Source of the DNA: Paenibacillus polygoni
Lineage (GTDB): Bacteria; Bacillota; Bacilli; Paenibacillales; Paenibacillaceae
Direction: 5' to 3'
Assembly: GCF_030263935.1 (NCBI RefSeq)
Contig: NZ_CP127162.1
Coordinates: 3,295,501-3,359,500 of the forward strand
Length of the DNA stretch: 64,000 nt
This document shows, piece after piece, positions 1 to 64,000 of this stretch. The first letter of the stretch is position 1, and each line of letters starts with the position of its first letter. Position numbers and translations under genes: made by a program. The notes beneath the pieces were generated by a model, which was not told where the DNA came from, searched no databases, and saw nothing but the letters and a program-made list of their open reading frames with translations.

Positions 1-356
1 CCGTCATCCTTATTTGAGCTGACAAGACGAACTTTAGACACGGCAGCGATACTCGGAAGTGCTTCTCCTCGAAATCCTAAACTCGTAATTTCAAAGAGAT
101 CTCTGCCATTCTCGATTTTACTTGTAGCGTGACGGTAAAAGGCGGTCTCCATATCATCGGGATCTATGCCGCCGCCGTTATCCGTGACACGAATCGTTTG
201 AAGTCCCCCTTCATAGACGGAGACGTCAATTCGAGTACTGCCTGCATCGATCGAATTTTCTACAAGCTCCTTTACTACAGAAGCGGGTCTTTCTACTACC
301 TCACCTGCAGCAATCTGGTTTGCAATATGTTCATCCAGGACATGAATTTTAGCCAC
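1..356 (-). CDS. mutL: DNA mismatch repair protein MutL, N-terminal part (cut by window edge)
   Basis: The reverse strand encodes the N-terminal ATPase region of MutL, the GHKL-family partner of MutS in mismatch repair. Visible are the N box with LVENSIDAG, the G1 box VTDNGGGI, the motif YRHATSKI and the motif [11 protein letters not shown]. The start is the GTG at 356-354, behind an AGGGAGGG ribosome site, giving an N-terminus of the usual MutL kind ([20 protein letters not shown]). About 118 codons are in the window and the rest lies to the left. It follows mutS with a gap of only about 37 bases, so the two are one operon, the normal Firmicute arrangement. Identification is secure. Confidence 0.96.
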
Positions 357-393
357 CTTTTAACCCTCCCTTTACTTCAAACTATATTTTTAA

Positions 394-3171
394 TTATAAA
401 TCATTTACTTTCTTTTTCAGGTCATTCACAAACTGCATCGTTTCCAGCGGGGTCATATTCATTAAATCCGCTGTTTTGAGTTTCTTGATGATTTGCTTCA
501 CCGCTGGGTCTACCTCTGCGTGGGATGCTTTTTTCTTCGGCACAATGTCTTCTTCATCAAAAATCGAGAGCTGAACGACTTCCGTATCTTGCGTACTCTC
601 TTCAGCTGTCTCGAAGAGCGGCGATTCCATGACATATTCATCTGTCTTACGTCCATCCGACTTGGAGGATAGACTAGAATGCGTATTGTCATCAGTAGTT
701 GCCGCCTCAGTTGTTGCCGCGCTTTGTTCTCTGCCAGTAGCAGCCTCTGTCCGTGCATTCTTCTCTTGGTCATGCTTGTCCATCGTACCAACAGTCTCAT
801 GAATGAGACCTTTTGCCCGCTCGATAATCGAGTCAGGCAGACCTGCAAGTCTAGCAACGTAAATACCGTAACTGCTGCTCGCAGCTCCTGGAATTAATTT
901 GCGCAGGAACTGCACTTCATCTTCTTTTTCCTGAACTGCCATCGAGTAGTTGCGAAGAGAAGATAAACTATCCTCGAGATGAGACAGCTCATGAAAATGA
1001 GTCGATACAAGCGCCTTACAGCCAATATGATCATGCACATATTCAATCACAGACTGAGCGATGGCCATTCCTTCACTTGTAGAGGTACCTCGGCCAAGCT
1101 CATCAATAATAATCAAACTCCGTGGTGTTGCTTTTTCAGTCATGATCTGAATATCAGCCATTTCCACCATGAATGTACTTTGACCTCCAATGAGATCATC
1201 ACCTGCGCCAATTCTTGTAAAAATCCGGTCCATAATTGGAACTTCTGCCGATGCAGCAGGTACAAACGAACCCATTTGCGCTAAAATGGAAATCAAGGCA
1301 ACCTGCCGCATGTAGGTACTTTTTCCTGCCATATTAGGTCCAGTGATTAGCAAAATACGCGGATCTTCTTGTTCCATCACCGTATCATTAGCCATAAACG
1401 ATCCATCTCTCATGACGGATTCTACGACCGGATGTCGGCCTTGCTTAATCTTCATATCAAATGCATCTGTAATAACAGGTTTTACAAAACCTCGCTCTGC
1501 ACTCACCGTAGCAAGGGATTGATAGACATCAATCTCTGCGACTTGCTCGGCAAGACGCTGAAGTCTTTTAATTTCACCTGCCAGCTTATCCCGAAGTTCA
1601 ATGAAAAGAGAATATTCGAGTCCTACCATTTTTTCTTCGGCTTCCAGAATCAGTGACTCCTTCTCTTTCAGCTCCGGAGTGATGTAACGTTCCGCATTCG
1701 CAAGCGTCTGCTTCCGCTCATATCTTCCTTCTGGCAAGGAAGCAACATTCGATTTGGTCACTTCAATGTAATAACCGAATACTTTGTTGTATCCAATCTT
1801 AAGAGAGCGAATCCCTGTTGCTTCACGTTCTCTTGCCTCAAGCTCAGCGATCCAGCGTTTCCCGTTCACACTCGCATAACGCAGCTCGTCAAGATGCTCA
1901 TGGTACCCTTCACGAATCATTCCCCCGTCCCGTACGGAAACAGGCGGCTCATCCACAATAGCTTCCTCGATGAGTTCCTTTAGGTCAGAACAGTGATCTA
2001 AGGAACCCGCAATCTTCTGCAATGTTTCAGATGGGGAGTTCAGACATAAATCAATCAAAGCAGGAACCCTGGCGAGTGATACTTTTAGTGCATTCATATC
2101 CCGGCCATTCGCATTCCCGAATGCAATCCGTCCGACAAGGCGTTCGAGATCATAGATTTCTTGCAGCTGCTCCCGAATATCCTGACGTAAGATAAACTGA
2201 TGATACAGCTTGTCTACCGCTTCTAGACGCTCTTCAATTTTACTTTTTTGCAAAAGAGGTTTATCGATCCAGCGGCGGAGCATTCTTGCGCCCATGGAGG
2301 TCTCCGTCTTATCAATGAGAGACAGCAGGGAGCCTTTCTTCGACCGATCGCGCACCGTTTCTACAAGTTCTAGATTCCTTCTAGTAAAAGGATCAAGGAT
2401 CATATAGTTATCAGGTTCATACGTCGATACCTCTGTAAGCTGACCAAGAGAGCGTCTTTGTGTCTCATGAAGATACGAGAATAAAGTCGCGAGACAGTGC
2501 TGACGTTCTTCACCGAGTCTAGCCCATACCGTTTCTCCAAACTGTTCAATAACATAGTCAGCTTTATTCTTCTCATATTCTGTATAGGTAACTGGACGAT
2601 TTCCCGTCATCAGTTCACTCTTTACCGTATGAAGAAGGGCCGCATCACCAAGAATCTCTGACGGTTCATAAATCCCAATCTCATCTTTTAACCACTTCTC
2701 AGAATAAAGAGCGGATGTTAAATAAAGTTCGCCCGTAGATAGATCACATGCAGAAATGGCGATCATTCCGTTTTTCTGTGTGAGGCAGACCATATAGTTA
2801 TTGCTTTTATCACCAAGCGTCTTGCCTTCCATTACCGTTCCCGGCGTAATGACACGCACAATTTCTCTGCGTACCATTCCTTTTGTTGTTGCTGCATCTT
2901 CCATCTGTTCACAGATGGCTACTTTATACCCTTTTTCAATCAGACGATGTATATAGTTATCAGCAGAGTGATAAGGCACTCCGCACATCGGTATTTTTTC
3001 GCCAACTCCGCCTTCCCGGCCGGTAAGAGTGATTTCTAGTTCCTTAGCCGCAAGTGTTGCATCATCAAAAAACATTTCATAAAAATCACCTAAACGAAAA
3101 AAAAGAAACGCATCCTGCGCTTGTTCTTTTACTTTCAAATATTGCTGAATCATCGGCGTATATTGTGCCAT
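394..3171 (-). CDS. mutS: DNA mismatch repair protein MutS
   Basis: This is full-length MutS, which recognises mismatches and recruits MutL. The mismatch-reading motif is FYEMF with Phe30 and Glu32. The ATPase domain has the Walker A motif GPNMAGKST, the Walker B region IIIDELGRGTS and the conserved STHFHEL. At 925 residues it is longer than the usual 850-870. The extra length is a Thr/Ser/Glu-rich, probably disordered segment between the ATPase domain and the C-terminal helices. That segment ends in QLSIFDEED, which fits a beta-clamp binding motif (QLxLF type). The ATG at 3171 has AGGAG about 12 bases upstream. It is transcribed before mutL and downstream of cotE and the amidoligase gene. 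Confidence 0.97.
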   Translation of the reverse strand: MAQYTPMIQQYLKVKEQAQDAFLFFRLGDFYEMFFDDATLAAKELEITLTGREGGVGEKIPMCGVPYHSADNYIHRLIEKGYKVAICEQMEDAATTKGMVRREIVRVITPGTVMEGKTLGDKSNNYMVCLTQKNGMIAISACDLSTGELYLTSALYSEKWLKDEIGIYEPSEILGDAALLHTVKSELMTGNRPVTYTEYEKNKADYVIEQFGETVWARLGEERQHCLATLFSYLHETQRRSLGQLTEVSTYEPDNYMILDPFTRRNLELVETVRDRSKKGSLLSLIDKTETSMGARMLRRWIDKPLLQKSKIEERLEAVDKLYHQFILRQDIREQLQEIYDLERLVGRIAFGNANGRDMNALKVSLARVPALIDLCLNSPSETLQKIAGSLDHCSDLKELIEEAIVDEPPVSVRDGGMIREGYHEHLDELRYASVNGKRWIAELEAREREATGIRSLKIGYNKVFGYYIEVTKSNVASLPEGRYERKQTLANAERYITPELKEKESLILEAEEKMVGLEYSLFIELRDKLAGEIKRLQRLAEQVAEIDVYQSLATVSAERGFVKPVITDAFDMKIKQGRHPVVESVMRDGSFMANDTVMEQEDPRILLITGPNMAGKSTYMRQVALISILAQMGSFVPAASAEVPIMDRIFTRIGAGDDLIGGQSTFMVEMADIQIMTEKATPRSLIIIDELGRGTSTSEGMAIAQSVIEYVHDHIGCKALVSTHFHELSHLEDSLSSLRNYSMAVQEKEDEVQFLRKLIPGAASSSYGIYVARLAGLPDSIIERAKGLIHETVGTMDKHDQEKNARTEAATGREQSAATTEAATTDDNTHSSLSSKSDGRKTDEYVMESPLFETAEESTQDTEVVQLSIFDEEDIVPKKKASHAEVDPAVKQIIKKLKTADLMNMTPLETMQFVNDLKKKVNDL

Positions 3172-3276
3172 GATATTTATCCACTCCTGCTACACGTTGT
3201 AAAGCTTACATATCTTTGATCTAAGATACGGCTTTCTATCGTTCAGATCTCTATTATAACAAAAAGACTAAGCATG

Positions 3277-4506
3277 TCATGGCTCTAGCGGAATATTCCA
3301 CAAGGGCCGGATATCTCTCGTTTCATCCCACGTCTTTCCTTCGTATAAGGCAGACACTAGCGGATTAATATATTTATGAAACCCTCGGTACTCAGGAAGG
3401 AGAATCATTTCTTGCAAAAGCGGCTCCATAACAGAGCGGAGCATAACCCGATCCCCTTCATAAAAGGCGGCATGGATCTCTGGCTGATCGAGCGGACGCA
3501 GGTTTAGTCTGCGGTACTGAGAGGCAATAAGGCCTGCCATAGCCACGACCCCTTTTGCGATCATGGGGGAGATTAGAAAGCTTGGCAGCGTACGATATTC
3601 AAATCCTCCGTAGGGCTGAACTCGAAAATCTCCCAGGTATCCATAACGCGGCCTTCTTCCGGCACTTCTCGGATCTTCTAGTATAGCAACAGGCAGTGCT
3701 AAATAATTGTCGAGTGCTCTTAGAAGCTCAAAACTAAGCACCACCCGGCTAAAATGTACGTGTCCCCCTAGAGGGATCCCTTTTACAGGCATTCCTCCTG
3801 CACACCAGATTAAAGAACGATCGGTAATCAGAGAAGACGCCGTACGAAACGCATGCATCAGGTGTGTTATGAGTTCTCTCGGTTCTGCACTCGGATTTGG
3901 GCGGAGTTCGGCTACAGGATAGATCCTTCTTCCATCCCGAGAAATAGAGTCGCATCCCGCTTCTCCCTGACGATCCAAAAACTGAGAAGCAGGTACCATA
4001 GACCTGTCTTCACGTAATAGTAGAAACTCAGGGTCCATACCAAGTACCGGTACAGTACCCGCTTCTGCTTCTGCTTCCAAAGCGAGTTCTGTTTCCTTTA
4101 CAGCCTGTTCGTACATCAGACGAATGTCATCACTTATGAGCCAAGGATAATCGTTGACACTCGTGATGACAGCTCCTTTCTCCGATGCTTCCAGTACAAT
4201 CTCGGCGTGTGCTAAATTCAGCGCATAAGCTGCCTTTACGGCGGCACGTTCAATCCTTCTATAGCGGGACGTTTCTTCTATTCTTAGTACAGACGTTTCT
4301 TTCACTTGTTTTATTCCTGTGTATACGATCTTCCGAACTCGCAATGCCCTCAGCTGACTAACTAGCACTTCATAATATACTTTAAAATGATTTTCTTGCT
4401 CTCTATGTAGAGAGAGGGTGGAACCGAGACCCGAACGTCTCAGTCTTGCAGTTCGTTCTGTGATAGACATCTGCTCATATAAAGGCAAATTCCAGATTAC
4501 TGCCAT
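3277..4506 (-). CDS. putative amidoligase, phage COOH-NH2 ligase type 2 family
   Basis: This 409-residue protein resembles the glutamate-cysteine-ligase-like amidoligases known from phage phiEco32 and from Firmicute genomes (COOH-NH2 ligase type 2). Supporting motifs are GMDPEFLLL near residue 156, AELRPNPSAEP, GGHVHFSR and GGFEYRTLPS. These are the acidic and His residues expected to bind metal-ATP and substrate. The N-terminal ~150 residues are basic and lack obvious motifs. It has no signal peptide, so it should act in the cytoplasm or mother cell. It sits between cotE and mutS, which are neighbours in Bacillus subtilis. The substrate is unknown. A role in amide-linked modification of a spore or envelope component is my inference from context only. 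The family call is fairly firm. Confidence 0.72.
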   Translation of the reverse strand: MAVIWNLPLYEQMSITERTARLRRSGLGSTLSLHREQENHFKVYYEVLVSQLRALRVRKIVYTGIKQVKETSVLRIEETSRYRRIERAAVKAAYALNLAHAEIVLEASEKGAVITSVNDYPWLISDDIRLMYEQAVKETELALEAEAEAGTVPVLGMDPEFLLLREDRSMVPASQFLDRQGEAGCDSISRDGRRIYPVAELRPNPSAEPRELITHLMHAFRTASSLITDRSLIWCAGGMPVKGIPLGGHVHFSRVVLSFELLRALDNYLALPVAILEDPRSAGRRPRYGYLGDFRVQPYGGFEYRTLPSFLISPMIAKGVVAMAGLIASQYRRLNLRPLDQPEIHAAFYEGDRVMLRSVMEPLLQEMILLPEYRGFHKYINPLVSALYEGKTWDETRDIRPLWNIPLEP

Positions 4507-4540
4507 CCCGCTTCCACCCTTCTCCTTCAGGCTAAAAAAA

Positions 4541-4585
4541 TAAAAAAAAGGAGGGCTGCCGCCCTCTACGCCGAAGAGTTCGGCG
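4541..4585 (-). terminator. intrinsic terminator downstream of cotE, with a second hairpin
   Basis: On the minus strand a perfect hairpin with arms GAGGGC/GCCCTC (4551-4566) is followed by a run of Ts (complement of 4541-4549). Immediately before it lies another perfect 7-bp hairpin, CGCCGAA/TTCGGCG (4569-4585). Together they should end cotE transcription just before the amidoligase gene. Confidence 0.85.
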
Positions 4586-4617
4586 CATATGATGCACTAT
4601 ACAGATCGAAAAAGCAA

Positions 4618-5175
4618 TTACAGTTCATCATCCAGTGAGTCTGGATCTAGTTCATCAAAATCGGCTTCGACTGTACCAAAATCATAATCTTTGTCATCGT
4701 CCCCACAGCCATGAGGACTAACAATCACATTGACTTTGGTTTCGGCAATCAGTTCGACAGCGAATTCGCGTTCCACCCGAATAAGTACACTTTCTCCATT
4801 TGAAGATACACTTGCCTCTACGCAGCTCGGCTCCTGTGTTGACTCCGCAGAAACCTCTACTGTAGAAGCACGGTGTTTCGGATCAAGGTACGAAAGTGGA
4901 ACATTCTCTACATAAGACACTGTTTCCTTAGCAACATCGGTTTGAGAGTTTTGGTCATAAGAATACCAAATATTGATATCGTAAGTACCAATCACTTCAA
5001 TTCCGTCACCAGCCGCAACCGCCTCGTACTCGTGATTTATAATCCATGCACCTAAAATACTGGTAGGATTATGTGGCGGAGTCACAGTATGTGTTACGGT
5101 AGAGAACTTACGACCTTTGCCGCAGATCGCTTTCGTTATAATCTCTCTACATTGTTGTTTATGACCTAATGACAT
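4618..5175 (-). CDS. cotE: outer spore coat morphogenetic protein CotE
   Basis: CotE organises the outer spore coat during sporulation, made in the mother cell. The N-terminus CREIITKAICGKGRKFS, the core GAWIINHEYEA and the motif GTYDINIWYSY are characteristic of the family. The tail is strongly acidic (residues from about 150, rich in Asp and Glu), as in other CotE proteins. The start is taken as the ATG at 5175, because GGAGGAGG lies about 7 bases before it. The seven codons upstream (MYGGGSK) merely read through that ribosome site. The product has 185 residues, close to the usual 180. It is transcribed alone and ends at the paired hairpins. The gene strongly indicates an endospore former. 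Confidence 0.95.
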   Translation of the reverse strand: MSLGHKQQCREIITKAICGKGRKFSTVTHTVTPPHNPTSILGAWIINHEYEAVAAGDGIEVIGTYDINIWYSYDQNSQTDVAKETVSYVENVPLSYLDPKHRASTVEVSAESTQEPSCVEASVSSNGESVLIRVEREFAVELIAETKVNVIVSPHGCGDDDKDYDFGTVEADFDELDPDSLDDEL

Positions 5176-5281
5176 CTTTGAACCTCCTCCATACAATCAT
5201 TCCATTTATATGTATGCAGGACATGGGCATTTGTTGATTGATTAAGTCACTTATTTTTTCTATTAATAAAAGATTTATTTA

Positions 5282-6253
5282 TTAAAAGCTATTCTCCTTT
5301 TGCTGACACGGAAAAGGAGCTTTATCTTTTTTCGCAATTTTTAAATATAATCCAAGTTCTCTGCACAGTTGTCTAATCGCTGAACGAAGTTCAAATTCCT
5401 CCCTTGTGGTTGGAAGGTCCATTACGCGAAACTGCTCTTCCATCTCTTGCAGCAATTTTTCGGTACGTCCCGTATAGAACTCGGTATGAACATCGGCGCT
5501 TAGCTGATCAAATAATTCGGCTACCATCTCAGCATGCGTCATCGTTGTATATACTTGTGAGATCAGATGCATCATATGCTGAATGGAATCCAGCTGCGCT
5601 TTTCGCATGTAAAAATAAACTGTCCATTCTTCGTTTGGATGAATAACCTGATTTTCAAGATACATTTTAGAAGCTGCAATTCCGCTTGAGATCACTTTTT
5701 CTGCTTCAATAATCTCTTTTCCATCCCAAACATAAGAAGGATCTTTCAGGGTGTTAGCGAATTCCTTGAAAATTACAGAAAATAATGCGTCAATATCGTG
5801 TCTAATGTTTATAAGTTTATTATCTGGTTTAGGCATGTAAGCCATATTCACAACCATAGCCGAACCGAGACCAATGATAAGCATCAGAATCTGAACGCCG
5901 ATGACTTCAAGGGTGATCTCTCCTCCATTAAATACCCGAAATACAACAACAGATCCGGTAACGATTCCTTCTTTAAACCCTGCTCGTACAATCGCTGGAA
6001 AAGCGGTTAGTATATATGCTGCCAGCACCCAGTAATGAAAACCTAGTACCGCAAACAGAACAGATGCAAAAAGAAGCCCGACTACCGACGCGAAAAAACG
6101 TGCCGAAATGGTTTTCAGGCTTCTTTTGCGAGTTACGTCCACTCCAAGTATAGCGAGTAGACCTGCCGAGGTCGGACTATGCAAGCCCGCTGCATCAGCA
6201 ATCAGCACAGCCATAAGAGCTGCAATAGCTGTTTTAATAACGCGAAACCCCAT
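5282..6253 (-). CDS. aromatic acid exporter / FUSC-like membrane protein
   Basis: This protein is of the ArAE (DUF939, FUSC-like) family. The N-terminal half is hydrophobic with about five or six membrane segments (VIKTAIAALMAVLIADAAGL and following). It carries the family-typical stretch LLAILGVDVTRKRSLK. The C-terminal ~170 residues are soluble and helical. The longest open frame begins with TTG at 6289, but the ATG at 6253 (MGFRVIKTA) follows AGAGGAGA and begins at the usual family N-terminus, so I prefer it. That gives 323 residues. No operon partner is seen: cotE follows in the same direction after a 106-base gap. The transported substrate is unknown. The family call is firm and the function is not. 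Confidence 0.8.
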   Translation of the reverse strand: MGFRVIKTAIAALMAVLIADAAGLHSPTSAGLLAILGVDVTRKRSLKTISARFFASVVGLLFASVLFAVLGFHYWVLAAYILTAFPAIVRAGFKEGIVTGSVVVFRVFNGGEITLEVIGVQILMLIIGLGSAMVVNMAYMPKPDNKLINIRHDIDALFSVIFKEFANTLKDPSYVWDGKEIIEAEKVISSGIAASKMYLENQVIHPNEEWTVYFYMRKAQLDSIQHMMHLISQVYTTMTHAEMVAELFDQLSADVHTEFYTGRTEKLLQEMEEQFRVMDLPTTREEFELRSAIRQLCRELGLYLKIAKKDKAPFPCQQKENSF

Positions 6254-6443
6254 GTATGATATCTCTCCTCTATCTCTCTCGGCAATCAAGGTTCTACATG
6301 AATGCAGACAACCTTGTTATTACCCAAACGGATCGTAGGTATTTATCGTACATGATTTTTGTTAGCCTAACAATGTAACTTATTCGGGTGACGCTAAATC
6401 TACACATTTTCGTGTCTTTTTTACATAATTTGTTCCACTCGTG

Positions 6444-7283
6444 CTATAATTCACGCCCTCCCATCAGTTTACGTTCAATCCAGGCTACAAGTTGGTACAT
6501 CACCGTAGCAACCACAGCGATAACGATAAGACTTGACATGACGAGCGTAAAGTTAAACACCTGAAAACCGTAAATAATGAGATATCCAAGTCCTTCCTTG
6601 GCAACAAGAAATTCTCCGACAATCACCCCGATCCACGCAAGCCCCACATTCACTTTTAAAGTAGAGACAATCGCCGGAAACGAAGCAGGAAAAATAACTT
6701 TTCGAAAAATCTGCTTACGGTTCGCTCCAAATGTACGAACAACCTTCACATAGTTTGGATCTACTTCATTAAAGCTGTTATACACAACGAGCGTTGTAAT
6801 AATAACGGTAATGGAGATGGTGGTCATGATGATAGCGGTAAAACCCGCACCAAACATGACGATAAAGATGGGCCCGAGGGCTACTTTCGGCATACTATTA
6901 AATACGACGAGGTATGGATCAAGAACCTTGGACAAGAAAGGCGACCACCAGATCAAGATGGCAATGAGCGTTCCTAGGATGGTACCAAGCAGAAACCCAA
7001 CCACCGTCTCAAAGACAGTAACGGATAAGTGACTCCAAATTTCACCGCTGGCTATATCCTTACCAAGCTGTCCAAAGATTTTCGAAGGATAACTGAAGAG
7101 CAGTACATCAATCCATTTCATTCTTCCAGCGACTTCCCATAATAGAAACATCATAATGAGAATACCAATCTGGGTAAGACTAACTTTACGGCGCAAGGAT
7201 TTTCGTTTACGACTATACTGACTGTGAATTTGCGTAAGCCAGTCCTGCCCTTGAGATGGATTCAAACCTTCTTGCTCCTTCAT
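6444..7283 (-). CDS. ABC transporter permease, SsuC/TauC type
   Basis: This is the inner-membrane permease of an importer for a sulfonate-, nitrate- or pyrimidine-precursor-like solute. It has an N-terminal hydrophilic leader, about six membrane helices and the EAA-type cytoplasmic loop (around VVRTFGANRKQIFRKVIFPA). Such loops dock the ATPase. The ATG at 7283 has AAGGAGG 7-8 bases upstream and overlaps the stop of the ATPase gene by four bases (ATGA), showing translational coupling. It is last in the order binding protein, ATPase, permease. The substrate cannot be read from the sequence. The B. subtilis ytlACD set is one plausible relative, but I could not test this. Confidence 0.85.
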   Translation of the reverse strand: MKEQEGLNPSQGQDWLTQIHSQYSRKRKSLRRKVSLTQIGILIMMFLLWEVAGRMKWIDVLLFSYPSKIFGQLGKDIASGEIWSHLSVTVFETVVGFLLGTILGTLIAILIWWSPFLSKVLDPYLVVFNSMPKVALGPIFIVMFGAGFTAIIMTTISITVIITTLVVYNSFNEVDPNYVKVVRTFGANRKQIFRKVIFPASFPAIVSTLKVNVGLAWIGVIVGEFLVAKEGLGYLIIYGFQVFNFTLVMSSLIVIAVVATVMYQLVAWIERKLMGGREL

Positions 7284-8062
7284 CTGTTATCCTCCTTTCC
7301 ATCTGTGTCTTCAAGTTCTCTCCATATCTCATTAAATAGTTCATTGAACCCAGTCTGTTCTCGTGCATAAAAAGGCTGCGCCTTCCTGATTCCGTCCGGA
7401 ATTATAAATATTTTGCGAATTCTTCCCGGATTTTTATCAAGTACAATCACTTTATCACTTACAGCAATCGCCTCAGATAAATCATGTGTCACCAGAATAG
7501 CCGTCTTTCCCTGCGCTCGAAGTGTGTCAGAGATCAAATCTTCTAGCTGGAGCTTCGTTTGATAGTCTAGTGCTGAGAAGGGTTCATCCAGCAGGAGCAG
7601 GTCAGGGCTTGTTGCCAACGTCCTGACAAGGGCTACCCGCTGGCGCATCCCCCCTGATAAGGAGGAAGGGTAGAGGTTTTCTGTCCCTGCGAGGCCCATA
7701 TTTGCGAGCATCTCGCTTGTTTTTTGTGCGGAATCCTTCGTAAGCTGTCCTGTAATTTCAAGACCAATGAGTATATTCTCCTGAATGGTCCGCCAGGGAT
7801 ACAAGTAATCCTGCTGCAGCATATATCCAACCTTGGGGGAGGGGGACTTGATTAGATCTCCAGATAACCTGACTTCTCCTTTTGTAGGAAAAAGAAGGCC
7901 TGCGATCATCGAGAGTAACGTTGTTTTGCCGCAGCCGCTCGGACCGACAAGACTAATGAACTCGCCCTCATTGATCTCTAAATGAAGGGATTCAATTGCG
8001 AGCTTTGCTCCTCTCTCGGTCACATATACATGGGTAATATCTTTCATCTCTATTAAATTCAT
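7280..8062 (-). CDS. ABC transporter ATP-binding protein, SsuB/TauB type
   Basis: This is the 260-residue ATPase of the importer. Walker A is GPSGCGKTT, the signature is LSGGMRQR, Walker B is LLLLDEPFSALD and the switch is VTHDLSEA, all intact. DEPFSALDYQTK is the form seen in nitrate/sulfonate/taurine importers. The start ATG at 8062 follows AGGAAGTGAG. It lies 27 bases downstream of the binding-protein gene and overlaps the permease gene by four bases, so the three form one transcription unit. The protein works on the cytoplasmic side in a dimer. Confidence 0.9.
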   Translation of the reverse strand: MNLIEMKDITHVYVTERGAKLAIESLHLEINEGEFISLVGPSGCGKTTLLSMIAGLLFPTKGEVRLSGDLIKSPSPKVGYMLQQDYLYPWRTIQENILIGLEITGQLTKDSAQKTSEMLANMGLAGTENLYPSSLSGGMRQRVALVRTLATSPDLLLLDEPFSALDYQTKLQLEDLISDTLRAQGKTAILVTHDLSEAIAVSDKVIVLDKNPGRIRKIFIIPDGIRKAQPFYAREQTGFNELFNEIWRELEDTDGKEDNR

Positions 8063-8089
8063 TTACTCACTTCCTTTGATAAAAAGGCT

Positions 8090-9100
8090 TCACTTGGAAG
8101 AGATAACGTCATTTGCAAAATCGTTATTCACAATGGCAGAAGCGGGAACTTCCTCTTTCAGCTCTCCTGCATTTTTCATAACGGCAAGCAAGTTATTCCA
8201 TTCTTCCTCATCAATGATTGGGTCAGTGGCATAAGTTTCTTGAGCTTTATATCGCTCTATGCTGCTCGTAACGATCGATGGATCCGCATCTTTAAAATAA
8301 GGCATGATCACTTCCGCGATTTCTTCGGATGAGTGCTCGTTCACCCAGGTCTGTGCTTTATGGAGACCTCTAGTGAATTTGGTTACCGTCTCTTGGTTCG
8401 CCTTGATATAGCTTTGCTTTGTCATAAATACCGTATAAGGCAAATGTCCGCTCTCCACCCCGAAGGAAGCCACTACTTTCCCTCTACCTTCCTTTTCAAA
8501 GATGGATGCCTGCGGTTCAAATAGCTGCACATAATCTCCGGTTCCTGAAGCAAAAGCAGCTGCAATGTTTGCAAAATCGATATTTTGGATGAGCGTCAAA
8601 TCCTGGTGCGGATTGATCCCTTTTTTACCTAGTGCAAACTCTCCCGCCATCTGCGGCATCCCGCCTTTTCTTTGACCGAGGAACTCGCTTCCTTTAAGCT
8701 GCGACCAGTCAAAGTCACCTTGCTGATCTCTTGCGAATAAAAAGGTTCCATCGGTTTGCGTTACTTGAGCAAAATTGATGACAGGGTCTTCTGCTCCCTG
8801 TTGATACACATAGATTGACGTTTCCGCTCCCACCAAGGCGATATCAATGGACCCTGCTAGTAGAGCGGCCATGGTTTTGTCTCCACCAGCGGTCGTTTGA
8901 ATCTCTACATCAAGACCTTCTTCCTTAAAAAAACCTTTAGCGACAGCTACATATTCCGGTGCGTAAAATACGGAACGAGTAACCTCTCCTACCCGTACCT
9001 TGACATCCCCGCTGCTTTTCCCGCCCGTACACCCGCTCATAACGACACTCAACAGGAGAACCGGCAGCACAAGCAGCTTCCACCATCCTTTACCTTTCAT
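8090..9100 (-). CDS. ABC transporter substrate-binding lipoprotein, SsuA/NMT1-like
   Basis: This is a secreted, lipid-anchored solute receptor of 336 residues. A short basic N-terminus and hydrophobic core end in the lipobox VVMSGC, with Cys24 as the acylation site. The mature part has the SsuA/ThiY-like pattern: an early YAPEYVAVAKGFFKEEGLDV, then AALLAGSIDIALVGAE. The ATG at 9100 has GGGAGGG 7 bases upstream. It is the first gene of the operon with the ATPase and permease genes. Ligand classes in this family include alkylsulfonates, taurine, nitrate and thiamine precursors. No thiamine, S-box or T-box leader is visible in the 120 bases upstream, so I leave the ligand open. Confidence 0.87.
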   Translation of the reverse strand: MKGKGWWKLLVLPVLLLSVVMSGCTGGKSSGDVKVRVGEVTRSVFYAPEYVAVAKGFFKEEGLDVEIQTTAGGDKTMAALLAGSIDIALVGAETSIYVYQQGAEDPVINFAQVTQTDGTFLFARDQQGDFDWSQLKGSEFLGQRKGGMPQMAGEFALGKKGINPHQDLTLIQNIDFANIAAAFASGTGDYVQLFEPQASIFEKEGRGKVVASFGVESGHLPYTVFMTKQSYIKANQETVTKFTRGLHKAQTWVNEHSSEEIAEVIMPYFKDADPSIVTSSIERYKAQETYATDPIIDEEEWNNLLAVMKNAGELKEEVPASAIVNNDFANDVISSK

Positions 9101-9222
9101 CTTAGAACCCTCCCCTAAGTAAGCAATGCAATTTATGAGTATACGTATGCAATGAACCTACAAATGGTTAATGAATTCGGGGGATCATCGCGCCCGTTTC
9201 CATATATTTTACATGTTGATGT

Positions 9223-9257
9223 AAAAAAAGCTGACAGGTCATAATGACCGTCAGCTT
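9223..9257 (-). terminator. intrinsic terminator of the carboxypeptidase gene
   Basis: A long inverted repeat with arms AAAGCTGAC...GGTCAT and GACC...GTCAGCTTT is followed on the minus strand by seven Ts. It lies 105 bases past the carboxypeptidase stop and upstream of the ABC importer operon, so it separates the two units. Confidence 0.85.
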
Positions 9258-9361
9258 TATCTTCTCTTTTTTGAAAACGAAATGAATTGATTTATATAGC
9301 ACATTTCGTTGCTTTATTTTCATCAGAACCACATTTCGAGTATATTTCTCTCTATCTAAGC

Positions 9362-10879
9362 TTATAAAGAATAAATCTCTTTATATTTTTCCTCTAAATA
9401 ATCGGCAAGATAATCTGGATTTAGTTCCTCTCCCGTAATTGCGAGAATAAGTTCAGATGGTTTTCGTGATTTACCGTACTTGTAAACTTTATCCGTAAGC
9501 CATTCTTTAATTGGTGAAAGATTTCCTTCTCGAAGAAGTCGATCAAATTCCGGCATTTCTTTTCGCATCGTGTTAACGATCTGCGCAGCATACATATTTC
9601 CCAGTGAATACGACGCAAAATAACCAAAATCTCCGCTCGACCAGTGTACATCCTGTAAAACACCCAATCCATCGTGAGGAGGTGTCACACCAAGGTATTG
9701 TTTATATTTATCATTCCACACCGCAGGAAGGTCTGAGACAGATAAATTCTCGTTAAATAACATCTTCTCTATTTCATAACGGATGATGATATGCAGGTTG
9801 TACGTTAGTTCGTCTGCTTCAATACGGATTAATGAACTCTCTACTTTATTAATGGCACGGTAAAAAGATTCGACAGACACATCTTTCAGCTGCTCTGGGA
9901 AATAAGACTGTAATACCGGATAGTAGCGCTCCCAAAAAGGAAGACTACGGCCGATCATATTTTCCCAGAGTCTGGACTGAGATTCATGAATTCCCATGGA
10001 AGTTCCTTCTGCAAGAAGGGTCCCTGCCAGTTTTGGATCGATATTTTGTTCATACAGCGCATGACCGCCTTCATGAAGTGAGCTGAATACGGCGCTTGCC
10101 ACATCTTTTTCATAATAATGCGTGGTAATACGCACATCTCCTGGATTAAGCCCTGTAGCAAATGGATGTACGCTTTCGTCGAGTCTTCCCGCTTCAAAAT
10201 CGTAGCCCATTTCCCCTAGAATATAGCGGCTGAATTCTTCTTGTTTCTTGATATCAAAAGATTGTTCTAGGAAGGAAGTATCCGGTTTATGTACCGAATT
10301 TTTGATTTTATCTTGCAGGGGAACAAGACGCGCTTTTAATCTACTGAATACTTCATCCAGTTTTGCTACCGTGAGATCCGGTTCGAACATATCAAGCAGC
10401 GTATCGTAGCGCGTATCTTTCACACCGAAATAATCTATGAATTCTCTCTTCATCTCTACGATTTGGGATAAGAAAGGTTCAAATGCAGCGAAATCTCCGT
10501 TTTCTTTTGCACTCTCCCACTGCACTTGTGATTTAGGCGCAAGCACGCTGAATGCCTGGAATTTATCCGGCGGTACGGACTGCATACGATTCAATTCCAG
10601 CTTAACATCCTCAATCAGACGCTGATCTTGCTCTTGAAGCTGCTTACATACATCTTCGCTCGTTAAATAAGTGATGAGTTCTTTCATTTCATCCGAGATT
10701 GAAATCTTAAACGCTTCCGTTGCCAGCATACCAATGGTTTCAGAACGCGTATCTACGCCCTTACGCGGTGCCCCTGTAGCTAAATCCCAATCCAGTAGAC
10801 CGATTGCCTCATAATAACTTTTTATTTTTCGATTCATATTCAAAAAAACATCTAATTTCGCTTGAATATCGTGATCCAT
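9362..10879 (-). CDS. carboxypeptidase M32 (thermostable carboxypeptidase 1 family)
   Basis: This is a cytosolic zinc metallocarboxypeptidase of family M32 that removes C-terminal residues from peptides. The zinc-binding motif HEGGH is at residues 269-273, with Glu270 as catalytic base, and the family motifs ESQSRLWENMIGRS and DELTYNLHIIIRYE follow. Its length of 505 residues matches the family (about 500). The ATG at 10879 has GAGGTG 7 bases upstream. It is a single-gene unit with its own terminator at 9223-9257 and is divergent from the HesB-like gene. The specific peptide substrates are not known. No signal peptide is seen. Confidence 0.94.
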   Translation of the reverse strand: MDHDIQAKLDVFLNMNRKIKSYYEAIGLLDWDLATGAPRKGVDTRSETIGMLATEAFKISISDEMKELITYLTSEDVCKQLQEQDQRLIEDVKLELNRMQSVPPDKFQAFSVLAPKSQVQWESAKENGDFAAFEPFLSQIVEMKREFIDYFGVKDTRYDTLLDMFEPDLTVAKLDEVFSRLKARLVPLQDKIKNSVHKPDTSFLEQSFDIKKQEEFSRYILGEMGYDFEAGRLDESVHPFATGLNPGDVRITTHYYEKDVASAVFSSLHEGGHALYEQNIDPKLAGTLLAEGTSMGIHESQSRLWENMIGRSLPFWERYYPVLQSYFPEQLKDVSVESFYRAINKVESSLIRIEADELTYNLHIIIRYEIEKMLFNENLSVSDLPAVWNDKYKQYLGVTPPHDGLGVLQDVHWSSGDFGYFASYSLGNMYAAQIVNTMRKEMPEFDRLLREGNLSPIKEWLTDKVYKYGKSRKPSELILAITGEELNPDYLADYLEEKYKEIYSL

Positions 10880-10915
10880 GTCAATGCACCTCGCTTACAA
10901 TATAATTACTCCCTA

Positions 10916-10944
10916 TTGATCATACTTTTTGTAAGTCGTATAAT
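10916..10944 (+). promoter_or_regulatory. sigma-A type promoter for the HesB-like/carbonic anhydrase unit
   Basis: TTGATC at 10916-10921 and TATAAT at 10939-10944 are separated by 17 bases. They lie about 45 bases before the GTG start of the HesB-like gene. The match is good by eye and was not tested. Confidence 0.65.
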
Positions 10945-10990
10945 CAACTTTACAGGGTAGTTTACTTATCTAGCTATAAAGGAGGGACGA

Positions 10991-11341
10991 GTGACTATGA
11001 GAATCAAAGTAAGCAAGGCTGCAGAAGATCTGCTTAAGAAAAAGCTTGGGGATACGCCTGGTGTATTTCGATTGATTTACGATACGGAAGGCTGTGGTTG
11101 TGCGGTTAACGGCGTTCCTGCATTTCATATTGTTTCAAACCCTGAAGATTTGGATATTACAATTGAGAGCAATGTTCCGGAGCTCAACTTTATTATCGAC
11201 GGCCATAGGGCTGTTTTTTTTGAAGAGGAACTTATTTTATCAACAGATCCTGGGGATCGTTCTTTGAGACTATCCAGTAACGGACAACATTATGGAATGT
11301 ATTTGTTTCCGAAGGATACTCGTTTACAAAACCAGGACTAA
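10991..11341 (+). CDS. HesB/YqkB-like iron-sulfur biosynthesis family protein
   Basis: This 116-residue protein resembles the HesB/IscA-like core family, especially the Firmicute YqkB branch. It has the beta-rich pattern FRLIYDTEGCGCAVNG with CGC at about residues 35-37. The second C-terminal CxC of true A-type carriers is missing. That makes a role as an iron-sulfur carrier uncertain. Two starts are possible. The GTG at 10991 lies five bases after GGAGG, and the ATG at 10997 lies eleven bases after it. I report the longer form without strong preference. It is followed after 47 bases by the carbonic anhydrase gene, with no terminator between, so they are probably co-transcribed. Confidence 0.75.
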   Translation: MTMRIKVSKAAEDLLKKKLGDTPGVFRLIYDTEGCGCAVNGVPAFHIVSNPEDLDITIESNVPELNFIIDGHRAVFFEEELILSTDPGDRSLRLSSNGQHYGMYLFPKDTRLQNQD

Positions 11342-11388
11342 GCAGTTAAACCCTATTTTAAGCTCGTAATTACTAAGGAGGAAGTAAC

Positions 11389-11967
11389 ATGGACAACATC
11401 AAGGATATTCTGGAACACAACAAGCAATTTGTAGAAAACCGGGACTATGAGGCTTACATATCAGATAAGTTTCCTCAAAAGAAAATGATGATCGTTACTT
11501 GTATGGATACACGGTTAGTCGAGCTTCTTCCTAAAGCTATGAATTTCCGTAATGGAGATGTAAAAATCATTAAAACAGCTGGTGCTATTATTTCTCATCC
11601 ATTCGGCAGTGCAATGCGCAGTATTCTTGTTGGCCTGTACGAGCTTGGCGCAAAAGAAGTCATTGTTGTTGGGCATCATGAATGTGGTATGGCAGCACTT
11701 AATAGTGATGATATGCTCCATCACATGACGGAAAGAGGAATCTCGGGTGAGGTTCTAGATACGATTGAACATTCTGGAATCAATCTGAAAAACTGGCTCC
11801 GCGGATTTAATAACGTACAAGAAGGATTAATGGAAACGGTAGAACTGATTCGCAACCACCCTCTCCTTCCTTCCGATGTACCGGTTCACGGTATGATTAT
11901 TGATCCTAAAACAGGTGCGCTGGATCTCTTAGTCGACGGAAATAAAAATCTTGCAGTGAAATCTTAA
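11389..11967 (+). CDS. beta-class carbonic anhydrase
   Basis: This enzyme interconverts carbon dioxide and bicarbonate in the cytoplasm. The zinc ligands are visible as Cys38 (CMDTR, with the Asp40-Arg42 dyad) and His96 and Cys99 (GHHECG). At 192 residues it is of the short YtiB-like bacterial beta class. The ATG at 11389 has AAGGAGG about 7 bases upstream. It sits behind the HesB-like gene and before a strong terminator at 12001-12052. It may supply bicarbonate for carboxylases; this is a general inference, as no carboxylase is adjacent. Confidence 0.93.
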   Translation: MDNIKDILEHNKQFVENRDYEAYISDKFPQKKMMIVTCMDTRLVELLPKAMNFRNGDVKIIKTAGAIISHPFGSAMRSILVGLYELGAKEVIVVGHHECGMAALNSDDMLHHMTERGISGEVLDTIEHSGINLKNWLRGFNNVQEGLMETVELIRNHPLLPSDVPVHGMIIDPKTGALDLLVDGNKNLAVKS

Positions 11968-12000
11968 ATTCTTAAATCTATAGAGAAATCTTAATTTATA

Positions 12001-12052
12001 AAAAAACAAGACCCTGTGCATTGCATTTCGTAATGTACGGTCTTGTTTTTTT
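12001..12052 (+). terminator. intrinsic terminator after carbonic anhydrase gene
   Basis: The arms AAAAACAAGACC and GGTCTTGTTTTT are separated by a partly paired loop and followed by Ts. The A-run on the 5' side means the hairpin could also work in the opposite direction, but no minus-strand gene ends here. Confidence 0.85.
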
Positions 12053-12149
12053 ATTACATTTTCGTGACACACCTTATACAATCTTCCCGTAGAAACCGAA
12101 GAACGGTTGTCAAACCATACAGTATTAGTGTACACTTTTATTCATATTA

Positions 12150-12195
12150 TAGTTATAGAAAACGCTTAATTCCATGTTTGATGTAGCTATAACTA
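12150..12195. repeat. 9-bp inverted repeat upstream of the PadR gene
   Basis: Perfect arms TAGTTATAG (12150-12158) and CTATAACTA (12187-12195) flank 28 bases. The right arm ends six bases before the AGGAG ribosome site of the padR-like gene. It could be a repressor operator or an mRNA hairpin; nothing more can be said from the sequence. Confidence 0.45.
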
Positions 12196-12215
12196 AGTAA
12201 AGGAGACATGTCCAC

Positions 12216-12773
12216 TTGAACATACTGTCCTATGGTTTGCTCGGGTTACTCACACGTGACGAATCTTCCGGTTATGATCTTATGCTAAGAATTCAGCCCC
12301 ACTGGCAAGCAAAGCATAGCCAAATTTATCCCATTCTCTCTCGAATGGAAGATGATGGGCTGTTATCGGCTCGCTGGGTTGAACAAACAGACAAACCGGA
12401 TAAAAAAATGTACCGTGTCACAGACAAAGGTATTCAGAAATTATTAGACTGGATGTACACTCCCGTGTCCACCCCTGCTTTAAGGGATGAACTCAATCTT
12501 CGTATGATCTGCTTTCAAGTCACGAACCCTATTGTGATGAAGCGATGGGTAGATGAACGCAGAGATTGGTTTGAATCTCGGCTTGCATACTATGAAGCAT
12601 TGCTTGCCAATTTACCAGAAGAAGCAGTACAGCCAGGCAGCCCCTACTTTGGGGAATACATTGTAAATACGAAAGGAACCATGACTGCAAAAACCGGTAT
12701 TGAATGGTGCCATTGGGTTAACGGCCTCATGAATGCTCATTATCAAGAACGCGAAGCAACCCGTACACATTAA
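12216..12773 (+). CDS. PadR family transcriptional regulator
   Basis: This 185-residue protein has the PadR winged-helix N-terminus (SYGLLGLLTRDESSGYDLML, then SQIYPILSRMEDDGLL and a YRVTDKG wing). Its C-terminal helical dimerisation part contains RDELNLRMICFQV. It has the layout of the longer PadR/Vir-like subfamily. The start is TTG at 12216, about ten bases after AGGAG; the nearby ATG at 12208 runs into a stop after two codons. PadR proteins usually repress a nearby gene, often for efflux or stress. The nearest candidate is the membrane protein gene that follows. The inverted repeat at 12150-12195 is a possible site for autoregulation. Confidence 0.88.
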   Translation: MNILSYGLLGLLTRDESSGYDLMLRIQPHWQAKHSQIYPILSRMEDDGLLSARWVEQTDKPDKKMYRVTDKGIQKLLDWMYTPVSTPALRDELNLRMICFQVTNPIVMKRWVDERRDWFESRLAYYEALLANLPEEAVQPGSPYFGEYIVNTKGTMTAKTGIEWCHWVNGLMNAHYQEREATRTH

Positions 12774-12860
12774 TGATCGAAAAAAATGAAACCAATTTTT
12801 TTCTCAAACGTAAATAACTTATGTCACAAAAATCACATTCCAGGAGGGTTTTTCACTCAT

Positions 12861-13328
12861 ATGAAAAAATGGTTCAGCACGAAACGTCTATTAATGGTAA
12901 TGATGGCTTTCACACTGGTTTTCTCTACTCTTGCAATTCCGGATCATGCTGATGCACGCCGCGGTGGTGGATTTAAGTCAGGTACCAAGTCTTATCAAAG
13001 TAATCCAAGCCGTTCTAATAACAGTACGAACTCGAATACAAAAAGCACTACTGCAAATAACTCTGCAAACACAGCAGCCAAGAAGCCTGGATTTTTCGGC
13101 GGTGGATCTTTAATGAAAGGTCTGATGATTGGTGGTCTTGCAGGAATGTTGTTCGGAGGTCTTTTCGGTAACATGGGATTCCTTGGCGACATTCTAGGAC
13201 TTGCAATTAACCTCTTAGCAATCTATGTCATTGTTATGCTTGGAGTAGGTATCTATAGATCTATTAAGAAACGCCGCTTGGAGAATGAAAGATCAGGTAA
13301 TAACAACGGCGGAAACGGACGGTACTAA
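12861..13328 (+). CDS. secreted/membrane protein with low-complexity linker, unknown function
   Basis: I do not recognise a function. From the ATG at 12861, which follows CAGGAGGG by about 12 bases, the product has 155 residues; the open frame extends 25 codons upstream without a ribosome site. The protein has an N-terminal signal-like segment (KRLLMVMMAFTLVFSTLA) and then a basic RRGGGF motif. An Asn/Ser/Thr-rich linker, a Gly-rich stretch with GGLAGMLFGGLFG, one C-terminal membrane helix and a basic Asn/Gly-rich tail follow. This layout resembles small membrane proteins loosely annotated as Tim44-like in Firmicutes. It is followed after five bases by the DUF2653-like gene. Confidence 0.7.
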   Translation: MKKWFSTKRLLMVMMAFTLVFSTLAIPDHADARRGGGFKSGTKSYQSNPSRSNNSTNSNTKSTTANNSANTAAKKPGFFGGGSLMKGLMIGGLAGMLFGGLFGNMGFLGDILGLAINLLAIYVIVMLGVGIYRSIKKRRLENERSGNNNGGNGRY

Positions 13329-13333
13329 GAAAT

Positions 13334-13612
13334 ATGGTTATTACAATGGATGAGATCGTGAATGCAATATGCATCCACACCGCAGAACGTAAACAAATTA
13401 AGCCAACAGATGTTCAAGTCGAACTTAGTTGGGATGAAGATACTGGTTACAGTGCCGAGGTATGGGCTCAAGGTCGCAGCCAGTTCATCGTTGAAGCGAA
13501 TATGATTGAAGCGATCTTGCGATATGTTCACCAAGAATATAACATTCGTGCTTATCGTGAAGATGTCACCCTTGAACTTGATGAAGAAATTACGGCTACA
13601 ATTCGTACTTAG
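13334..13612 (+). CDS. YxcD-like (DUF2653) small protein
   Basis: This 92-residue acidic protein matches what I recall of the YxcD/DUF2653 family, whose function is unknown. It starts MDEIVNAICIHTAERKQI after a few residues, and contains VQVELSWDEDTGYSAEVW and a C-terminal LELDEEITATI. It has no signal peptide or membrane segment. Neither ATG 13334 nor ATG 13346 has a strong ribosome site, so translation may be coupled to the preceding gene, whose stop is only six bases upstream. A terminator follows at 13644-13690. Confidence 0.62.
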   Translation: MVITMDEIVNAICIHTAERKQIKPTDVQVELSWDEDTGYSAEVWAQGRSQFIVEANMIEAILRYVHQEYNIRAYREDVTLELDEEITATIRT

Positions 13613-13643
13613 TCAGGACAAGGCAGTATCATATACAGTAGAA

Positions 13644-13690
13644 TAAGCGGTCTTTGCGTCATTGATATGACACGAAGACCGCTTTTTTAT
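13644..13690 (+). terminator. intrinsic terminator after the YxcD-like gene
   Basis: The arms AAGCGGTCTT and AAGACCGCTT, with a nested GTCAT/ATGAC pair, are followed by TTTTTT. Confidence 0.9.
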
Positions 13691-13740
13691 TTTTCATCAC
13701 TGAATTCTTAACGGGGCGAACATTCTTATGGACCACGAAC

Positions 13741-13786
13741 AAAAAAAACGATTCCCACCAGCTAGAAAAAGCTAGTAAGAATCGTT
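13741..13786 (-). terminator. intrinsic terminator of the receptor-pheromone cassette
   Basis: On the minus strand the arms AACGATTC/GAATCGTT with the inner pair AGCTAG/CTAGCT are followed by eight Ts (complement of 13741-13748). It lies 109 bases past the stop of the small pro-peptide gene. A terminator this far down supports a transcript that covers the small gene as well as the receptor gene. Confidence 0.88.
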
Positions 13787-13894
13787 AAAGTTCTTGTCTA
13801 GAAATCCATTTCAAAACTCACTTAGAGAGTTATAAAAGGATTCAAGTACATGTATTTATGTATGTTAGTTATATATGTTAGATAGTATCAGTTA

Positions 13895-14011
13895 TTATCT
13901 GCCAGTGTACTCAGATCCATGATCAGCTAGATCCAATTGGACTGGAGTGTAACTAAAAGTTACTACTGCTAGACCCAGCAGGAGTGCTACGGAAAGAAGG
14001 GCTTTTTTCAT
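13895..14011 (-). CDS. Phr/Alo-like exported signalling pro-peptide (short gene overlapping the receptor gene)
   Basis: This 38-codon gene reads from ATG 14011 to TAA 13895. GAGGAGA lies about 8 bases before the start, so translation is well supported. The product has a classic export signal: Met-Lys-Lys, then a hydrophobic core ALLSVALLLGLAVVTF (residues 4-19). A short polar tail follows, ending DLADHGSEYTGR. That layout is the one of Phr, PapR and other RRNPP pro-peptides, which are exported, trimmed and re-imported as 5-10 residue signals. It overlaps the last 59 bases of the receptor gene in the +1 frame, as phr genes overlap rap genes. I cannot place the mature peptide. I see no separate promoter inside the receptor gene, so it is probably co-transcribed. 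Confidence 0.75.
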   Translation of the reverse strand: MKKALLSVALLLGLAVVTFSYTPVQLDLADHGSEYTGR

Positions 14012-14822
14012 CGGATAAGTCTCCTCTCATAATGATATCGTTTAGTATATCATAACACAGCTTTAACTGTGAAACACTGCCAAATTTTCTAATTACTTCA
14101 AATAATGATATTGCTTTTTTAAAATATTTATCATTGCCTAACTGATCCGCTGCAAAAAGAATGTGCAAAGTCAGATCAATCGCAGCAGAGTGTTCTTGTC
14201 TTTTGTGTCTATATAAAGCTAACTGATACTGATAAGCCAAATAATGCGCTGCCTTAACCTTCTCTTTATAGTGAGTATAGTCTTTTATGTGTGGACTTAA
14301 CTGATTAATTTCTGTTTCCACATCGTAATTGTATTGATTCGCAGAACGAAGGATATTTATTAATCCTTGAAGTGCTTGATCGGGCGTTTTAACTAGAAAT
14401 TCAACATACTCAGGTATTCTTTCTTGTTTACCATCTAGTACATCAATTTGCAGTGTATTCGCTGAAGCGAAAAATTTGAAATCTTCTATAATAAACTTTC
14501 CTGTTTCCGTAGAATCATTAAGCCAATCCAGATTCGCATACAGTGATATGTACTCTCTCGATTTGCCCAGTTCACCTAATTTCTGATAGGATAAACTCTT
14601 CATCAAAGAACTATAACCAAAATAATAAATAATATGTTGTTTAAATTCATGAGAAGTGGATTCCGTTTCAACGAGTTCCTTGTGAATTTCTTTGGCTAAA
14701 GTCATCAATTCGTCTGAGAACGAAAGCACTTCCTCCCAATTCTCTAAGGTATAGTTGATCTGAATCAACTTCACGATTGTGTCTAAGTCGAGAGATTCAC
14801 TATAAGGATAAGGTTCGTGCAT
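13953..14822 (-). CDS. helical-repeat (TPR-like) RRNPP-type peptide receptor candidate
   Basis: The product is 289 residues, almost entirely helical, with repeated helix pairs (YTLENWEEVLSFSDELMTLA, GYSSLMKSLSYQKLGELGKS, LAYQYQLALYRHKRQEHSAA, LFAADQLGNDKYFKKAISLF). These are spaced like tetratricopeptide repeats. I see no helix-turn-helix at the N-terminus, so it resembles Rap-type more than PlcR/AimR-type receptors, though it is shorter than Rap (about 370). The ATG at 14822 lies six bases after AGGAGG; the GTG at 14837 is part of the ribosome site itself. The Ser/Pro-rich C-terminus (PSFRSTPAGSSSSNF) is what the overlapping pheromone signal sequence encodes in this frame. Function is inferred from the downstream pro-peptide gene and the fold. 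Confidence 0.65.
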   Translation of the reverse strand: MHEPYPYSESLDLDTIVKLIQINYTLENWEEVLSFSDELMTLAKEIHKELVETESTSHEFKQHIIYYFGYSSLMKSLSYQKLGELGKSREYISLYANLDWLNDSTETGKFIIEDFKFFASANTLQIDVLDGKQERIPEYVEFLVKTPDQALQGLINILRSANQYNYDVETEINQLSPHIKDYTHYKEKVKAAHYLAYQYQLALYRHKRQEHSAAIDLTLHILFAADQLGNDKYFKKAISLFEVIRKFGSVSQLKLCYDILNDIIMRGDLSDEKSPSFRSTPAGSSSSNF

Positions 14823-14861
14823 TATTTCCCTCCTCACTATTTAATATCATATTTTTACTAT

Positions 14862-14890
14862 ATTTTACATTACCTATAACATCAGGTCAA
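14862..14890 (-). promoter_or_regulatory. sigma-A type promoter of the receptor gene
   Basis: On the minus strand TTGACC (14890-14885) and TAAAAT (14867-14862) are 17 bases apart. They lie about 40 bases before the receptor ATG. The sequence match is good and was not tested. Confidence 0.6.
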
Positions 14891-14956
14891 TTATATGTAA
14901 TCTTACTTATTTTAATAGAGGCTTTTGGCTTATTTCACTATTTACTAAGATAAATG

Positions 14957-14984
14957 TTGCCGTTTTCATTTCAAAGACTATAAT
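14957..14984 (+). promoter_or_regulatory. possible sigma-A promoter of the sensor kinase
   Basis: TTGCCG (14957-14962) and TATAAT (14979-14984) are separated by 16 bases. They lie 40 bases before the GTG start of the kinase gene, and this promoter is divergent from the receptor promoter. Upstream edges are 66 bases apart, so one regulator could affect both. Confidence 0.45.
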
Positions 14985-15024
14985 TAAAATCATATACATC
15001 CTGTCACAAGAGAGGAGACATTCA

Positions 15025-16488
15025 GTGCGATCACAAAGTTATGACTTTGCTTTTACACAAGCAGCGATCGGTATGGCTCTCATTTCGTTAGATGGAACCA
15101 TTCTCAATGCAAATCAGGCACTTTATGATCTCTTGGGATATAAAAAGCCAGATATCATTTCATCTCCCCCTCTTCCTTTCATGGAAGACGACATGATAAT
15201 TCATATCATTCAAGCAGGACAATCCCTTCCGCTGGGTCTTAGTAGTCCCAGTTATACACGGATCGAACAAGAATACGTTCATCCTTCAGGCAATAAAGTT
15301 TCTCTTCACATCCATGTTTCCATGGTTTTGGATAACAATCAAGTTCCTATATATTATTTGGCTCAATTTGATAATATCACGAAGATTAAACATGCAGAGG
15401 AGCAGCTGCAGGTAGCGAAGAACGCTTTACATGATAATGAACACTTTCTTCAACAGATGTTAGAAGGGCTTTCTCTCACTGTGCTGATTACTGTAGACGG
15501 AATTATTAATTATGTGAATCCCGCTGGGCTGCAATTGGTCTATGCTGAAAGTATGGATGAAGTTCTAGGGAAAAGTACAGATCAGTTTGTAGATCCCTCA
15601 AGTCACCGTATTCTGTTGGAACGCAGGGAACAGTATGATAAGAACAAGGAATTAGGATCTGTTCGCTATCTAATCCGATGCCTAAATGGACATAAGAAAT
15701 ATGTGGAAGGATTTTCATTACAAATTACCTTTAAAGGTCAGGATGCTGTCATTGGAATTTTCAAAGATATCACAAAACAAGAAGCAGAGAAAGAACGCAC
15801 GATGCAATCCGAAAAGCTATCTACTGCCGGCCAATTAGCTGCGGGAATTGCCCATGAAATCCGCAATCCACTCACGGCGATCAATGGATTTATGAAACTG
15901 CTCCGCTCCTCTAAGGATAAGTCGGATCAATACATTTCGATCATTGAATCCGAGCTGAAACGTATCGAATTCATTGTAAATGAACTGCTCGTCTTATCCA
16001 AGCCTCAAAAGAACCATACCAGCACACCACTAAATTTAATGTCTTTAATAGATCAAGTAATTACATTAATGTATGGACAAGCTTCTCTTAAGAACATCGA
16101 GATTGTTACACAATACCCTGATAAACCCTTCATTTTAATTATGGGTGTGGAGAATCAACTGAAGCAAGTATTCATTAATTTACTTAAAAATGCACTGGAA
16201 GCGATGAATCATGGAGGAATGATCCAGGTTTATCTACAGGTCATCGATAAAGAAGTCCAAATTCGTGTTCAAGATCAAGGATACGGCATGACCAAAGATC
16301 AAATGGATGCCCTAGGAAAGCCCTTTTATACAACGAAAGATACAGGAACAGGCCTTGGATTTATGATCACACAAAATATTATCCATAATCATGGCGGAGC
16401 TATTACAGTAGACAGTATTCTTGAGCAGGGTACCACTTTTACCGTATCCCTACCTATGATCATGATTGCAGATAAAGAGAATTTTTAA
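15025..16488 (+). CDS. PAS-PAS sensor histidine kinase, sporulation-kinase type (orphan)
   Basis: This is a cytosolic sensor kinase of 487 residues with no membrane segment. Two PAS domains lie at about 8-125 and 135-250. A HisKA domain follows with the phospho-acceptor His in AHEIRNPLTAINGF near residue 277. The ATPase domain has N box NLLKNALEAM, G1 DQGYGM and G2 TGTGLGF. The HEIRNPLTAI form and the lack of a neighbouring response regulator match KinA/KinE-like kinases that feed the Spo0F-Spo0B-Spo0A phosphorelay; that role is inference. The start is the GTG at 15025, behind AGAGGAGA. A terminator-like hairpin follows at 16535-16580. The gene is divergent from the RRNPP-like receptor gene. 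Confidence 0.88.
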   Translation: MRSQSYDFAFTQAAIGMALISLDGTILNANQALYDLLGYKKPDIISSPPLPFMEDDMIIHIIQAGQSLPLGLSSPSYTRIEQEYVHPSGNKVSLHIHVSMVLDNNQVPIYYLAQFDNITKIKHAEEQLQVAKNALHDNEHFLQQMLEGLSLTVLITVDGIINYVNPAGLQLVYAESMDEVLGKSTDQFVDPSSHRILLERREQYDKNKELGSVRYLIRCLNGHKKYVEGFSLQITFKGQDAVIGIFKDITKQEAEKERTMQSEKLSTAGQLAAGIAHEIRNPLTAINGFMKLLRSSKDKSDQYISIIESELKRIEFIVNELLVLSKPQKNHTSTPLNLMSLIDQVITLMYGQASLKNIEIVTQYPDKPFILIMGVENQLKQVFINLLKNALEAMNHGGMIQVYLQVIDKEVQIRVQDQGYGMTKDQMDALGKPFYTTKDTGTGLGFMITQNIIHNHGGAITVDSILEQGTTFTVSLPMIMIADKENF

Positions 16489-16534
16489 TCTATACAGTAA
16501 GGAACACTCAATCTACAACTGCTTACATAGAGAA

Positions 16535-16580
16535 CTGTCTCATGTTGTCCACGTTTTGGATGCGGACGAGACGGTTTTTT
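16535..16580 (+). terminator. terminator-like hairpin between kinase and monooxygenase genes
   Basis: The arms CTGTCTC (16535-16541) and GAGACGG (16568-16574), with one G-U pair, enclose the inner pair GTCC/GGAC and are followed by TTTTTT. It ends the kinase transcript. The 188 bases from here to the next start hold no gene and no recognised riboswitch. Confidence 0.7.
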
Positions 16581-16768
16581 CTTTTCTTTACTCCTCTCTT
16601 TCTTTGAGAGTGCCATCTATCTTACCTATATCACAGTATCAGTATATCGCCCAATCTTATCCATTGCGCCATGGACAAGGTACTTTCAAATCCTCTTTTT
16701 CGTACAGTATCTTAACAGCAGATAGATGTCCGTCTATCTTCCTAGTCGAGCCGCAAGAGGTGAAAAAT

Positions 16769-18277
16769 ATGCCAATAAAAAATGGCACACAGTATATCGA
16801 ACGCATAGATCAACAAAATTTAAACCTATGGTATCAAGGAAAAAGAATCACGGGACCTTACTCAAAGCATCCTTTGTTCAGCGGACTCATGAAAACGCAG
16901 GCTGCATTATACGACTTACAGTGTGATCCTGAGTATCAAGCTGAAATGACTTATCCCTCTCCACTGACGGGCGAACCTGTCGGGCTTTCTTTTCTGCCCC
17001 CTGTTCATCCAGATGATATTAAAAAAAGAAAACGCATGATGGACCTTTGGTCTGCAAAGCATCATGGTTTTTTGGGCCGTTCTCCAGACTATATGAATAC
17101 AGCTCTCATGTCTTTATATACGGCAGCTGATATTTTAGAAGAGCATAACCCGGCATACGCGAATAACCTTCGTAATTATTATACTTACTGCAGAGAAAAT
17201 GATATCACTTTGTCTCACGCTTTTATTCAGCCATTCGCTAGTAAAGTATCAGGACAAGTGGATTCCTTAGAGGATTCGATTACCGCTAAAGTGATAGAAG
17301 TTAATGAGGAAGGTTTTATCATCAGCGGTGCCTTCATGATGGCAACACAAGGAGTCACTTGTGATGAGATGCTCGTATTTCCTACCCCTACCCTGTATCC
17401 TCTTGAAGAGAAAAACCCCTATGCCTTCGCTTTTTCCATTCCAAACGACCTGAAAGGTATAACCTTTATTTGCCGAGAAAGCAATGCTTCCGAGTCTTTC
17501 TACAATCACCCGCTCAGTGCAAGATATGAAGAGATGGATACGCTTGTTATCTTCGACCGTGTACTCGTACCGCATGACCGAATGTTCTATTATGGCGATG
17601 AAAATATCGGTTACCGTTTATTCAGTGATGGAAATTTCCATACACATATCGGACATCAAATTGTATCTCGGTATATAGCAAAGACAGAATTTTTCCTCGG
17701 ACTTGTAGAATCACTAGCACATGAACAGAATGTAAGCTTTGATGCTAACATCATTGGCCAAACAGCCAAGATTATGACCATGCTTGAAACGTTTAAAGCG
17801 CTTAGAATTGCAGCAGAAGAAGGCGCAAAACAAAACCAGTATGGTTATTATGTGCCAGCATCAAGTCCTCTTCTGGCTTCCAGTATTCTGTTTCCCACTT
17901 TCTATTTAGAAATGGTGGATATGATTCAGCGGCTTGGCTCTAGTGGTATAATCATGATTCCATACGAAGAAGATCTCTCTTCAGAGATTGGAAGCTATGT
18001 CTATGAGTATTTACATGGTCTGGAGTCCACATCTAAAGATCGCATCGCTCTATTCAGACTGGCATGGGAACTTGGAGCTGGTTCATTCGGGGGACGGCAA
18101 AGTCAGTTTGAGCGCTTCTTCTTCGGTAATGCTCAAACCGTTAATTTCCGGATGTTTAACAGTTATGATAATCATGAAGATTATCAGCAGTTGATTCATG
18201 ACTTCTTAGGGATCGAAAAGAAGGAAACAGCGGAAGAAATGGAAGAAATCGAAGAAGTGAAAGAAAATGAGCAATGA
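16769..18277 (+). CDS. HpaB-family FADH2-dependent aromatic monooxygenase
   Basis: The protein resembles the oxygenase component of 4-hydroxyphenylacetate 3-monooxygenase and related FADH2-using chlorophenol hydroxylases. The N-terminus GTQYIERIDQQNLNLWYQGKRI is family-typical, and GRSPDYMNT, TYCRENDI and the late GAGSFGGRQSQFERFFFGN match the HpaB core. The start is the ATG at 16769, behind AGAGGTG, giving 502 residues. The open frame runs 101 codons further upstream, but that part includes the terminator hairpin. The C-terminal tail is an unusual Glu/Lys-rich run. The flavin reductase partner (HpaC) is not in the window, so FADH2 must come from elsewhere. The true aromatic substrate is unknown. 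Confidence 0.85.
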   Translation: MPIKNGTQYIERIDQQNLNLWYQGKRITGPYSKHPLFSGLMKTQAALYDLQCDPEYQAEMTYPSPLTGEPVGLSFLPPVHPDDIKKRKRMMDLWSAKHHGFLGRSPDYMNTALMSLYTAADILEEHNPAYANNLRNYYTYCRENDITLSHAFIQPFASKVSGQVDSLEDSITAKVIEVNEEGFIISGAFMMATQGVTCDEMLVFPTPTLYPLEEKNPYAFAFSIPNDLKGITFICRESNASESFYNHPLSARYEEMDTLVIFDRVLVPHDRMFYYGDENIGYRLFSDGNFHTHIGHQIVSRYIAKTEFFLGLVESLAHEQNVSFDANIIGQTAKIMTMLETFKALRIAAEEGAKQNQYGYYVPASSPLLASSILFPTFYLEMVDMIQRLGSSGIIMIPYEEDLSSEIGSYVYEYLHGLESTSKDRIALFRLAWELGAGSFGGRQSQFERFFFGNAQTVNFRMFNSYDNHEDYQQLIHDFLGIEKKETAEEMEEIEEVKENEQ

Positions 18278-18377
18278 TTTGAAGTGAATAATTATAAGTG
18301 TACTGCTAGAACTATAACTAATTTACATGCCAATTATGTTCAGCTGAATCAATATCAGAGAACATTTCGTTAGTTAA

Positions 18378-18415
18378 ACGATTGCCGCATTCTAAGCGCG
18401 CGGCAATCGTTTTTT
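18378..18415 (+). terminator. intrinsic terminator of the HpaB-like gene
   Basis: Perfect 11-bp arms ACGATTGCCGC/GCGGCAATCGT are followed by TTTTT. The 108 bases beyond, up to the next gene end, hold only a weak inverted repeat (TAAGGGAC near 18422, GTCCCTTA near 18472). Confidence 0.92.
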
Positions 18416-18523
18416 CTATTTCTAAGGGACCGTATTACTCTCTAAGGACGACACACTAATCAGGACGCCTCGTCCCTTACTTTTCTATGTAATTCAACAG
18501 AGGTTCTCTCTTTTGCTCCAGCA

Positions 18524-18937
18524 CTATACTCTTTCAGCGGAAAGTTTTTGTTCTTTCGTTAACAACGGTTCAAATTCATATACCCATACTCCGTTATCAG
18601 CGACTTTTATTTTTACAAGTCCTTTTTTACGCAATTCTTCTAGAACCTGTTCTGCCATTTTCTGATCCATCTCTGTATACAACACAATTTCTGAGATTGT
18701 AAGCAGCTGGTCCTGCTCCATAGCGAACATGAAGAGTTGCTTTTCCATCCTTCTATTCTTGGTTTTCTTCATACGAGATTGTTCATATAATCCCATGCTG
18801 AGGGGAAGTACGCCAAAGATGAGAAACCCGAGATCAAGACCTGAATGGTATACGCTAAAAGAATAGATATATAGTATCGTCGAAAACAAACCCAGACAAA
18901 TGAGCGTCCATAAAATCCATGCTTTGCTGTTTCCCAT
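18524..18937 (-). CDS. small membrane protein with C-terminal winged-helix-like domain, unknown function
   Basis: I do not recognise this 137-residue protein. The N-terminus has two membrane segments (WILWTLICLGLFSTILYIYS and LDLGFLIFGVLPLSMGLYE), followed by a basic stretch QSRMKKTKNRRMEK. The last ~70 residues look like a winged helix (LLTISEIVLYTEMDQKMAEQ, then LEELRKKGLVKIKVADNGVWVYEF). The ATG at 18937 follows GGAGGAG by 5-6 bases. It is a stand-alone gene, convergent with the HpaB-like gene and divergent from the methyltransferase gene. A membrane-tethered regulator is one reading; a protein-protein module is another. Confidence 0.65.
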   Translation of the reverse strand: MGNSKAWILWTLICLGLFSTILYIYSFSVYHSGLDLGFLIFGVLPLSMGLYEQSRMKKTKNRRMEKQLFMFAMEQDQLLTISEIVLYTEMDQKMAEQVLEELRKKGLVKIKVADNGVWVYEFEPLLTKEQKLSAERV

Positions 18938-19110
18938 GGCTCTCCTCCTTCTTCCTATATCATAAGTTTACCCAAAAAAAGTGAATCAGACCATTTCTCA
19001 AGGGAATTCATTTTGTTTTTTCCGCAGTATTCCGGGGAATACTGGCATGAAAACATAGAATTGTTGTACAATAGTATCTAAATGTTAAAAACGAAGGATG
19101 GATTAATTAC

Positions 19111-19974
19111 ATGTACGCAGCTCAAGATTGGAAAGACTACGAAGTTATTGATACTGGCGGCGGAGAGAAATTGGAACGCTGGGGAGATATTATCCTTAGA
19201 AGACCCGATCCGCAAATTATTTGGCCCTTAAAAAAAGAGACCGGTGCATGGCGTGATGTGCATGGTCACTATCATCGCAGTTCTTCTGGCGGAGGAAACT
19301 GGGATATGAAAAAGCCGATCCCGGACCGCTGGACGATTTCATATGATCAGCTTAAATTTTATATTAAACCTACGAGTTTTAAACATACAGGTTTGTTTCC
19401 AGAACAAGCAGCCAACTGGCGCTGGATGATGGACAAGATTCAAAATGCTGGAAGACCTATTTCCGTGCTGAACCTGTTTGCTTATACAGGCGGGGCTACG
19501 GTTGCTTCTGCCTATGCAGGTGCAAGTGTCGTTCACGTTGACGCTGCAAAAGGTATGGTGCAGTGGGCTAAAGAAAACGTTCAGCTCTCCGGCCTCGCAG
19601 ATCGCCCGGTCCGATTCATTACAGATGACGTATTTAAATTTGTACAACGTGAAAAGCGCCGTGGAAACCGTTATGATGCGATTATTATGGATCCTCCATC
19701 CTATGGACGCGGTCCAAACGGAGAAACTTGGAAGTTGGAACAAAACCTATATCCATTCCTTGAATCTTGCACCGAAATTTTGTCGGATAACCCCTTGTTT
19801 ATGCTGATTAACTCCTATACAACAGGAATCTCTCCTACGGTTCTGTCTAACATGCTGAACATGACGATGACAGATAAGTATGGCGGTAAAATATCAGCAG
19901 GCGAGATCGGTCTTCCGATTACGAAATCCGGTATGACCCTGCCATGCGGTATACTGGGACGCTGGGAATCATAA
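19111..19974 (+). CDS. class I SAM-dependent methyltransferase, RlmI/RlmL-like
   Basis: This 287-residue methyltransferase has a SAM-binding motif I in VLNLFAYTGGATVASAYAGA and the acidic loop VVHVDAAKGMVQWAKEN. Motif IV is DAIIMDPPSYGRG. The DPPSYGRG form is that of rRNA cytosine/guanine methyltransferases such as RlmI and the RlmK part of RlmL, so 23S rRNA is the likely target, though unproven. No PUA domain is present. The ATG at 19111 follows GAAGGATGG. Its stop codon directly abuts the start of the pseudouridine synthase gene, so two RNA-modification enzymes appear to be co-translated. Confidence 0.85.
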   Translation: MYAAQDWKDYEVIDTGGGEKLERWGDIILRRPDPQIIWPLKKETGAWRDVHGHYHRSSSGGGNWDMKKPIPDRWTISYDQLKFYIKPTSFKHTGLFPEQAANWRWMMDKIQNAGRPISVLNLFAYTGGATVASAYAGASVVHVDAAKGMVQWAKENVQLSGLADRPVRFITDDVFKFVQREKRRGNRYDAIIMDPPSYGRGPNGETWKLEQNLYPFLESCTEILSDNPLFMLINSYTTGISPTVLSNMLNMTMTDKYGGKISAGEIGLPITKSGMTLPCGILGRWES

Positions 19975-20709
19975 ATGATGGTACATGGTCGTAATTTACC
20001 TCCAATCACCATTCTTTACGAGGACAATCACCTATTAGGTGTTGAGAAGATCGTTAATGTCCCTACACAGGCAGATGTATCGGGTGATATGGACATGCTG
20101 AATCTGCTAAAAGAAGATATAAAAATCAGGTTTAACAAACCCGGTAATGTTTACCTTGGACTTGTTCACCGATTGGACAGACCTGTTGGAGGTGCTATGA
20201 TTTTTGCCAAAACCTCTAAAGCGGCTTCCCGACTATCTGATGCAGTTCGGACCAGAAAATTTGATAAGACCTACGTAGCCGTTGTTCACGGTCATCCCCC
20301 TGCAAGCCAGGGCAGGCTTGAACACACTTTACTTAAGGATGAGAAGACGAATATCGTTAAGGCTGTTCCGAAAGGTACACCCGGCGGTAAAGATGCTGTG
20401 CTTGACTACTATGTATTAGGCCAAAATGATCATTACAGCTTAATTCAAGTCGTTCTCCATACAGGGAGATCCCATCAAATTAGAGTACAGTGTAAAGAAA
20501 TGGGCTGTCCTTTATATGGGGATCAAAAGTATGGTTCGTCTGTGAATAAGCCCGGTCAGCAGCTATCCTTGTGGTCCTGTTCTGTCGGTTTTCCTCATCC
20601 AGTAACGAAAGAATATATTCAGCTTATCTCGATTCCACCAAGAGAATATCCTTGGAGTGAATGGCAAGAAAGTATATATCAGAGTGCTGCACGTCAGCCC
20701 TTTGTTTAA
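19975..20709 (+). CDS. RluA-family pseudouridine synthase
   Basis: This enzyme converts uridine to pseudouridine in rRNA or tRNA. The catalytic motif is HRLDRPVGGAMIFAKTSKAA, with the catalytic Asp in HRLD. The C-terminal motif LHTGRSHQIRVQ is also present. Its 244 residues lack an S4 domain, as in the shorter RluA/RluC-like members. It starts with an ATG immediately after the methyltransferase stop codon at 19974. A strong terminator ends the pair at 20721-20755. The RNA position modified cannot be told from sequence alone. Confidence 0.9.
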   Translation: MMVHGRNLPPITILYEDNHLLGVEKIVNVPTQADVSGDMDMLNLLKEDIKIRFNKPGNVYLGLVHRLDRPVGGAMIFAKTSKAASRLSDAVRTRKFDKTYVAVVHGHPPASQGRLEHTLLKDEKTNIVKAVPKGTPGGKDAVLDYYVLGQNDHYSLIQVVLHTGRSHQIRVQCKEMGCPLYGDQKYGSSVNKPGQQLSLWSCSVGFPHPVTKEYIQLISIPPREYPWSEWQESIYQSAARQPFV

Positions 20710-20720
20710 AAGGGATCAGC

Positions 20721-20755
20721 AAAAAACCGCTCTGCTTTAGCAGAACGGTTTTTTT
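20721..20755. terminator. bidirectional intrinsic terminator between convergent units
   Basis: AAAAAACCG with TCTGC pairs with GCAGA and CGGTTTTTTT. The A-run and T-run on the two sides let it serve both the RluA gene (plus) and the MFS gene (minus). Confidence 0.9.
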
Positions 20756-20764
20756 GTATCATTT

Positions 20765-22294
20765 TTAATTAGATTGACTTGTGCTAACTTCGGGCTTACC
20801 CATAGGGAAACCTTTACTATCCTTAGGAACAGACTTTTTAATGAAGAACGCTAATACAAGAGCCACTACAGTCAGAACAGCAGCAATGATAAAGGCAAAA
20901 TTGATACCATGAATACTTGCTTGTGCCAGTACTTGCGGAGACTGCTGTGCTAATTTTCCAACAGCTGCTGGGTCATTCATATTTACACCAGCTTGATCAA
21001 GAACATATTGTTTGAGCGAGCTGCTATAAATGGTTACGAAAACAGCTGTACCAATCGCACCAAACACCGTACGCATTGTATTTAACATAACCGTACCATG
21101 CGCATTTAACCTTTGCGGAATATCATTAAGCGCTGCTGTCTGAATCGGCATCATAAGCAGTGACATACCAAACATACGGAATGTATACATCAAGATCAAA
21201 TGATTATAAGAAGTGTCCATTGTGAGTTTACTGAATTCATAGGTTGTCACTGCGGTAATTACCAAACCAATAATACTCAGCCATTTGGCACCAAACTTAT
21301 CAAATAATCCACCCGTAATCGGAGACATAATCCCCATCACAATTGCACCCGGTAACATGAGAAGACCGGAATCAAATGCACTGATACCGCGTGTATTCTG
21401 AAGATAAATAGGAAGCAAAATCATACCTGAGAACATTGCCATATTTACTACAACAAGTATTACTGTATTCAAGGAATACATGCTGTTTTTAAATACACGG
21501 AACTCGAGCAGCGGGGTTTCTAGTTTGAACTGTCTTATGATAAAGATAAGCAATGCAATTGCACCGACAGCAAGACAGGAGATGACAACCGGGTCTCCCC
21601 ATCCTTTTGAACCAGCATCACTGAATCCATATAGTAAACCACCAAATCCCAGCGTAGATAAAACAACAGAAACCATATCAAGCTTAGGATCACTCGTTAC
21701 TGTTACATTTTTCACGAAACGCATACCAATAAGAATGGAGATTATGGCAATCGGAAGAATAATCCAGAATAAAGTTCTCCAGTCGTAATTTTCAACAATA
21801 TAACCTGAAAGTGTAGGACCAATCGCCGGAGCTAAGATCATGGCAATCCCGATCGTCCCCATTGCTTTTCCCCGTTGTTCTATAGGGAAAATGTTAAGAA
21901 CCACAACATTAAGCAGTGGCATCATAATACCTGCGCCTGCTGCTTGAATAACACGTCCTGTCATTAGGATCGCAAAGTTCGGGCTTATGCCGCATAACAG
22001 GGTACCGATTGTAAATAAACTCATACCCGTAATAAAAATTTGTCTTGTTGTGAACTTAGCCATTAGATAGGCGGTGACTGGCATAAGTACACCATTCACT
22101 AACATAAACCCGGTAGCCAACCATTGTACCGTCGTTTCTGTAATATTCAGACTTCCCATAATACTAGGCAATGCAACGTTAAGCAACGTTTGGTTCAAAA
22201 ACGCAACAAATGCACCCAGCAGCATTGCAAATAAAATAGGGCCTTTCTTTACATCTCCAGCACTCGAAGGCTGGTTCGCAGCAATACTACTCAT
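20765..22294 (-). CDS. MFS drug efflux transporter, DHA2 (EmrB/QacA) family
   Basis: This is a proton-driven multidrug exporter of 509 residues with about 14 membrane helices. Family signs are the early FLNQTLLNVALPSIMGSLN, the motif GRVIQAAGAGIMMPL, and the motif C-like GIAMILAPAIGPTLSGYIVE. The ATG at 22294 lies nine bases after the MarR stop and has only a weak ribosome site (GAGAAAGAGAG), so coupled translation is likely. The transported compounds are unknown. Control is probably by the MarR protein encoded first in the same transcript. Confidence 0.92.
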   Translation of the reverse strand: MSSIAANQPSSAGDVKKGPILFAMLLGAFVAFLNQTLLNVALPSIMGSLNITETTVQWLATGFMLVNGVLMPVTAYLMAKFTTRQIFITGMSLFTIGTLLCGISPNFAILMTGRVIQAAGAGIMMPLLNVVVLNIFPIEQRGKAMGTIGIAMILAPAIGPTLSGYIVENYDWRTLFWIILPIAIISILIGMRFVKNVTVTSDPKLDMVSVVLSTLGFGGLLYGFSDAGSKGWGDPVVISCLAVGAIALLIFIIRQFKLETPLLEFRVFKNSMYSLNTVILVVVNMAMFSGMILLPIYLQNTRGISAFDSGLLMLPGAIVMGIMSPITGGLFDKFGAKWLSIIGLVITAVTTYEFSKLTMDTSYNHLILMYTFRMFGMSLLMMPIQTAALNDIPQRLNAHGTVMLNTMRTVFGAIGTAVFVTIYSSSLKQYVLDQAGVNMNDPAAVGKLAQQSPQVLAQASIHGINFAFIIAAVLTVVALVLAFFIKKSVPKDSKGFPMGKPEVSTSQSN

Positions 22295-22303
22295 AAATAC
22301 AAA

Positions 22304-22753
22304 TCATCTCTCTTTCTCCATCTTTTGAATCATCAGTGAATGAATACGTAGAAGATTTTCAATATCTTCCTTTGGTAAATCCATCATCGGAGCTACCCGC
22401 TTCATAAATAGCTGATACATCTTTTCTTGAGTTTTCCTGCCTTTTTCTGTTACATGAAGCTCGAGTGACCTTCTATCCTGTAAACATCTTTCCCTCATAA
22501 CCATTCCTGCTTTTACCAGACGATCAATAACTCCACTCATCGTGCTGTTTCCCATGTGACAAAGATCAGCGAGTTCCGAAAGACCGATATTCGGATGTTC
22601 AACCAGAATGGACAATACGAGGAGTTGGATTCTGGTTACTTCGATCTCCCCCGTACCCTCATCAACCCAAAAGTTACGATGAAACGTCTGTGATACTTGG
22701 CGGAAAGAGTTGAAAATACGGTACATCTCATCATAAGCCATCATTATATTCAC
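22304..22753 (-). CDS. MarR family regulator of the MFS pump
   Basis: This 149-residue winged-helix protein is of the MarR/EmrR type. The recognition region is IGLSELADLCHMGNSTMSGVIDRLVKAGMVMRE, followed by the wing DRRSLELHVTEKG. It is the first gene of the MarR-MFS pair, with nine bases between the genes. A perfect 20-bp palindrome lies 22-41 bases before the start, which is the expected position for autorepression. It likely releases DNA on binding a small molecule. The ligand is not known. Confidence 0.92.
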   Translation of the reverse strand: MNIMMAYDEMYRIFNSFRQVSQTFHRNFWVDEGTGEIEVTRIQLLVLSILVEHPNIGLSELADLCHMGNSTMSGVIDRLVKAGMVMRERCLQDRRSLELHVTEKGRKTQEKMYQLFMKRVAPMMDLPKEDIENLLRIHSLMIQKMEKER

Positions 22754-22774
22754 CCTAATTAGTTATTATATATA

Positions 22775-22794
22775 ATATTTCGTATACGAAATAT
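22775..22794. promoter_or_regulatory. 20-bp palindromic MarR operator candidate
   Basis: ATATTTCGTA and TACGAAATAT form an uninterrupted perfect palindrome just upstream of the marR-MFS pair. Length, AT-rich arms and position match operators of MarR proteins. The promoter elements around it are AT-rich and not sharply defined. Confidence 0.7.
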
Positions 22795-22888
22795 AAGGGT
22801 TACAAAGTAATATTATAACCCGATAATGAAAATAGTCAACTATTTTCATATGTAATTACTTTCTTAATTAAATATATACATAAATAAA

Positions 22889-22913
22889 GCCAGGAATATA
22901 ATATATTCCTGGC
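22889..22913 (-). terminator. intrinsic terminator of the second MarR gene
   Basis: The arms GCCAGGAATAT/ATATTCCTGGC are followed on the minus strand by TTTATTTATG. It lies just past the stop of the second MarR gene and separates it from the marR-MFS unit. Confidence 0.8.
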
Positions 22914-22931
22914 TTCAGACCATTCATTTAT

Positions 22932-23363
22932 TTAAGAAGATTGCTTCGTTGTTGCCGTTTGTGTTGTGATTTTTGACAAAAGGTACACCAGCAATTGTTG
23001 ATTATGAGATGAAATCTTACTTAATGTCTGATCAATAAATTCTTCTCTAATCGTCGTCCCGCGTACCGCTTCGAGCCTCCCTTTCTCACTCAACGTAATC
23101 CACACGACCCTTCGATCACGGTCATCTCTTCTTCGTTCTATTAGCTCATGTTTCTCCATTCGATCAAGCAGCATCGTAACCGCTGCAGGTGTGGTAGCTA
23201 AATATGGCGTAAATTCAGAAGGTTTCATTCTTGGGTGTTCCAGCAAAAGTTCCAGTACAGTAAGCTGGGCTTCGGTGAGTACAGGAGCCAGTTCCTGTTC
23301 CATATGTGATTTGTAATCCTTCGTTAGTATGGACCACAATTTTACAAATTCGGAAGAATGCAT
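22932..23363 (-). CDS. second MarR family transcriptional regulator
   Basis: This is a 143-residue MarR protein with recognition region MKPSEFTPYLATTPAAVTMLLDRMEKHELIERRR and wing DRDRRVVWITLSEKG. It is clearly a different branch from the neighbouring MarR. The ATG at 23363 follows GGGGAGG. It is a single-gene unit: parC lies upstream on the same strand behind its own terminator, and the gene ends at the hairpin at 22889-22913. No adjacent transporter or enzyme identifies its target. The C-terminus is rich in Thr and Gln. Confidence 0.9.
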   Translation of the reverse strand: MHSSEFVKLWSILTKDYKSHMEQELAPVLTEAQLTVLELLLEHPRMKPSEFTPYLATTPAAVTMLLDRMEKHELIERRRDDRDRRVVWITLSEKGRLEAVRGTTIREEFIDQTLSKISSHNQQLLVYLLSKITTQTATTKQSS

Positions 23364-23551
23364 TCGTTTCCTCCCCTTTCCATGGATTAGGTCAAATGTA
23401 CATAAGTGAACTTTGATTTACATGGTCTACTATTCACCAGCTGAATTATCTTTGCTAGATGAACATTTCGCTGTTATAGATAAGAATCCTTCCCCATTTT
23501 TGGCACTCGACCCTTATCGACGAAGGTTCTTAATCTTCCCAAAAAAGCATC

Positions 23552-23593
23552 AAAAAAAGTCCTCCATGCCGTAATTTGGCATGTGGAGGACTT
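23552..23593 (-). terminator. intrinsic terminator after parC
   Basis: AAGTCCTCCATGCC pairs with GGCATG...GGAGGACTT (one bulged T). On the minus strand it is followed by seven Ts (complement of 23552-23558). Confidence 0.92.
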
Positions 23594-23614
23594 GTTATGA
23601 CATCTATTTTAGGT

Positions 23615-26053
23615 CTACTCAGATAATTGTAGAATTTTCACAATCAAATCTGTCTTATCCGCGCCTGCAATCGATTTACCGACACTTTTCTTGTCAGATA
23701 TCGGTGCTGACTCTGTCGAGAACGGAAGTGTTTTTCCTTGTTCCGTCCAAGCTAGTAATGATTTCGGCTCTTTCACATGATAAGCACCAACAATTCTGGT
23801 TCCATTGGATCTTACTCTTTTTCCTTCTTTGAATTCAAAGGTAATGACTCCCTTACCTCCACGGGTTTGCAGAGGATAATCAAGCAACAAGGAACGCTTA
23901 CCATATCCAAGTTCCGTAATGGTGAAGATTTCACCCTCATCTTCGTCGACCCATAGGGCTGCTATTACTTCATCATCGTCTTTTAACTGAATGCCTTTGA
24001 CTCCGCCAGATACACGGCCCATAGAATTGACTTCGCTTTCTAAGAAGCGGATGCTCATTCCATTTTTCGTTACGAGGAGAATATGTCTATTTCCTGTACT
24101 TAGTTGTACTTGAATGATCTCATCCCCTGCTGCTACTTTACAAGCTGCAACCGCGGAAGAGCGTTTTGTCGCATATTCCTTAAGCTCGGTACGTTTGACT
24201 TGTCCGCGTTTCGTAACAAATACAAGACTGGTTCCTTCTTGTTCAAAATTACGAACAGGAATGACACTAATTACTTTGTCTTCTTTTGATAGTGGAATTA
24301 CATTGACAATGGCAGTCCCAGGTTCCTTCCACTTAAATTCAGGAATCTGATGGACGGGTAGCAAGAAGTATTGTCCCCGCTGTGTGAAAACAAGCAAGTT
24401 ATCAAGTGTATTAACGTCAAGGATTGAGGTGATTAGATCCCCCTCTTTGACACCAGAACTTGTGCGTTCTGCTCCTGATCTAGTAAATGACAGCATACTC
24501 GTCCGTTTAATATATCCGTCATTTGACAAGGTCACCAGTACATCTTCTGAATTCACCAATACTTCAAGATTTACTTTCAATTCTTCTACCTGTTCTTGAA
24601 TTGCCGAACGACGATCGATTCCGTATTTATCGCGTATTTCTTTCAGTTCCTTACGTATAATACTAATCAGTTTACGGTCGCTCTCTAAAATACTGCGTAA
24701 CTCTTTCACTTTTTTCTGGATTTCATCCAGTTCTTTTTGAAGCGTTGTAATTTCAAGATTCGTTAATCGGTATAATTGCAAGGTTAGAATGGAATCTGCT
24801 TGTCTTTCAGAGAATCCAAACATCCATTCCAGATTGTTTTGTGCATCTTGACGATTCTTGGAGGCTTTGATCGCGGCAATCACTTCATCAAGGATATTCA
24901 GAGCCTTTACCAATCCTTCAAGGACGTGTGCTCTGTCTTCTGCTTTTTCCAGATCATATTTGGTACGGTAGGTTACCACTTCACGTTGATGTGCAATATA
25001 AGCTTCCAATATAGGTTTCAAACCAAGTTGATGCGGTGCTTTATTCACAATCGCCACCATATTGAAATTATAAGTGACCTGCAGATCTGTCTTTTTGAAC
25101 AGATAAGCTAAAATACCTTGTGCATCTGCATCTTTTTTTAGCTCAACCACAATTCGCAAACCTTCCCGGCCGCTCTCATCCCGTACTTCGGCAATTCCCT
25201 CGACTTTTTTCTCTAAACGGATGGTCTCCATCGCGGTAACAAGACGTGATTTCACGACTTGATACGGAATTTCCGTAATCACAATTTGCTGTTTACCGCC
25301 GCGAAGATTCTCGATATCTGTCTTGGAACGGATATAGATACGACCTTTTCCCGTACGGTACGCATCAAGGATTCCTTCACCGCCCATAATAATGCCGCCT
25401 GTCGGAAAATCAGGACCTTTAATGAAAGTCATGATCTCATCAAGCTCGATCGAAGGTTTTTCCATCACCGCAATACAAGCATCAATGACTTCTCTTAAAT
25501 TGTGAGTAGGAATCTCAGTCGCAAAACCTGATGAAATTCCGCTCGCCCCATTAACCAACAAGTTTGGATAGCGGGAAGGAAGCACCACAGGTTCCTTCGC
25601 CGTATTATCGAAATTGTCTTTAAAAAGAACGGTGCGTTTCTCAATATCACGCAAGATCTCCATAGCAATAGGTGATAATCTGGCTTCCGTATAACGCATT
25701 GCAGCAGCCGGATCATCATCTTGTGAACCCCAGTTACCGTGGCCGTCAACCAGTACATGGCCCATTTTCCATGGCTGTGCCATACGTACCATCCCATCAT
25801 AGATGGAGGAATCACCGTGGGGATGATAATTCCCCATTACGTCCCCTACTGTTTTGGCTGATTTCCGGTACGGTTTGTCAGGCGTATTATGGGAATCATA
25901 CATCGCATACAAAATTCGTCTTTGTACAGGTTTTAGTCCATCTCGTACATCGGGAATGGCTCTATCTTGAATTATATATTTAGAATACCGGCCAAAGCGA
26001 TCACCAACGACTTCTTCTAAAAATGCCGGTAAAAATTGTTCTGGTAAACTCAT
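23615..26053 (-). CDS. parC: DNA topoisomerase IV subunit A
   Basis: ParC is the DNA-cleaving subunit of topoisomerase IV, which separates linked daughter chromosomes. The catalytic Tyr is Tyr121 in MRYTEARLS. The quinolone region [10 protein letters not shown] has Ser83 and Asp86, that is, no known-type resistance change at those positions. The C-terminal domain is a beta-propeller-like repeat. At 812 residues it fits ParC of Firmicutes. It starts 12 bases after the parE stop and is followed by a strong terminator. The pairing with parE rather than a recF-gyrB context favours topoisomerase IV over gyrase. Confidence 0.95.
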
Positions 26054-26065
26054 TCAAAGCACCTT

Positions 26066-28042
26066 CTATTCTTCGTACTCTGTAAAATCAACATTTTCTA
26101 CAATCCAGCGTTTACGCGGATCTACTTTGTCACCCATCAGGGTGGATACTCTTTTTTCTGCTTTTGCTGCATCCTCGATCTGCACTTGCAATAAGGTTCT
26201 GGACTCTGGATTCATTGTCGTTTCCCACAATTGATCTGGATTCATTTCACCAAGCCCCTTGTATCTTTGCAGTTCGAAACCTTTTCCAAATTCTTTTAAA
26301 TAATCTTGCAGTTGTTCGTCAGTCCATGCATATCTTGAAGTCTGCTGCTTACCGGATTTACGGGAAATTTTATAAAGCGGCGGCTGAGCAATATAGACTC
26401 TGCCTGCATCAATGAGCGGTTTCATGTAACGATAGAAAAATGTAAGTAAGAGGACCTGAATATGCGCTCCATCCGTATCGGCATCCGTCATAATGATAAT
26501 TTTGGAATAATTGCTGTCTTCTACGGCAAATTCTGTTCCAATGCCTGCACCAATTGCTGCTGTAATGGCACGATACTCTTCATTTTTCATAATGTCGGCA
26601 AGTTTCGCCTTCTCGGGATTCATCGGCTTCCCTTTTAGCGGCAATATCGCCTGGATCTTCGAATCTCTTCCCTGTTTCGCGGAACCGCCGGCAGAGTCTC
26701 CCTCAACGATAAACAGTTCGTTTTTTGTAAAATCTTTGGACTGAGCTGGAGTCAGCTTGCCTCCTAGATTCGAACTTTCACTGCGTTTTTTGCCGGTACG
26801 CATATCGTCTCTTGCTTTACGAGCAGCCTCGCGTGCTTTTGATGCCTGCACTGCTTTTCTAATCAGTGTCTGTGCAACTTGTGGATTTTCTTCTAAAAAC
26901 CGCTGTAAATTCTCGGTCACGACCTGATCTACTGTACTTCTGGCTGATGCGCTTCCGAGCTGGTCTTTGGTCTGTCCTACAAATTCAACTTCAGACATCT
27001 TGACGCTGATTACCGCCATCATGCCTTCTCTTAAATCATTACCTTCTAGATTCTTATCTTTTTCTTTAATCATACTTGTTCGACGAGCGTAATCATTCAT
27101 CACCCGTGTGTACGCCGTTTTAAATCCCGTTTCGTGCGTACCTCCGCCTCTGGTCGGAATGGAGTTTACGAAGGAAGCTATGGTTTCGGTATAACCCGCA
27201 TTATATTGAATCGCAATTTCGACTTCGATATCATCCTTTTCCGCATTGAAATGGATAACTTCATTTAAGACGTCTTTGCCTTCATTCAAATATTCAACAA
27301 ACTGCTTTGCTCCGCCTTCGTAATAGAACTCATCCATTTTGCCTGAACGATCATCCTTCAGCACGATCCTGAGACCTGAGTTCAGAAAAGCAATCTCCTG
27401 AAGACGCTCGGACAATGTATCATAGCTAAGTGCAATTCCGTTTTTGAATACCCTGCTGTCCGGTTTAAATGTCACTTTCGTTCCGGTACGGTTCGTATTT
27501 CCAAGCACCTCAAGCCCTGTTACCGGTTCACCGACATGCTCTTTCCCTTTCTTGTCTACCCAGTATTCAAAGCGCATCCGGTGAATTTTACCTTCACGAT
27601 AAATCTCAACTTCAAGCCATTCAGACAAAGCATTGGTAACCGAGGCGCCTACTCCGTGCAAGCCACCCGATTTTTTATATCCGCCACCGCCAAATTTACC
27701 GCCTGCATGGAGAATCGTGTATACGACCTGAGGAGTAGGTACTCCTGTCTTGTGCATCCCTGTCGGAATACCGCGTCCATTATCAGTAACGGTAACTGAA
27801 CCATCCTTATGTAGCGATATTTCAATTTTATTACAATACTTAGCTAAATGTTCATCGACAGCATTGTCGACAATCTCCCATACTAAATGGTGCAAGCCTG
27901 AATTACTTGTGCTACCAATATACATCCCTGGTCTTTTCCGTACTGCAACAAGTCCTTCCAGCACCTGAATATCATCAGCGCCATAACCGGCTTCTATATC
28001 TTTGCCGGAAACTCCAGCAGATAGATCCATTTCCTGGGCCAT
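26066..28042 (-). CDS. parE: DNA topoisomerase IV subunit B
   Basis: ParE is the ATPase subunit of topoisomerase IV. The GHKL motifs EIVDNAVDEHLA, VTDNGRGIPTG and GLHGVGASVTNALS are intact. The TOPRIM domain shows IVEGDSAGGSAKQGRD and IMTDADTDGAHI, and the C-terminus has RYKGLGEMN. The ATG at 28042 follows AGGGGGAG, whereas the upstream ATG at 28072 has no ribosome site, so I prefer 28042 (658 residues). It is first in the parE-parC operon, with only 12 bases between the genes. Confidence 0.95.
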   Translation of the reverse strand: MAQEMDLSAGVSGKDIEAGYGADDIQVLEGLVAVRKRPGMYIGSTSNSGLHHLVWEIVDNAVDEHLAKYCNKIEISLHKDGSVTVTDNGRGIPTGMHKTGVPTPQVVYTILHAGGKFGGGGYKKSGGLHGVGASVTNALSEWLEVEIYREGKIHRMRFEYWVDKKGKEHVGEPVTGLEVLGNTNRTGTKVTFKPDSRVFKNGIALSYDTLSERLQEIAFLNSGLRIVLKDDRSGKMDEFYYEGGAKQFVEYLNEGKDVLNEVIHFNAEKDDIEVEIAIQYNAGYTETIASFVNSIPTRGGGTHETGFKTAYTRVMNDYARRTSMIKEKDKNLEGNDLREGMMAVISVKMSEVEFVGQTKDQLGSASARSTVDQVVTENLQRFLEENPQVAQTLIRKAVQASKAREAARKARDDMRTGKKRSESSNLGGKLTPAQSKDFTKNELFIVEGDSAGGSAKQGRDSKIQAILPLKGKPMNPEKAKLADIMKNEEYRAITAAIGAGIGTEFAVEDSNYSKIIIMTDADTDGAHIQVLLLTFFYRYMKPLIDAGRVYIAQPPLYKISRKSGKQQTSRYAWTDEQLQDYLKEFGKGFELQRYKGLGEMNPDQLWETTMNPESRTLLQVQIEDAAKAEKRVSTLMGDKVDPRKRWIVENVDFTEYEE

Positions 28043-28237
28043 AAATGCTCCCCCTCTTATGCCTTCACTCATTTATGAATGATCACACTTTTAGAATATT
28101 AATATATTTCACAGTACAAGCGGATCTTCTCTATAGAATTCCTTCAAAACATCTATAGACAAATTATGGAAACCTATTCTGTTTTTACCTTAAAACTCCG
28201 AAAAATGCAAACAGATGTTTTCTTATCCTTGTCCATT

Positions 28238-29236
28238 TTAATTCAAGATATCCCGTTTCGTAAAGACAAGGAATGAAACAACCAGTGCAAGGAGGCCCCA
28301 AACGGTAAGAACTCCAAGTGAAAATACCAAAGTCATTCCCTCAATCGGCGGCAAAGTGCCCGATAAGTAACCGGTGAGACCAAGGTTCACCATGAATAAA
28401 TATTTGGCCGTGCTCCAAGACGAAGCCATATTCGTTAAAATACTTCCTGCAATCAGTGCAGCCATCATAATGACAATACTCGCAGAAGTACTTCTTACTA
28501 GAGTAGACACCATAAAAGACAGAATCGCAACGATGATGCTGACAAACCATAAAAGCCCAGACTGCATTAGTAAATACTTCCACTGGGGCACCATATGAAC
28601 CTTTGACATATCCACATCCGAACCATGGATTTGAAAACCGGTAAAGATGGGCATCGTAAATCCTTTATATCCAAAAAAGAGCCCTGCTATAAGATAGCAT
28701 ATAACAAATACAGCAAGAACAAGAAGAGAAACGAATAAAAATAAAGTGAGGAGTTTACTTAATAGTATTTTCCATCTCCGAACAGGTCTCGTTAGCAGCA
28801 TTTTAATCGTTCCCGATGTTCTCTCTCCAGATACAAGATCTGAAGCCATTGCAACCACAAGCAAAGGAATAAACAAGTTTATGGAATTGTTCATAAATAC
28901 TCTTGTAAATGTAACCCCGCTAGGCTCATTCGGATTGAGATCATGCTCAAGATAATACTGAAGCTGCTGAATATAAATTCTGCGATATTTCTTCCATTCC
29001 TCTGGTACCCGGTCACTTCCGAGTGAATTCTGATTATCCGTGATTGCTTGCTGCATTTCAAGCCGCCAGTCATTTCCAAACTTTTCGCGTTTTGATTCAG
29101 ACTCTTTCATCTGAGCATAGGTAAACATCGGCGTTAATACAAGCAAAACAAGTATAATCACGTAAAATCTTTTTTTCTTGATCATTTTAATGGTCTCGTT
29201 CTTAACCAAGGGCAAGAGACTATTCAATAGATTCAC
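28238..29236 (-). CDS. ABC-2 type transporter permease
   Basis: This is the membrane part of an ABC-2 transporter, 332 residues with about six membrane helices. The first lies near residues 25-45. A large outside loop at about 45-130 is rich in charged residues, and the motif SGERTSGTIKMLLTRPVRRWKILLSK typical of ABC-2 permeases follows. The start overlaps the end of the ATPase gene by 17 bases. It is the last gene of the GDSL-ATPase-permease unit. The substrate is unknown; relatives export antibiotics, sodium or lipids. No clear terminator is seen before parE. Confidence 0.87.
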   Translation of the reverse strand: MNLLNSLLPLVKNETIKMIKKKRFYVIILVLLVLTPMFTYAQMKESESKREKFGNDWRLEMQQAITDNQNSLGSDRVPEEWKKYRRIYIQQLQYYLEHDLNPNEPSGVTFTRVFMNNSINLFIPLLVVAMASDLVSGERTSGTIKMLLTRPVRRWKILLSKLLTLFLFVSLLVLAVFVICYLIAGLFFGYKGFTMPIFTGFQIHGSDVDMSKVHMVPQWKYLLMQSGLLWFVSIIVAILSFMVSTLVRSTSASIVIMMAALIAGSILTNMASSWSTAKYLFMVNLGLTGYLSGTLPPIEGMTLVFSLGVLTVWGLLALVVSFLVFTKRDILN

Positions 29237-30188
29237 CTTCTGTCATTCGTAAAAATAACTGTTCAAGTGTAGGATGTACCCTTTGTACTCCCTCCACTTT
29301 TACTCCCGCAATGACCATGGTTTTCACCATTTGTGATACGAGCTCCTCCGGCATCTCAGTAATGATCGCATTAGGTCCGAGATTTGCGATCAACGTGTCA
29401 TCTAACATGGTTGTATCTCGCAGTCTCTTAATTTTCGGATGATTCGTTAACCAGCGAGCTCCCTCATCCAGTGGATTTAAGTTCCAAACCGTGATATTAC
29501 TATGTTCTCCAATTAGTTCATCGACTTTACCTACCGTGAGCACTTCACCGTTATTAATAATAGCCACTCGGTCACACAGAAGCTGAATTTCACTAAGCAA
29601 ATGACTGCTGACAAGAACGGCTAAACCTTCCTCAGCCAGTTTTTTAATAAAAGCCCTCAGTTCCTTGATCCCTTTGGGATCAAGACCATTCGTCGGTTCA
29701 TCTAATATAAGTAGTTTTGGATTTCCTAGAAGCGCTTGAGCGATACCTAAGCGTTGGCGCATCCCCAAAGAGTATGTGCTCACTTTATCATGTATTCGCT
29801 GATCCAGTCCCACTGTCTTCGTAACATCATAAATCCGCTCCTCCGTAACGTCCGGAAGCATTCGTGCAAAATGTTCTAAATTCTCAAACCCTGTTAAATA
29901 ATTATACATCTCGGGGTTTTCGACTATAGATCCTACATACCTCAGTGCTTGCTCAGGTTTTTGGTGGACAGGGTATCCACATACCTCCACAACCCCTTCT
30001 GTCGGTTTAATCAAATCAACAAGCATTCGGATGGTCGTTGTCTTACCCGCTCCATTTGGACCTAAAAACCCGAAGATTTCGCCAGCATGCACTTCAAAAG
30101 TAACATCTTTTATAATCCACTTACGCCCTATCTTTTTTTTCAGATGCTTTACAGATAATACGATTTCCTCTGACAGATATTCACTCAT
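29220..30188 (-). CDS. ABC transporter ATP-binding protein (ABC-2 partner)
   Basis: This is the ATPase of the ABC-2 system, with Walker A GPNGAGKTT, signature YSLGMRQRLG, Walker B LLILDEPTNGLDP and switch SSHLLSE. A C-terminal ~90-residue extension is like those of bacitracin/lantibiotic-type ATPases. The ATG at 30188 (MSEYLSEEI) lies seven bases after GGAG; the longer frame to 30230 lies inside the GDSL gene. It overlaps the GDSL gene by eight bases and the permease gene by 17, so the three are translationally linked. Confidence 0.9.
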   Translation of the reverse strand: MSEYLSEEIVLSVKHLKKKIGRKWIIKDVTFEVHAGEIFGFLGPNGAGKTTTIRMLVDLIKPTEGVVEVCGYPVHQKPEQALRYVGSIVENPEMYNYLTGFENLEHFARMLPDVTEERIYDVTKTVGLDQRIHDKVSTYSLGMRQRLGIAQALLGNPKLLILDEPTNGLDPKGIKELRAFIKKLAEEGLAVLVSSHLLSEIQLLCDRVAIINNGEVLTVGKVDELIGEHSNITVWNLNPLDEGARWLTNHPKIKRLRDTTMLDDTLIANLGPNAIITEMPEELVSQMVKTMVIAGVKVEGVQRVHPTLEQLFLRMTEGESIE

Positions 30189-31032
30189 CGCCCATCTCCA
30201 CCTTTTTTCCATGCCTGTCAGTGATGCCAAGCACCTCTACAATTCGTTCTGCCATCTCTTCATATCCCTGTGCATTCGGATGAAAATGGTCACTGGCAAG
30301 CAGCTGCGGCACATTGTTCTCAAACAGGTCAAATGTAGGCGCAAGCGCCATCTGATCATAGGTGCTTATCAGCTCAAGCACTTTACTGTTCCATGTGGTT
30401 ACTACAGCATTCCCAACTTGTTTCAGATCTTTCAAATCATTAAAAGGATTATATAAACCAACATAAACAATCTTGGCATTAGGATTAATCTCCGCTATTT
30501 TTTTCAGCACGTTTTCGAGCGAATCGGAAGCTTTGGTTAAAAGCTCAAAGAGTGCAGCCGTGTCCGGGATATTGATATCTGCCGCTTGACCCGCCTGAGC
30601 ACCTTGAAACAGATCATTTGCACCGATGGAGAGCAGAATAAGGTTAGATTGTTCGAGCGTATATTTCACCCCTGCTTCATCTAGCTCAGGAAGAAGTTTT
30701 TCCGCTGTAAGTCCGTTGATCGCTAAATTTGCTGTAACTCTAACTTCTTTTCCATCTTCTTTAAGCATACTGACAACCCGGCGAACAAACCCCTTTCCCT
30801 CATCATCTCCTGTCCCTTTGGCAAGCGAGTCACCAATAGCAGCAATTTTAATTTCTGTAGATTGTTCGATAGGGGAAGTGGTAGTTGTCTCTTTTTGTTC
30901 AGATATAAAATCAGTGTTACCTGAAGGGTTCACTATATCCTGAACGGCTATAATAAAGCCATAAATAAGTATGCATGTCACAATGATGGATACCGTACTT
31001 ACAGTAATCCAAATTTTATTTGATGACTTCAC
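30181..31032 (-). CDS. membrane-anchored SGNH/GDSL hydrolase
   Basis: This 283-residue enzyme of the SGNH family hydrolyses esters, with acyl groups on lipids or polysaccharides as common targets. The nucleophile Ser69 is in AAIGDSLAKG, the oxyanion Asn is in SIGANDLF, and the catalytic Asp-His pair is in SDHFHPNAQGY. An N-terminal segment (WITVSTVSIIVTCILIYGF) has no obvious signal-peptidase site and probably anchors the protein with its domain outside. It leads an operon with an ABC-2 transporter, so an envelope substrate shared with that transporter is a reasonable inference. Confidence 0.87.
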   Translation of the reverse strand: MKSSNKIWITVSTVSIIVTCILIYGFIIAVQDIVNPSGNTDFISEQKETTTTSPIEQSTEIKIAAIGDSLAKGTGDDEGKGFVRRVVSMLKEDGKEVRVTANLAINGLTAEKLLPELDEAGVKYTLEQSNLILLSIGANDLFQGAQAGQAADINIPDTAALFELLTKASDSLENVLKKIAEINPNAKIVYVGLYNPFNDLKDLKQVGNAVVTTWNSKVLELISTYDQMALAPTFDLFENNVPQLLASDHFHPNAQGYEEMAERIVEVLGITDRHGKKVEMGDE

Positions 31033-31135
31033 AAAAACATTCCCTTCACGCTGTATTTACTTACAGTAACCATAAAACTTCCCGTCCTTATTTGCAAATC
31101 AATGCCCTCTCCTCTTTACTATCTGCCATTAAATG

Positions 31136-31168
31136 AAAAAAAAGACCTCCAACAATCGTGGAGATCTC
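31136..31168 (-). terminator. intrinsic terminator of the CAP-domain gene
   Basis: On the minus strand a GAT-bulged hairpin with arms CTCCA/TGGAG (extended by GA/TC) is followed by eight Ts (complement of 31136-31143). Confidence 0.75.
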
Positions 31169-31267
31169 AAAATAACTTCAAAATAGAATAGCACCTAAAA
31201 AAATATGGCATCTTGCATGTAAAGGTAAATCATAAGGTTATGATATTAGTCAAAGGTTAGAAATGTA

Positions 31268-31915
31268 TTATTTTCCGACAAAAGCTTGCACCCAGTACCC
31301 GTTAACATATCCTACACCAATCAATGTAAAATTCTTATTCATGATATTTGCTTTGTGACCTGGGCTGTTCATCCAAGCTTTTACTACTTCTTCAGGTGTT
31401 TTTTGCCCTTTGGCAATGTTTTCACCCGCATATTTATAAGTGATACCAAACTTCTTCATCATATCAAATGGAGATCCATAAGTGGGAGACGTATGACTGA
31501 AATAGTTGTTATCATTCATGTCTTGGGCTTTGGCTACCGCCATTTTAGTAAGATTCGTGTGAATAACAAGCGGCTTGAGGCCAGCCTTTTCACGTTCTTT
31601 ATTTACCAGTGACACGACTTCTTTTGCATAAGCAGATACAACAGACGAACTGCTTTGATCTTGACTTGTGCTGTTATTGCCCGTGCCACTGCTTGAATTG
31701 TTATTACCCGAACCTGATTGGGGTTTTTGTACGGTCCCTCCTATGTAACCATTCTGCTGCAGCCACTGCTGAATATATTTGCTATAACTTTGACCTTTTT
31801 GCGTAGATAGAGAATGAGCGGAAGCAAGTCCTGCTCCGGGAATCAACATTCCAGCTGCAAGAACAGCGGAAAGACTTCCTGCAATGATTGTTTTTTTAAG
31901 AACGTTCTTCTTCAA
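31268..31915 (-). CDS. secreted CAP/SCP-domain protein (YkwD-like)
   Basis: This 215-residue exported protein belongs to the CAP superfamily (YkwD-like). An N-terminal signal peptide with core IIAGSLSAVLAAGMLIPGAG is followed by a Ser/Asn/Gln linker at about 60-90. The CAP domain starts with VVSLVNKEREKAGLKPLV and includes DMNDNNYFSHTSP, the YAGENIAKGQ motif and WMNSPGHKANIM. The His and Glu of the CAP cavity are present. The start is TTG at 31915, ten bases after AGGAG. Molecular function of bacterial CAP proteins is mostly unknown; one spore-coat member is known in Bacillus. It has its own promoter and terminator. Confidence 0.9.
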   Translation of the reverse strand: MKKNVLKKTIIAGSLSAVLAAGMLIPGAGLASAHSLSTQKGQSYSKYIQQWLQQNGYIGGTVQKPQSGSGNNNSSSGTGNNSTSQDQSSSSVVSAYAKEVVSLVNKEREKAGLKPLVIHTNLTKMAVAKAQDMNDNNYFSHTSPTYGSPFDMMKKFGITYKYAGENIAKGQKTPEEVVKAWMNSPGHKANIMNKNFTLIGVGYVNGYWVQAFVGK

Positions 31916-31968
31916 AATAATTCAACTCCTACTTTAATTATTACAATTTTGTAACTGTAATGATTAGG

Positions 31969-31997
31969 ATTATATCAGCACTTTTTGAATTTGTTAA
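31969..31997 (-). promoter_or_regulatory. sigma-A promoter of the CAP-domain gene
   Basis: TTAACA (31997-31992) and TATAAT (31974-31969) are 17 bases apart on the minus strand, a near-consensus match. Just downstream, 31941-31954 holds an inverted repeat TTACAA/TTGTAA, a possible operator. The rest of 31916-32216 holds the next terminator and no gene. Confidence 0.7.
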
Positions 31998-32125
31998 CCC
32001 GTAAATAATGGAAATGGTTAAAAAGTCGTAACTTTTTGATAGAATAGCATCAGAATCGCTTTGTAATAAAAAACACAGAAAAATATTCCAAATTAAACGA
32101 TGATATAACGAAATAGAAAAAACAT

Positions 32126-32162
32126 AAAAAAACAACCTAATGGAAAAAGCCATTAGGTTGTT
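32126..32162 (-). terminator. intrinsic terminator of purT-GNAT unit
   Basis: Perfect 13-bp arms AACAACCTAATGG/CCATTAGGTTGTT are followed on the minus strand by seven Ts. Confidence 0.93.
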
Positions 32163-32216
32163 CATTATTTTTAAGTATGAATTCATTAAAAATGGAGTCT
32201 GTCTCGTATATATAGA

Positions 32217-32672
32217 TTACAGCGACTTGCTGAACCGATACCCATGTTTGATAAAACCGATATGCTCGTAAAATGGATATGAGGATTTATGCTCATCCCG
32301 ATTGCCTTCGATGATAAGCAGTTTCTCGCTTCCATGTTCACGTGCCCAACTCTCAGCCAACTCCAGTAGTCTACGCCCAATTCCTGCACCTCGGTGTGAA
32401 TGACGGACGATAAGGGAAGTAATTTGTGTTGCTTGATTACGACTTGCATGAGATTGGATACACTGCAATCCTAGTAAACCAACGACTACCTTATCTACTT
32501 CCGCTACCAACATACAAGCTTTCTCGCTCGTTTGACTCATCTGAATGCGTTCCCTCATAACTCCAGGGGTAGCTGGATATCTGACCTCATGCATCAGACT
32601 CGTTACCGCATCCACATCGTGCAGTTCGCATGCTCGAATCGTCAGTACTGGGGCCTCTACATTACTTAACAT
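32217..32672 (-). CDS. GNAT family N-acetyltransferase
   Basis: This acetyl-CoA-dependent acetyltransferase of 151 residues has motif [21 protein letters not shown] and the late motif [16 protein letters not shown], which is common in amino-group acetylating GNATs. The ATG at 32672 has GGAGG 7 bases upstream. It overlaps the end of purT by 11 bases, so the two are translated from one transcript. The acceptor substrate is unknown. Its pairing with purT does not suggest one clearly. Confidence 0.88.
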
Positions 32673-33849
32673 GGTTAACCTCCACTTTCAACATATTTGC
32701 GGCTTGTTTTGCCGTATCTCGTGCTCTCTCTACATCGGGTGATGCACTTAATGCTACTGCCATTCTTCTTCCTACTTTAGTCTCAGGTTTTCCAAACAAA
32801 CGGACCTGAGTTCTTGGTAAAGATAGTGCTTCAGACACGCCAAGAATTTTGTAGGATGATGTCTCTAAATCTGCTTTTAGTGTAGCAGAAGCTCCGGGTG
32901 TTAACAACTCCACACCGGTAACTGGAAAACCAAGTATTGCCCTTACATGGAGTGCAAATTCAGATAGGTCCTGCGTAACCATGGTTACCATTCCGGTATC
33001 ATGAGGACGCGGAGAAACTTCACTAAATACAACTCCATCCTTCGTTAGAAAAAGTTCAACCCCAAATAAACCGTAACCCCCAAGTTTATCTGTAATCCTC
33101 TTAGCGATTTCTTTTGCTTCATTCAGCTGCTCTTCGCTCATCGGATGCGGTTGCCAAGATTCTATATAATCCCCATCTTTTTGGATATGTCCAATAGGTG
33201 GGCAAAATACCGTGCCAGATACAGAACGGACAGTCAGCAGGGTAATTTCACTTTCAAATTCAACAAATGCTTCGACAATGACTCGAGTCGATTTTGCTCT
33301 AGCACCCTCCAAGGCAGCATTCCAACTAGATTCAGCATCCTCATAGGTACGGCATACACTTTGACCTTTACCTGAAGAGCTCATCAGCGGTTTTACCACA
33401 CATGGAGTTCCCAGTTCACGAACTGCGGCTTGCAGTGTTTCCAGACTATCAGCAAATCGATAAGCAGCAGTAGTAATACCAAGTTCCTCTGCTGCCAGGC
33501 GCCGGATTCCTTCCCGGTCCATCGTCAGTTTTGTTGCTCTAGCGGTTGGAACTACACGAAATCCTTCTTCTTCAAGCTGAATTAGTGCATCGGTTGCAAT
33601 TGCTTCAATCTCAGGAACGATTACGTCGGGTTGCTCTTTCCGGACGATCTCTTGTAACAATTCTGCATCGAGCATATTAATACAGTATGACCTATGGGCG
33701 ATTTGCATCGCAGGAGCATTATCGTAGCGATCAACTGCTATGGTCTCCACACCAAGTCTTTGGGCTTCGATAATGACTTCTTTTCCTAACTCTCCGCTGC
33801 CAAGCAGCAGCAACTTTTTGGCTTCAGCCGAAAAAGGAGCACCCCACAT
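32662..33849 (-). CDS. purT: formate-dependent phosphoribosylglycinamide formyltransferase PurT
   Basis: PurT is an ATP-grasp enzyme that makes formyl-GAR from GAR, formate and ATP in purine synthesis, an alternative to folate-dependent PurN. The nucleotide-binding start [14 protein letters not shown] and the sequence [16 protein letters not shown] are family marks. The ATP-grasp core contains [15 protein letters not shown] and the metal-ligand region [27 protein letters not shown]. Length is 395 residues, as usual. It leads a two-gene unit with the GNAT gene. No purine riboswitch is recognisable in the ~130 bases upstream. Confidence 0.95.
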
Positions 33850-33980
33850 TCTCTCCCATCCCCCTATGTGAGAAATCTATTACATTTCTCTATTTTCAGG
33901 GTTATTGCGGCAGAATGCAAGAGTGCTCGACTTTTTTCTTGTGAATATTACATGGATTTTCGTTTTCTGACGATCAAAAT

Positions 33981-35831
33981 TTACAAAAATCTGAATTGTG
34001 CTTCAATCAATCCATTATAAATTCCTTTTTGTTGGATTAGCTGTTGATGATTTCCTTGTTCTTTAATTTCACCATGATCCAGCACAATAATATTATCTGC
34101 ATTCCGGATTGTCGAAAGACGGTGAGCGACCATAAAGGAAGTTCTTCCTTTTAGAAGCACTTTCAGTGCTTCTTGTATTTTTAGTTCTGTCTCTGTATCA
34201 ATACTCGCGGTTGCTTCATCAAGGATTAAGATCCTCGGATCTGCCAGCAAGGCTCTCGCAAAGGACAGCAGCTGACGTTGGCCCATGGATAATACATTTC
34301 CCCGCTCTTCCACTTCTGTATCATATCCGCCGGGAAGTTTCACAATAAATTCATGAGCATTAACCGCTTTTGCAGCTGCCTCTACCTCTTCATCGGTCGC
34401 ATCCAGGCGCCCGAACCTAATATTATCCCGAATGGTACCGGAGAAGATAAAGGTATCCTGAAGCACAATACCAATTTGACTTCGCAGACTGCGAATCGTC
34501 ACATCCCTGATATCATAACCATCAATCGTCAGCTTGCCATCTGTTACATCGTAAAATCTGCTAAGCAGATTAATAATCGTACTTTTACCGGAACCAGTAT
34601 GGCCAACGAGTGCAATGGACTGCCCTGCTTTGACGTCAAGATCAATTCCTTTGAGCGCCTGACGTCCTTTTTCATATTCAAAAACAATATGCTCGAATGT
34701 AATATCGCCTTTGATTGGAGGAATTGGAACTGCATTTGGCTTATCCGCAATACCAGGTTCTTCATCCATAAATTCAAAGATACGTTCTGAAGATGCCATC
34801 GCGACAAGAAGCTGATTATACATCTGGCCTAACCGGTTAATCGGATCCCAAAAGTTTCCGACATAGTTAGCAAAAGCGACCAGAAGACCAATACTAAGTT
34901 CACCCGATTGGATAAGAAACGCTCCGTACCAGAATAAGATTAAGGAGCCTACCCCGCCTGTTATTTCAATCAGCGGTCCAAAGGACTGGTTCATTGTCGA
35001 AGCTTTATTCCAAGATTTACGGCTCGTTGCATTCATTTGGTCAAAGAACTTCATGTTCTCTTCTTCTTGTGTATAAGCTTGAGTCACACGAATCCCCTGA
35101 ATGGATTCATTAAGATGTGAATTAATTCGTGAATTTTTCATACGTACATCTTGCCATGCGCGGCGGATTCGAACTCTCAGTTTCGTCGATATTAGGAACA
35201 TGACCGGCACGGTTAGAATCACGGCGAGCCCCAGTTTCCAGTTAATAAAGAGTAAAATGATCATAATTCCAACGAGCTGAACGCAGTCAATCATCAGGTT
35301 AACAACCCCGTTGGTGAACAAATCTTGCAAGGAGTTGATATCGTTGGTGATCCGAACCATTACGGAACCAGCTGGTCTTTTATCAAAAAAGGAAAATGAT
35401 AATTTCTGTATATGTTTAAATAAATCCGTTCTAAGGTCGTAAATAACCCGTTGTCCTATGATATTCGTATATTTAATTCGGTAAGTAGCTGCTGCCCACT
35501 GAATAATATATAGAAGCAAAATCCCCCCTGCAATAAAGTATAGCAGCTTGAGACTCGGTGACCCTTCAGCCGGTGCAATCGCTTTATCGATGGCAAGACT
35601 CGTCAGGTACGGCACGGTCAATTTTGTAATGGTTCCAAGGATCATCATAACTATAACGATCGGCAGTAACTGTTTTGCATAAGGTTTCATATACGAGAAC
35701 AACCGAGTGAACTCGCCCCAGTTAAACGGCTTCTCGATTATCTCATCATCTTGATAGACAAATCGTTCTTGGTTTTTATTTTCCTTTGCTCTTGGAATCT
35801 TCTTGCTTTCTGCTGCTGTATCTGCACTCAT
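33981..35831 (-). CDS. ABC exporter half-transporter B (catalytic Walker B, altered signature)
   Basis: This 616-residue type I ABC exporter has an N-terminal six-helix membrane domain. The nucleotide domain starts near residue 370, with Walker A GHTGSGKST, signature LSMGQRQLLSFARALLAD and Walker B ILILDEATASID. The catalytic Glu is present but the signature is LSMGQ instead of LSGGQ. It is the partner of the upstream half-transporter, whose stop overlaps this start by four bases. The pair matches heterodimeric multidrug exporters of the YfiBC/YknUV/BmrCD kind. The N-terminal ~30 residues are hydrophilic and charged. Substrates are unknown. Confidence 0.9.
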   Translation of the reverse strand: MSADTAAESKKIPRAKENKNQERFVYQDDEIIEKPFNWGEFTRLFSYMKPYAKQLLPIVIVMMILGTITKLTVPYLTSLAIDKAIAPAEGSPSLKLLYFIAGGILLLYIIQWAAATYRIKYTNIIGQRVIYDLRTDLFKHIQKLSFSFFDKRPAGSVMVRITNDINSLQDLFTNGVVNLMIDCVQLVGIMIILLFINWKLGLAVILTVPVMFLISTKLRVRIRRAWQDVRMKNSRINSHLNESIQGIRVTQAYTQEEENMKFFDQMNATSRKSWNKASTMNQSFGPLIEITGGVGSLILFWYGAFLIQSGELSIGLLVAFANYVGNFWDPINRLGQMYNQLLVAMASSERIFEFMDEEPGIADKPNAVPIPPIKGDITFEHIVFEYEKGRQALKGIDLDVKAGQSIALVGHTGSGKSTIINLLSRFYDVTDGKLTIDGYDIRDVTIRSLRSQIGIVLQDTFIFSGTIRDNIRFGRLDATDEEVEAAAKAVNAHEFIVKLPGGYDTEVEERGNVLSMGQRQLLSFARALLADPRILILDEATASIDTETELKIQEALKVLLKGRTSFMVAHRLSTIRNADNIIVLDHGEIKEQGNHQQLIQQKGIYNGLIEAQFRFL

Positions 35832-37600
35832 GAGTTCACCTGCTTTCCGGGTGCCTGCTGCTCACGAGCGATATGATCCGCATACTGAATATGATAGACA
35901 TCTTGGTATTGACCAGGAACTCTAATCAGTTCGTCATGCGTTCCTCGTTGAACTACGTGACCTTCATTCAGCACCAATATTTCATCCGCATGTCGTAATG
36001 AAGAAATTCGATGGGCAATAATAAATGTTGTTCTTCCTCGCATCACTTCCTGGAATCCTGACTGGATTTCATGTTCTGTCTCCATATCAACCGCACTTGT
36101 CGCATCATCAAGAATGAGGATTTTGGGATTCTTAAGCAGTGCCCTCGCGATCGCAATTCTTTGCTTCTGACCGCCGGATAAGCCCATTCCCCGCTCACCA
36201 ACAATCGTGTCGTAGCCAAGTGGCATCTCCATAATGAAATCATGAGCTTTAGCAAGTTTAGAAGCGCGAATGATCTCTTCCATAGACACGTCTTTTAAAC
36301 CATAAGAAATATTATTACGAATACTGGATGAAAACAGGAACGTCTCTTGGAATACGGCCGCTATTTGGCTGCGTAAACTTCGAATGTTGATATCCTTAAT
36401 CTCCATGCCGTCAATCTTGATGGAACCTGAATTAATATTATAGGCGCGCATTAACAGCTGAATAATCGTGGATTTACCCGATCCTGTCCCTCCCAGAAAA
36501 CCAATAACCGTTCCCGGTGGTGCATCCAGATTAATATCTGTAACAGCAGCTATTTTGTTTCCGTAAGCAAAGGTCACATGCTCAAAAGAGACATGCCCCT
36601 TCACCTGCTCGGGCGCAAGAACAATAGAATCCTCTGTATCCTGAACATCAATAGGCTGATTAAGTAACTCCAGTACACGTTCACCGGAGGCTTTGGACTG
36701 TGTATAGTTATTGATATGGAAGCCAATATTCCACATTGGTCCGATTATGTACCAAATTAAACTAAAGAAAGCAACAAGTTCGCCTAATGATAATTCTTCT
36801 TGTATGACTAATCTGCCGCCAACAACAAGAAGTAAGATGACACTCATGGAAGCCAGAAGTTCCATAATAGGGAAAAACTTAGCCCATAATGAAGAAGCAA
36901 AAATCTGATTCGTCTTGTAGCGTTCATTCCGTATGGAGAACTTATCTACCTCATGCGGCTCACGAGCAAACGATTTAACGGTACGCACTCCTGTCACGTT
37001 TTCTTGAACCGCGGTGGTAAGTGAACTCATTGCGAGCCGCATCTCCTGGAAAGCAGGGTGTATTTGTGTTTCAAATTTTAGAGCAACCATCACAAGAATC
37101 GGCATGAAGATCATTGTGATTAAGGTCAGCTGCCAATTAATGGAGAACATCATAATCGACCCAAACAGAACCATGAGAACCATATTTAAAATCTGGGCAA
37201 AACCAAACCCGATAAAGTTACGAATGGCTTCGAGATCACCGGTTAGCCGTGACATCAGATCCCCTGTCTTAGCCGTATCATAATAACGGAAAGACAAAAA
37301 CTGTAGTTTTTCGTAACATGCATTACGTAAACGATAAGCAAGATAGTTACCAAGCCTAGCGCCAAAAAAGCCGTGCAAGAACTGCAATGATGACTTTAAG
37401 ATGACCACTCCGAGTACGGTTAGGGCAAGCATGGGAACGCCTTCAAAATTACGAGGCGTTATCATATCATCAATGAGTACCCTCAGTAGATTCGGGTATA
37501 TAAGCCCGAGTGCAGTCGCTAAGGCCAAGCAAAGTATTGATAAAAACAACAAAATACGTTTGGACCAGAAGAAGCTCTGCAGCTGCCTGAGAACATCCAT
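35828..37600 (-). CDS. ABC exporter half-transporter A (canonical signature, degenerate Walker B)
   Basis: This 590-residue ABC exporter has a six-helix membrane domain and a nucleotide domain with Walker A GGTGSGKST, canonical signature LSGGQKQR and Walker B ILILDDATSAVD. The residue after the Walker B Asp is Asp where the catalytic Glu is normal. Combined with the changed signature in its partner, this predicts one active and one degenerate ATP site, as in BmrCD-type heterodimers. It is the first gene of the pair. The ATG at 37600 follows AAGGAGGAG. It probably exports drugs, lipids or peptides; no neighbour narrows this. Confidence 0.9.
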   Translation of the reverse strand: MDVLRQLQSFFWSKRILLFLSILCLALATALGLIYPNLLRVLIDDMITPRNFEGVPMLALTVLGVVILKSSLQFLHGFFGARLGNYLAYRLRNACYEKLQFLSFRYYDTAKTGDLMSRLTGDLEAIRNFIGFGFAQILNMVLMVLFGSIMMFSINWQLTLITMIFMPILVMVALKFETQIHPAFQEMRLAMSSLTTAVQENVTGVRTVKSFAREPHEVDKFSIRNERYKTNQIFASSLWAKFFPIMELLASMSVILLLVVGGRLVIQEELSLGELVAFFSLIWYIIGPMWNIGFHINNYTQSKASGERVLELLNQPIDVQDTEDSIVLAPEQVKGHVSFEHVTFAYGNKIAAVTDINLDAPPGTVIGFLGGTGSGKSTIIQLLMRAYNINSGSIKIDGMEIKDINIRSLRSQIAAVFQETFLFSSSIRNNISYGLKDVSMEEIIRASKLAKAHDFIMEMPLGYDTIVGERGMGLSGGQKQRIAIARALLKNPKILILDDATSAVDMETEHEIQSGFQEVMRGRTTFIIAHRISSLRHADEILVLNEGHVVQRGTHDELIRVPGQYQDVYHIQYADHIAREQQAPGKQVNS

Positions 37601-37790
37601 GTTTCTCCTCCTTCAAAATATTTACTTTTTTACGAACATTAATGAAGTTTATCACCGCATTACCAACCCGGCAAAGCGAGAATCAAATCATATTTCGCCT
37701 TCTTTTCGTTTGATTGGGCATTAACAGGAATTAATCACCATCTCTCAATTAAATGGTCAGCAATCCTCCCCTATTCAGGGTCATAGGCGC

Positions 37791-37834
37791 AAAAAAACAC
37801 CCCCGCTGCGAAAAAAGCTTTGGAAGGGTGTTTT
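37791..37834 (-). terminator. intrinsic terminator of the dynamin gene
   Basis: The arms AAAACACCC and GGGTGTTTT, around a long loop with a small inner pairing, are followed on the minus strand by seven Ts. Confidence 0.85.
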
Positions 37835-37842
37835 CTGTACTC

Positions 37843-40800
37843 TTAAATATGTGATTCCTGTTCGAGTGAAGATAATTTTTGAGCAAGCAGGACTAACTTT
37901 TCTGAATCATCTGCTAAATCCAGCGCTGCAACTAGTCCAGTAATATTCTCTTTCCACTGCTCACTGAGATCAAGAGAAACCTCATGAAACGATGTCCGAA
38001 TAAGTGATTGATAGTAGTCTTTAAGCAGTGACTCATTCCCCAGTAACTGTTTACTAATGAATTGTTTTAGCTCTGGCTCAAGGACTTGCTGCATTTCTTT
38101 TCTACCATTGCCTTCAAAAAAGGATTTTGGGTTTTTGAAGTATTTCCAAAACAGTTTGAATTCTATCCTCTCCTGTTCTCCCCCAGGCCGTAGAGACGGC
38201 GTTTCCCATTCCTTTGATAAACGGACCGAGAGTGTGATGCCTGGTGTAAGCGAACTGAGCTCTTCAGCCATTTCCTCTGCAGCGAAAGTCACCAGCTGTT
38301 TTCCTTTGTTCTCTAACCTTATGGAAGTTGCAAGGAGCTCTTGCTGCATTTCAAGATTCAGCATTCGAAGCAGTTCCCGGCCGGATGAGATAAATATGGA
38401 TTTCAGGTCACCTGCGTCTTCTCGAAGTACAGAGGGGTGAAAGGCTTCGGACATAAACTCTGAAATGCGGTAACCAATACGCTGACCTGTATGGAAAATT
38501 AATTCCTGAGTTTCCTGCGCGATCTCGTGGTCTTTTGACTGATTTGATAGCCGCTGAAGAAGCTGCTCCCCCTGTGCAAGTGCCTTTTCTAGTTCTTCTT
38601 TACGGCGCTCTCTGACTTCTGCTCCCTGATGCGCATCTTGCACCCACTGTTCTACTCTTTTGCGGGCAATGTGTATCTCTTTATTTGCTTCAAATAAGGC
38701 AATATCTAGTAACTCTTCTCCGGCAAATGTGCTGAATGCTTGTTCAAATTCTGTAAAACCTGACTCAGCGAGCTTGTCTTCATTCCCCGCTTGTTTAGCA
38801 TCCAAAGCTTGCAGACTAGAAACAGCATATAGGTGGGGAGACCGTACCCCATTTTGTTTCAGTTTCTCACTGACATGCTCTTTAACTAGTTCTAATTCTT
38901 CGGAAGAAGCTGCAAGATCGGCGGCATTGATCACAAAAAACATATTATCAAGGGACTTCGTGTCTTTAACCCGGCCCAGTTGATTCAGGAACTGCCTGTC
39001 ACCCTGAGAGAAAGCATGGTTGTAATACGTTACAAACACGAGAGCATCTGCATTCTTCATATAGTTAAATGTAACTCCGGTATGCCTTGCATTAATGGAG
39101 TCTGCTCCCGGTGTATCTACGATAATGATTCCTTGATTGGTTAGATTACAGCTATAATACAAATCAATGGACTCTACGAAACATGATTTCGATTCTTCAG
39201 CAACATAAGCACGGTATTCTTCCATATTCACTATAAAAGATCGTCCCAGCTTGGACAAAGCATCATCATATCCACTGGCAGCTGCCTTCAAAAAACTATA
39301 ATGCGGGCGGCCCGCCGGATGTACTTGCTGCGGAGTTACCGCACTCACGGCTGACCTCCATGTCTTCTCTTCTGGAACACCAAGTCCCAGCAGATTAAAA
39401 GAAAACGTCAGATCTGCCCAGATGCTGGCTTGGGATTTCATCGTCACTTGTGCTGTCCGGTGCGTCATGCCCTCTGGGGGCGCCATAATCCGGTTTATCG
39501 CTGCCGTGGTTGGATGCGGTGAGACCGGGAGTACTGCCTCGCCAAGCAAAGCACTCGCAAATGATGATTTGCCGGCGCTAAATGCACCAAACAGAGCTAA
39601 AGTGAATGTTCCCTTATCAAAAGATGCCGCGCGTGTATTCAGCCCACGTACTGCTGAGTTCATAGCGGAATAAGGGGCTAGATGAGCTGCGGCCTCGCGT
39701 AATCTAGCTGCAGCCGCAGATAAACGCTCATACCTGCGAGCAGCAAGTGCCGGTCGCTCTTTGCGCATAGTCAGGGAACCCGCCTGCACGGAGGCCGTAA
39801 CATTACGATCTACACCAGTTTCCGTTAGATCTGCTGCTTGTTCCACCGGAACAGTCCTATGAGTGACCTCTGGTAATTGATCCGAGCTCCATGTTGTCAC
39901 TTCCGGGAGCATCATACGCACTGCTGCAGCCGTATCCAGAATATCCTGCTCCAGCTGGGATAACTGATCAGCAGCCTTATTTTTCACATCCAGCTGTTTT
40001 CTTTGTTCCTCTAAAGCCACAAGGAGGGGTACATTTTTCTCAGCCAGTTCATGAAGCAGATCATCTGCCAATGCAAGAGCGGATCTCCGGTAGGATGCAA
40101 TGAGGTCTGCCCGCAGATCTTTACAATAATTAAGTACATATTCCCCCGTGATCTGCGTATCAGGCGCTTGGCGTTTCGTAATCAATTCTATCTCGGGAGT
40201 GTACAGATTCGCTTCTAGCTTCTCGTTCCACTCTTCTTTCCAGAGTCCATGAGACTGCCCGAGCTCTCTTAACAGGCTCCGAAGATGGAAGGCAATTTGT
40301 CCATCTGCTTGTCTCGAAAATAGATTCCAAAATTGCTGCAGACGCGCCTCTTTTTCTTGCTCCGTCTTCCCTGAACTAAATAAAAAACCAACTTTAAACC
40401 CTGGGCGCCGGCTTTCTAGATAACTCTCGGCAGCTGACCTCACGTCTGCGGGTGTGATATTGGCTGAAGACAGCAACTGATCTGTCTCCGTTCGAAATTG
40501 TTTTCTTTCTTCCGCTGTCATTTCCCTTATCTGTGCAATCTCTTGATTAAAGCGTGCAGTCTCTGAAGCCAGTCTTGCCGCCTCTTCTTCTCCTCCAAGC
40601 TCACTTCGTATCTGTTCTTTCCTAGTTTCATGCTTGACTTCCCAGTTCTTGATGAATTCTTCTCCGACATGACGTGCTGACGAGGCAATACTATGCTGAA
40701 TAAGATCTGACCTAAGCTCTGGAATGGTTTTAACCAGCTCAACTAGCTCATTCCACTGATTATATGGATGATCTTTTTGTTTCAACGTCGTAAATAAGAG

Positions 40801-41523
40801 ACCCGCATAGGTGACTTCCCACGCAGCAAACACATCCTCTACCGCACTCCGGTACGCTGAGAAGCTAAGCTCTTGTTCACGATGTTTATCAATCTGCGTC
40901 ACAACTAGATAAAGGGGCTTACCCCAATCGGACAAGCTTTTTGCAAAAGATAAATTATTCTCCGATTGCACATGGTTATAATCCATCACATAGAAAACAG
41001 CATCTGCCAGATGTAAAGCTGAATCCGTTGCTTTCTTGTGAGCATCGTCGGTCGAGTCTACACCAGGTGTATCCAGTAAAGCAGCATGCTCTTGCAAAAG
41101 GGGGACCTCATCCCACACCTCAATATAAGAGTACTGTTCACCATTCTTACAATACTCATCTAATTCTTCAGGCATTGCTACGATAGGATTCCTTTCCTCG
41201 GAAGAGATTTGTCCTCCCCCTTCTTGGAACGTTTGATATATTTTAGCTAACTTTGGTCCATTACGAATAGCCACTATATTGGCGCTCGTAGGTACAGGAC
41301 TTGCTGGGAGTACTTTTTTTCCACATAGACTATTAATCAAGCTTGATTTACCTGCTGAAAAATGACCGCAAAAAGCAATCGTCACCTCATCTACGGATGC
41401 TTTCTGAAGTAAATCTTCCATGGCAGATGATGCTGTCTTGTCTTCGTGCTGAATAAAAAACTGTTGCAGTTCTTGTAAACGCTCTCGCATTTCTTCATTC
41501 TGTCTGCTCCTGTGTGTCAGCAT
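37843..41523 (-). CDS. dynA: bacterial dynamin-like protein with two GTPase domains (DynA/YpbR-like)
   Basis: This is a 1226-residue fused dynamin of the Firmicute DynA type. It has two full GTPase modules: P-loop GHFSAGKSSLINSL near residue 53 with DTPGVDSTDDA and TQIDKH, and a second P-loop GAFSAGKSSFASALLG near residue 640 with DTPGADSINA. Long helical stalk regions follow each. B. subtilis DynA has about 1190 residues and the same two-module design, and is linked to membrane repair and phage tolerance. The ATG at 41523 has AGGAG 12 bases upstream. The gene is a single unit ended by the hairpin at 37791-37834. Family assignment is secure; role here is inferred. Confidence 0.93.
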   Translation of the reverse strand: MLTHRSRQNEEMRERLQELQQFFIQHEDKTASSAMEDLLQKASVDEVTIAFCGHFSAGKSSLINSLCGKKVLPASPVPTSANIVAIRNGPKLAKIYQTFQEGGGQISSEERNPIVAMPEELDEYCKNGEQYSYIEVWDEVPLLQEHAALLDTPGVDSTDDAHKKATDSALHLADAVFYVMDYNHVQSENNLSFAKSLSDWGKPLYLVVTQIDKHREQELSFSAYRSAVEDVFAAWEVTYAGLLFTTLKQKDHPYNQWNELVELVKTIPELRSDLIQHSIASSARHVGEEFIKNWEVKHETRKEQIRSELGGEEEAARLASETARFNQEIAQIREMTAEERKQFRTETDQLLSSANITPADVRSAAESYLESRRPGFKVGFLFSSGKTEQEKEARLQQFWNLFSRQADGQIAFHLRSLLRELGQSHGLWKEEWNEKLEANLYTPEIELITKRQAPDTQITGEYVLNYCKDLRADLIASYRRSALALADDLLHELAEKNVPLLVALEEQRKQLDVKNKAADQLSQLEQDILDTAAAVRMMLPEVTTWSSDQLPEVTHRTVPVEQAADLTETGVDRNVTASVQAGSLTMRKERPALAARRYERLSAAAARLREAAAHLAPYSAMNSAVRGLNTRAASFDKGTFTLALFGAFSAGKSSFASALLGEAVLPVSPHPTTAAINRIMAPPEGMTHRTAQVTMKSQASIWADLTFSFNLLGLGVPEEKTWRSAVSAVTPQQVHPAGRPHYSFLKAAASGYDDALSKLGRSFIVNMEEYRAYVAEESKSCFVESIDLYYSCNLTNQGIIIVDTPGADSINARHTGVTFNYMKNADALVFVTYYNHAFSQGDRQFLNQLGRVKDTKSLDNMFFVINAADLAASSEELELVKEHVSEKLKQNGVRSPHLYAVSSLQALDAKQAGNEDKLAESGFTEFEQAFSTFAGEELLDIALFEANKEIHIARKRVEQWVQDAHQGAEVRERRKEELEKALAQGEQLLQRLSNQSKDHEIAQETQELIFHTGQRIGYRISEFMSEAFHPSVLREDAGDLKSIFISSGRELLRMLNLEMQQELLATSIRLENKGKQLVTFAAEEMAEELSSLTPGITLSVRLSKEWETPSLRPGGEQERIEFKLFWKYFKNPKSFFEGNGRKEMQQVLEPELKQFISKQLLGNESLLKDYYQSLIRTSFHEVSLDLSEQWKENITGLVAALDLADDSEKLVLLAQKLSSLEQESHI

Positions 41524-41634
41524 GTCCTAGTCAGGCTCCTTCTCAACTATTCTTTTCAACCAAATATGTACATTTTATCACTCAGAACTGGAGATTTGAA
41601 CCTAATTTCGCAAAATCTTTCCGAATAAAAATAA

Positions 41635-41693
41635 AACCGACTCCCTCGCTCGATAAGAAAGATCACTTTCTTATCGAGACGTGGGACTCGGTT
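41635..41693 (-). terminator. long-hairpin terminator after the small unknown gene
   Basis: AACCGACTCCC pairs with GGGACTCGGTT, with an inner perfect pair CTCGATAAGAAAG/CTTTCTTATCGAG. On the minus strand it leads into TTTTATTTTTATT. Confidence 0.85.
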
Positions 41694-41756
41694 GATTCGC
41701 TGAATCATCCGCTTTAATCGAATACTCAGCTAATTTGATTGGGTTTTAGACATTCA

Positions 41757-42029
41757 TTATTGAACTGCATTCTCAAGCGTAGGAAGCAAGATTTCGAATA
41801 CTTGTCCATGCTGCAGAATGGTGATATTTCTAAGCTTATCTTTCATTACAACCACTTCAGTTTTTTGAGACATACGCTCAAGATAATGCTCAGGAACATC
41901 GCCGGAATGACTTACTGTAATTCCTTCGATTTCTTTTTCCTCATTTTCACTCATTTCAGTTGTCACTACTTCTTCAAAAATATCAGAAAAAGCGTCAAAT
42001 TTGTCGGTGTACACGGAAATGCATTTCAT
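41757..42029 (-). CDS. small conserved-looking protein of unknown function
   Basis: I do not recognise a function. From the ATG at 42029 (MKCISVYTDKFDAFSDIF) the product has 90 residues; the ATG three codons upstream sits only two bases from AGAGG, whereas this one is eight bases away. It is acidic in the middle (TTEMSENEEKEIEG) and contains SHSGDVPEHYLERMSQKTEVVVMK, then ITILQHGQVFEILLP. It has no signal or membrane segment. It lies 26 bases past the nth stop, so it may be co-transcribed with nth, and it has its own strong terminator. The alternating beta-like segments suggest a small alpha/beta fold. Confidence 0.72.
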   Translation of the reverse strand: MKCISVYTDKFDAFSDIFEEVVTTEMSENEEKEIEGITVSHSGDVPEHYLERMSQKTEVVVMKDKLRNITILQHGQVFEILLPTLENAVQ

Positions 42030-42064
42030 TTTTCTCATCCTCTACTATTCGTTTACTATTTTCT

Positions 42065-42751
42065 TTAGGTTAAAGCAGATGATCCTCGTTCCTTATCTTT
42101 CCTGATTTGGGACGTTTTCATACGCTTCTTCCCTTCACGACAGACGTCCAGAAGCGGACAGACCTGACATTTAGGTGACTGTGCCTTACAATGATATCGG
42201 CCAAAAAAGATGAGTCTGTGATGGGTGATCGTCCATTCATCCATGGGTACTCTTTTCATGAGCTTTTTCTCCACTTCAAGAACGGAATCTTTCCATCCTG
42301 CAAGGCCCAATCGTTTTGATACACGCTCTACGTGGGTATCCACTGCAATTGCTGGAACTCCAAAAGCATTGGAGACTACCACATTTGCCGTTTTCCGCCC
42401 CACTCCTGGTAATTGGACCAGGCGATCATGTTCACTTGGCACTTCTCCTTCATACTGCTCTATCAAAATACGGCACATATTCTGTATATGCTTCGCCTTG
42501 TTGCGATACAAACCGATTCTTCTGATATCTTGTTCCAATTCTTCTAAAGGAACAGCAATATAATCTTCAGGAGTTTTATATTTTTGGAACAGGTCCACTG
42601 TCACTTTATTTACCGTTTCATCGGTACACTGTGCAGACAACAAGACCGCAATGGTAAGTTCAAATGCGTTGCTGTGCTTTAGTTCACAATGTGCATCGGG
42701 AAACATGTTTGCGATCGTATCAAGAATGTGACGTACAGTCGCTGCATTCAT
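42065..42751 (-). CDS. nth: endonuclease III
   Basis: This base-excision repair glycosylase/AP lyase removes oxidised pyrimidines. The helix-hairpin-helix motif is LPGVGRKTANVV with catalytic Lys120, and Asp138 lies in AVDTHVERV. The [4Fe-4S] cluster ligands are Cys188, Cys195, Cys198 and Cys204 in the expected C-x6-C-x2-C-x5-C spacing. The ATG at 42751 follows TAGGAGGT by about 10 bases. Length is 228 residues, slightly longer than E. coli Nth because of a basic C-terminus. The dnaD gene, a frequent nth neighbour in Bacillus, is instead about 20 kb away. Confidence 0.96.
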   Translation of the reverse strand: MNAATVRHILDTIANMFPDAHCELKHSNAFELTIAVLLSAQCTDETVNKVTVDLFQKYKTPEDYIAVPLEELEQDIRRIGLYRNKAKHIQNMCRILIEQYEGEVPSEHDRLVQLPGVGRKTANVVVSNAFGVPAIAVDTHVERVSKRLGLAGWKDSVLEVEKKLMKRVPMDEWTITHHRLIFFGRYHCKAQSPKCQVCPLLDVCREGKKRMKTSQIRKDKERGSSALT

Positions 42752-42770
42752 TGATGAGCTTACCTCCTAC

Positions 42771-42809
42771 AAAAAAAACGTCTTGATACGGCTAGTCCGT
42801 ATCAAGACG
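42771..42809 (-). terminator. intrinsic terminator of the envelope gene cluster
   Basis: Perfect 13-bp arms CGTCTTGATACGG/CCGTATCAAGACG are followed on the minus strand by eight Ts. It ends the SLH protein gene. Confidence 0.93.
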
Positions 42810-42838
42810 GTCATTCTTCTTACTGCTTAAAGAAATGA

Positions 42839-45565
42839 CTACGGTTTGGAAATCTCAACTACTACGTTATTGAGCAGATACAATACAATATTATCATTAT
42901 CTTTGAGAGATTGCACGCTCAAAGTATGATCACCTTGATGAATGTAAACATTCGGTGACAATTGAAAGCGATAATTAGTGTCTGTCGTAGAAGTACGTTT
43001 CACTTGTAGTTCATTGGAAGAAGCACTATATGTCCAAAATGATTTGGATACAGGTGAAAGCACATGAAAAACGGGTGTACCATCTGCATCTTGGGTCAAG
43101 ATGACGTGATCGGCTGCAGTAAGCGAACTAAGCGTGGTAGACGTACTGCCATTCTTAACTACTTTCACTTTATTCGTATTCACAGATTCACTAGAACCCG
43201 TAGCCGTCTTATAAGTTACTGTATTTCCACTGATGTTGCTAATCTCGCCCCATGTTTGTTTTACAACTTGGATAGACTGCGGCGTATTTCCATCAAAAGA
43301 TACATTGATAAGCGAACCTAGCTTTAGATCAGCTGGTTTTAACGCTGCTCCATTATCACCGGTAATGGTTAGTTTGTCTACATAAATCTGGCTTGTAGCT
43401 CCATCTTTTTTCACTTCAGCACGGTAGGTAGACAAATTCAGGGATTGCAGTTCAAATTGCACAGCGGATTTCACATAAATCTTACTAATAACGTCCTGAT
43501 TTGCGCCTAACATCGCTGTAATCTGATCGCCTGCTTTTACATCAGACAAGGAAGCACTGCTCTTTCCATATAACTCAACAGAAGGAGTTGTTTGATAAGG
43601 CAAAGTGATGCTTTCCCCATTCGTCTGAAGCAGTTTCACGTTCTTCGCGCTTGTACTCAGCTCCGTAACTGTTCCTTCATACTTGTAAATGATCGACAAT
43701 GACAAAGCGCGTGTCCCGATTGTATTCAGGTTCACTTTACGACCCTCTGTCAGATAAGGTTCAATACCAGTAAGCGTTGGAGACGTTGTATTGTACTCAA
43801 GTTTTGTTTTTTCATCCAGTGTAAACACCTGAGGTTTCTTGTTCGCATCAAGTACGGTAAGTAGTTTCGTTTTATTGTTGTAGGAAACAACCGTAGCCAA
43901 GTTCACTCGTTCCATCTGGCGATTGAGCACTTCAATTTTAGTAACCTCTTCATTACTATTCAATGTGATTTCTACCACATCACCTGATGTTCCATCTGCC
44001 AGCAGATCACTGATAATCGGCTGCTCAATTCCACTGATAACAATCTGAGGATTTGAAGCTAGAATCTTCACTTCTAGTGAGCCGCCATCTCTCATATAGG
44101 TAACCGTGGAATGATTCGCACCAAGCTCATACAGAGTACCACGCACCGTACGTTCTACACCTGCTGTAATTTCAATCGATTGAGCGATACTATCTTTAAT
44201 TGTATATTTCACTGCGGTTCCGATCTTCAACTCAGATAGAGCTACGATCTCATTTTGATACCTAATCACACTGATTCCATCTTGAATTTTGAGCACATCG
44301 GTTGTTCCAGAGTCGTTCACCACGGTAACTGTTTTTGATGTGGAATCCACTGATTGAACTTTACCCGTAGCTGTCTTATTTACCACACCTGATTTCACAC
44401 GAACAGCAACTGGATTTTTTTGTGCAGTAAACGTTTCTCTCTGAATCTCTATAACGCTTCCCGCAGTTAAGTCTGCGGCTTTAACTACATTTTCATTTTG
44501 ATCGTAAAATACCGTTTTATCTGTGAAAGTATATTCTTGATACGTATCTCCGGCAAATAACCATAGTTTGTTACCAGACAGACGTTCAAAGCTGCCTTCT
44601 ACGGATTCCGTCTTTGGTGTATTATCTAAGCTCTCTACATAAGTTGCTGTTTGGTTTTTACCGGCTACCATGACTTCGCTGTATAATGCAATGTCAGCCG
44701 CATTAATCCTCAGCTCAGAAGTACTCGTAAAGAAAGGCGTATTTGCATCTCTTGTGTATGTTACATATGTACTGCCGGTGTACAAGGTTATTTTGCTGTC
44801 TGTCAGTTCGGTTATGTATCCCTTGTGTTGTCCTGCATAAGAATAATCTTTGTAGCCTCCGCCCCGACTAAAGAACGTCGCTAACTGAGCACGAGTTACA
44901 TTACCCGTTGGATTGAATTTATTTCCTGATATTCCCTGGGCAATATTCAAATCAACCGCTACACTTACGTAGCCTTTCAAACCATTTGATATTTTGTCGT
45001 TATCCGCAAAATTGGTAGGCGCATTTCCTGCTGCCTTCGCTTGTGCTTCTTTATCGATGGCTCTAATTAATAACTTCGTAATCCATTCACGAGAAGCTTT
45101 TTTCTCCCCCCATGTCCCTTTTTCAATCTTTGCATTAGCTTCTTCCTTCTCATTAACTAGACCAAGGTCAAATGCTAAGGAAACATAAGATTTAAAATAA
45201 TTGCTTGTAGAAATACCTGTGGGAAGTTTTGCTTTATCAGCGGCAGGAAGCTCTGATTCTTTATTCACAAATCGAATGGCCATTGTAATCGCTTCTTGCT
45301 GAGTTACTGCATCACCCGGTCTAAACAATCCGTTGTTACCCAGAAGAATATTCTGTGATGCTAACTTGTAAATATGTTTTTCTGCCCAATACCCGCTTTT
45401 TACATCACTGAACATACCTGTTGCCGCTTTCACCGTAACAGAAACGGGAGCTGTTTCAGCTCCCGCTACTCCTGCGTAGGCACTAAGCGCCATCAGGCTG
45501 GCGAGCATGGCAGATACCATTTTTTTAGAAGGAATGGAATTGATATTGCTAGTTTTGAAAGTCAA
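42839..45565 (-). CDS. SLH-domain cell-surface protein with tandem beta modules
   Basis: This 908-residue exported protein has a signal peptide (core MVSAMLASLMALSAYAGVAG). Three SLH regions cover about residues 50-245, with FSDVKSGYWAEKHIYKLA, YFKSYVSLAFDLGL and a third ending TGNVTRAQLATFF. SLH domains bind pyruvylated secondary wall polymers. The remaining ~650 residues are about eight beta-rich modules of similar design, each starting like KGYITELTDSKITLY, TGKVQSVDSTSKTVTV or WGEISNISGNTVTYK. Their function is not known to me. The TTG at 45565 is eight bases after AGGAG. It follows the GerMN lipoprotein gene after 75 bases and is last in the cluster with the amidase. Confidence 0.88.
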   Translation of the reverse strand: MTFKTSNINSIPSKKMVSAMLASLMALSAYAGVAGAETAPVSVTVKAATGMFSDVKSGYWAEKHIYKLASQNILLGNNGLFRPGDAVTQQEAITMAIRFVNKESELPAADKAKLPTGISTSNYFKSYVSLAFDLGLVNEKEEANAKIEKGTWGEKKASREWITKLLIRAIDKEAQAKAAGNAPTNFADNDKISNGLKGYVSVAVDLNIAQGISGNKFNPTGNVTRAQLATFFSRGGGYKDYSYAGQHKGYITELTDSKITLYTGSTYVTYTRDANTPFFTSTSELRINAADIALYSEVMVAGKNQTATYVESLDNTPKTESVEGSFERLSGNKLWLFAGDTYQEYTFTDKTVFYDQNENVVKAADLTAGSVIEIQRETFTAQKNPVAVRVKSGVVNKTATGKVQSVDSTSKTVTVVNDSGTTDVLKIQDGISVIRYQNEIVALSELKIGTAVKYTIKDSIAQSIEITAGVERTVRGTLYELGANHSTVTYMRDGGSLEVKILASNPQIVISGIEQPIISDLLADGTSGDVVEITLNSNEEVTKIEVLNRQMERVNLATVVSYNNKTKLLTVLDANKKPQVFTLDEKTKLEYNTTSPTLTGIEPYLTEGRKVNLNTIGTRALSLSIIYKYEGTVTELSTSAKNVKLLQTNGESITLPYQTTPSVELYGKSSASLSDVKAGDQITAMLGANQDVISKIYVKSAVQFELQSLNLSTYRAEVKKDGATSQIYVDKLTITGDNGAALKPADLKLGSLINVSFDGNTPQSIQVVKQTWGEISNISGNTVTYKTATGSSESVNTNKVKVVKNGSTSTTLSSLTAADHVILTQDADGTPVFHVLSPVSKSFWTYSASSNELQVKRTSTTDTNYRFQLSPNVYIHQGDHTLSVQSLKDNDNIVLYLLNNVVVEISKP

Positions 45566-45640
45566 AGTAATTTCTCCTCTCTTATGTGCACATCAAATCT
45601 TTTGCCATGTCGGCAGCCGAACAAACGATTGTCCTGCTCC

Positions 45641-46318
45641 CTATTCTTTTGTCATGGGGTGTTCAAGTTCAACATGTCCCATCAAACTTTCTTTCTGTTC
45701 ACCATCGACGAGCAGTTCAAGGGAGGTAACCTCTTCAAACTGGAAGAAGGTTTGTTTAAGTGCATCAAGTGCAAATTGTTCTCCGCCTGAACCGAGATTA
45801 GCCGTTGCTGGTATTTTAAGGTCAAGGGTAATCTTTCCGCCATCTACTTCGAGTTTATTTATGGTAATCTCTTCGGACCAAAGAGGAATGAATTCCTCAC
45901 GATCACTCTTCTGTAGTGCTTTGAAAGCCGACTCATATTTACTCCAGTCTGTTTTAAAGGTGATTTCCCCTTTTGTTTCTTCTAATTCCAACTGTTCGGG
46001 ATCTGTGTAAAAGAGTTTGATTGTTTCTTGCTTGGTCTCTTCCGAAGGAGCTATTGCCCCGCCGTTCGCTTGTCCCTCCGCTGAACCACCAGTAACAGGA
46101 GTACCCTCTGTATCCCCGTTTATCACATCATCATTCGGTTCTTCTGTATCAACGGGATCTTCTGCCGGTTGTAAATCATCTGCTGGGACATCTGTATCTT
46201 CTATACCGCTGCCTTGCTGCCCGGATGGAGCTAACGGAGGTTTGTCGGCTCCACAAGCCGTTACTACCAAGAGCATTGCTGCAAGAAGAGTGATCATCCA
46301 CCACTTTTTATTGTTCAT
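45641..46318 (-). CDS. GerMN-domain lipoprotein
   Basis: This 225-residue lipoprotein has lipobox VVTAC with Cys22 as the lipidation site. An acidic, Pro/Gly/Thr-rich disordered stretch (about 25-95) follows, then a C-terminal GerMN (sporulation/spore germination) domain. That domain includes IKLFYTDPEQLELEE, LDLKIPATANLGSGGEQ and ALDALKQTFFQFEEVTSLEL. GerM proteins take part in spore-envelope and septum remodelling. The ATG at 46318 follows AAGGGGG. It lies 24 bases after the amidase stop, so amidase, GerMN lipoprotein and SLH protein form one probable envelope operon. Confidence 0.85.
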   Translation of the reverse strand: MNNKKWWMITLLAAMLLVVTACGADKPPLAPSGQQGSGIEDTDVPADDLQPAEDPVDTEEPNDDVINGDTEGTPVTGGSAEGQANGGAIAPSEETKQETIKLFYTDPEQLELEETKGEITFKTDWSKYESAFKALQKSDREEFIPLWSEEITINKLEVDGGKITLDLKIPATANLGSGGEQFALDALKQTFFQFEEVTSLELLVDGEQKESLMGHVELEHPMTKE

Positions 46319-46342
46319 AAGTCAAATCCCCCTTCACTTCTT

Positions 46343-47737
46343 TTATTTCACATTTAAGTATTCCTTCATGCCTTTGACAACACCTTCAGCAACTCGGTTC
46401 TGGAATGTTTCATTAAAGAGTGCAGCTTCGTCATTCTTGTTGGATAGGAATCCAACCTCTAGCAAAATAGCAGGCATGGTTGTATCACGGATAACTGCAA
46501 AGTTTCCTGTTTTTACGCCGCGGTCTTTCAGTCCTGCTGCCTGTACCATATATTTGTGGACAGTGCTTGCAAGAGACTTACTGTTTGTACGATTGTAATA
46601 GGTTTCAGAACCCGTCGCAGCAGCCGGTCCGCTATTCGCATGAATAGATAAGAAAAGGTCTGCTTTCGCTTTATTCGCTAGACTTACACGTTCAGATAGT
46701 TTGAGGAAATTATCATCATCCCGCGTCATAATAACGTTAATAGCCGACTCTTTTTTCAATAGTTGTTGAATTTTCAGTGCAAGGGATAGATTAAAATCCT
46801 TTTCTCTCTTGCCTGTTACCCCAATAGCACCTGGATCTTGATCCCCATGACCCGCATCAATGACCACCGTTTTCTTCACCGTTGGAGTCGGCGTTGTTTC
46901 TCCTCCGCTTGTGTTAAACGTTACGGTAATGAGACCTGCTGAGGTTGTTGAAAGCTTGTACGTCATGGCTTTGCTCAGATCCACTACGACACGAATGGTC
47001 GATGGACTTTCACTAAAGAGGGCGTACCTTACTTTTTCCACACCTGGATAGCCATCCACAATGATCTGCCCTGCTGTACTTTTTGTCAGATCGAGCGCCT
47101 GCGTCCCTTCAAAAAGACTGCTGAATTCCGAATGAGGAATATCAACGACAACCCGGTTCGGTGAAGTCATTGCGAAGGCAGAAGGTACAGCTCCTCCGCT
47201 GGTTGCGATCATAAGTTTACTGTCTGAGAAGCTGATCCCATTCACCTGAGTTAAATCGGATTCACTGCCTGCAGCAGGCGGCTGAATGGTTTCACCGCCA
47301 GATCCGCTATTTTGAGATTCAAGATAAACGGACTTCGTTTGGTTGTTCCAACTTACTTTCATTCCCATTGCCTCTGCAATAAAACGAATCGGAACAAGCG
47401 TCGTTCCTTTTTTAATTATCGGAGCAGTATCAAGACTAATATTGGAACCGTCAACGGTGGCAGTTTTTTTCCCTACTACCATTTTTATTACTTTTTTATC
47501 TTGAATTATAGTAACCGTCTTCGTCTTCTGTTCCCAACCGACGCTGTATCCTAGTTTTTCTGAGACGACACGAATAGGTATCATGACTTTGTTACTGATG
47601 AGCTCAGCACTTGCACCAGAAGATAAGCTTACCTGACTACCATCGAGATAAATCTTGATGTTGGCGGCTGCTTGTCCATATCCAGGAAATAACCATACAA
47701 AACAGAGCAACGCGACCAAAATTTTTAACTTTTTCAT
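46343..47737 (-). CDS. N-acetylmuramoyl-L-alanine amidase with AMIN and copper-amine-oxidase-like N-terminal domains
   Basis: This is an exported peptidoglycan amidase of 464 residues. After a signal peptide (about 1-24) comes a copper amine oxidase N-domain-like segment with two copies of MIPIRVVSEKLGYSVGWEQ / LVPIRFIAEAMGMKVSWN. An AMIN domain follows (about 175-285). The zinc Amidase_3 domain starts at VVIDAGHGDQDPGAIG, with zinc ligands in DAGHG, Glu in KREKDFNL, His in LFLSIHANSG and the catalytic Glu in ILLEVGFLSN. It cuts the bond between muramic acid and the stem peptide. The N-terminal pair of repeats is common in Paenibacillus envelope proteins. It leads the operon with the GerMN lipoprotein and SLH protein. 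Confidence 0.92.
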   Translation of the reverse strand: MKKLKILVALLCFVWLFPGYGQAAANIKIYLDGSQVSLSSGASAELISNKVMIPIRVVSEKLGYSVGWEQKTKTVTIIQDKKVIKMVVGKKTATVDGSNISLDTAPIIKKGTTLVPIRFIAEAMGMKVSWNNQTKSVYLESQNSGSGGETIQPPAAGSESDLTQVNGISFSDSKLMIATSGGAVPSAFAMTSPNRVVVDIPHSEFSSLFEGTQALDLTKSTAGQIIVDGYPGVEKVRYALFSESPSTIRVVVDLSKAMTYKLSTTSAGLITVTFNTSGGETTPTPTVKKTVVIDAGHGDQDPGAIGVTGKREKDFNLSLALKIQQLLKKESAINVIMTRDDDNFLKLSERVSLANKAKADLFLSIHANSGPAAATGSETYYNRTNSKSLASTVHKYMVQAAGLKDRGVKTGNFAVIRDTTMPAILLEVGFLSNKNDEAALFNETFQNRVAEGVVKGMKEYLNVK

Positions 47738-48000
47738 CCTTCACCCTTCCAATTCTGTATTATTTCGCTCTAGTAAACTTTTGCTAATAAATTAGCTAAA
47801 TTTACTAATAACTTAATAATAGACGAGAGAAAAGTGTGAAAGTTGCGGATTATTACCTCTTTTTTTGAAATTTTTAGAGGAATCATCCGGTCTTATTGTA
47901 ACATTTTAGCATATTTCTTAACATTTTCCGATAGATTATTGAAATTGATTCAATAGAATCAAAAACATAATAACTTCCGTATGAAATTGATTCCGTTCAC

Positions 48001-48042
48001 AAAAAAAAGATTTGAGGATCACAAGGACCTTCAAATCTTTTA
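48001..48042 (-). terminator. intrinsic terminator of leuCD
   Basis: GATTTGA/TCAAATC arms, extended by AAA/TTT, are followed on the minus strand by eight Ts. The 318-base gap 47738-48055 holds this terminator and the AT-rich promoter region of the amidase unit. I see no gene in it. Confidence 0.82.
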
Positions 48043-48055
48043 TCTGTTATGAATT

Positions 48056-48658
48056 TTAGCCGAACAAAATGGAAGAGTGCTTGTTTTCATACTCCGAAAT
48101 GGCATCTGCATGCTGTAAAGTCAAACCGATATCATCAAGCCCTTGCAGAAGGAACTGTCTGCGGTGCTCGTCAAGGTCAAAATGAATCTCTAGACCGTAA
48201 GCATCCGTAATCGTTTTATTCGTAAGATCAATGTTCAACTGATAGCCATCATGCTGACTTGTACGCTGAAATAGATCTTCGACTTGTTCTTCAGATAATT
48301 TGATCGGAAGAATTCCATTTTTGAAACAGTTATTATAGAAGATATCGGCAAAAGAAGGGGCAATGACACAGCGAAATCCAAAGTCCATAATAGCCCATGG
48401 CGCATGTTCACGAGAAGAACCACATCCAAAGTTAGCTCGGGAAAGGAGTACTGATGCTCCTTTATATTCCGGCTGATTCAATGAAAATGAAGTGATCTCA
48501 TTGCCTTCTTGGTCAAATCTCCATTCGTAAAAAAGAAATTGTCCAAATCCTGTACGCTCAATTCGTTTCAAAAACTGTTTTGGGATAATCGCATCTGTAT
48601 CCACGTTTACCCGGTCAACGGGTGCTACAATACCTGTTAATTTAGTAAAAGCCTCCAT
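48056..48658 (-). CDS. leuD: 3-isopropylmalate dehydratase small subunit
   Basis: LeuD completes the isomerase that turns 2-isopropylmalate into 3-isopropylmalate in leucine synthesis. The sequence [21 protein letters not shown] and the swivel-domain motif [15 protein letters not shown] are clear. The start is the ATG at 48658 (MEAFTKLTG), behind AGAGGAGC; the frame upstream of it lies in the leuC-leuD junction. It has 200 residues, the normal size. It begins 20 bases after the leuC stop and has a terminator after it. Confidence 0.96.
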
Positions 48659-48678
48659 GTTAATAGCTCCTCTCCGCG

Positions 48679-50100
48679 TTAGTTCGCAACTTCTGATTTC
48701 AGTTTCCAATCCCTAACATCTACAAAACGTCCTTTAATCGCTGCTGCTGCTGCCATTGCTGGCGATACCAAATGAGTCCGTCCGCCTCGGCCTTGACGAC
48801 CTTCAAAGTTACGGTTAGATGTGGAAGCACACCGTTGTCCTGGTTGAAGCACATCTGGATTCATAGCAAGACACATACTGCATCCCGCTTCACGCCATTC
48901 AAAACCAGCCTCTATAAATACTTTATCCAGCCCTTCTTCTTCCGCCTGGATTTTCACTCGGCCTGAACCTGGTACAACAATGGCAGTTACACGATCAGAT
49001 ACTTTGTATCCTTTTGCGATTTCGGCCGCTGCCCGAAGGTCTTCAATACGGCCATTTGTACAAGATCCAATAAATACATAATCAATCTCAATATCAGCCA
49101 TCGGAGTTCCTGGGATAAGTCCCATATATTCAATTGCTTTTTCAGCAGCTTTACGTTCGTTTTCCGTCGGAAGTTCAGCTGGAACCGGAACACACGAAGA
49201 AATATCAGTTCCCATACCAGGACTTGTTCCCCAGGTTACTTGTGGAATCAGAGACTCTACATCAAACTCCAGAACGGTATCAAATTCTGCTCCTTCGTCT
49301 GTTGTAAGTTCATCCCATCTAAGTTTTGCAGCTTCAAAATCAGTGTCTTTCGGTACATACTGACGACCTTTAAGATATTGATAAGTCGTTTCGTCTGGAG
49401 CGATCATTCCTGCTCTTGCTCCGCCTTCAATCGACATATTACATACCGTCATACGTTCTTCCATGCTGAGGGAGCGAATCGCTTCTCCTGTATACTCGAT
49501 AACATACCCAGTAGCAAAATCAGTACCGTACTTAGCGATAACACCAAGAATCATATCTTTAGCCGTTACGCCCGGTTTACGCTGGCCGACAAAGCGAACT
49601 TCCATGGTCTTTGCTTTGGCTTGCTGTAAACATTGAGTAGCGAGTACGTGTTCTACTTCACTCGTTCCAATACCAAAGGCAAGTGCACCAAAGGCACCAT
49701 GTGTGGAAGTGTGGCTGTCACCGCATACGATTGTTTTTCCAGGATGAGTTAAACCGAGTTCTGGGCCCATTACGTGAACGACCCCTTGATCAAGGGTATC
49801 TAGGTCATACAGCTTTACCCCAAATTCCCGACAGTTTGCAGAAAGGGTATCAATCTGCTGTTTTGAGATCGGATCCGTAATATTATAACGATCTTTCGTC
49901 GGTACGTTATGGTCCATCGTAGCAAAAGTAAGCTCGGGGCGGCGAACCTTGCGTCCGCTGAGACGCAGACCCTCAAATGCCTGCGGAGAGGTAACTTCAT
50001 GAACGAGGTGCAAATCAATATAGAGAATGCTTGGCTTTCCTTCTTCTTGCGTAATCACATGATTATCCCAAATCTTTTCGAACATCGTCTTTTTGCTCAT
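48679..50100 (-). CDS. leuC: 3-isopropylmalate dehydratase large subunit
   Basis: LeuC holds the [4Fe-4S] cluster of isopropylmalate isomerase. The cluster Cys residues lie in [16 protein letters not shown] and in [15 protein letters not shown]. The early stretch [20 protein letters not shown] and [23 protein letters not shown] are typical. The ATG at 50100 follows GAGGTGA; the GTG at 50109 is inside that ribosome site, so it is not used. Length is 473 residues. Only leuC and leuD are here; leuA, leuB and ilv genes are absent. No T-box is seen upstream; a LysR-type dyad is. Confidence 0.96.
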
Positions 50101-50223
50101 TATATTCACCTCAGCTAAATTTTCGTTCTCAATTTAGAAGGACATCGCATGTCGCATCTATTAATGAACTCAATATAGCATGAGAGTTACATATTGTTCC
50201 AAGATATAAAAACTATAGAACTG

Positions 50224-50238
50224 ATAGGATTACCCTAT
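50224..50238. promoter_or_regulatory. LysR-type dyad upstream of leuC
   Basis: ATAGG and CCTAT flank ATTAC in a perfect 5-5-5 dyad with the T-N11-A spacing used by LysR regulators. It lies about 124 bases before leuC. The rest of the 50101-50342 gap holds an AT-rich promoter region with no clear consensus pair and no gene. No leader terminator is seen. Confidence 0.45.
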
Positions 50239-50342
50239 AGACTATTTCGTGATGCCATGTACAAATTCCATAGGTTAAGTGATAAGTGCCTCTTATAGAA
50301 CCATCACTTAACCTTGATATTCATATATTTTGCTCTTCACCG

Positions 50343-50693
50343 CTAACGAACAGTTGCAAAATCAACATTTGATAATTCATCGGTTTTCGGATTAAATCGG
50401 ACGGTAACCTCAACAGTCAATTCCTTATTTTCTTTTTTTATTAATAGACGAAATTTCTCCTCGGCGATCGATTCTGATATAACGGTTCTTCCAATGTGAG
50501 CATAATCCTTCACTGGAGCACCATACTTGGTCTCAGCTTTCTTTACTGCAATGACGCCCCACTTTGCATATGCAGGTTCAGCATGGGCAGAAGGCATCTG
50601 ATACGGAAATCCTATGCTTGAGGAACATAGAATGAGCAGGAATGAACCTGCAGCAAGCTTTCGTTTTATTTTACTGGTAACTGAACTTTTCAA
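50343..50693 (-). CDS. secreted DUF3889 (YqzG-like) protein
   Basis: This is a small exported protein resembling the DUF3889/YqzG/YhdC family, with the typical WGVIAVKKAETKYGAPVKDYAHIGR. The function of the family is unknown to me. A signal peptide (KRKLAAGSFLLILCSSSIGF, then a likely cut after SAHA) precedes it. The longest frame begins at 50756. The TTG at 50693 lies nine bases after AAGGAG and gives a normal signal peptide, so I prefer it. It lies between leuC and the LysR gene without being obviously linked to either. Confidence 0.72.
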   Translation of the reverse strand: MKSSVTSKIKRKLAAGSFLLILCSSSIGFPYQMPSAHAEPAYAKWGVIAVKKAETKYGAPVKDYAHIGRTVISESIAEEKFRLLIKKENKELTVEVTVRFNPKTDELSNVDFATVR

Positions 50694-50780
50694 GGTCAGC
50701 ATCTCCTTTTTTATTCTCTTCAATAGAAATTTCATATCCCTCTCATTATTCAACAATGGCTGGCACGCTATGCACTTATT

Positions 50781-50796
50781 GTTTATTTCAATAAAC
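50781..50796. promoter_or_regulatory. palindrome near the LysR gene start
   Basis: GTTTATT and AATAAAC form a perfect 16-bp inverted repeat with a two-base centre (TC). It lies about 90 bases before the LysR gene and upstream of the divergent DUF3889 gene, a place typical for LysR autoregulation. Evidence is position and symmetry only. Confidence 0.4.
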
Positions 50797-50884
50797 TAGC
50801 TATATCATCAGTGGAAAAACCTATATAATAAAAACAGGACGTTTCTAGAATATGTATTTTCTTATAAACATGAGGTGAACCGTA

Positions 50885-51805
50885 ATGGAACTGAGACAAC
50901 TACAATACGCACTGCAAATCGCAGCAGAAAAAAATTTTTCAAGGGCTGCTGAAAAACTTCACATTGCTCAGCCCTCCCTAAGCCAACAGTTATCTAAGCT
51001 TGAGAAAGAACTGGGGGTTTTACTTTTCCAGCGCAACACTAGTTCGGTAGAGTTAACTCATGCAGGCGCTTCTTTTGTATCCAAAGCAAGTGACATCCTT
51101 GATGCTGTTGAACTTCTTAAGCAAGAGATGTCGGATATCTCTCAGCTTCGTAAAGGAAAAGTCATTGTTGGGAGTATGCCGATTACAGGCTCTCATCTGT
51201 TGCCGCATGTCCTTCCTACCTTTCGCGAAAATTACCCTGATATCGAAATCACTTTGCTCGAGGACTCTTCTATGAATCTTGAAAAGTTAACAGCCAGCGG
51301 CAAAAGTGACCTCAGCTTGTTATCCCTTCCTCTTCAAGAGCCTTCCCTCTCTTACATTGAGATTGGCGAAGAAAGGATTGATCTAGCCGTACCCAAAGAT
51401 CATCCTCTCGCACTCCGTGATCCCGCTTCTTCGTCTCAAGTGAGGTTAGAAGAACTTGCTGAAGAATCGTTTGTGGTGCTAAAAAAAGGCCAGGGTTTTC
51501 GCAAATTGACCTTTGACTTGTGCCAAGCAGCAGGGTTTGAACCTAAGGTGGTCTTTGAGAGCAATAACATGGAAACCGTACAATCCCTTGTAGCTACTGG
51601 TATGGGAATCACTCTTGTTCCTCGGTTTATCGCAAGGGCGCCGAGCAGTGAATTTGTTCCTGTATACCTGCCAATCGAAGATACGCCAAGTCGTACACTC
51701 GTAATTGCTTACCGTAAAGGCCGCTATCTATCTGGAGCTGCGGAAGCTTTTATAGAGACCTTCCGAACTACGATTAAGGAAATGTCTACCGAATTGGAAA
51801 AATAA
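50885..51805 (+). CDS. LysR family transcriptional regulator (CynR/CysL-like)
   Basis: This 306-residue regulator has the LysR winged-helix N-terminus (MELRQLQYALQIAAEKNFSR, then AAEKLHIAQPSLSQQLSKLE). The periplasmic-binding-like effector domain is at about 90-295, with VIVGSMPITGSHLLPHVLP and a late TGMGITLVPRFIAR. The effector is unknown. The ATG at 50885 follows ATGAGGTGAACC. It is divergent from the DUF3889 gene and near leuC. A direct role in leu regulation is possible but not shown. Confidence 0.92.
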   Translation: MELRQLQYALQIAAEKNFSRAAEKLHIAQPSLSQQLSKLEKELGVLLFQRNTSSVELTHAGASFVSKASDILDAVELLKQEMSDISQLRKGKVIVGSMPITGSHLLPHVLPTFRENYPDIEITLLEDSSMNLEKLTASGKSDLSLLSLPLQEPSLSYIEIGEERIDLAVPKDHPLALRDPASSSQVRLEELAEESFVVLKKGQGFRKLTFDLCQAAGFEPKVVFESNNMETVQSLVATGMGITLVPRFIARAPSSEFVPVYLPIEDTPSRTLVIAYRKGRYLSGAAEAFIETFRTTIKEMSTELEK

Positions 51806-51814
51806 ATACAAAAA

Positions 51815-51835
51815 CAGCCCGGATGATCCGGGCTG
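51815..51835. terminator. hairpin between the LysR gene and the minus-strand small ORFs
   Basis: The perfect arms CAGCCCGGAT/ATCCGGGCTG are separated by one G. On the minus strand it is followed by TTTTTG, on the plus strand by CTTTCGCTG, so it suits minus-strand transcription slightly better and may serve both. Confidence 0.75.
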
Positions 51836-51904
51836 CTTTCGCTGTCTTTTTACAGTAATGATTCACTACAAAAAGGACCAAATATACTTTGTACGCTTAC
51901 GCTT

Positions 51905-52039
51905 TTACTGTTTTACATGTTTGTTAGGTTCATGCATTGGAATCCAGCCTGCTTGACTCACCTGTCGCCAGTCTCGGTCAATCTCTGGGGGGAGATAAAT
52001 CTCCGTCTTTGCTTTCAAGAAAAGGTCTTTCTCTGTCAT
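51905..52039 (-). CDS. small ORF or 3' part of a frameshifted small gene
   Basis: This is a 44-residue open frame, starting MTEKDLFLKAKTEIYLPPEI and ending WIPMHEPNKHVKQ. Its ATG at 52039 sits directly after GAGGG with no proper spacing, so independent initiation is doubtful. It overlaps the frame of the upstream small ORF by about 62 bases, shifted by one. The two could be one gene of about 67 codons broken by a one-base change. Function unknown. The 51806-52186 gap otherwise holds only the hairpin at 51815-51835. Confidence 0.35.
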   Translation of the reverse strand: MTEKDLFLKAKTEIYLPPEIDRDWRQVSQAGWIPMHEPNKHVKQ

Positions 52040-52106
52040 CCCTCACATATTTGTGAACTTGTCGCCTGAGTTTCTCTTCCAAATGGTTAGCCTTACGGTC
52101 ATCCAT
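51978..52106 (-). CDS. small ORF with strong ribosome site, possibly frameshifted
   Basis: This is a 42-residue frame from ATG 52106, nine bases after AAAGGAG, an excellent initiation context. The product begins MDDRKANHLEEKLRRQVHKY, a charged helix, and ends soon after VRDDRERPFL in a tail (ESKDGDLSPPRD) that looks out of frame. In the +1 frame the sequence continues into the neighbouring ORF with an ordinary protein-like stretch. It is either a short gene or the 5' half of a frameshifted gene. No family recognised. Confidence 0.45.
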   Translation of the reverse strand: MDDRKANHLEEKLRRQVHKYVRDDRERPFLESKDGDLSPPRD

Positions 52107-52186
52107 GGTGATCATCTCCTTTTGGTGACGGGATATTACTTATTAACCTTCTACCTAGGGTATGAAACAGTTTCTCTCCCTTTTTT

Positions 52187-53038
52187 TTATGAAAAATAAA
52201 GGTTTGGTCTGCGATCTTCAAACACCGGAATTCTTCCACGCACCTCATCTACCAGCGCCGGATCAATCGAACCTGTAAGAATTTCCTCTTGATCTCCACC
52301 TTCAATTACAATTTCCCCCCACGGGTCAATGATCATCGAGTGTCCAAAAAAAGCGGTATCTTTACTAACGCCAACCCGGTTGCATGATACCACATACATC
52401 TGATTCTCAATGGCTCTAGCCATAAGTAAAGTACGCCAGTGATGTAGCCGTGGATGCGGCCATTCTGCGGGCACAAATAATACCTTTGCCCCAGCTAAGG
52501 CAAGCGTCCTTCCAAGTTCAGGAAAACGGATGTCATAACAAATTGAAGCTCCGGCAGTCCAGTTACCGTCAAAACTGAAAGTAATCGGCTCTTCCCCTGA
52601 TGCAAGGTACTTCTCTTCATCCATGAGCCTAAATAAATGCATTTTTGCATAACGTGCCACTTCTTTTCCTTCTTTATTAAATACGTACATACTGTTATAA
52701 ATTTTTTCATCTACGATTTCAGATATAGAACCTGCCACAATATTTACTTTATAGCGTGCAGCATATTCTTGCAGCCACTCTCGTTCTTTCTTTCCATGTG
52801 GATCAGCCAGTTCATGAACCTCTGTCAGTGCATATCCTGTATTCCACATCTCAGGCATTACAATGATATCGGTATTCGGATTCTTCTCCATCGCCTGCTG
52901 TATAAGCTCCTGCATATGTTTTCGGTTAACATCTGGCTTTCCAATCTGAATATCACTCTGAAGCAGTACCATCTGAACGGATGAATTTTTCGCTTCTTCC
53001 GGTACGTTACTAATCTCACGATCTAGGTTTGTCATCAT
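52187..53038 (-). CDS. mtnU: nitrilase-superfamily amidase of methionine salvage (MtnU)
   Basis: This is a carbon-nitrogen hydrolase of 283 residues with the Glu-Lys-Cys triad in MPEMWNTGY, YAKMHLFR and ASICYDIRFPEL. In Bacillus, mtnU lies next to the transaminase gene mtnE, as here on the opposite strand. The proposed role is hydrolysis of 2-oxoglutaramate made when MtnE uses glutamine. The context and the motif NTGYAL favour this over a general nitrilase. The start at 53038 lies behind AAAAGGAGAATAG, in the 162-base region shared with mtnE. No SAM (S-box) leader is visible in that region. Confidence 0.88.
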   Translation of the reverse strand: MMTNLDREISNVPEEAKNSSVQMVLLQSDIQIGKPDVNRKHMQELIQQAMEKNPNTDIIVMPEMWNTGYALTEVHELADPHGKKEREWLQEYAARYKVNIVAGSISEIVDEKIYNSMYVFNKEGKEVARYAKMHLFRLMDEEKYLASGEEPITFSFDGNWTAGASICYDIRFPELGRTLALAGAKVLFVPAEWPHPRLHHWRTLLMARAIENQMYVVSCNRVGVSKDTAFFGHSMIIDPWGEIVIEGGDQEEILTGSIDPALVDEVRGRIPVFEDRRPNLYFS

Positions 53039-53200
53039 CTATTCTCCTTTTACACTTTAACGAGATTCATATAAAATAAGTTCATCCTATCATAGACGTT
53101 TTCTTCCAAATCATACAAGTCATCTATACCAATTCCATCTATACAGCTAGGAAAAATCATGATAGATTTATAATACTTTTTACGAAACCGGAGTGATGAA

Positions 53201-54406
53201 ATGAACTCTTCTCATGCTCAGCCTGCAAAGTCCAGATTTACGATCAAACCTGCTGAGATTATGAATCATCTGCCTACTCAGTTTTTTGCTACGCTTGTTC
53301 AGAATGTAAACCGTGAGATCATGGCAGGACATGATGTCATTAATCTAGGACAAGGAAATCCGGATACACCTACTCCAAAGCATATCGTATCTTCCTTGCA
53401 AGAAGCAGCGGAGAATCCGCTTTATCATAAATATTCACCATTTAGCGGCTTTCCCTTTCTAAAGGAAGCGATTGCCCACCGCTATAAAGAGGACTATGGT
53501 GTTGAGCTCGATCCTGAAACGGAAGTAGCCATATTATTTGGAGGAAAAACAGGGCTTGTTGAACTTCCCCAAGTTCTGCTTAATCCTGGAGATGTGTGTC
53601 TCGTGCCTGACCCAGGTTATCCGGATTACTGGTCCGGAGTTGCTCTTGCCAAGGCTGAAATGTCATTTATGCCGCTGCTTGCGTCTAATGGCTTCTTGCC
53701 TGACTACAGTGCGATTTCAGAACAAGATGCCAATAAAGCAAAACTAATGTTTCTCAATTATCCGAATAACCCGACAGCTGCTATTGCTCCAAGCTCTTTC
53801 TATGAAGATACGGTAGAATTTGCGGCTAAGAATGGAATTGTGGTGGCAAGTGACTTTGCCTATGGCGCTATTGGTTTTGACGGACATCGTCCTATCAGTT
53901 TTTTAGAAACACCAGGAGCCAAAGAAGTAGGCGTTGAATTCTACACTTTATCCAAAACCTATAATATGGCAGGATGGAGAGTTGGTTTTGCTCTTGGAAA
54001 TGCCGAGATTATCAGACTTATTAATCAACTACAAGACCATATGTATGTAAGCTTATTCGGGGGCATTCAGGCAGCCGCACAGACGGCACTTACTTCTTCT
54101 CAGCACTGTGTAACTGAGCTTGTGGCCCGCTATGAATCACGGCGAGATGCGCTGTTTAGTGAACTCGGAAATATAGGATACAACGCAAACAAACCAGGCG
54201 GTTCCTTCTTTAGCTGGCTTCCTGTGCCCAAAGGCTATACTTCAGCTTCGTTCGCTGACCTTCTGCTTCGTGAGGCAAAAGTAGCGGTAGCACCGGGCAT
54301 TGGTTTTGGACAACATGGGGAAGGTTACGTGCGAATAGGACTGCTGAGTGATGAAGAAAGACTGCGGGAAGCAGCGAGACGAATCGGAAAGCTCGGGTTG
54401 TTTTAG
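53201..54406 (+). CDS. mtnE: PLP-dependent transaminase of methionine salvage (MtnE)
   Basis: This 401-residue class I/II aminotransferase converts 4-methylthio-2-oxobutyrate to methionine at the last step of the salvage pathway. The PLP Lys is in FYTLSKTYNMAGWRVGF, and the early DVINLGQGNPDTPTPKHIV and LNYPNNPTA are typical of the MtnE/YkrV type. The ATG at 53201 follows CCGGAGTGATGAA. It is divergent from mtnU and precedes the proline T-box operon by 430 bases. The other salvage genes mtnW, mtnX and mtnB lie just downstream; mtnA, mtnK, mtnD and mtnN are not in the window. Confidence 0.88.
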   Translation: MNSSHAQPAKSRFTIKPAEIMNHLPTQFFATLVQNVNREIMAGHDVINLGQGNPDTPTPKHIVSSLQEAAENPLYHKYSPFSGFPFLKEAIAHRYKEDYGVELDPETEVAILFGGKTGLVELPQVLLNPGDVCLVPDPGYPDYWSGVALAKAEMSFMPLLASNGFLPDYSAISEQDANKAKLMFLNYPNNPTAAIAPSSFYEDTVEFAAKNGIVVASDFAYGAIGFDGHRPISFLETPGAKEVGVEFYTLSKTYNMAGWRVGFALGNAEIIRLINQLQDHMYVSLFGGIQAAAQTALTSSQHCVTELVARYESRRDALFSELGNIGYNANKPGGSFFSWLPVPKGYTSASFADLLLREAKVAVAPGIGFGQHGEGYVRIGLLSDEERLREAARRIGKLGLF

Positions 54407-54436
54407 GAATACTGCAAAATCTATGCTTATTTCTCT

Positions 54437-54465
54437 TTGCAACGATCTATCTTCCGTGGTATCCT
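54437..54465 (+). promoter_or_regulatory. promoter of the proB T-box operon
   Basis: TTGCAA (54437-54442) and TATCCT (54460-54465) are 17 bases apart. They lie just before the T-box leader, at the distance expected for a transcript starting near 54472. Confidence 0.55.
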
Positions 54466-54479
54466 ATCTGTAATTTAAA

Positions 54480-54723
54480 ATCGTAAACGTGTTGACGGGA
54501 CCAGTAAGAAAGCTCCTCCGTGTTTAGAGAGTAAATTCCAAAGGCTGAAAGAATTTACCACGGACATTTCTGAAACCTACCCCTGAGCGGCCTAACTATG
54601 AAAATAGGACGTTTCCCTTAACGTTATAAGGTCTACGAGTTGGATGATCTAGATCATCAACAAAGGTGGTACCGCGGAAGATTTAACTTTCGTCCTTTGC
54701 ATTATAAGGACGAAAGTTTTTTT
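54480..54723 (+). promoter_or_regulatory. T-box leader, probably tRNA-Pro responsive
   Basis: The invariant T-box AAAGGTGGTACCGCGG is at 54662-54677. The terminator ACTTTCGTCCTT/AAGGACGAAAGT with seven Ts is at 54686-54723. Stem I pairings TCCGTG/CACGGA and TAAATTC/GAATTTA and an AGAGAG element lie at 54520-54570. The probable specifier is CCT (Pro) at 54576-54578 within TGAAACCTACC. Uncharged tRNA-Pro should stabilise the antiterminator and switch on proB and the genes behind it. Confidence 0.85.
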
Positions 54724-54842
54724 GCTTTTCTAGGAACCACTTTTATACGATCTGCCGTTGCATCAATGAAGAGTATATTTGTTTTCAAATTCATTAAATA
54801 AATCATGAAATTCATTCAGCTAAAAAGGAAGTGAATAAGGGC

Positions 54843-55949
54843 GTGTCTTCTCGCATTGTTATTAAAATTGGCAGCAGTTCTTTAACCACGGATACAGGAT
54901 CATTACATAAAGAAGCCGTATCATTCTTCGCAGCAGAGATTGCTGCACTCCACGCCGAAGGTCATGAAGTGCTTCTTGTCACTTCTGGAGCCGTTGCTGC
55001 CGGATTCGGTCACATTGGCTACACATCCCGGCCCAAGCTGCTACATGAAAAACAAGCGGCTGCGGCTGTTGGGCAGGCTCTTCTTATGCAAGCATATCAA
55101 CAAGCATTTGCGGGTCATGAAATCAAGACAGCACAAATCCTGCTGACAAGAACCGATTTCCTAAACCGCAAACGAATGGGAAATGCCATCATGACGATTG
55201 ATGAGCTGTTAAAACAGCGAGTGATCCCCATCATTAATGAAAATGATACCGTATCTGTGGATGAGCTCAAATTCGGGGATAACGATATGCTGTCAGCGCT
55301 TGTCGCTGGATTTATTAAAGCAAGTAAACTCCTTATTTTAACGGATACCGATGGATTATATTCTGCTGACCCCCGGAAACAGGCGGATGCAGTCAAATAT
55401 GACCGAATTGATGAAATCACGGATGAAATCTATGCGATTGCTGGCGGAAGCGGTTCGGTCGTCGGTACAGGCGGTATGCGTTCCAAAGTTGATGCAGCCA
55501 AGGTTGCTACTAGAGGCGGAGTCCCCGTCTTTGTAGGGCGTGTCCTGGAACAGGGGGACATGAAAGCAGCTTTTTATGATAGAGGAAAAGGCACTTACTT
55601 TGATACCCGTCTTAATTCTCTCCCTCGAAAAAAACAGTGGCTTGGATTCATGTCCTCCCCCCTCGGCTCTGTACAAGTCGATCTTGGAGCAGAAAAAGCA
55701 CTGCTTCACGACGGTCACAGCCTGCTCCCTGTAGGAGTACAAGAAGTTCAAGGTCATTTCCAAGCCGGTGATGTCATTGAAGTTATTAATATGACAGGAG
55801 ATATCATCGGACGCGGTATCGTAAATTACGATGAGGAGCAGCTACGTCTGATTAGAGGACTTTCAAGTCAGGAAGTTCTTAAAAAACTTGAAGGAAACAT
55901 GAGCCGTTTGGAAGTCGTTCATCGGGATGAATGGATTACACTGAAATAA
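54843..55949 (+). CDS. proB: glutamate 5-kinase
   Basis: ProB phosphorylates glutamate in the first step of proline synthesis. The amino-acid kinase motifs are VIKIGSSSLT, LLVTSGAVAAGFG, INENDTVSVDELKFGDNDMLSA and LTDTDGLYSADPR. A C-terminal PUA domain starts near residue 280, as in most ProB proteins. Two GTG starts are possible. The one at 54831 has AAGGAA directly adjacent, whereas the one at 54843 has AAGGAAG about 11 bases away; I prefer the latter (368 residues). It is the first gene after the T-box. Confidence 0.95.
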   Translation: MSSRIVIKIGSSSLTTDTGSLHKEAVSFFAAEIAALHAEGHEVLLVTSGAVAAGFGHIGYTSRPKLLHEKQAAAAVGQALLMQAYQQAFAGHEIKTAQILLTRTDFLNRKRMGNAIMTIDELLKQRVIPIINENDTVSVDELKFGDNDMLSALVAGFIKASKLLILTDTDGLYSADPRKQADAVKYDRIDEITDEIYAIAGGSGSVVGTGGMRSKVDAAKVATRGGVPVFVGRVLEQGDMKAAFYDRGKGTYFDTRLNSLPRKKQWLGFMSSPLGSVQVDLGAEKALLHDGHSLLPVGVQEVQGHFQAGDVIEVINMTGDIIGRGIVNYDEEQLRLIRGLSSQEVLKKLEGNMSRLEVVHRDEWITLK

Positions 55950-56027
55950 CAGATGAATGTTCCACAGAACTTTTTCTGGCTTACAATTCACTAACCATAA
56001 CTTAATTAACTAAAGGAGTGATTTTCA

Positions 56028-57275
56028 ATGAGCGAAGTACAAACGAAAGCATTAAAGGCAAAAGAAACGACCGCAATACTAGCAAGTCTATCCTCTGATG
56101 TTAAGAACGCAGCCCTTCTTGTCATGGCAGATGCACTGATTCAGGAGCAGTCTTCTATAATGGAAGCCAACAAGCTCGATCTTGCGCGTGGTGAGGAAAA
56201 TGGGACTCCTGCTGCCATGCTTGATCGCCTCAGCTTGAATGAAGAACGGATTCACAGTATTTCAGAAGGACTTCGGCAGATTGCTGAGCTGAATGACCCT
56301 ATCGGAGATATTCTCGAAGTTATTCATCGTCCTAACGGCCTTCGCATTGAAAAAGAACGTGTTCCGCTTGGACTGATTGGCATCATCTACGAAGCTAGAC
56401 CCAATGTTACAGTGGATGCAATTGGACTAAGCCTCAAAACCGGAAACGCTGTGGTGCTGCGGGGCGGCTCCTCTGCGCTTTCATCAAACCAAAAGATTGT
56501 AGAAGTATTAAAACAAGCGCTGAAATCTACGCCGGTTCCATCTGAAGCGATCCAGTTGATCGAAGACTCAAATCGTGCTTCAGTAAATGAAATGTTAAAA
56601 TGCAAAGGTCTCCTTGATGTCATTATTCCTCGAGGCGGCGCCTCTCTCATTCAAAATGTGGTTGAAAATGCAACGGTTCCTGTTATTGAAACGGGTGCTG
56701 GAATCTGCCACACCTATATTGCTGCTGACGCTGATGAGCAAATGGCTGCTGATATTGCTCTTAATGCAAAAGTGCAACGTCCATCGGTATGCAACTCAAT
56801 GGAGACACTTTTAATTCATAAGGATTATGGTAATGAGAAAATTGTAAAACTGGCAGAAGCATTTCAGAATTCTTCTGTTGAGCTTCGCGGTTGTCCTGCC
56901 TTTGTTAAGCTTGTTCCGTGGGCAGTACCCGCTACTTCGGCTGATTACAGTACAGAATATAACGATTATGTCCTGAATGTGCGGATTGTTGCTGATCTAA
57001 GGGAAGCGCTGGATCATATCGCGCAGTATAGTACGATGCACTCCGAGTGTATTGTTACTGAGGATGAGGCTACCGCGGCGAAATTCATGCAAGATGTAGA
57101 CGCAGCAGCCGTCTATCACAATGCATCAACACGTTTTACGGATGGATTTGAATTCGGTTATGGTGCAGAAATCGGAATCAGCACTCAAAAACTGCATGCA
57201 CGCGGACCTATGGGTCTTCCTGCACTAACCTCAACAAAATATCGTATTTACGGAACTGGACAAATCAGACAATAA
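56028..57275 (+). CDS. proA: glutamate-5-semialdehyde dehydrogenase (gamma-glutamyl phosphate reductase)
   Basis: ProA reduces gamma-glutamyl phosphate to glutamate semialdehyde using NADPH. Family marks are EARPNVTVDAIGLSLKTGNA, VLRGGSSALSSN, VIETGAGICHTYI and the catalytic Cys in VQRPSVCNSMETLL. Length is 415 residues, as usual. The ATG at 56028 lies after AAAGGAGTG. It is 78 bases downstream of proB and 30 bases upstream of proC. No terminator is visible in between, which supports one transcript under T-box control. Confidence 0.96.
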   Translation: MSEVQTKALKAKETTAILASLSSDVKNAALLVMADALIQEQSSIMEANKLDLARGEENGTPAAMLDRLSLNEERIHSISEGLRQIAELNDPIGDILEVIHRPNGLRIEKERVPLGLIGIIYEARPNVTVDAIGLSLKTGNAVVLRGGSSALSSNQKIVEVLKQALKSTPVPSEAIQLIEDSNRASVNEMLKCKGLLDVIIPRGGASLIQNVVENATVPVIETGAGICHTYIAADADEQMAADIALNAKVQRPSVCNSMETLLIHKDYGNEKIVKLAEAFQNSSVELRGCPAFVKLVPWAVPATSADYSTEYNDYVLNVRIVADLREALDHIAQYSTMHSECIVTEDEATAAKFMQDVDAAAVYHNASTRFTDGFEFGYGAEIGISTQKLHARGPMGLPALTSTKYRIYGTGQIRQ

Positions 57276-57305
57276 AATTACAGAGGGTCAGGAGGAATTA
57301 GATCT

Positions 57306-58166
57306 ATGAGCGGAATTCGTACACTCATTCAGAAAAAAGTAGCTTTTTACGGAGCTGGGTCTATGGCAGAAGCCATTGCAAGAGGGCTTATATCAAGGGG
57401 TGTACTCTCTCCTTCCTCCATCACCATGATGAACCGCAGCAATAGGGAACGACTTCAGGAACTTGAAAATAAATATGGCGTCATTACGGCACGTGAAACG
57501 GCTGCCAAAGAAGATGTGCTGCAAACGACGGATGTCATTATCCTTTCAATGAAACCCAAAGATGCAGCAGAAGCCCTTCGTTATCTAGGACCGCTTCTAT
57601 CTCCAGGGCAACTCGTAGTGTCGGTTATAGCCGGCATGACTATAGAAACAATGCAGACGCTGCTTGGCAAAAAGCATCCGGTTGTCCGCACGATGCCAAA
57701 TACGTCCAGTACGATTGGACTTGGTGCAACCGGAATCGCTTTTTCAGAAGAAGTGAGTGACGAAGATCAGCATTTAGTCCGTACTTTATTTGAAGCGGTA
57801 GGCATTGTCACGATCGTCGATGAATCTACAATTGAAACCTTAACCGGGATCTCGGGAAGCGGGCCTGCCTACATCTATTACATGATGGAAGCCATGATGG
57901 AAGCTGGTGTAAGGGGCGGACTCTCTTCTGAGCAAGCTCGTGATTTAACGGTTCAGACCGTACTTGGTGCAGCTCGAATGGTACAGCAAACGGGTGAAAG
58001 TCCGCAAGATTTACGCAAAAAGGTAACTTCCCCTAATGGATCAACGGAGGCGGCTATTGGTGTGCTAGCTAAAGGCCATTTCAAAGAGACTGTTCATGCT
58101 GCGGTGGATCGCTGTGCAGAGCGTTCCCGGGAAATGGGCAATGCCTTGAAGGAGGAAATCAATTGA
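57306..58166 (+). CDS. proC: pyrroline-5-carboxylate reductase
   Basis: ProC makes proline from pyrroline-5-carboxylate using NAD(P)H. The Rossmann start is KVAFYGAGSMAEAIARGLI, followed by RTMPNTSSTIGLGATGIAF and the dimer/substrate motif GISGSGPAYIYYMMEAMMEAG. The C-terminal VTSPNGSTEAAI is typical. Length is 286 residues. The ATG at 57306 follows CAGGAGG. The stop overlaps the TTG start of mtnW by four bases, which ties the methionine-salvage genes to the proline genes. Confidence 0.95.
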   Translation: MSGIRTLIQKKVAFYGAGSMAEAIARGLISRGVLSPSSITMMNRSNRERLQELENKYGVITARETAAKEDVLQTTDVIILSMKPKDAAEALRYLGPLLSPGQLVVSVIAGMTIETMQTLLGKKHPVVRTMPNTSSTIGLGATGIAFSEEVSDEDQHLVRTLFEAVGIVTIVDESTIETLTGISGSGPAYIYYMMEAMMEAGVRGGLSSEQARDLTVQTVLGAARMVQQTGESPQDLRKKVTSPNGSTEAAIGVLAKGHFKETVHAAVDRCAERSREMGNALKEEIN

Positions 58167-59383
58167 GTTATTGTACAGCAACGTACCGGATTTACGATGA
58201 TAAAGCGAATTTTCACAAAAAGGCAGAATCCATTGCCGTTGGGATGACAGTGGGAAGCTGGACAGAATTACCGGAAACAAAAAGAGACGTAATGAAGCAA
58301 CATTTAGGACAAGTGCTTGAAGTTAAGGTCCATGAACCTGAAAATGCGCAGCCTGGAGAACGCTATGGAGAGGTTACCATCGCTTATCCCGATATAAACT
58401 TTAGCAAGGACATTCCGGCACTCCTCGTTACCGTATTTGGAAAAATATCAATGGACGGCAAAATTAAGCTCATGCAGCTCGGTTTCTCCGATGCTTTTGC
58501 CTCTCATTTCCCTGGTCCAAAGTTTGGTATACAAGGCGTACGTGAACTTCTAGGTGTACCGAATCGGCCGCTTTTGATGAGTATTTTTAAATCTGTTATC
58601 GGTCTTAATGCTTCAGAACTGCGTGAACAATTTTTACGTCAAGCACTTGGCGGAGTCGATTTAATTAAAGATGATGAAATCCTTTTTGAGAATGAGCTGA
58701 CTCCCATTGAAAAACGAGTGGAAGTATGTATCCGGGCCGCAGAAGAAGCAAGCAAAGAAACCGGTAAAAAGTTGCTTTATGCGACCAATCTGACCGGTCC
58801 GACTTCCCGTCTGCATGAGCAAGCTCGAAAAGCGATTGACGCAGGCGCTAACGCTCTTCTCTTTAACGTATTATCTTACGGGTACGACGTCCTGCACGAA
58901 CTCAGTAAAGATCCAGAGATTACCGTACCGATCATGGCCCACCCAGCCCTTGCGGGTGCCTACTATCCTTCACCTTATCATGGTATCTCTGCATCTGTCC
59001 TGCTGGGGCAGCTCATGCGTCTTGCGGGAGCAGATCTTGTCCTGTTCCCTTCACCTTACGGTTCAGTAACGATGCCGCGGGAAGAAAATATGGGAATTAA
59101 AGAACAGCTGTTAACTTCAGCGCTGCCGATCAAACAAAGTATGCCTGTACCGTCAGCGGGAATCCATCCTGGGCTTGTTCCGCTGATCTTACAAGATTTC
59201 GGTACAGATGTTATTGTAAATGCAGGCGGTGGAATTCACGGTCATCCCATGGGTACTGAAGCCGGAGGACGTGCATTTGTTCAAGCCATTGAAGCAGCAC
59301 AGCAAGGGATTTCGCTTTCAGAATACGCTTCTAACCATACAGAACTTGCAAGTGCCCTGCAGCTTTGGGGAGGAGAAAAATAA
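58163..59383 (+). CDS. mtnW: 2,3-diketo-5-methylthiopentyl-1-phosphate enolase (RuBisCO-like MtnW)
   Basis: MtnW is a RuBisCO-like protein that enolises diketo-methylthiopentyl phosphate in methionine salvage. The metal site GVDLIKDDEIL has Lys169 (carbamylated), Asp171 and Glu172, and the phosphate loop VNAGGGIHGHPMGTEAGGRA is present. Length is 406 residues. The start is TTG at 58163, six bases after GGAGG, overlapping the proC stop (TTGA). The next gene starts directly after its stop codon. It lacks the catalytic loop residues of true RuBisCO, so it does not fix carbon dioxide. Confidence 0.94.
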   Translation: MSYCTATYRIYDDKANFHKKAESIAVGMTVGSWTELPETKRDVMKQHLGQVLEVKVHEPENAQPGERYGEVTIAYPDINFSKDIPALLVTVFGKISMDGKIKLMQLGFSDAFASHFPGPKFGIQGVRELLGVPNRPLLMSIFKSVIGLNASELREQFLRQALGGVDLIKDDEILFENELTPIEKRVEVCIRAAEEASKETGKKLLYATNLTGPTSRLHEQARKAIDAGANALLFNVLSYGYDVLHELSKDPEITVPIMAHPALAGAYYPSPYHGISASVLLGQLMRLAGADLVLFPSPYGSVTMPREENMGIKEQLLTSALPIKQSMPVPSAGIHPGLVPLILQDFGTDVIVNAGGGIHGHPMGTEAGGRAFVQAIEAAQQGISLSEYASNHTELASALQLWGGEK

Positions 59384-60058
59384 GTGAGTAAAAAAACAGT
59401 TATATTCTGCGATTTTGACGGAACGATTACGCTATCCGATAATATCGTAGCGATCATGAAGCATTTTCAGCCTGCCGGTTATGAGCCGATTATGAAAGAT
59501 ATAGTTGATCAGAAAATTTCTTTACAGCAAGGGGTAAGTGCAATGTTCGCCCTGATTCCTTCAGAGAAAAAGAATGAAGTGATCGATTTTGTTCTTGGAC
59601 AAGCGGGAATTAGGGATGGCTTTGCCGAGTTCCTTAGCTATGTACGTAACGAAGGTATCGAGTTTTATGTAACGAGCGGCGGAATGGATTTTTTTATTGA
59701 TCCTCTGCTTGCTCCGTTTGGGATTCCAAATGATCATGTTTATTGTAACCGTGCTGATTTTACGGGAGATTATATTCAAATCCTGTGGCCTCATCCTTGT
59801 AAAGCCCCATGTACGAATGATTGTGGAATGTGTAAAGCAACTATTATGCGTAATTTTGATCCTAATTCTTATGAACGTATACTCATCGGTGACAGTCTCA
59901 CCGACTTCCAAGGTGCAAAAATTGCTGACCTCGTGTATTCTCGTTCGATCTTAACGAAGAAATGTGAAGAACTGCAGGTTCCTCACGTACCGTTTACTAC
60001 TTTCTTCGATATTTTAGAAAACTTACAATCGAAACGCGTTCAGGAGGCAGTAAAATGA
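59384..60058 (+). CDS. mtnX: 2-hydroxy-3-keto-5-methylthiopentenyl-1-phosphate phosphatase
   Basis: MtnX is a HAD-type phosphatase acting after MtnW. The catalytic motif I is IFCDFDGTIT with the Asp nucleophile, motif II is YVTSGGMD, and motif IV is LIGDSLTDFQGA. A Cys-rich stretch CKAPCTNDCGMC at about 140-150 is conserved in this family. The GTG at 59384 directly follows the mtnW stop, with GGGGAGGAG in the mtnW end. Its stop overlaps the mtnB start by ATGA. Length is 224 residues. Confidence 0.93.
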   Translation: MSKKTVIFCDFDGTITLSDNIVAIMKHFQPAGYEPIMKDIVDQKISLQQGVSAMFALIPSEKKNEVIDFVLGQAGIRDGFAEFLSYVRNEGIEFYVTSGGMDFFIDPLLAPFGIPNDHVYCNRADFTGDYIQILWPHPCKAPCTNDCGMCKATIMRNFDPNSYERILIGDSLTDFQGAKIADLVYSRSILTKKCEELQVPHVPFTTFFDILENLQSKRVQEAVK

Positions 60059-60699
60059 CTTTTTCAGATATCACCACAGAAGAAAAAAACCGTGTTCTCT
60101 CCGAATTAGCCGATGTAAAAGATGACTTTGCAAAAAGAGGCTGGTTCCCCGGCACCAGCGGTAATTTATCCATGCGTGTTGGAAATTTTGATGCGGAAGA
60201 ATTCCATTTTGCAGTTACCGCCAGCGGTAAAGATAAAGCAGCCCGTACACCCGAAGACTTCCTCTTTGTAGATAAGGATGGAAAAGCTTGCGAAACAACG
60301 AGCTTAAAACCGAGTGCGGAAACATTAATCCACTGCGAAATTTATCGCTTAACTGGATGCGGGGCAGTCTTTCATGTACATACCGTGTTCAATAACCTGA
60401 TCAGTGAATATTATGGGGATCAAGGTCATGTACCCATCCAAGGGATCGAACTGATTAAAGCTTTCAACATCTGGGAAGAGAATGCTGCAATTGAGGTGCC
60501 TGTTCTTCCTAACTACGCGCATATTCCTTCCATTGCCAAGCTGGTACCTGGTATGCTTCAAGAGAAAGTTCCTGGGATTCTGCTTCGCAATCACGGCATT
60601 TATGTATGGGGAAAGAACGCGTTTGAAGCAAGAAAGCATCTTGAGGCGTTTGAATTTTTATTTGAAGTGATGTACCGCGGACTTTTACTCAAAAAATAA
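60055..60699 (+). CDS. mtnB: methylthioribulose-1-phosphate dehydratase
   Basis: MtnB, an aldolase class II-like zinc enzyme, dehydrates methylthioribulose phosphate upstream of MtnW. The zinc-binding His pair is in AVFHVHTVFNNL, a third His lies in LLRNHGIYVWG, and the early GWFPGTSGNLSMRV is typical. Length is 214 residues. It overlaps mtnX by four bases and is the last gene before a terminator. The dioxygenase gene mtnD, which follows mtnB in B. subtilis, is missing here. Confidence 0.93.
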   Translation: MTFSDITTEEKNRVLSELADVKDDFAKRGWFPGTSGNLSMRVGNFDAEEFHFAVTASGKDKAARTPEDFLFVDKDGKACETTSLKPSAETLIHCEIYRLTGCGAVFHVHTVFNNLISEYYGDQGHVPIQGIELIKAFNIWEENAAIEVPVLPNYAHIPSIAKLVPGMLQEKVPGILLRNHGIYVWGKNAFEARKHLEAFEFLFEVMYRGLLLKK

Positions 60700-60705
60700 A
60701 ACAAA

Positions 60706-60750
60706 GAAAAAACCGTAGAAACGCCTGATTCGGCAAATCTACGGTTTTTT
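60706..60750 (+). terminator. intrinsic terminator of the proline/methionine-salvage operon
   Basis: AACCGTAGA/TCTACGGTT arms enclose a nested GCC/GGC pair and are followed by TTTTTT. It ends the transcript that starts at the T-box. Confidence 0.92.
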
Positions 60751-60807
60751 ACATATTTCTCTTATATCTCTTTCATAACTCTCTAAAGAACAGTATGAAA
60801 ATTGAAA

Positions 60808-62100
60808 CTACAACTCTCTGTCTTGATAAGGAGATAGATCCATATCACGCTCGAGCTCTCTAAGAAGACGTTCCCCTTCATCCTCTTTCCGTGTTGGAGA
60901 GAATAGCAGCTTGATACCGCCCCCGATGAAGATCAATGATATGACGATCGTGTTCATATAAGACTGAAGACTGTAAAAGAATTGCAAGGACTCAAAGCGG
61001 CTCTCAAGCTCTGGAACTACCAGTCTCAGCAAAATATAATAAACACCCAGGAATAATAGTGCTGCACCGATCCACCGCTGATAACGCGTCCACGCTTCAA
61101 CTACCGGTTTATCATATAAGGGTTCTCTGCCGTACTTGCTTGCCTGCTGAAGTCCGTCAAAGAAACTATAGAACCAGATAACGGGGATTAAAAAAAGAAA
61201 GAGGGACAAATTGAGCAAGTCCAAAATATAAATACTCCCTAGGAACAGCACCATAAGCTGAAGTCCTCTTTTTTGCAGCCCCAGATACATCTGGCCTGCC
61301 CCTGGGATCATCGCAAGTAACGTAGCAATCACTTTACTCCGCTTTCCATGACTGCGGCCATGTTCTATCTGTTCAAACAGTGTTTTATCCTCTAAAATTT
61401 CCCCCGCTTGCTTGCGATGCACATGCTGAACCGCATCAAACATACAGTACAGCCACATCACCGGCAGTAGAAGCAGGAAAAGAAGTATGACCTCTTCGCC
61501 CGAAATGACTGCTACGAACAGCAGCATAATAGCGAGTCCAAAGAATCCAATTAGAAAAGATAAACCGCGTTGCAACAGTCCCATGTGCAAGTGTCCAAGT
61601 CCTGGCACGAACGATAAGAGAATCGTAAAGAATCGTTCCTTTTCTTTCCCTATTCCCTGATTTGGATACACATACCCTTCGTGCGGCGGAAAACCAAAAG
61701 GAGGTGCCATGCCTGGTTTTTGATTGTGCTGCATGCCGTAATAGGACTCATTAGGGTCTACGTTTGGATCTACTGCGGGTCCCATTTGTCCATACGTCTC
61801 CGCATTTGGAGCATAGTTAGGATATCCCGGCGGATAGGAGGATTGTTCGGGTGCACGAAGCAGTTTAAGAACCAGACTAAACATACTAACCATCCATAGA
61901 AAGGCAGCCCCTAGTAACATAACTAAAGCAAAATCCATTTCATTTCCGAGAGCAGATAAAAAAGCCAATCCTAATACTCCAAAAAATAAGAATCCGTAGA
62001 TAAAACCCTTTACCCGGCTCTTATAATAATAATGTCCGAGTCCCGGCACAAAGTTAAGCAAAAAGGCAAGCAGTTTACTTCTGTCCTGCTCCATATTCAT
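60808..62100 (-). CDS. multi-pass membrane protein with three TM2-like repeats
   Basis: I know no function for this 430-residue protein. Three similar units each begin with a small hydrophobic hairpin around a PGxG motif: FVPGLGHYYYKSRVKGF, FVPGLGHLHMGLLQRGL and MIPGAGQMYLGLQKRGL. This is the pattern of TM2-domain and DUF5683-like proteins. Between units one and two lies a Pro/Tyr/Asn/Gly-rich soluble segment (about 85-150). About ten membrane helices are seen. The last ~30 residues are charged. The ATG at 62100 follows AAGGAAG. It lies 40 bases after the anti-sigma gene and is probably the last gene of the sigma-anti-sigma operon. Confidence 0.78.
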   Translation of the reverse strand: MNMEQDRSKLLAFLLNFVPGLGHYYYKSRVKGFIYGFLFFGVLGLAFLSALGNEMDFALVMLLGAAFLWMVSMFSLVLKLLRAPEQSSYPPGYPNYAPNAETYGQMGPAVDPNVDPNESYYGMQHNQKPGMAPPFGFPPHEGYVYPNQGIGKEKERFFTILLSFVPGLGHLHMGLLQRGLSFLIGFFGLAIMLLFVAVISGEEVILLFLLLLPVMWLYCMFDAVQHVHRKQAGEILEDKTLFEQIEHGRSHGKRSKVIATLLAMIPGAGQMYLGLQKRGLQLMVLFLGSIYILDLLNLSLFLFLIPVIWFYSFFDGLQQASKYGREPLYDKPVVEAWTRYQRWIGAALLFLGVYYILLRLVVPELESRFESLQFFYSLQSYMNTIVISLIFIGGGIKLLFSPTRKEDEGERLLRELERDMDLSPYQDREL

Positions 62101-62140
62101 CTCATTGTCTTCCTTTCTTACATCAAATGGAAATCTATTC

Positions 62141-62632
62141 TTATGGTTTAGGCTTTAACGTATCTAACCAGCCTGTAGCCTTTTTCACCAAAACTTCACT
62201 ATAAGGTTGTGCTGTCTGGGTCTCGCTCTTGTATACATTGCCGGGGGCTAACCGATCAAATACACCTGTAGAAATAAAAAGGACTGTTATTGAAGCAGCT
62301 ACCGTATAGTGAATCATTTTATGACTGAGCAGATGCTGCCACGAAAGTTTGCCTATTCTCTTCTTCCTTCCTTCTCTTCTCACCATAGAATCAACTTGTT
62401 TCATGATCCGCTTGGTAAATACCGTTTGACTATGAATCTCAGGGAAAGTAAACGTCTCGTTGTTGTTTTGGTGAGCCAAATCTTCGTTCTGATTCAATAA
62501 CTGAAGAGACATCAGATAGGAGGCAAGCGCTTCTTCATCAGTAAGGAGCTGCTCATCTATCTCTTCTCTCTCCGCCTCGGTTAGTGTCCCTTTGATATAA
62601 GCCGTAAAGCGGTCCTCATTTCGGTTATTCAC
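62141..62632 (-). CDS. anti-sigma factor-like single-pass membrane protein
   Basis: This 163-residue protein has an N-terminal cytoplasmic helical part (DRFTAYIKGTLTEAEREEID, then LASYLMSLQLLNQN). One membrane helix follows (MIHYTVAASITVLFISTGVF) and then an outside tail. This is the layout of anti-sigma factors that hold an ECF sigma factor at the membrane. The zinc His-Cys-Cys motif of ZAS-type anti-sigma factors is absent. The GTG start at 62632 overlaps the stop of the sigma gene by eight bases, so the two are translationally coupled, the usual sigma/anti-sigma order. Confidence 0.82.
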   Translation of the reverse strand: MNNRNEDRFTAYIKGTLTEAEREEIDEQLLTDEEALASYLMSLQLLNQNEDLAHQNNNETFTFPEIHSQTVFTKRIMKQVDSMVRREGRKKRIGKLSWQHLLSHKMIHYTVAASITVLFISTGVFDRLAPGNVYKSETQTAQPYSEVLVKKATGWLDTLKPKP

Positions 62633-63176
62633 GCCATTCTTTCTCCTTCCAATGTTGCCTTATCCATATTCTCGCTCGGTATAACCTGGATTCGACGGTT
62701 TTCACAGCAATATTGCATTCCTCGGCTATCTGCTCATAATTGTTTTCCTTTAGGTAATAGAGAATGATAATATCACGATACTTGGGAGGAAGCATTCTGA
62801 TTTTTTTCAGCAATTCTTGTTTTTTTTCTTTCTTAAGCAATTGATACACCGTATCCGCCTGCCGGTCAGGTATATGTATTACCTCGTTTTCATGTCCTGC
62901 TTCGGTTATGACTCTTCGGCTGGCTTTCCTTTTCATATCAATCGCTTTATTCAGTGCAATTCGTGTAATCCAAGTCTTAAACCCTTCCGATCGGTACTGG
63001 GGGAGAGATTTAAAGATTTGAACGAAAGCTTCCTGTGCAGCATCCTCCGCATCCTGAACATGATGAAGAACAGAATACGTAACTTGAAAAATATGTTTAC
63101 TGTATTGATTAATAAGTTCATGGTATTTCGCATGATCTCCTTGCACAATGTCTTCAATCAATCTTGCTTCATCAAT
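62625..63176 (-). CDS. ECF-type RNA polymerase sigma factor
   Basis: This protein has the two ECF sigma domains. Region 2 runs from YSVLHHVQDAEDAAQEAFVQ to WITRIALNKAIDMKRK. Region 4 is LPPKYRDIIILYYLKENNYE followed by IAEECNIAVKTVESRLYRAR. The start is unclear. The open frame reaches TTG 63233, which has no ribosome site. A very good GGAGG lies at 63190-63186, about nine bases before an in-frame ATT at 63176, which is given here (183 residues). TTG 63161 is another possibility. It is followed by an overlapping anti-sigma gene. Confidence 0.85.
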   Translation of the reverse strand: MDEARLIEDIVQGDHAKYHELINQYSKHIFQVTYSVLHHVQDAEDAAQEAFVQIFKSLPQYRSEGFKTWITRIALNKAIDMKRKASRRVITEAGHENEVIHIPDRQADTVYQLLKKEKKQELLKKIRMLPPKYRDIIILYYLKENNYEQIAEECNIAVKTVESRLYRARIWIRQHWKEKEWRE

Positions 63177-63301
63177 GGTCTCTCTCCTCCTTCCCCATAT
63201 AAATAGACGTATGAACGAAGCGCACCCCTGCAATTTTCAGATAAAATAAATTATTTTTTTGAATTCGATCCATCTTTCCTTCTTATTATCGCGAAAAGAA
63301 C

Positions 63302-63333
63302 AAAAAAAGGCACCCCTTATAAAGGAGTGCCTT
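63302..63333 (-). terminator. intrinsic terminator of dnaD
   Basis: AAGGCAC/GTGCCTT arms with an inner CC/GG pairing are followed on the minus strand by seven Ts. Confidence 0.9.
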
Positions 63334-63348
63334 ATATAACCTATATGA

Positions 63349-64000
63349 TTAACGTCCACCACTACGGAAGCGGGCGGCGTATGCTTTTACATCCTCGGTT
63401 GTTTTAACTCTATTGCGGCTCCATTCCAGTAATATACGATCAATATATCTGAAATGTACTTTTCCAGCAAACACAGCTTCTTTCAGAGCAAGCAATATCA
63501 ACTCTTCAGGGTATCGATCCTGATCGATCCAGCCAGAGATCGTTTCATATTCCATAGGAGATAGAGGTCTGCCGAACTCATTCTCAAAAACTCGGAACAT
63601 ATTACGTTCTTCAGCTTCTTCCATCGTTTGTTTTGCCTTCTGCTGATAAGGGTATGCTGCTGATTTTCGAGCAACCGCTGGGGAAGATGATTCTTCTTGA
63701 AGACATTCCGCAAGTTTTACATATAATCCAAGCACATTATAACGCTCATATTGTATGCCGCTCGCTTTATCTAAATCTTCGTCTATACTAACAAAACCAT
63801 CTCTCATCAGCCTCTGCAAGCCACGAGCAACCTGTTCCGGCGGTATGTTCATTCGAACTGCCAATTCCTCAAGCGTCGGAAAATCATTTCCTTCCAGCTG
63901 TTGAAATGATATCAGATGTTGGATTAGAAGCATCTCTCCATCTGACAAACCAAGCCGGGTGTAATAACGGAGCAGTGCATAAGGAAGTTGAACGCTCCCC
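63349..64000 (-). CDS. dnaD: DnaD-type primosomal protein (5' end outside the window)
   Basis: DnaD remodels DNA and helps load the replicative helicase in Firmicutes. In the window are most of the N-terminal winged helix (LPYALLRYYTRLGLSDGEML, LEELAVRMNIPPEQVARGLQ) and the C-terminal DnaB2/DnaD domain (FRVFENEFGRPLSPMEYETI). The domain continues with WIDQDRYPEELILLALKEAV and YIDRILLEW. The frame stays open through the right edge beyond the TTG at 63948, with protein-like sequence, so the real start lies outside. About 217 residues are visible. In Bacillus dnaD is next to nth; here nth is about 20 kb away. Confidence 0.93.
   Translation of the reverse strand, partial: GSVQLPYALLRYYTRLGLSDGEMLLIQHLISFQQLEGNDFPTLEELAVRMNIPPEQVARGLQRLMRDGFVSIDEDLDKASGIQYERYNVLGLYVKLAECLQEESSSPAVARKSAAYPYQQKAKQTMEEAEERNMFRVFENEFGRPLSPMEYETISGWIDQDRYPEELILLALKEAVFAGKVHFRYIDRILLEWSRNRVKTTEDVKAYAARFRSGGR

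Follow-up and report, generated by a model that had tools for sequence, protein, structure and literature searches.

An AloR-related receptor gene without a detectable helix-turn-helix region overlaps a putative pro-peptide gene in Paenibacillus polygoni

What does a relative of the AloR receptors respond to, and through what does it act, when the region that carries the helix-turn-helix (HTH) of AloR is missing? The question is raised by two overlapping genes of Paenibacillus polygoni located in a 64,000-nucleotide stretch of contig NZ_CP127162.1, which is referred to here as the window. A preliminary description based on the nucleotide sequence had proposed that they form an RRNPP-type quorum-sensing pair, and the coordinates, strand, +1 frame and 59-base overlap that it gave were correct. 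The receptor gene occupies positions 13953–14822 of the reverse strand, with its ATG at 14822 and its stop codon ending at 13953, and codes for 289 amino acids. The AloP-like pro-peptide gene, 38 codons at 13895–14011 of the same strand, starts inside the receptor gene, and the 59 bases from 13953 to 14011 are shared in the +1 frame by the 3′-end of the former and the 5′-end of the latter. The pro-peptide has a basic start (MKK) followed by a hydrophobic stretch and a polar tail, with ADHGSEYTGR as its C-terminal end; the conserved core DHGSEY, encoded at 13907–13924 (reverse strand), probably forms the central part of the mature peptide. Its 38 amino acids and Kyte-Doolittle peak of 2.98 fit the criterion for Alo peptides, i.e., 32–50 amino acids with an N-terminal hydrophobic helix. 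The pair also fits the RRNPP/RRNPPA criterion, which PMC10075063 gives as a receptor of 250–500 amino acids directly beside a small exported pro-peptide, export being judged here from composition. As had been pointed out, the Ser/Pro-rich tail of the receptor is the site overprinted by the signal sequence.

The signals expected for expression of the pair were found around it. The promoter, the ribosome binding site of the small gene and the terminator had been described before, and all three are present. The predicted promoter, TTGACC-17-TAAAAT, is located at 14862–14890 of the reverse strand and has 10 of 12 matches. The predicted intrinsic terminator, a 17-pair stem followed by a T-run, is located at 13747–13786 of the same strand, 109 bases past the pro-peptide stop; promoter (14890–14862) and terminator (13786–13747) thus flank the two genes. 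Since the region has 15 promoter-like sites when 6.2 are expected, the match to TTGACC-17-TAAAAT carries little weight by itself. The same elements are found in the window and in all four relatives (of a total of 12) whose upstream DNA was compared, one of them 77% identical. Terminator-like sites number 2 versus an expected 0.5. A Shine-Dalgarno sequence, GAGGAGA, precedes the pro-peptide gene at 14020–14026 (reverse strand; exact letters in 8 of 13 loci), and GAGGAGGG, read from the sequence at 14828–14835 of the same strand, would serve the receptor gene. Inside the receptor gene and ahead of the pro-peptide gene there is also a candidate internal promoter with an extended -10 site, TTCACA-18-TATACT with TG (14044–14073, reverse strand), and the pro-peptide may have its own transcript. 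The corresponding segment, TTATGATAT, is common to 11 of the 13 loci, for which the codons for a conserved Cys-Tyr-Asp-Ile are an alternative cause.

The relationship of the receptor to known families was assessed using AloR13, a tested receptor of Paenibacillus polymyxa (PMC7425212). A pro-peptide encoded in another Paenibacillus genome, G024, contains the exact AloP13 fragment published in that study, and therefore the gene preceding it was taken as AloR13. Residues 3–287 of the window receptor align to residues 178–463 of AloR13 (29% identity, E 7e-38), and the first approximately 178 residues of AloR13, which bear the HTH, have no counterpart. Neither Pfam nor NCBIfam gave an HTH family for the window receptor at E values up to 1, and no Pfam HTH was found in six other receptors of the same short form. 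Pfam HTH_3 matches two of the three long receptors tested; AloR13 is the exception, and its first approximately 75 residues align (E 5e-14) to the start of a paralog recognised there as HTH_3 by Pfam. The preliminary proposal of an RRNPP pair stands insofar as the receptor is related to that group through AloR13, but the protein is devoid of the N-terminal HTH described for all AloRs. A search against Rap, PlcR, NprR, AimR and Paenibacillus Alo receptors had also been suggested; none of the RRNPP chains in PDB, whether of Rap, PlcR, NprR or AimR, was reached by sequence searches. TPR_20 matches the window receptor weakly (E 0.003, below cut-off), and a 26-row profile built from both receptor forms, short and long, gave a match of 24 positions to designed TPR proteins (6.6e-5). 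No effector domain was identified in the window receptor, and a weak PTS_IIA match, below cut-off, was set aside. The window receptor was filed as a member of an HTH-less sister branch of AloR rather than as an AloR.

It could be argued that the protein is an ordinary Alo transcription factor that binds DNA via an unrecognised surface or with an HTH borrowed from a separate small regulator. Some RRNPP HTH domains do escape public models: AloR13 has no Pfam HTH match at E up to 0.1, and PMC10075063 reports likewise for the HTH of AimR. However, the aligned part of AloR13 starts only at residue 178, past the HTH region, and no HTH gene adjoins the receptor in the window. Furthermore, when 32 long AloRs were cut to their first 195 residues and used as queries against 57 short-receptor stretches (with flanks of 1.5–3 kb, the window's locus being entered twice), there was no match at 55 of them, and the same queries recovered 32 of 32 long loci as a control. 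At the two matching stretches, L114 and L116, the best matches start at residues 111 and 101, respectively, beyond the HTH. We consider a DNA-binding receptor of this kind unlikely. As the AloR-type HTH region is missing, the window receptor cannot use that domain for DNA binding.

The next question is whether the small open reading frame is a genuine partner of the receptor. The closest relatives of the window receptor are found in Paenibacillus. In 12 close relatives, with receptors 57–98% identical to that of the window, the two genes overlap in the same frame by 59 or 65 bases (13 of 13 loci including the window), and all of them conserve the MKK-plus-hydrophobic signal and a [DN]HG[SA][ED][YF] core. 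Start, signal and C-terminal core were all kept in the comparison of relatives that had been recommended. Across four close orthologs (the window, L002, L032 and L003) the small open reading frame is 93% invariant, compared to 40, 17, 50, 60, 2 and 68% in the 40-base blocks past its stop. In the part of the gene located past the receptor stop, the pN/pS ratio was 0.334 (four independent pairs, 69 codons), with a null mean of 1.03, and in none of 2000 random placements of an equal number of changes was the value as low, the null being a uniform placement of changes without mutation bias. When all pairs of nine representatives were used the figure was weaker, 0.51 in both gene parts. These results indicated that the pro-peptide gene is under purifying selection beyond the receptor stop.

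A rule for small open reading frames, consisting of a start codon, K or R near the N terminus, a hydrophobic stretch and a Shine-Dalgarno sequence, was drawn up following an initial inspection of the relatives and was applied to short receptors, long receptors and, as a control, 174 unrelated genes from the same DNA; only exact copies were removed, and near-copies count more than once in the numbers that follow. Candidates were found at 40 of 53 short receptors, all 40 overlapping, at 23 of 35 long receptors, 20 of them overlapping, and at 11 of the 174 controls, with a single overlap. The dipeptide HG was present within the last 20 residues in 39 of the 40 short-receptor candidates, 12 of the 23 long-receptor candidates and none of the 11 controls. 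The receptor/pro-peptide cassette is real and exceeds chance. It is most improbable that the small gene codes for a secreted or membrane peptide unrelated to the receptor, or that the overlap is fortuitous, when the relatives keep the HG core, the start, the frame and the overlap together with the receptor and the controls gave one overlapping candidate. The observation in favour of this alternative is a weak match of the signal part to the cittilin RiPP family (E 0.0068), which was rejected as it is below the curated cut-off.

The pro-peptides of the short receptors share a readable pattern. All 36 distinct sequences compared have HG among their final 20 residues; this set includes 29 identified by the rule and 7 added by hand, with several near-copies, and excludes the L119 pro-peptide, in which HG sits farther from the end. 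HG is preceded by N, D or Y in 35 of the 36; the residue after it is A or S in 30, followed by N, E or D in 31 and by Y, H or F in 32, for a consensus of [NDY]HG[AS][NED][YHF]. This core 6-mer is the C-terminal end of 20 of the 36 pro-peptides. In the clade that includes the window it is followed by a variable tail (TGR, RPK, EGR and others), and because of this variability DHGSEY, with or without TGR, is most likely the part read by the receptor. The tail DHGSEYTGR highlighted in the preliminary description is present, but what is conserved in it is DHGSEY; extensions of the TGR type vary, and the last letters by themselves may not be the signal. In the pro-peptides of L049 and L121 the NHGAN core occurs twice, suggesting two signal copies per precursor.

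Not all receptors have a peptide gene. Relatives without an exported short open reading frame had been held to speak against a pair, and they do occur: the candidate is absent in 12 of 47 short-receptor rows, which fall in two clades on the tree described below, one of them represented by L078–L081. They look like orphan receptors, which have also been reported for Alo (PMC7425212). Nine of the 12 (L025, L026, L028–L030 and L078–L081) end approximately 25 residues before the equivalent end of the window receptor. The idea that the small gene shaped the receptor tail is in keeping with these nine, but not clearly with L009, L051 and L109, where an early receptor end is not clear. In L010 and L019 the peptide is present and the overlap is only 4 bases.

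Short and long receptors are separated by one branch (support 100/99) in a tree of 47 short and 31 long rows that omits rows shorter than 250 amino acids as well as L106, L093, L096, L071 and L069. The same split was found in a second tree of 53 chosen rows, 33 short and 20 long, in which L114 and L116 were counted as short and which takes in other genera, two P. polymyxa plasmids and receptors from a Brevibacillus plasmid and phage. Both trees are unrooted, and the loss of the HTH is therefore something that we infer rather than a result. L114 (1282–2319, forward strand) is an HTH-less receptor of 346 amino acids that keeps part of the N-terminal region of the long AloRs; the match to that region extends some codons upstream of the open frame, and its overlapping peptide ends in NHGWGVKN. 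L116 (reverse strand; 365 amino acids), also HTH-less, keeps part of the N-terminal region as well and has no overlapping peptide candidate. Both may be intermediates or decaying genes.

A short-receptor profile detected the family, long and short forms together, in at least 89 of 196 sampled Paenibacillaceae genomes and at least 5 of 17 genera. By a hand count among the matches listed, about 50 of 75 Paenibacillus genomes contain an open frame of 250–345 amino acids, peptide-less rows included. The two short-type receptors of the P. polymyxa plasmids carry no other annotation than "hypothetical protein", and the PLSDB table, itself incomplete, lists no peptide gene for them; both have overlapping open reading frames, ending in DHGAEY and NHGANS. 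In the Brevibacillus phage SecTim467 (L123), a long AloR-related "putative DNA-binding protein" adjoins a gene annotated as Spo0E. A broader proposal, to which we give even odds, is that the short receptors constitute a separate and widespread HTH-less class of the AloR/AimR clan, in which the HTH would have been lost independently of Rap and subfamily 17, together with N-terminal repeats, and whose members would be repeat-only, peptide-gated switches that act via a protein partner and respond to an HG-core code.

If DNA is not the target, the partner has to be looked for elsewhere. One member of the family was found in the window genome, with no further AloR13 match at E up to 10 and no long AloR. 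Consequently, the short receptor probably functions on its own, with no long AloR involved. The short form could also be imagined to interfere with full-length AloRs, as a decoy or dominant-negative partner, or to be a mere peptide sink, because both receptor forms coexist in some genomes, e.g., G007 and G024, and HG is also present in the 12 long-type peptides mentioned above. We regard this as very improbable for a pair that has its own peptide and is maintained by selection in a genome with no second AloR13 match, and the decoy reading was dropped because no long AloR was found there.

Alternatively, the receptor could be a phosphatase of the Rap kind or could block a response regulator of sporulation, perhaps in connection with the adjacent, divergent PAS/HisKA/HATPase histidine kinase gene at 15025–16488. 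The kinase has partial, below-cut-off similarity to KinD and to many other kinases, and Alo13 works through Spo0E (PMC7425212). On the other hand, when five neighbour genes were checked at 34 loci the kinase adjoined the receptor in 3, L031–L033, which are the closest relatives of the window, and a functional link was dropped for this reason. A Spo0E target like that of Alo13 was also dropped because the sole Spo0E match in the window genome is about 1.8 Mb from the receptor. In three genomes with 1, 3 and 5 short rows no Spo0E was found within 40 kb of the short receptors, and Spo0E was within 1 kb of 2 of 14 and 4 of 19 long-type rows. A phosphatase or blocker acting in this pathway is, in our opinion, an unlikely alternative. 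No recurrent partner gene was evident among the five neighbours at the 34 loci. Genes of the DUF2653 or HpaB type recur beside five more distant receptors, and the other loci listed have different neighbours. The segment 13334–18277 of the window, between DUF2653 and HpaB-type genes, may be a recurrent receptor site; the L077 receptor is beside a DUF2653 gene, and the peptide-less receptors L078–L081 are near an HpaB-type gene.

Our preferred reading, to which we assign a probability of roughly two in three, is that the locus encodes a self-contained peptide-signalling pair whose receptor is an HTH-less relative of AloR, gated by the peptide and acting by binding a protein. That the two genes form a peptide-receptor pair is well supported. 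In the proposed mechanism, export of the 38-residue pro-peptide would be followed by its cleavage to a short peptide built around DHGSEY (the 6-mer itself or DHGSEYTGR), which an oligopeptide permease would bring back into the cell; the window genome has six SBP_bac_5 matches above cut-off that are candidate peptide importers. The peptide would then bind the product of the overlapping gene, probably a cytoplasmic receptor of TPR type. Lacking an HTH, the receptor most likely has a protein as its target, like the Rap proteins. In the unoccupied state it would bind, inhibit or sequester a partner such as a repressor, a response regulator or another factor, in outline like Rap, and peptide binding at high cell density would free this partner. 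A precedent is RappLS20, which binds RcopLS20 directly and releases it in response to its peptide (PMC7430634).

The Alo systems (AloR/AloP) of Paenibacillaceae were defined by Voichek et al. 2020 (PMC7425212), who covered 16 type-strain receptors and wrote that "All Alo receptors contain" an HTH. In later papers, Rap proteins are called the only RRNPPA members without HTH (PMC9765709), and the HTH losses in a 2025 structural phylogeny are those of Rap and of subfamily 17 of Anoxybacter (PMC12700828). The latter study describes AloR and subfamily 08 as having an HTH plus nine TPRs, places AloR in a clan other than that of Rap and NprR, with AloR, subfamily 08 and AimR forming clan C, and reports that the peptides of subfamily 08 and AimR carry DPG. 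The detection limits in PMC10075063, a TPR E value below 1e-5 and a default overlap of at most 60 bases, could miss the window receptor or the 65-base overlaps. No description of HTH-less AloRs was recognised in searches of open-licence papers, whose supplements or figures may list short forms. Of the 17 rows of G024, where the AloP13 fragment occurs unchanged, 3 are short, and some short receptors may therefore already be in print as AloR. The new point is the HTH-less branch beside AloR. A sizeable branch of this kind would mean that switches from DNA-binding to non-DNA-binding receptors are more frequent than described, and it would provide, in a genus with agricultural uses, a repeat-only receptor whose peptide code can be read. 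With a single pair and no long AloR found, the window genome is a clean setting for a partner search.

Compared to known systems, the pair has features of more than one. Bacillus rap and phr genes can overlap, and Rap-Phr systems, including RappLS20, resemble the pair in having an HTH-less receptor, a neighbouring secreted pro-peptide and, likely, a protein-binding mode. Nonetheless, by homology the window receptor goes with AloR, and the PDB sequence searches reach no Rap chain. Subfamily 08 and AimR belong to the same clan as AloR, and their hosts are Paenibacillaceae or phages of Bacillaceae; unlike them, the window receptor is devoid of HTH and its peptide has HG instead of DPG, the difference for which an assignment to RRNPP_detector cluster 8/subfamily 08 was rejected. 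The pair differs from Alo in the absence of the HTH and the first approximately 178 residues of the receptor, in the absence of a nearby spo0E, and in the peptide core, which is [NDY]HG[AS][NED][YHF] in the short-receptor peptides and is followed by TGR in that of the window. It shares with Alo a homologous receptor, the bacterial family in which both are found, and the HG of the peptide core, which mature SHGRGG also has.
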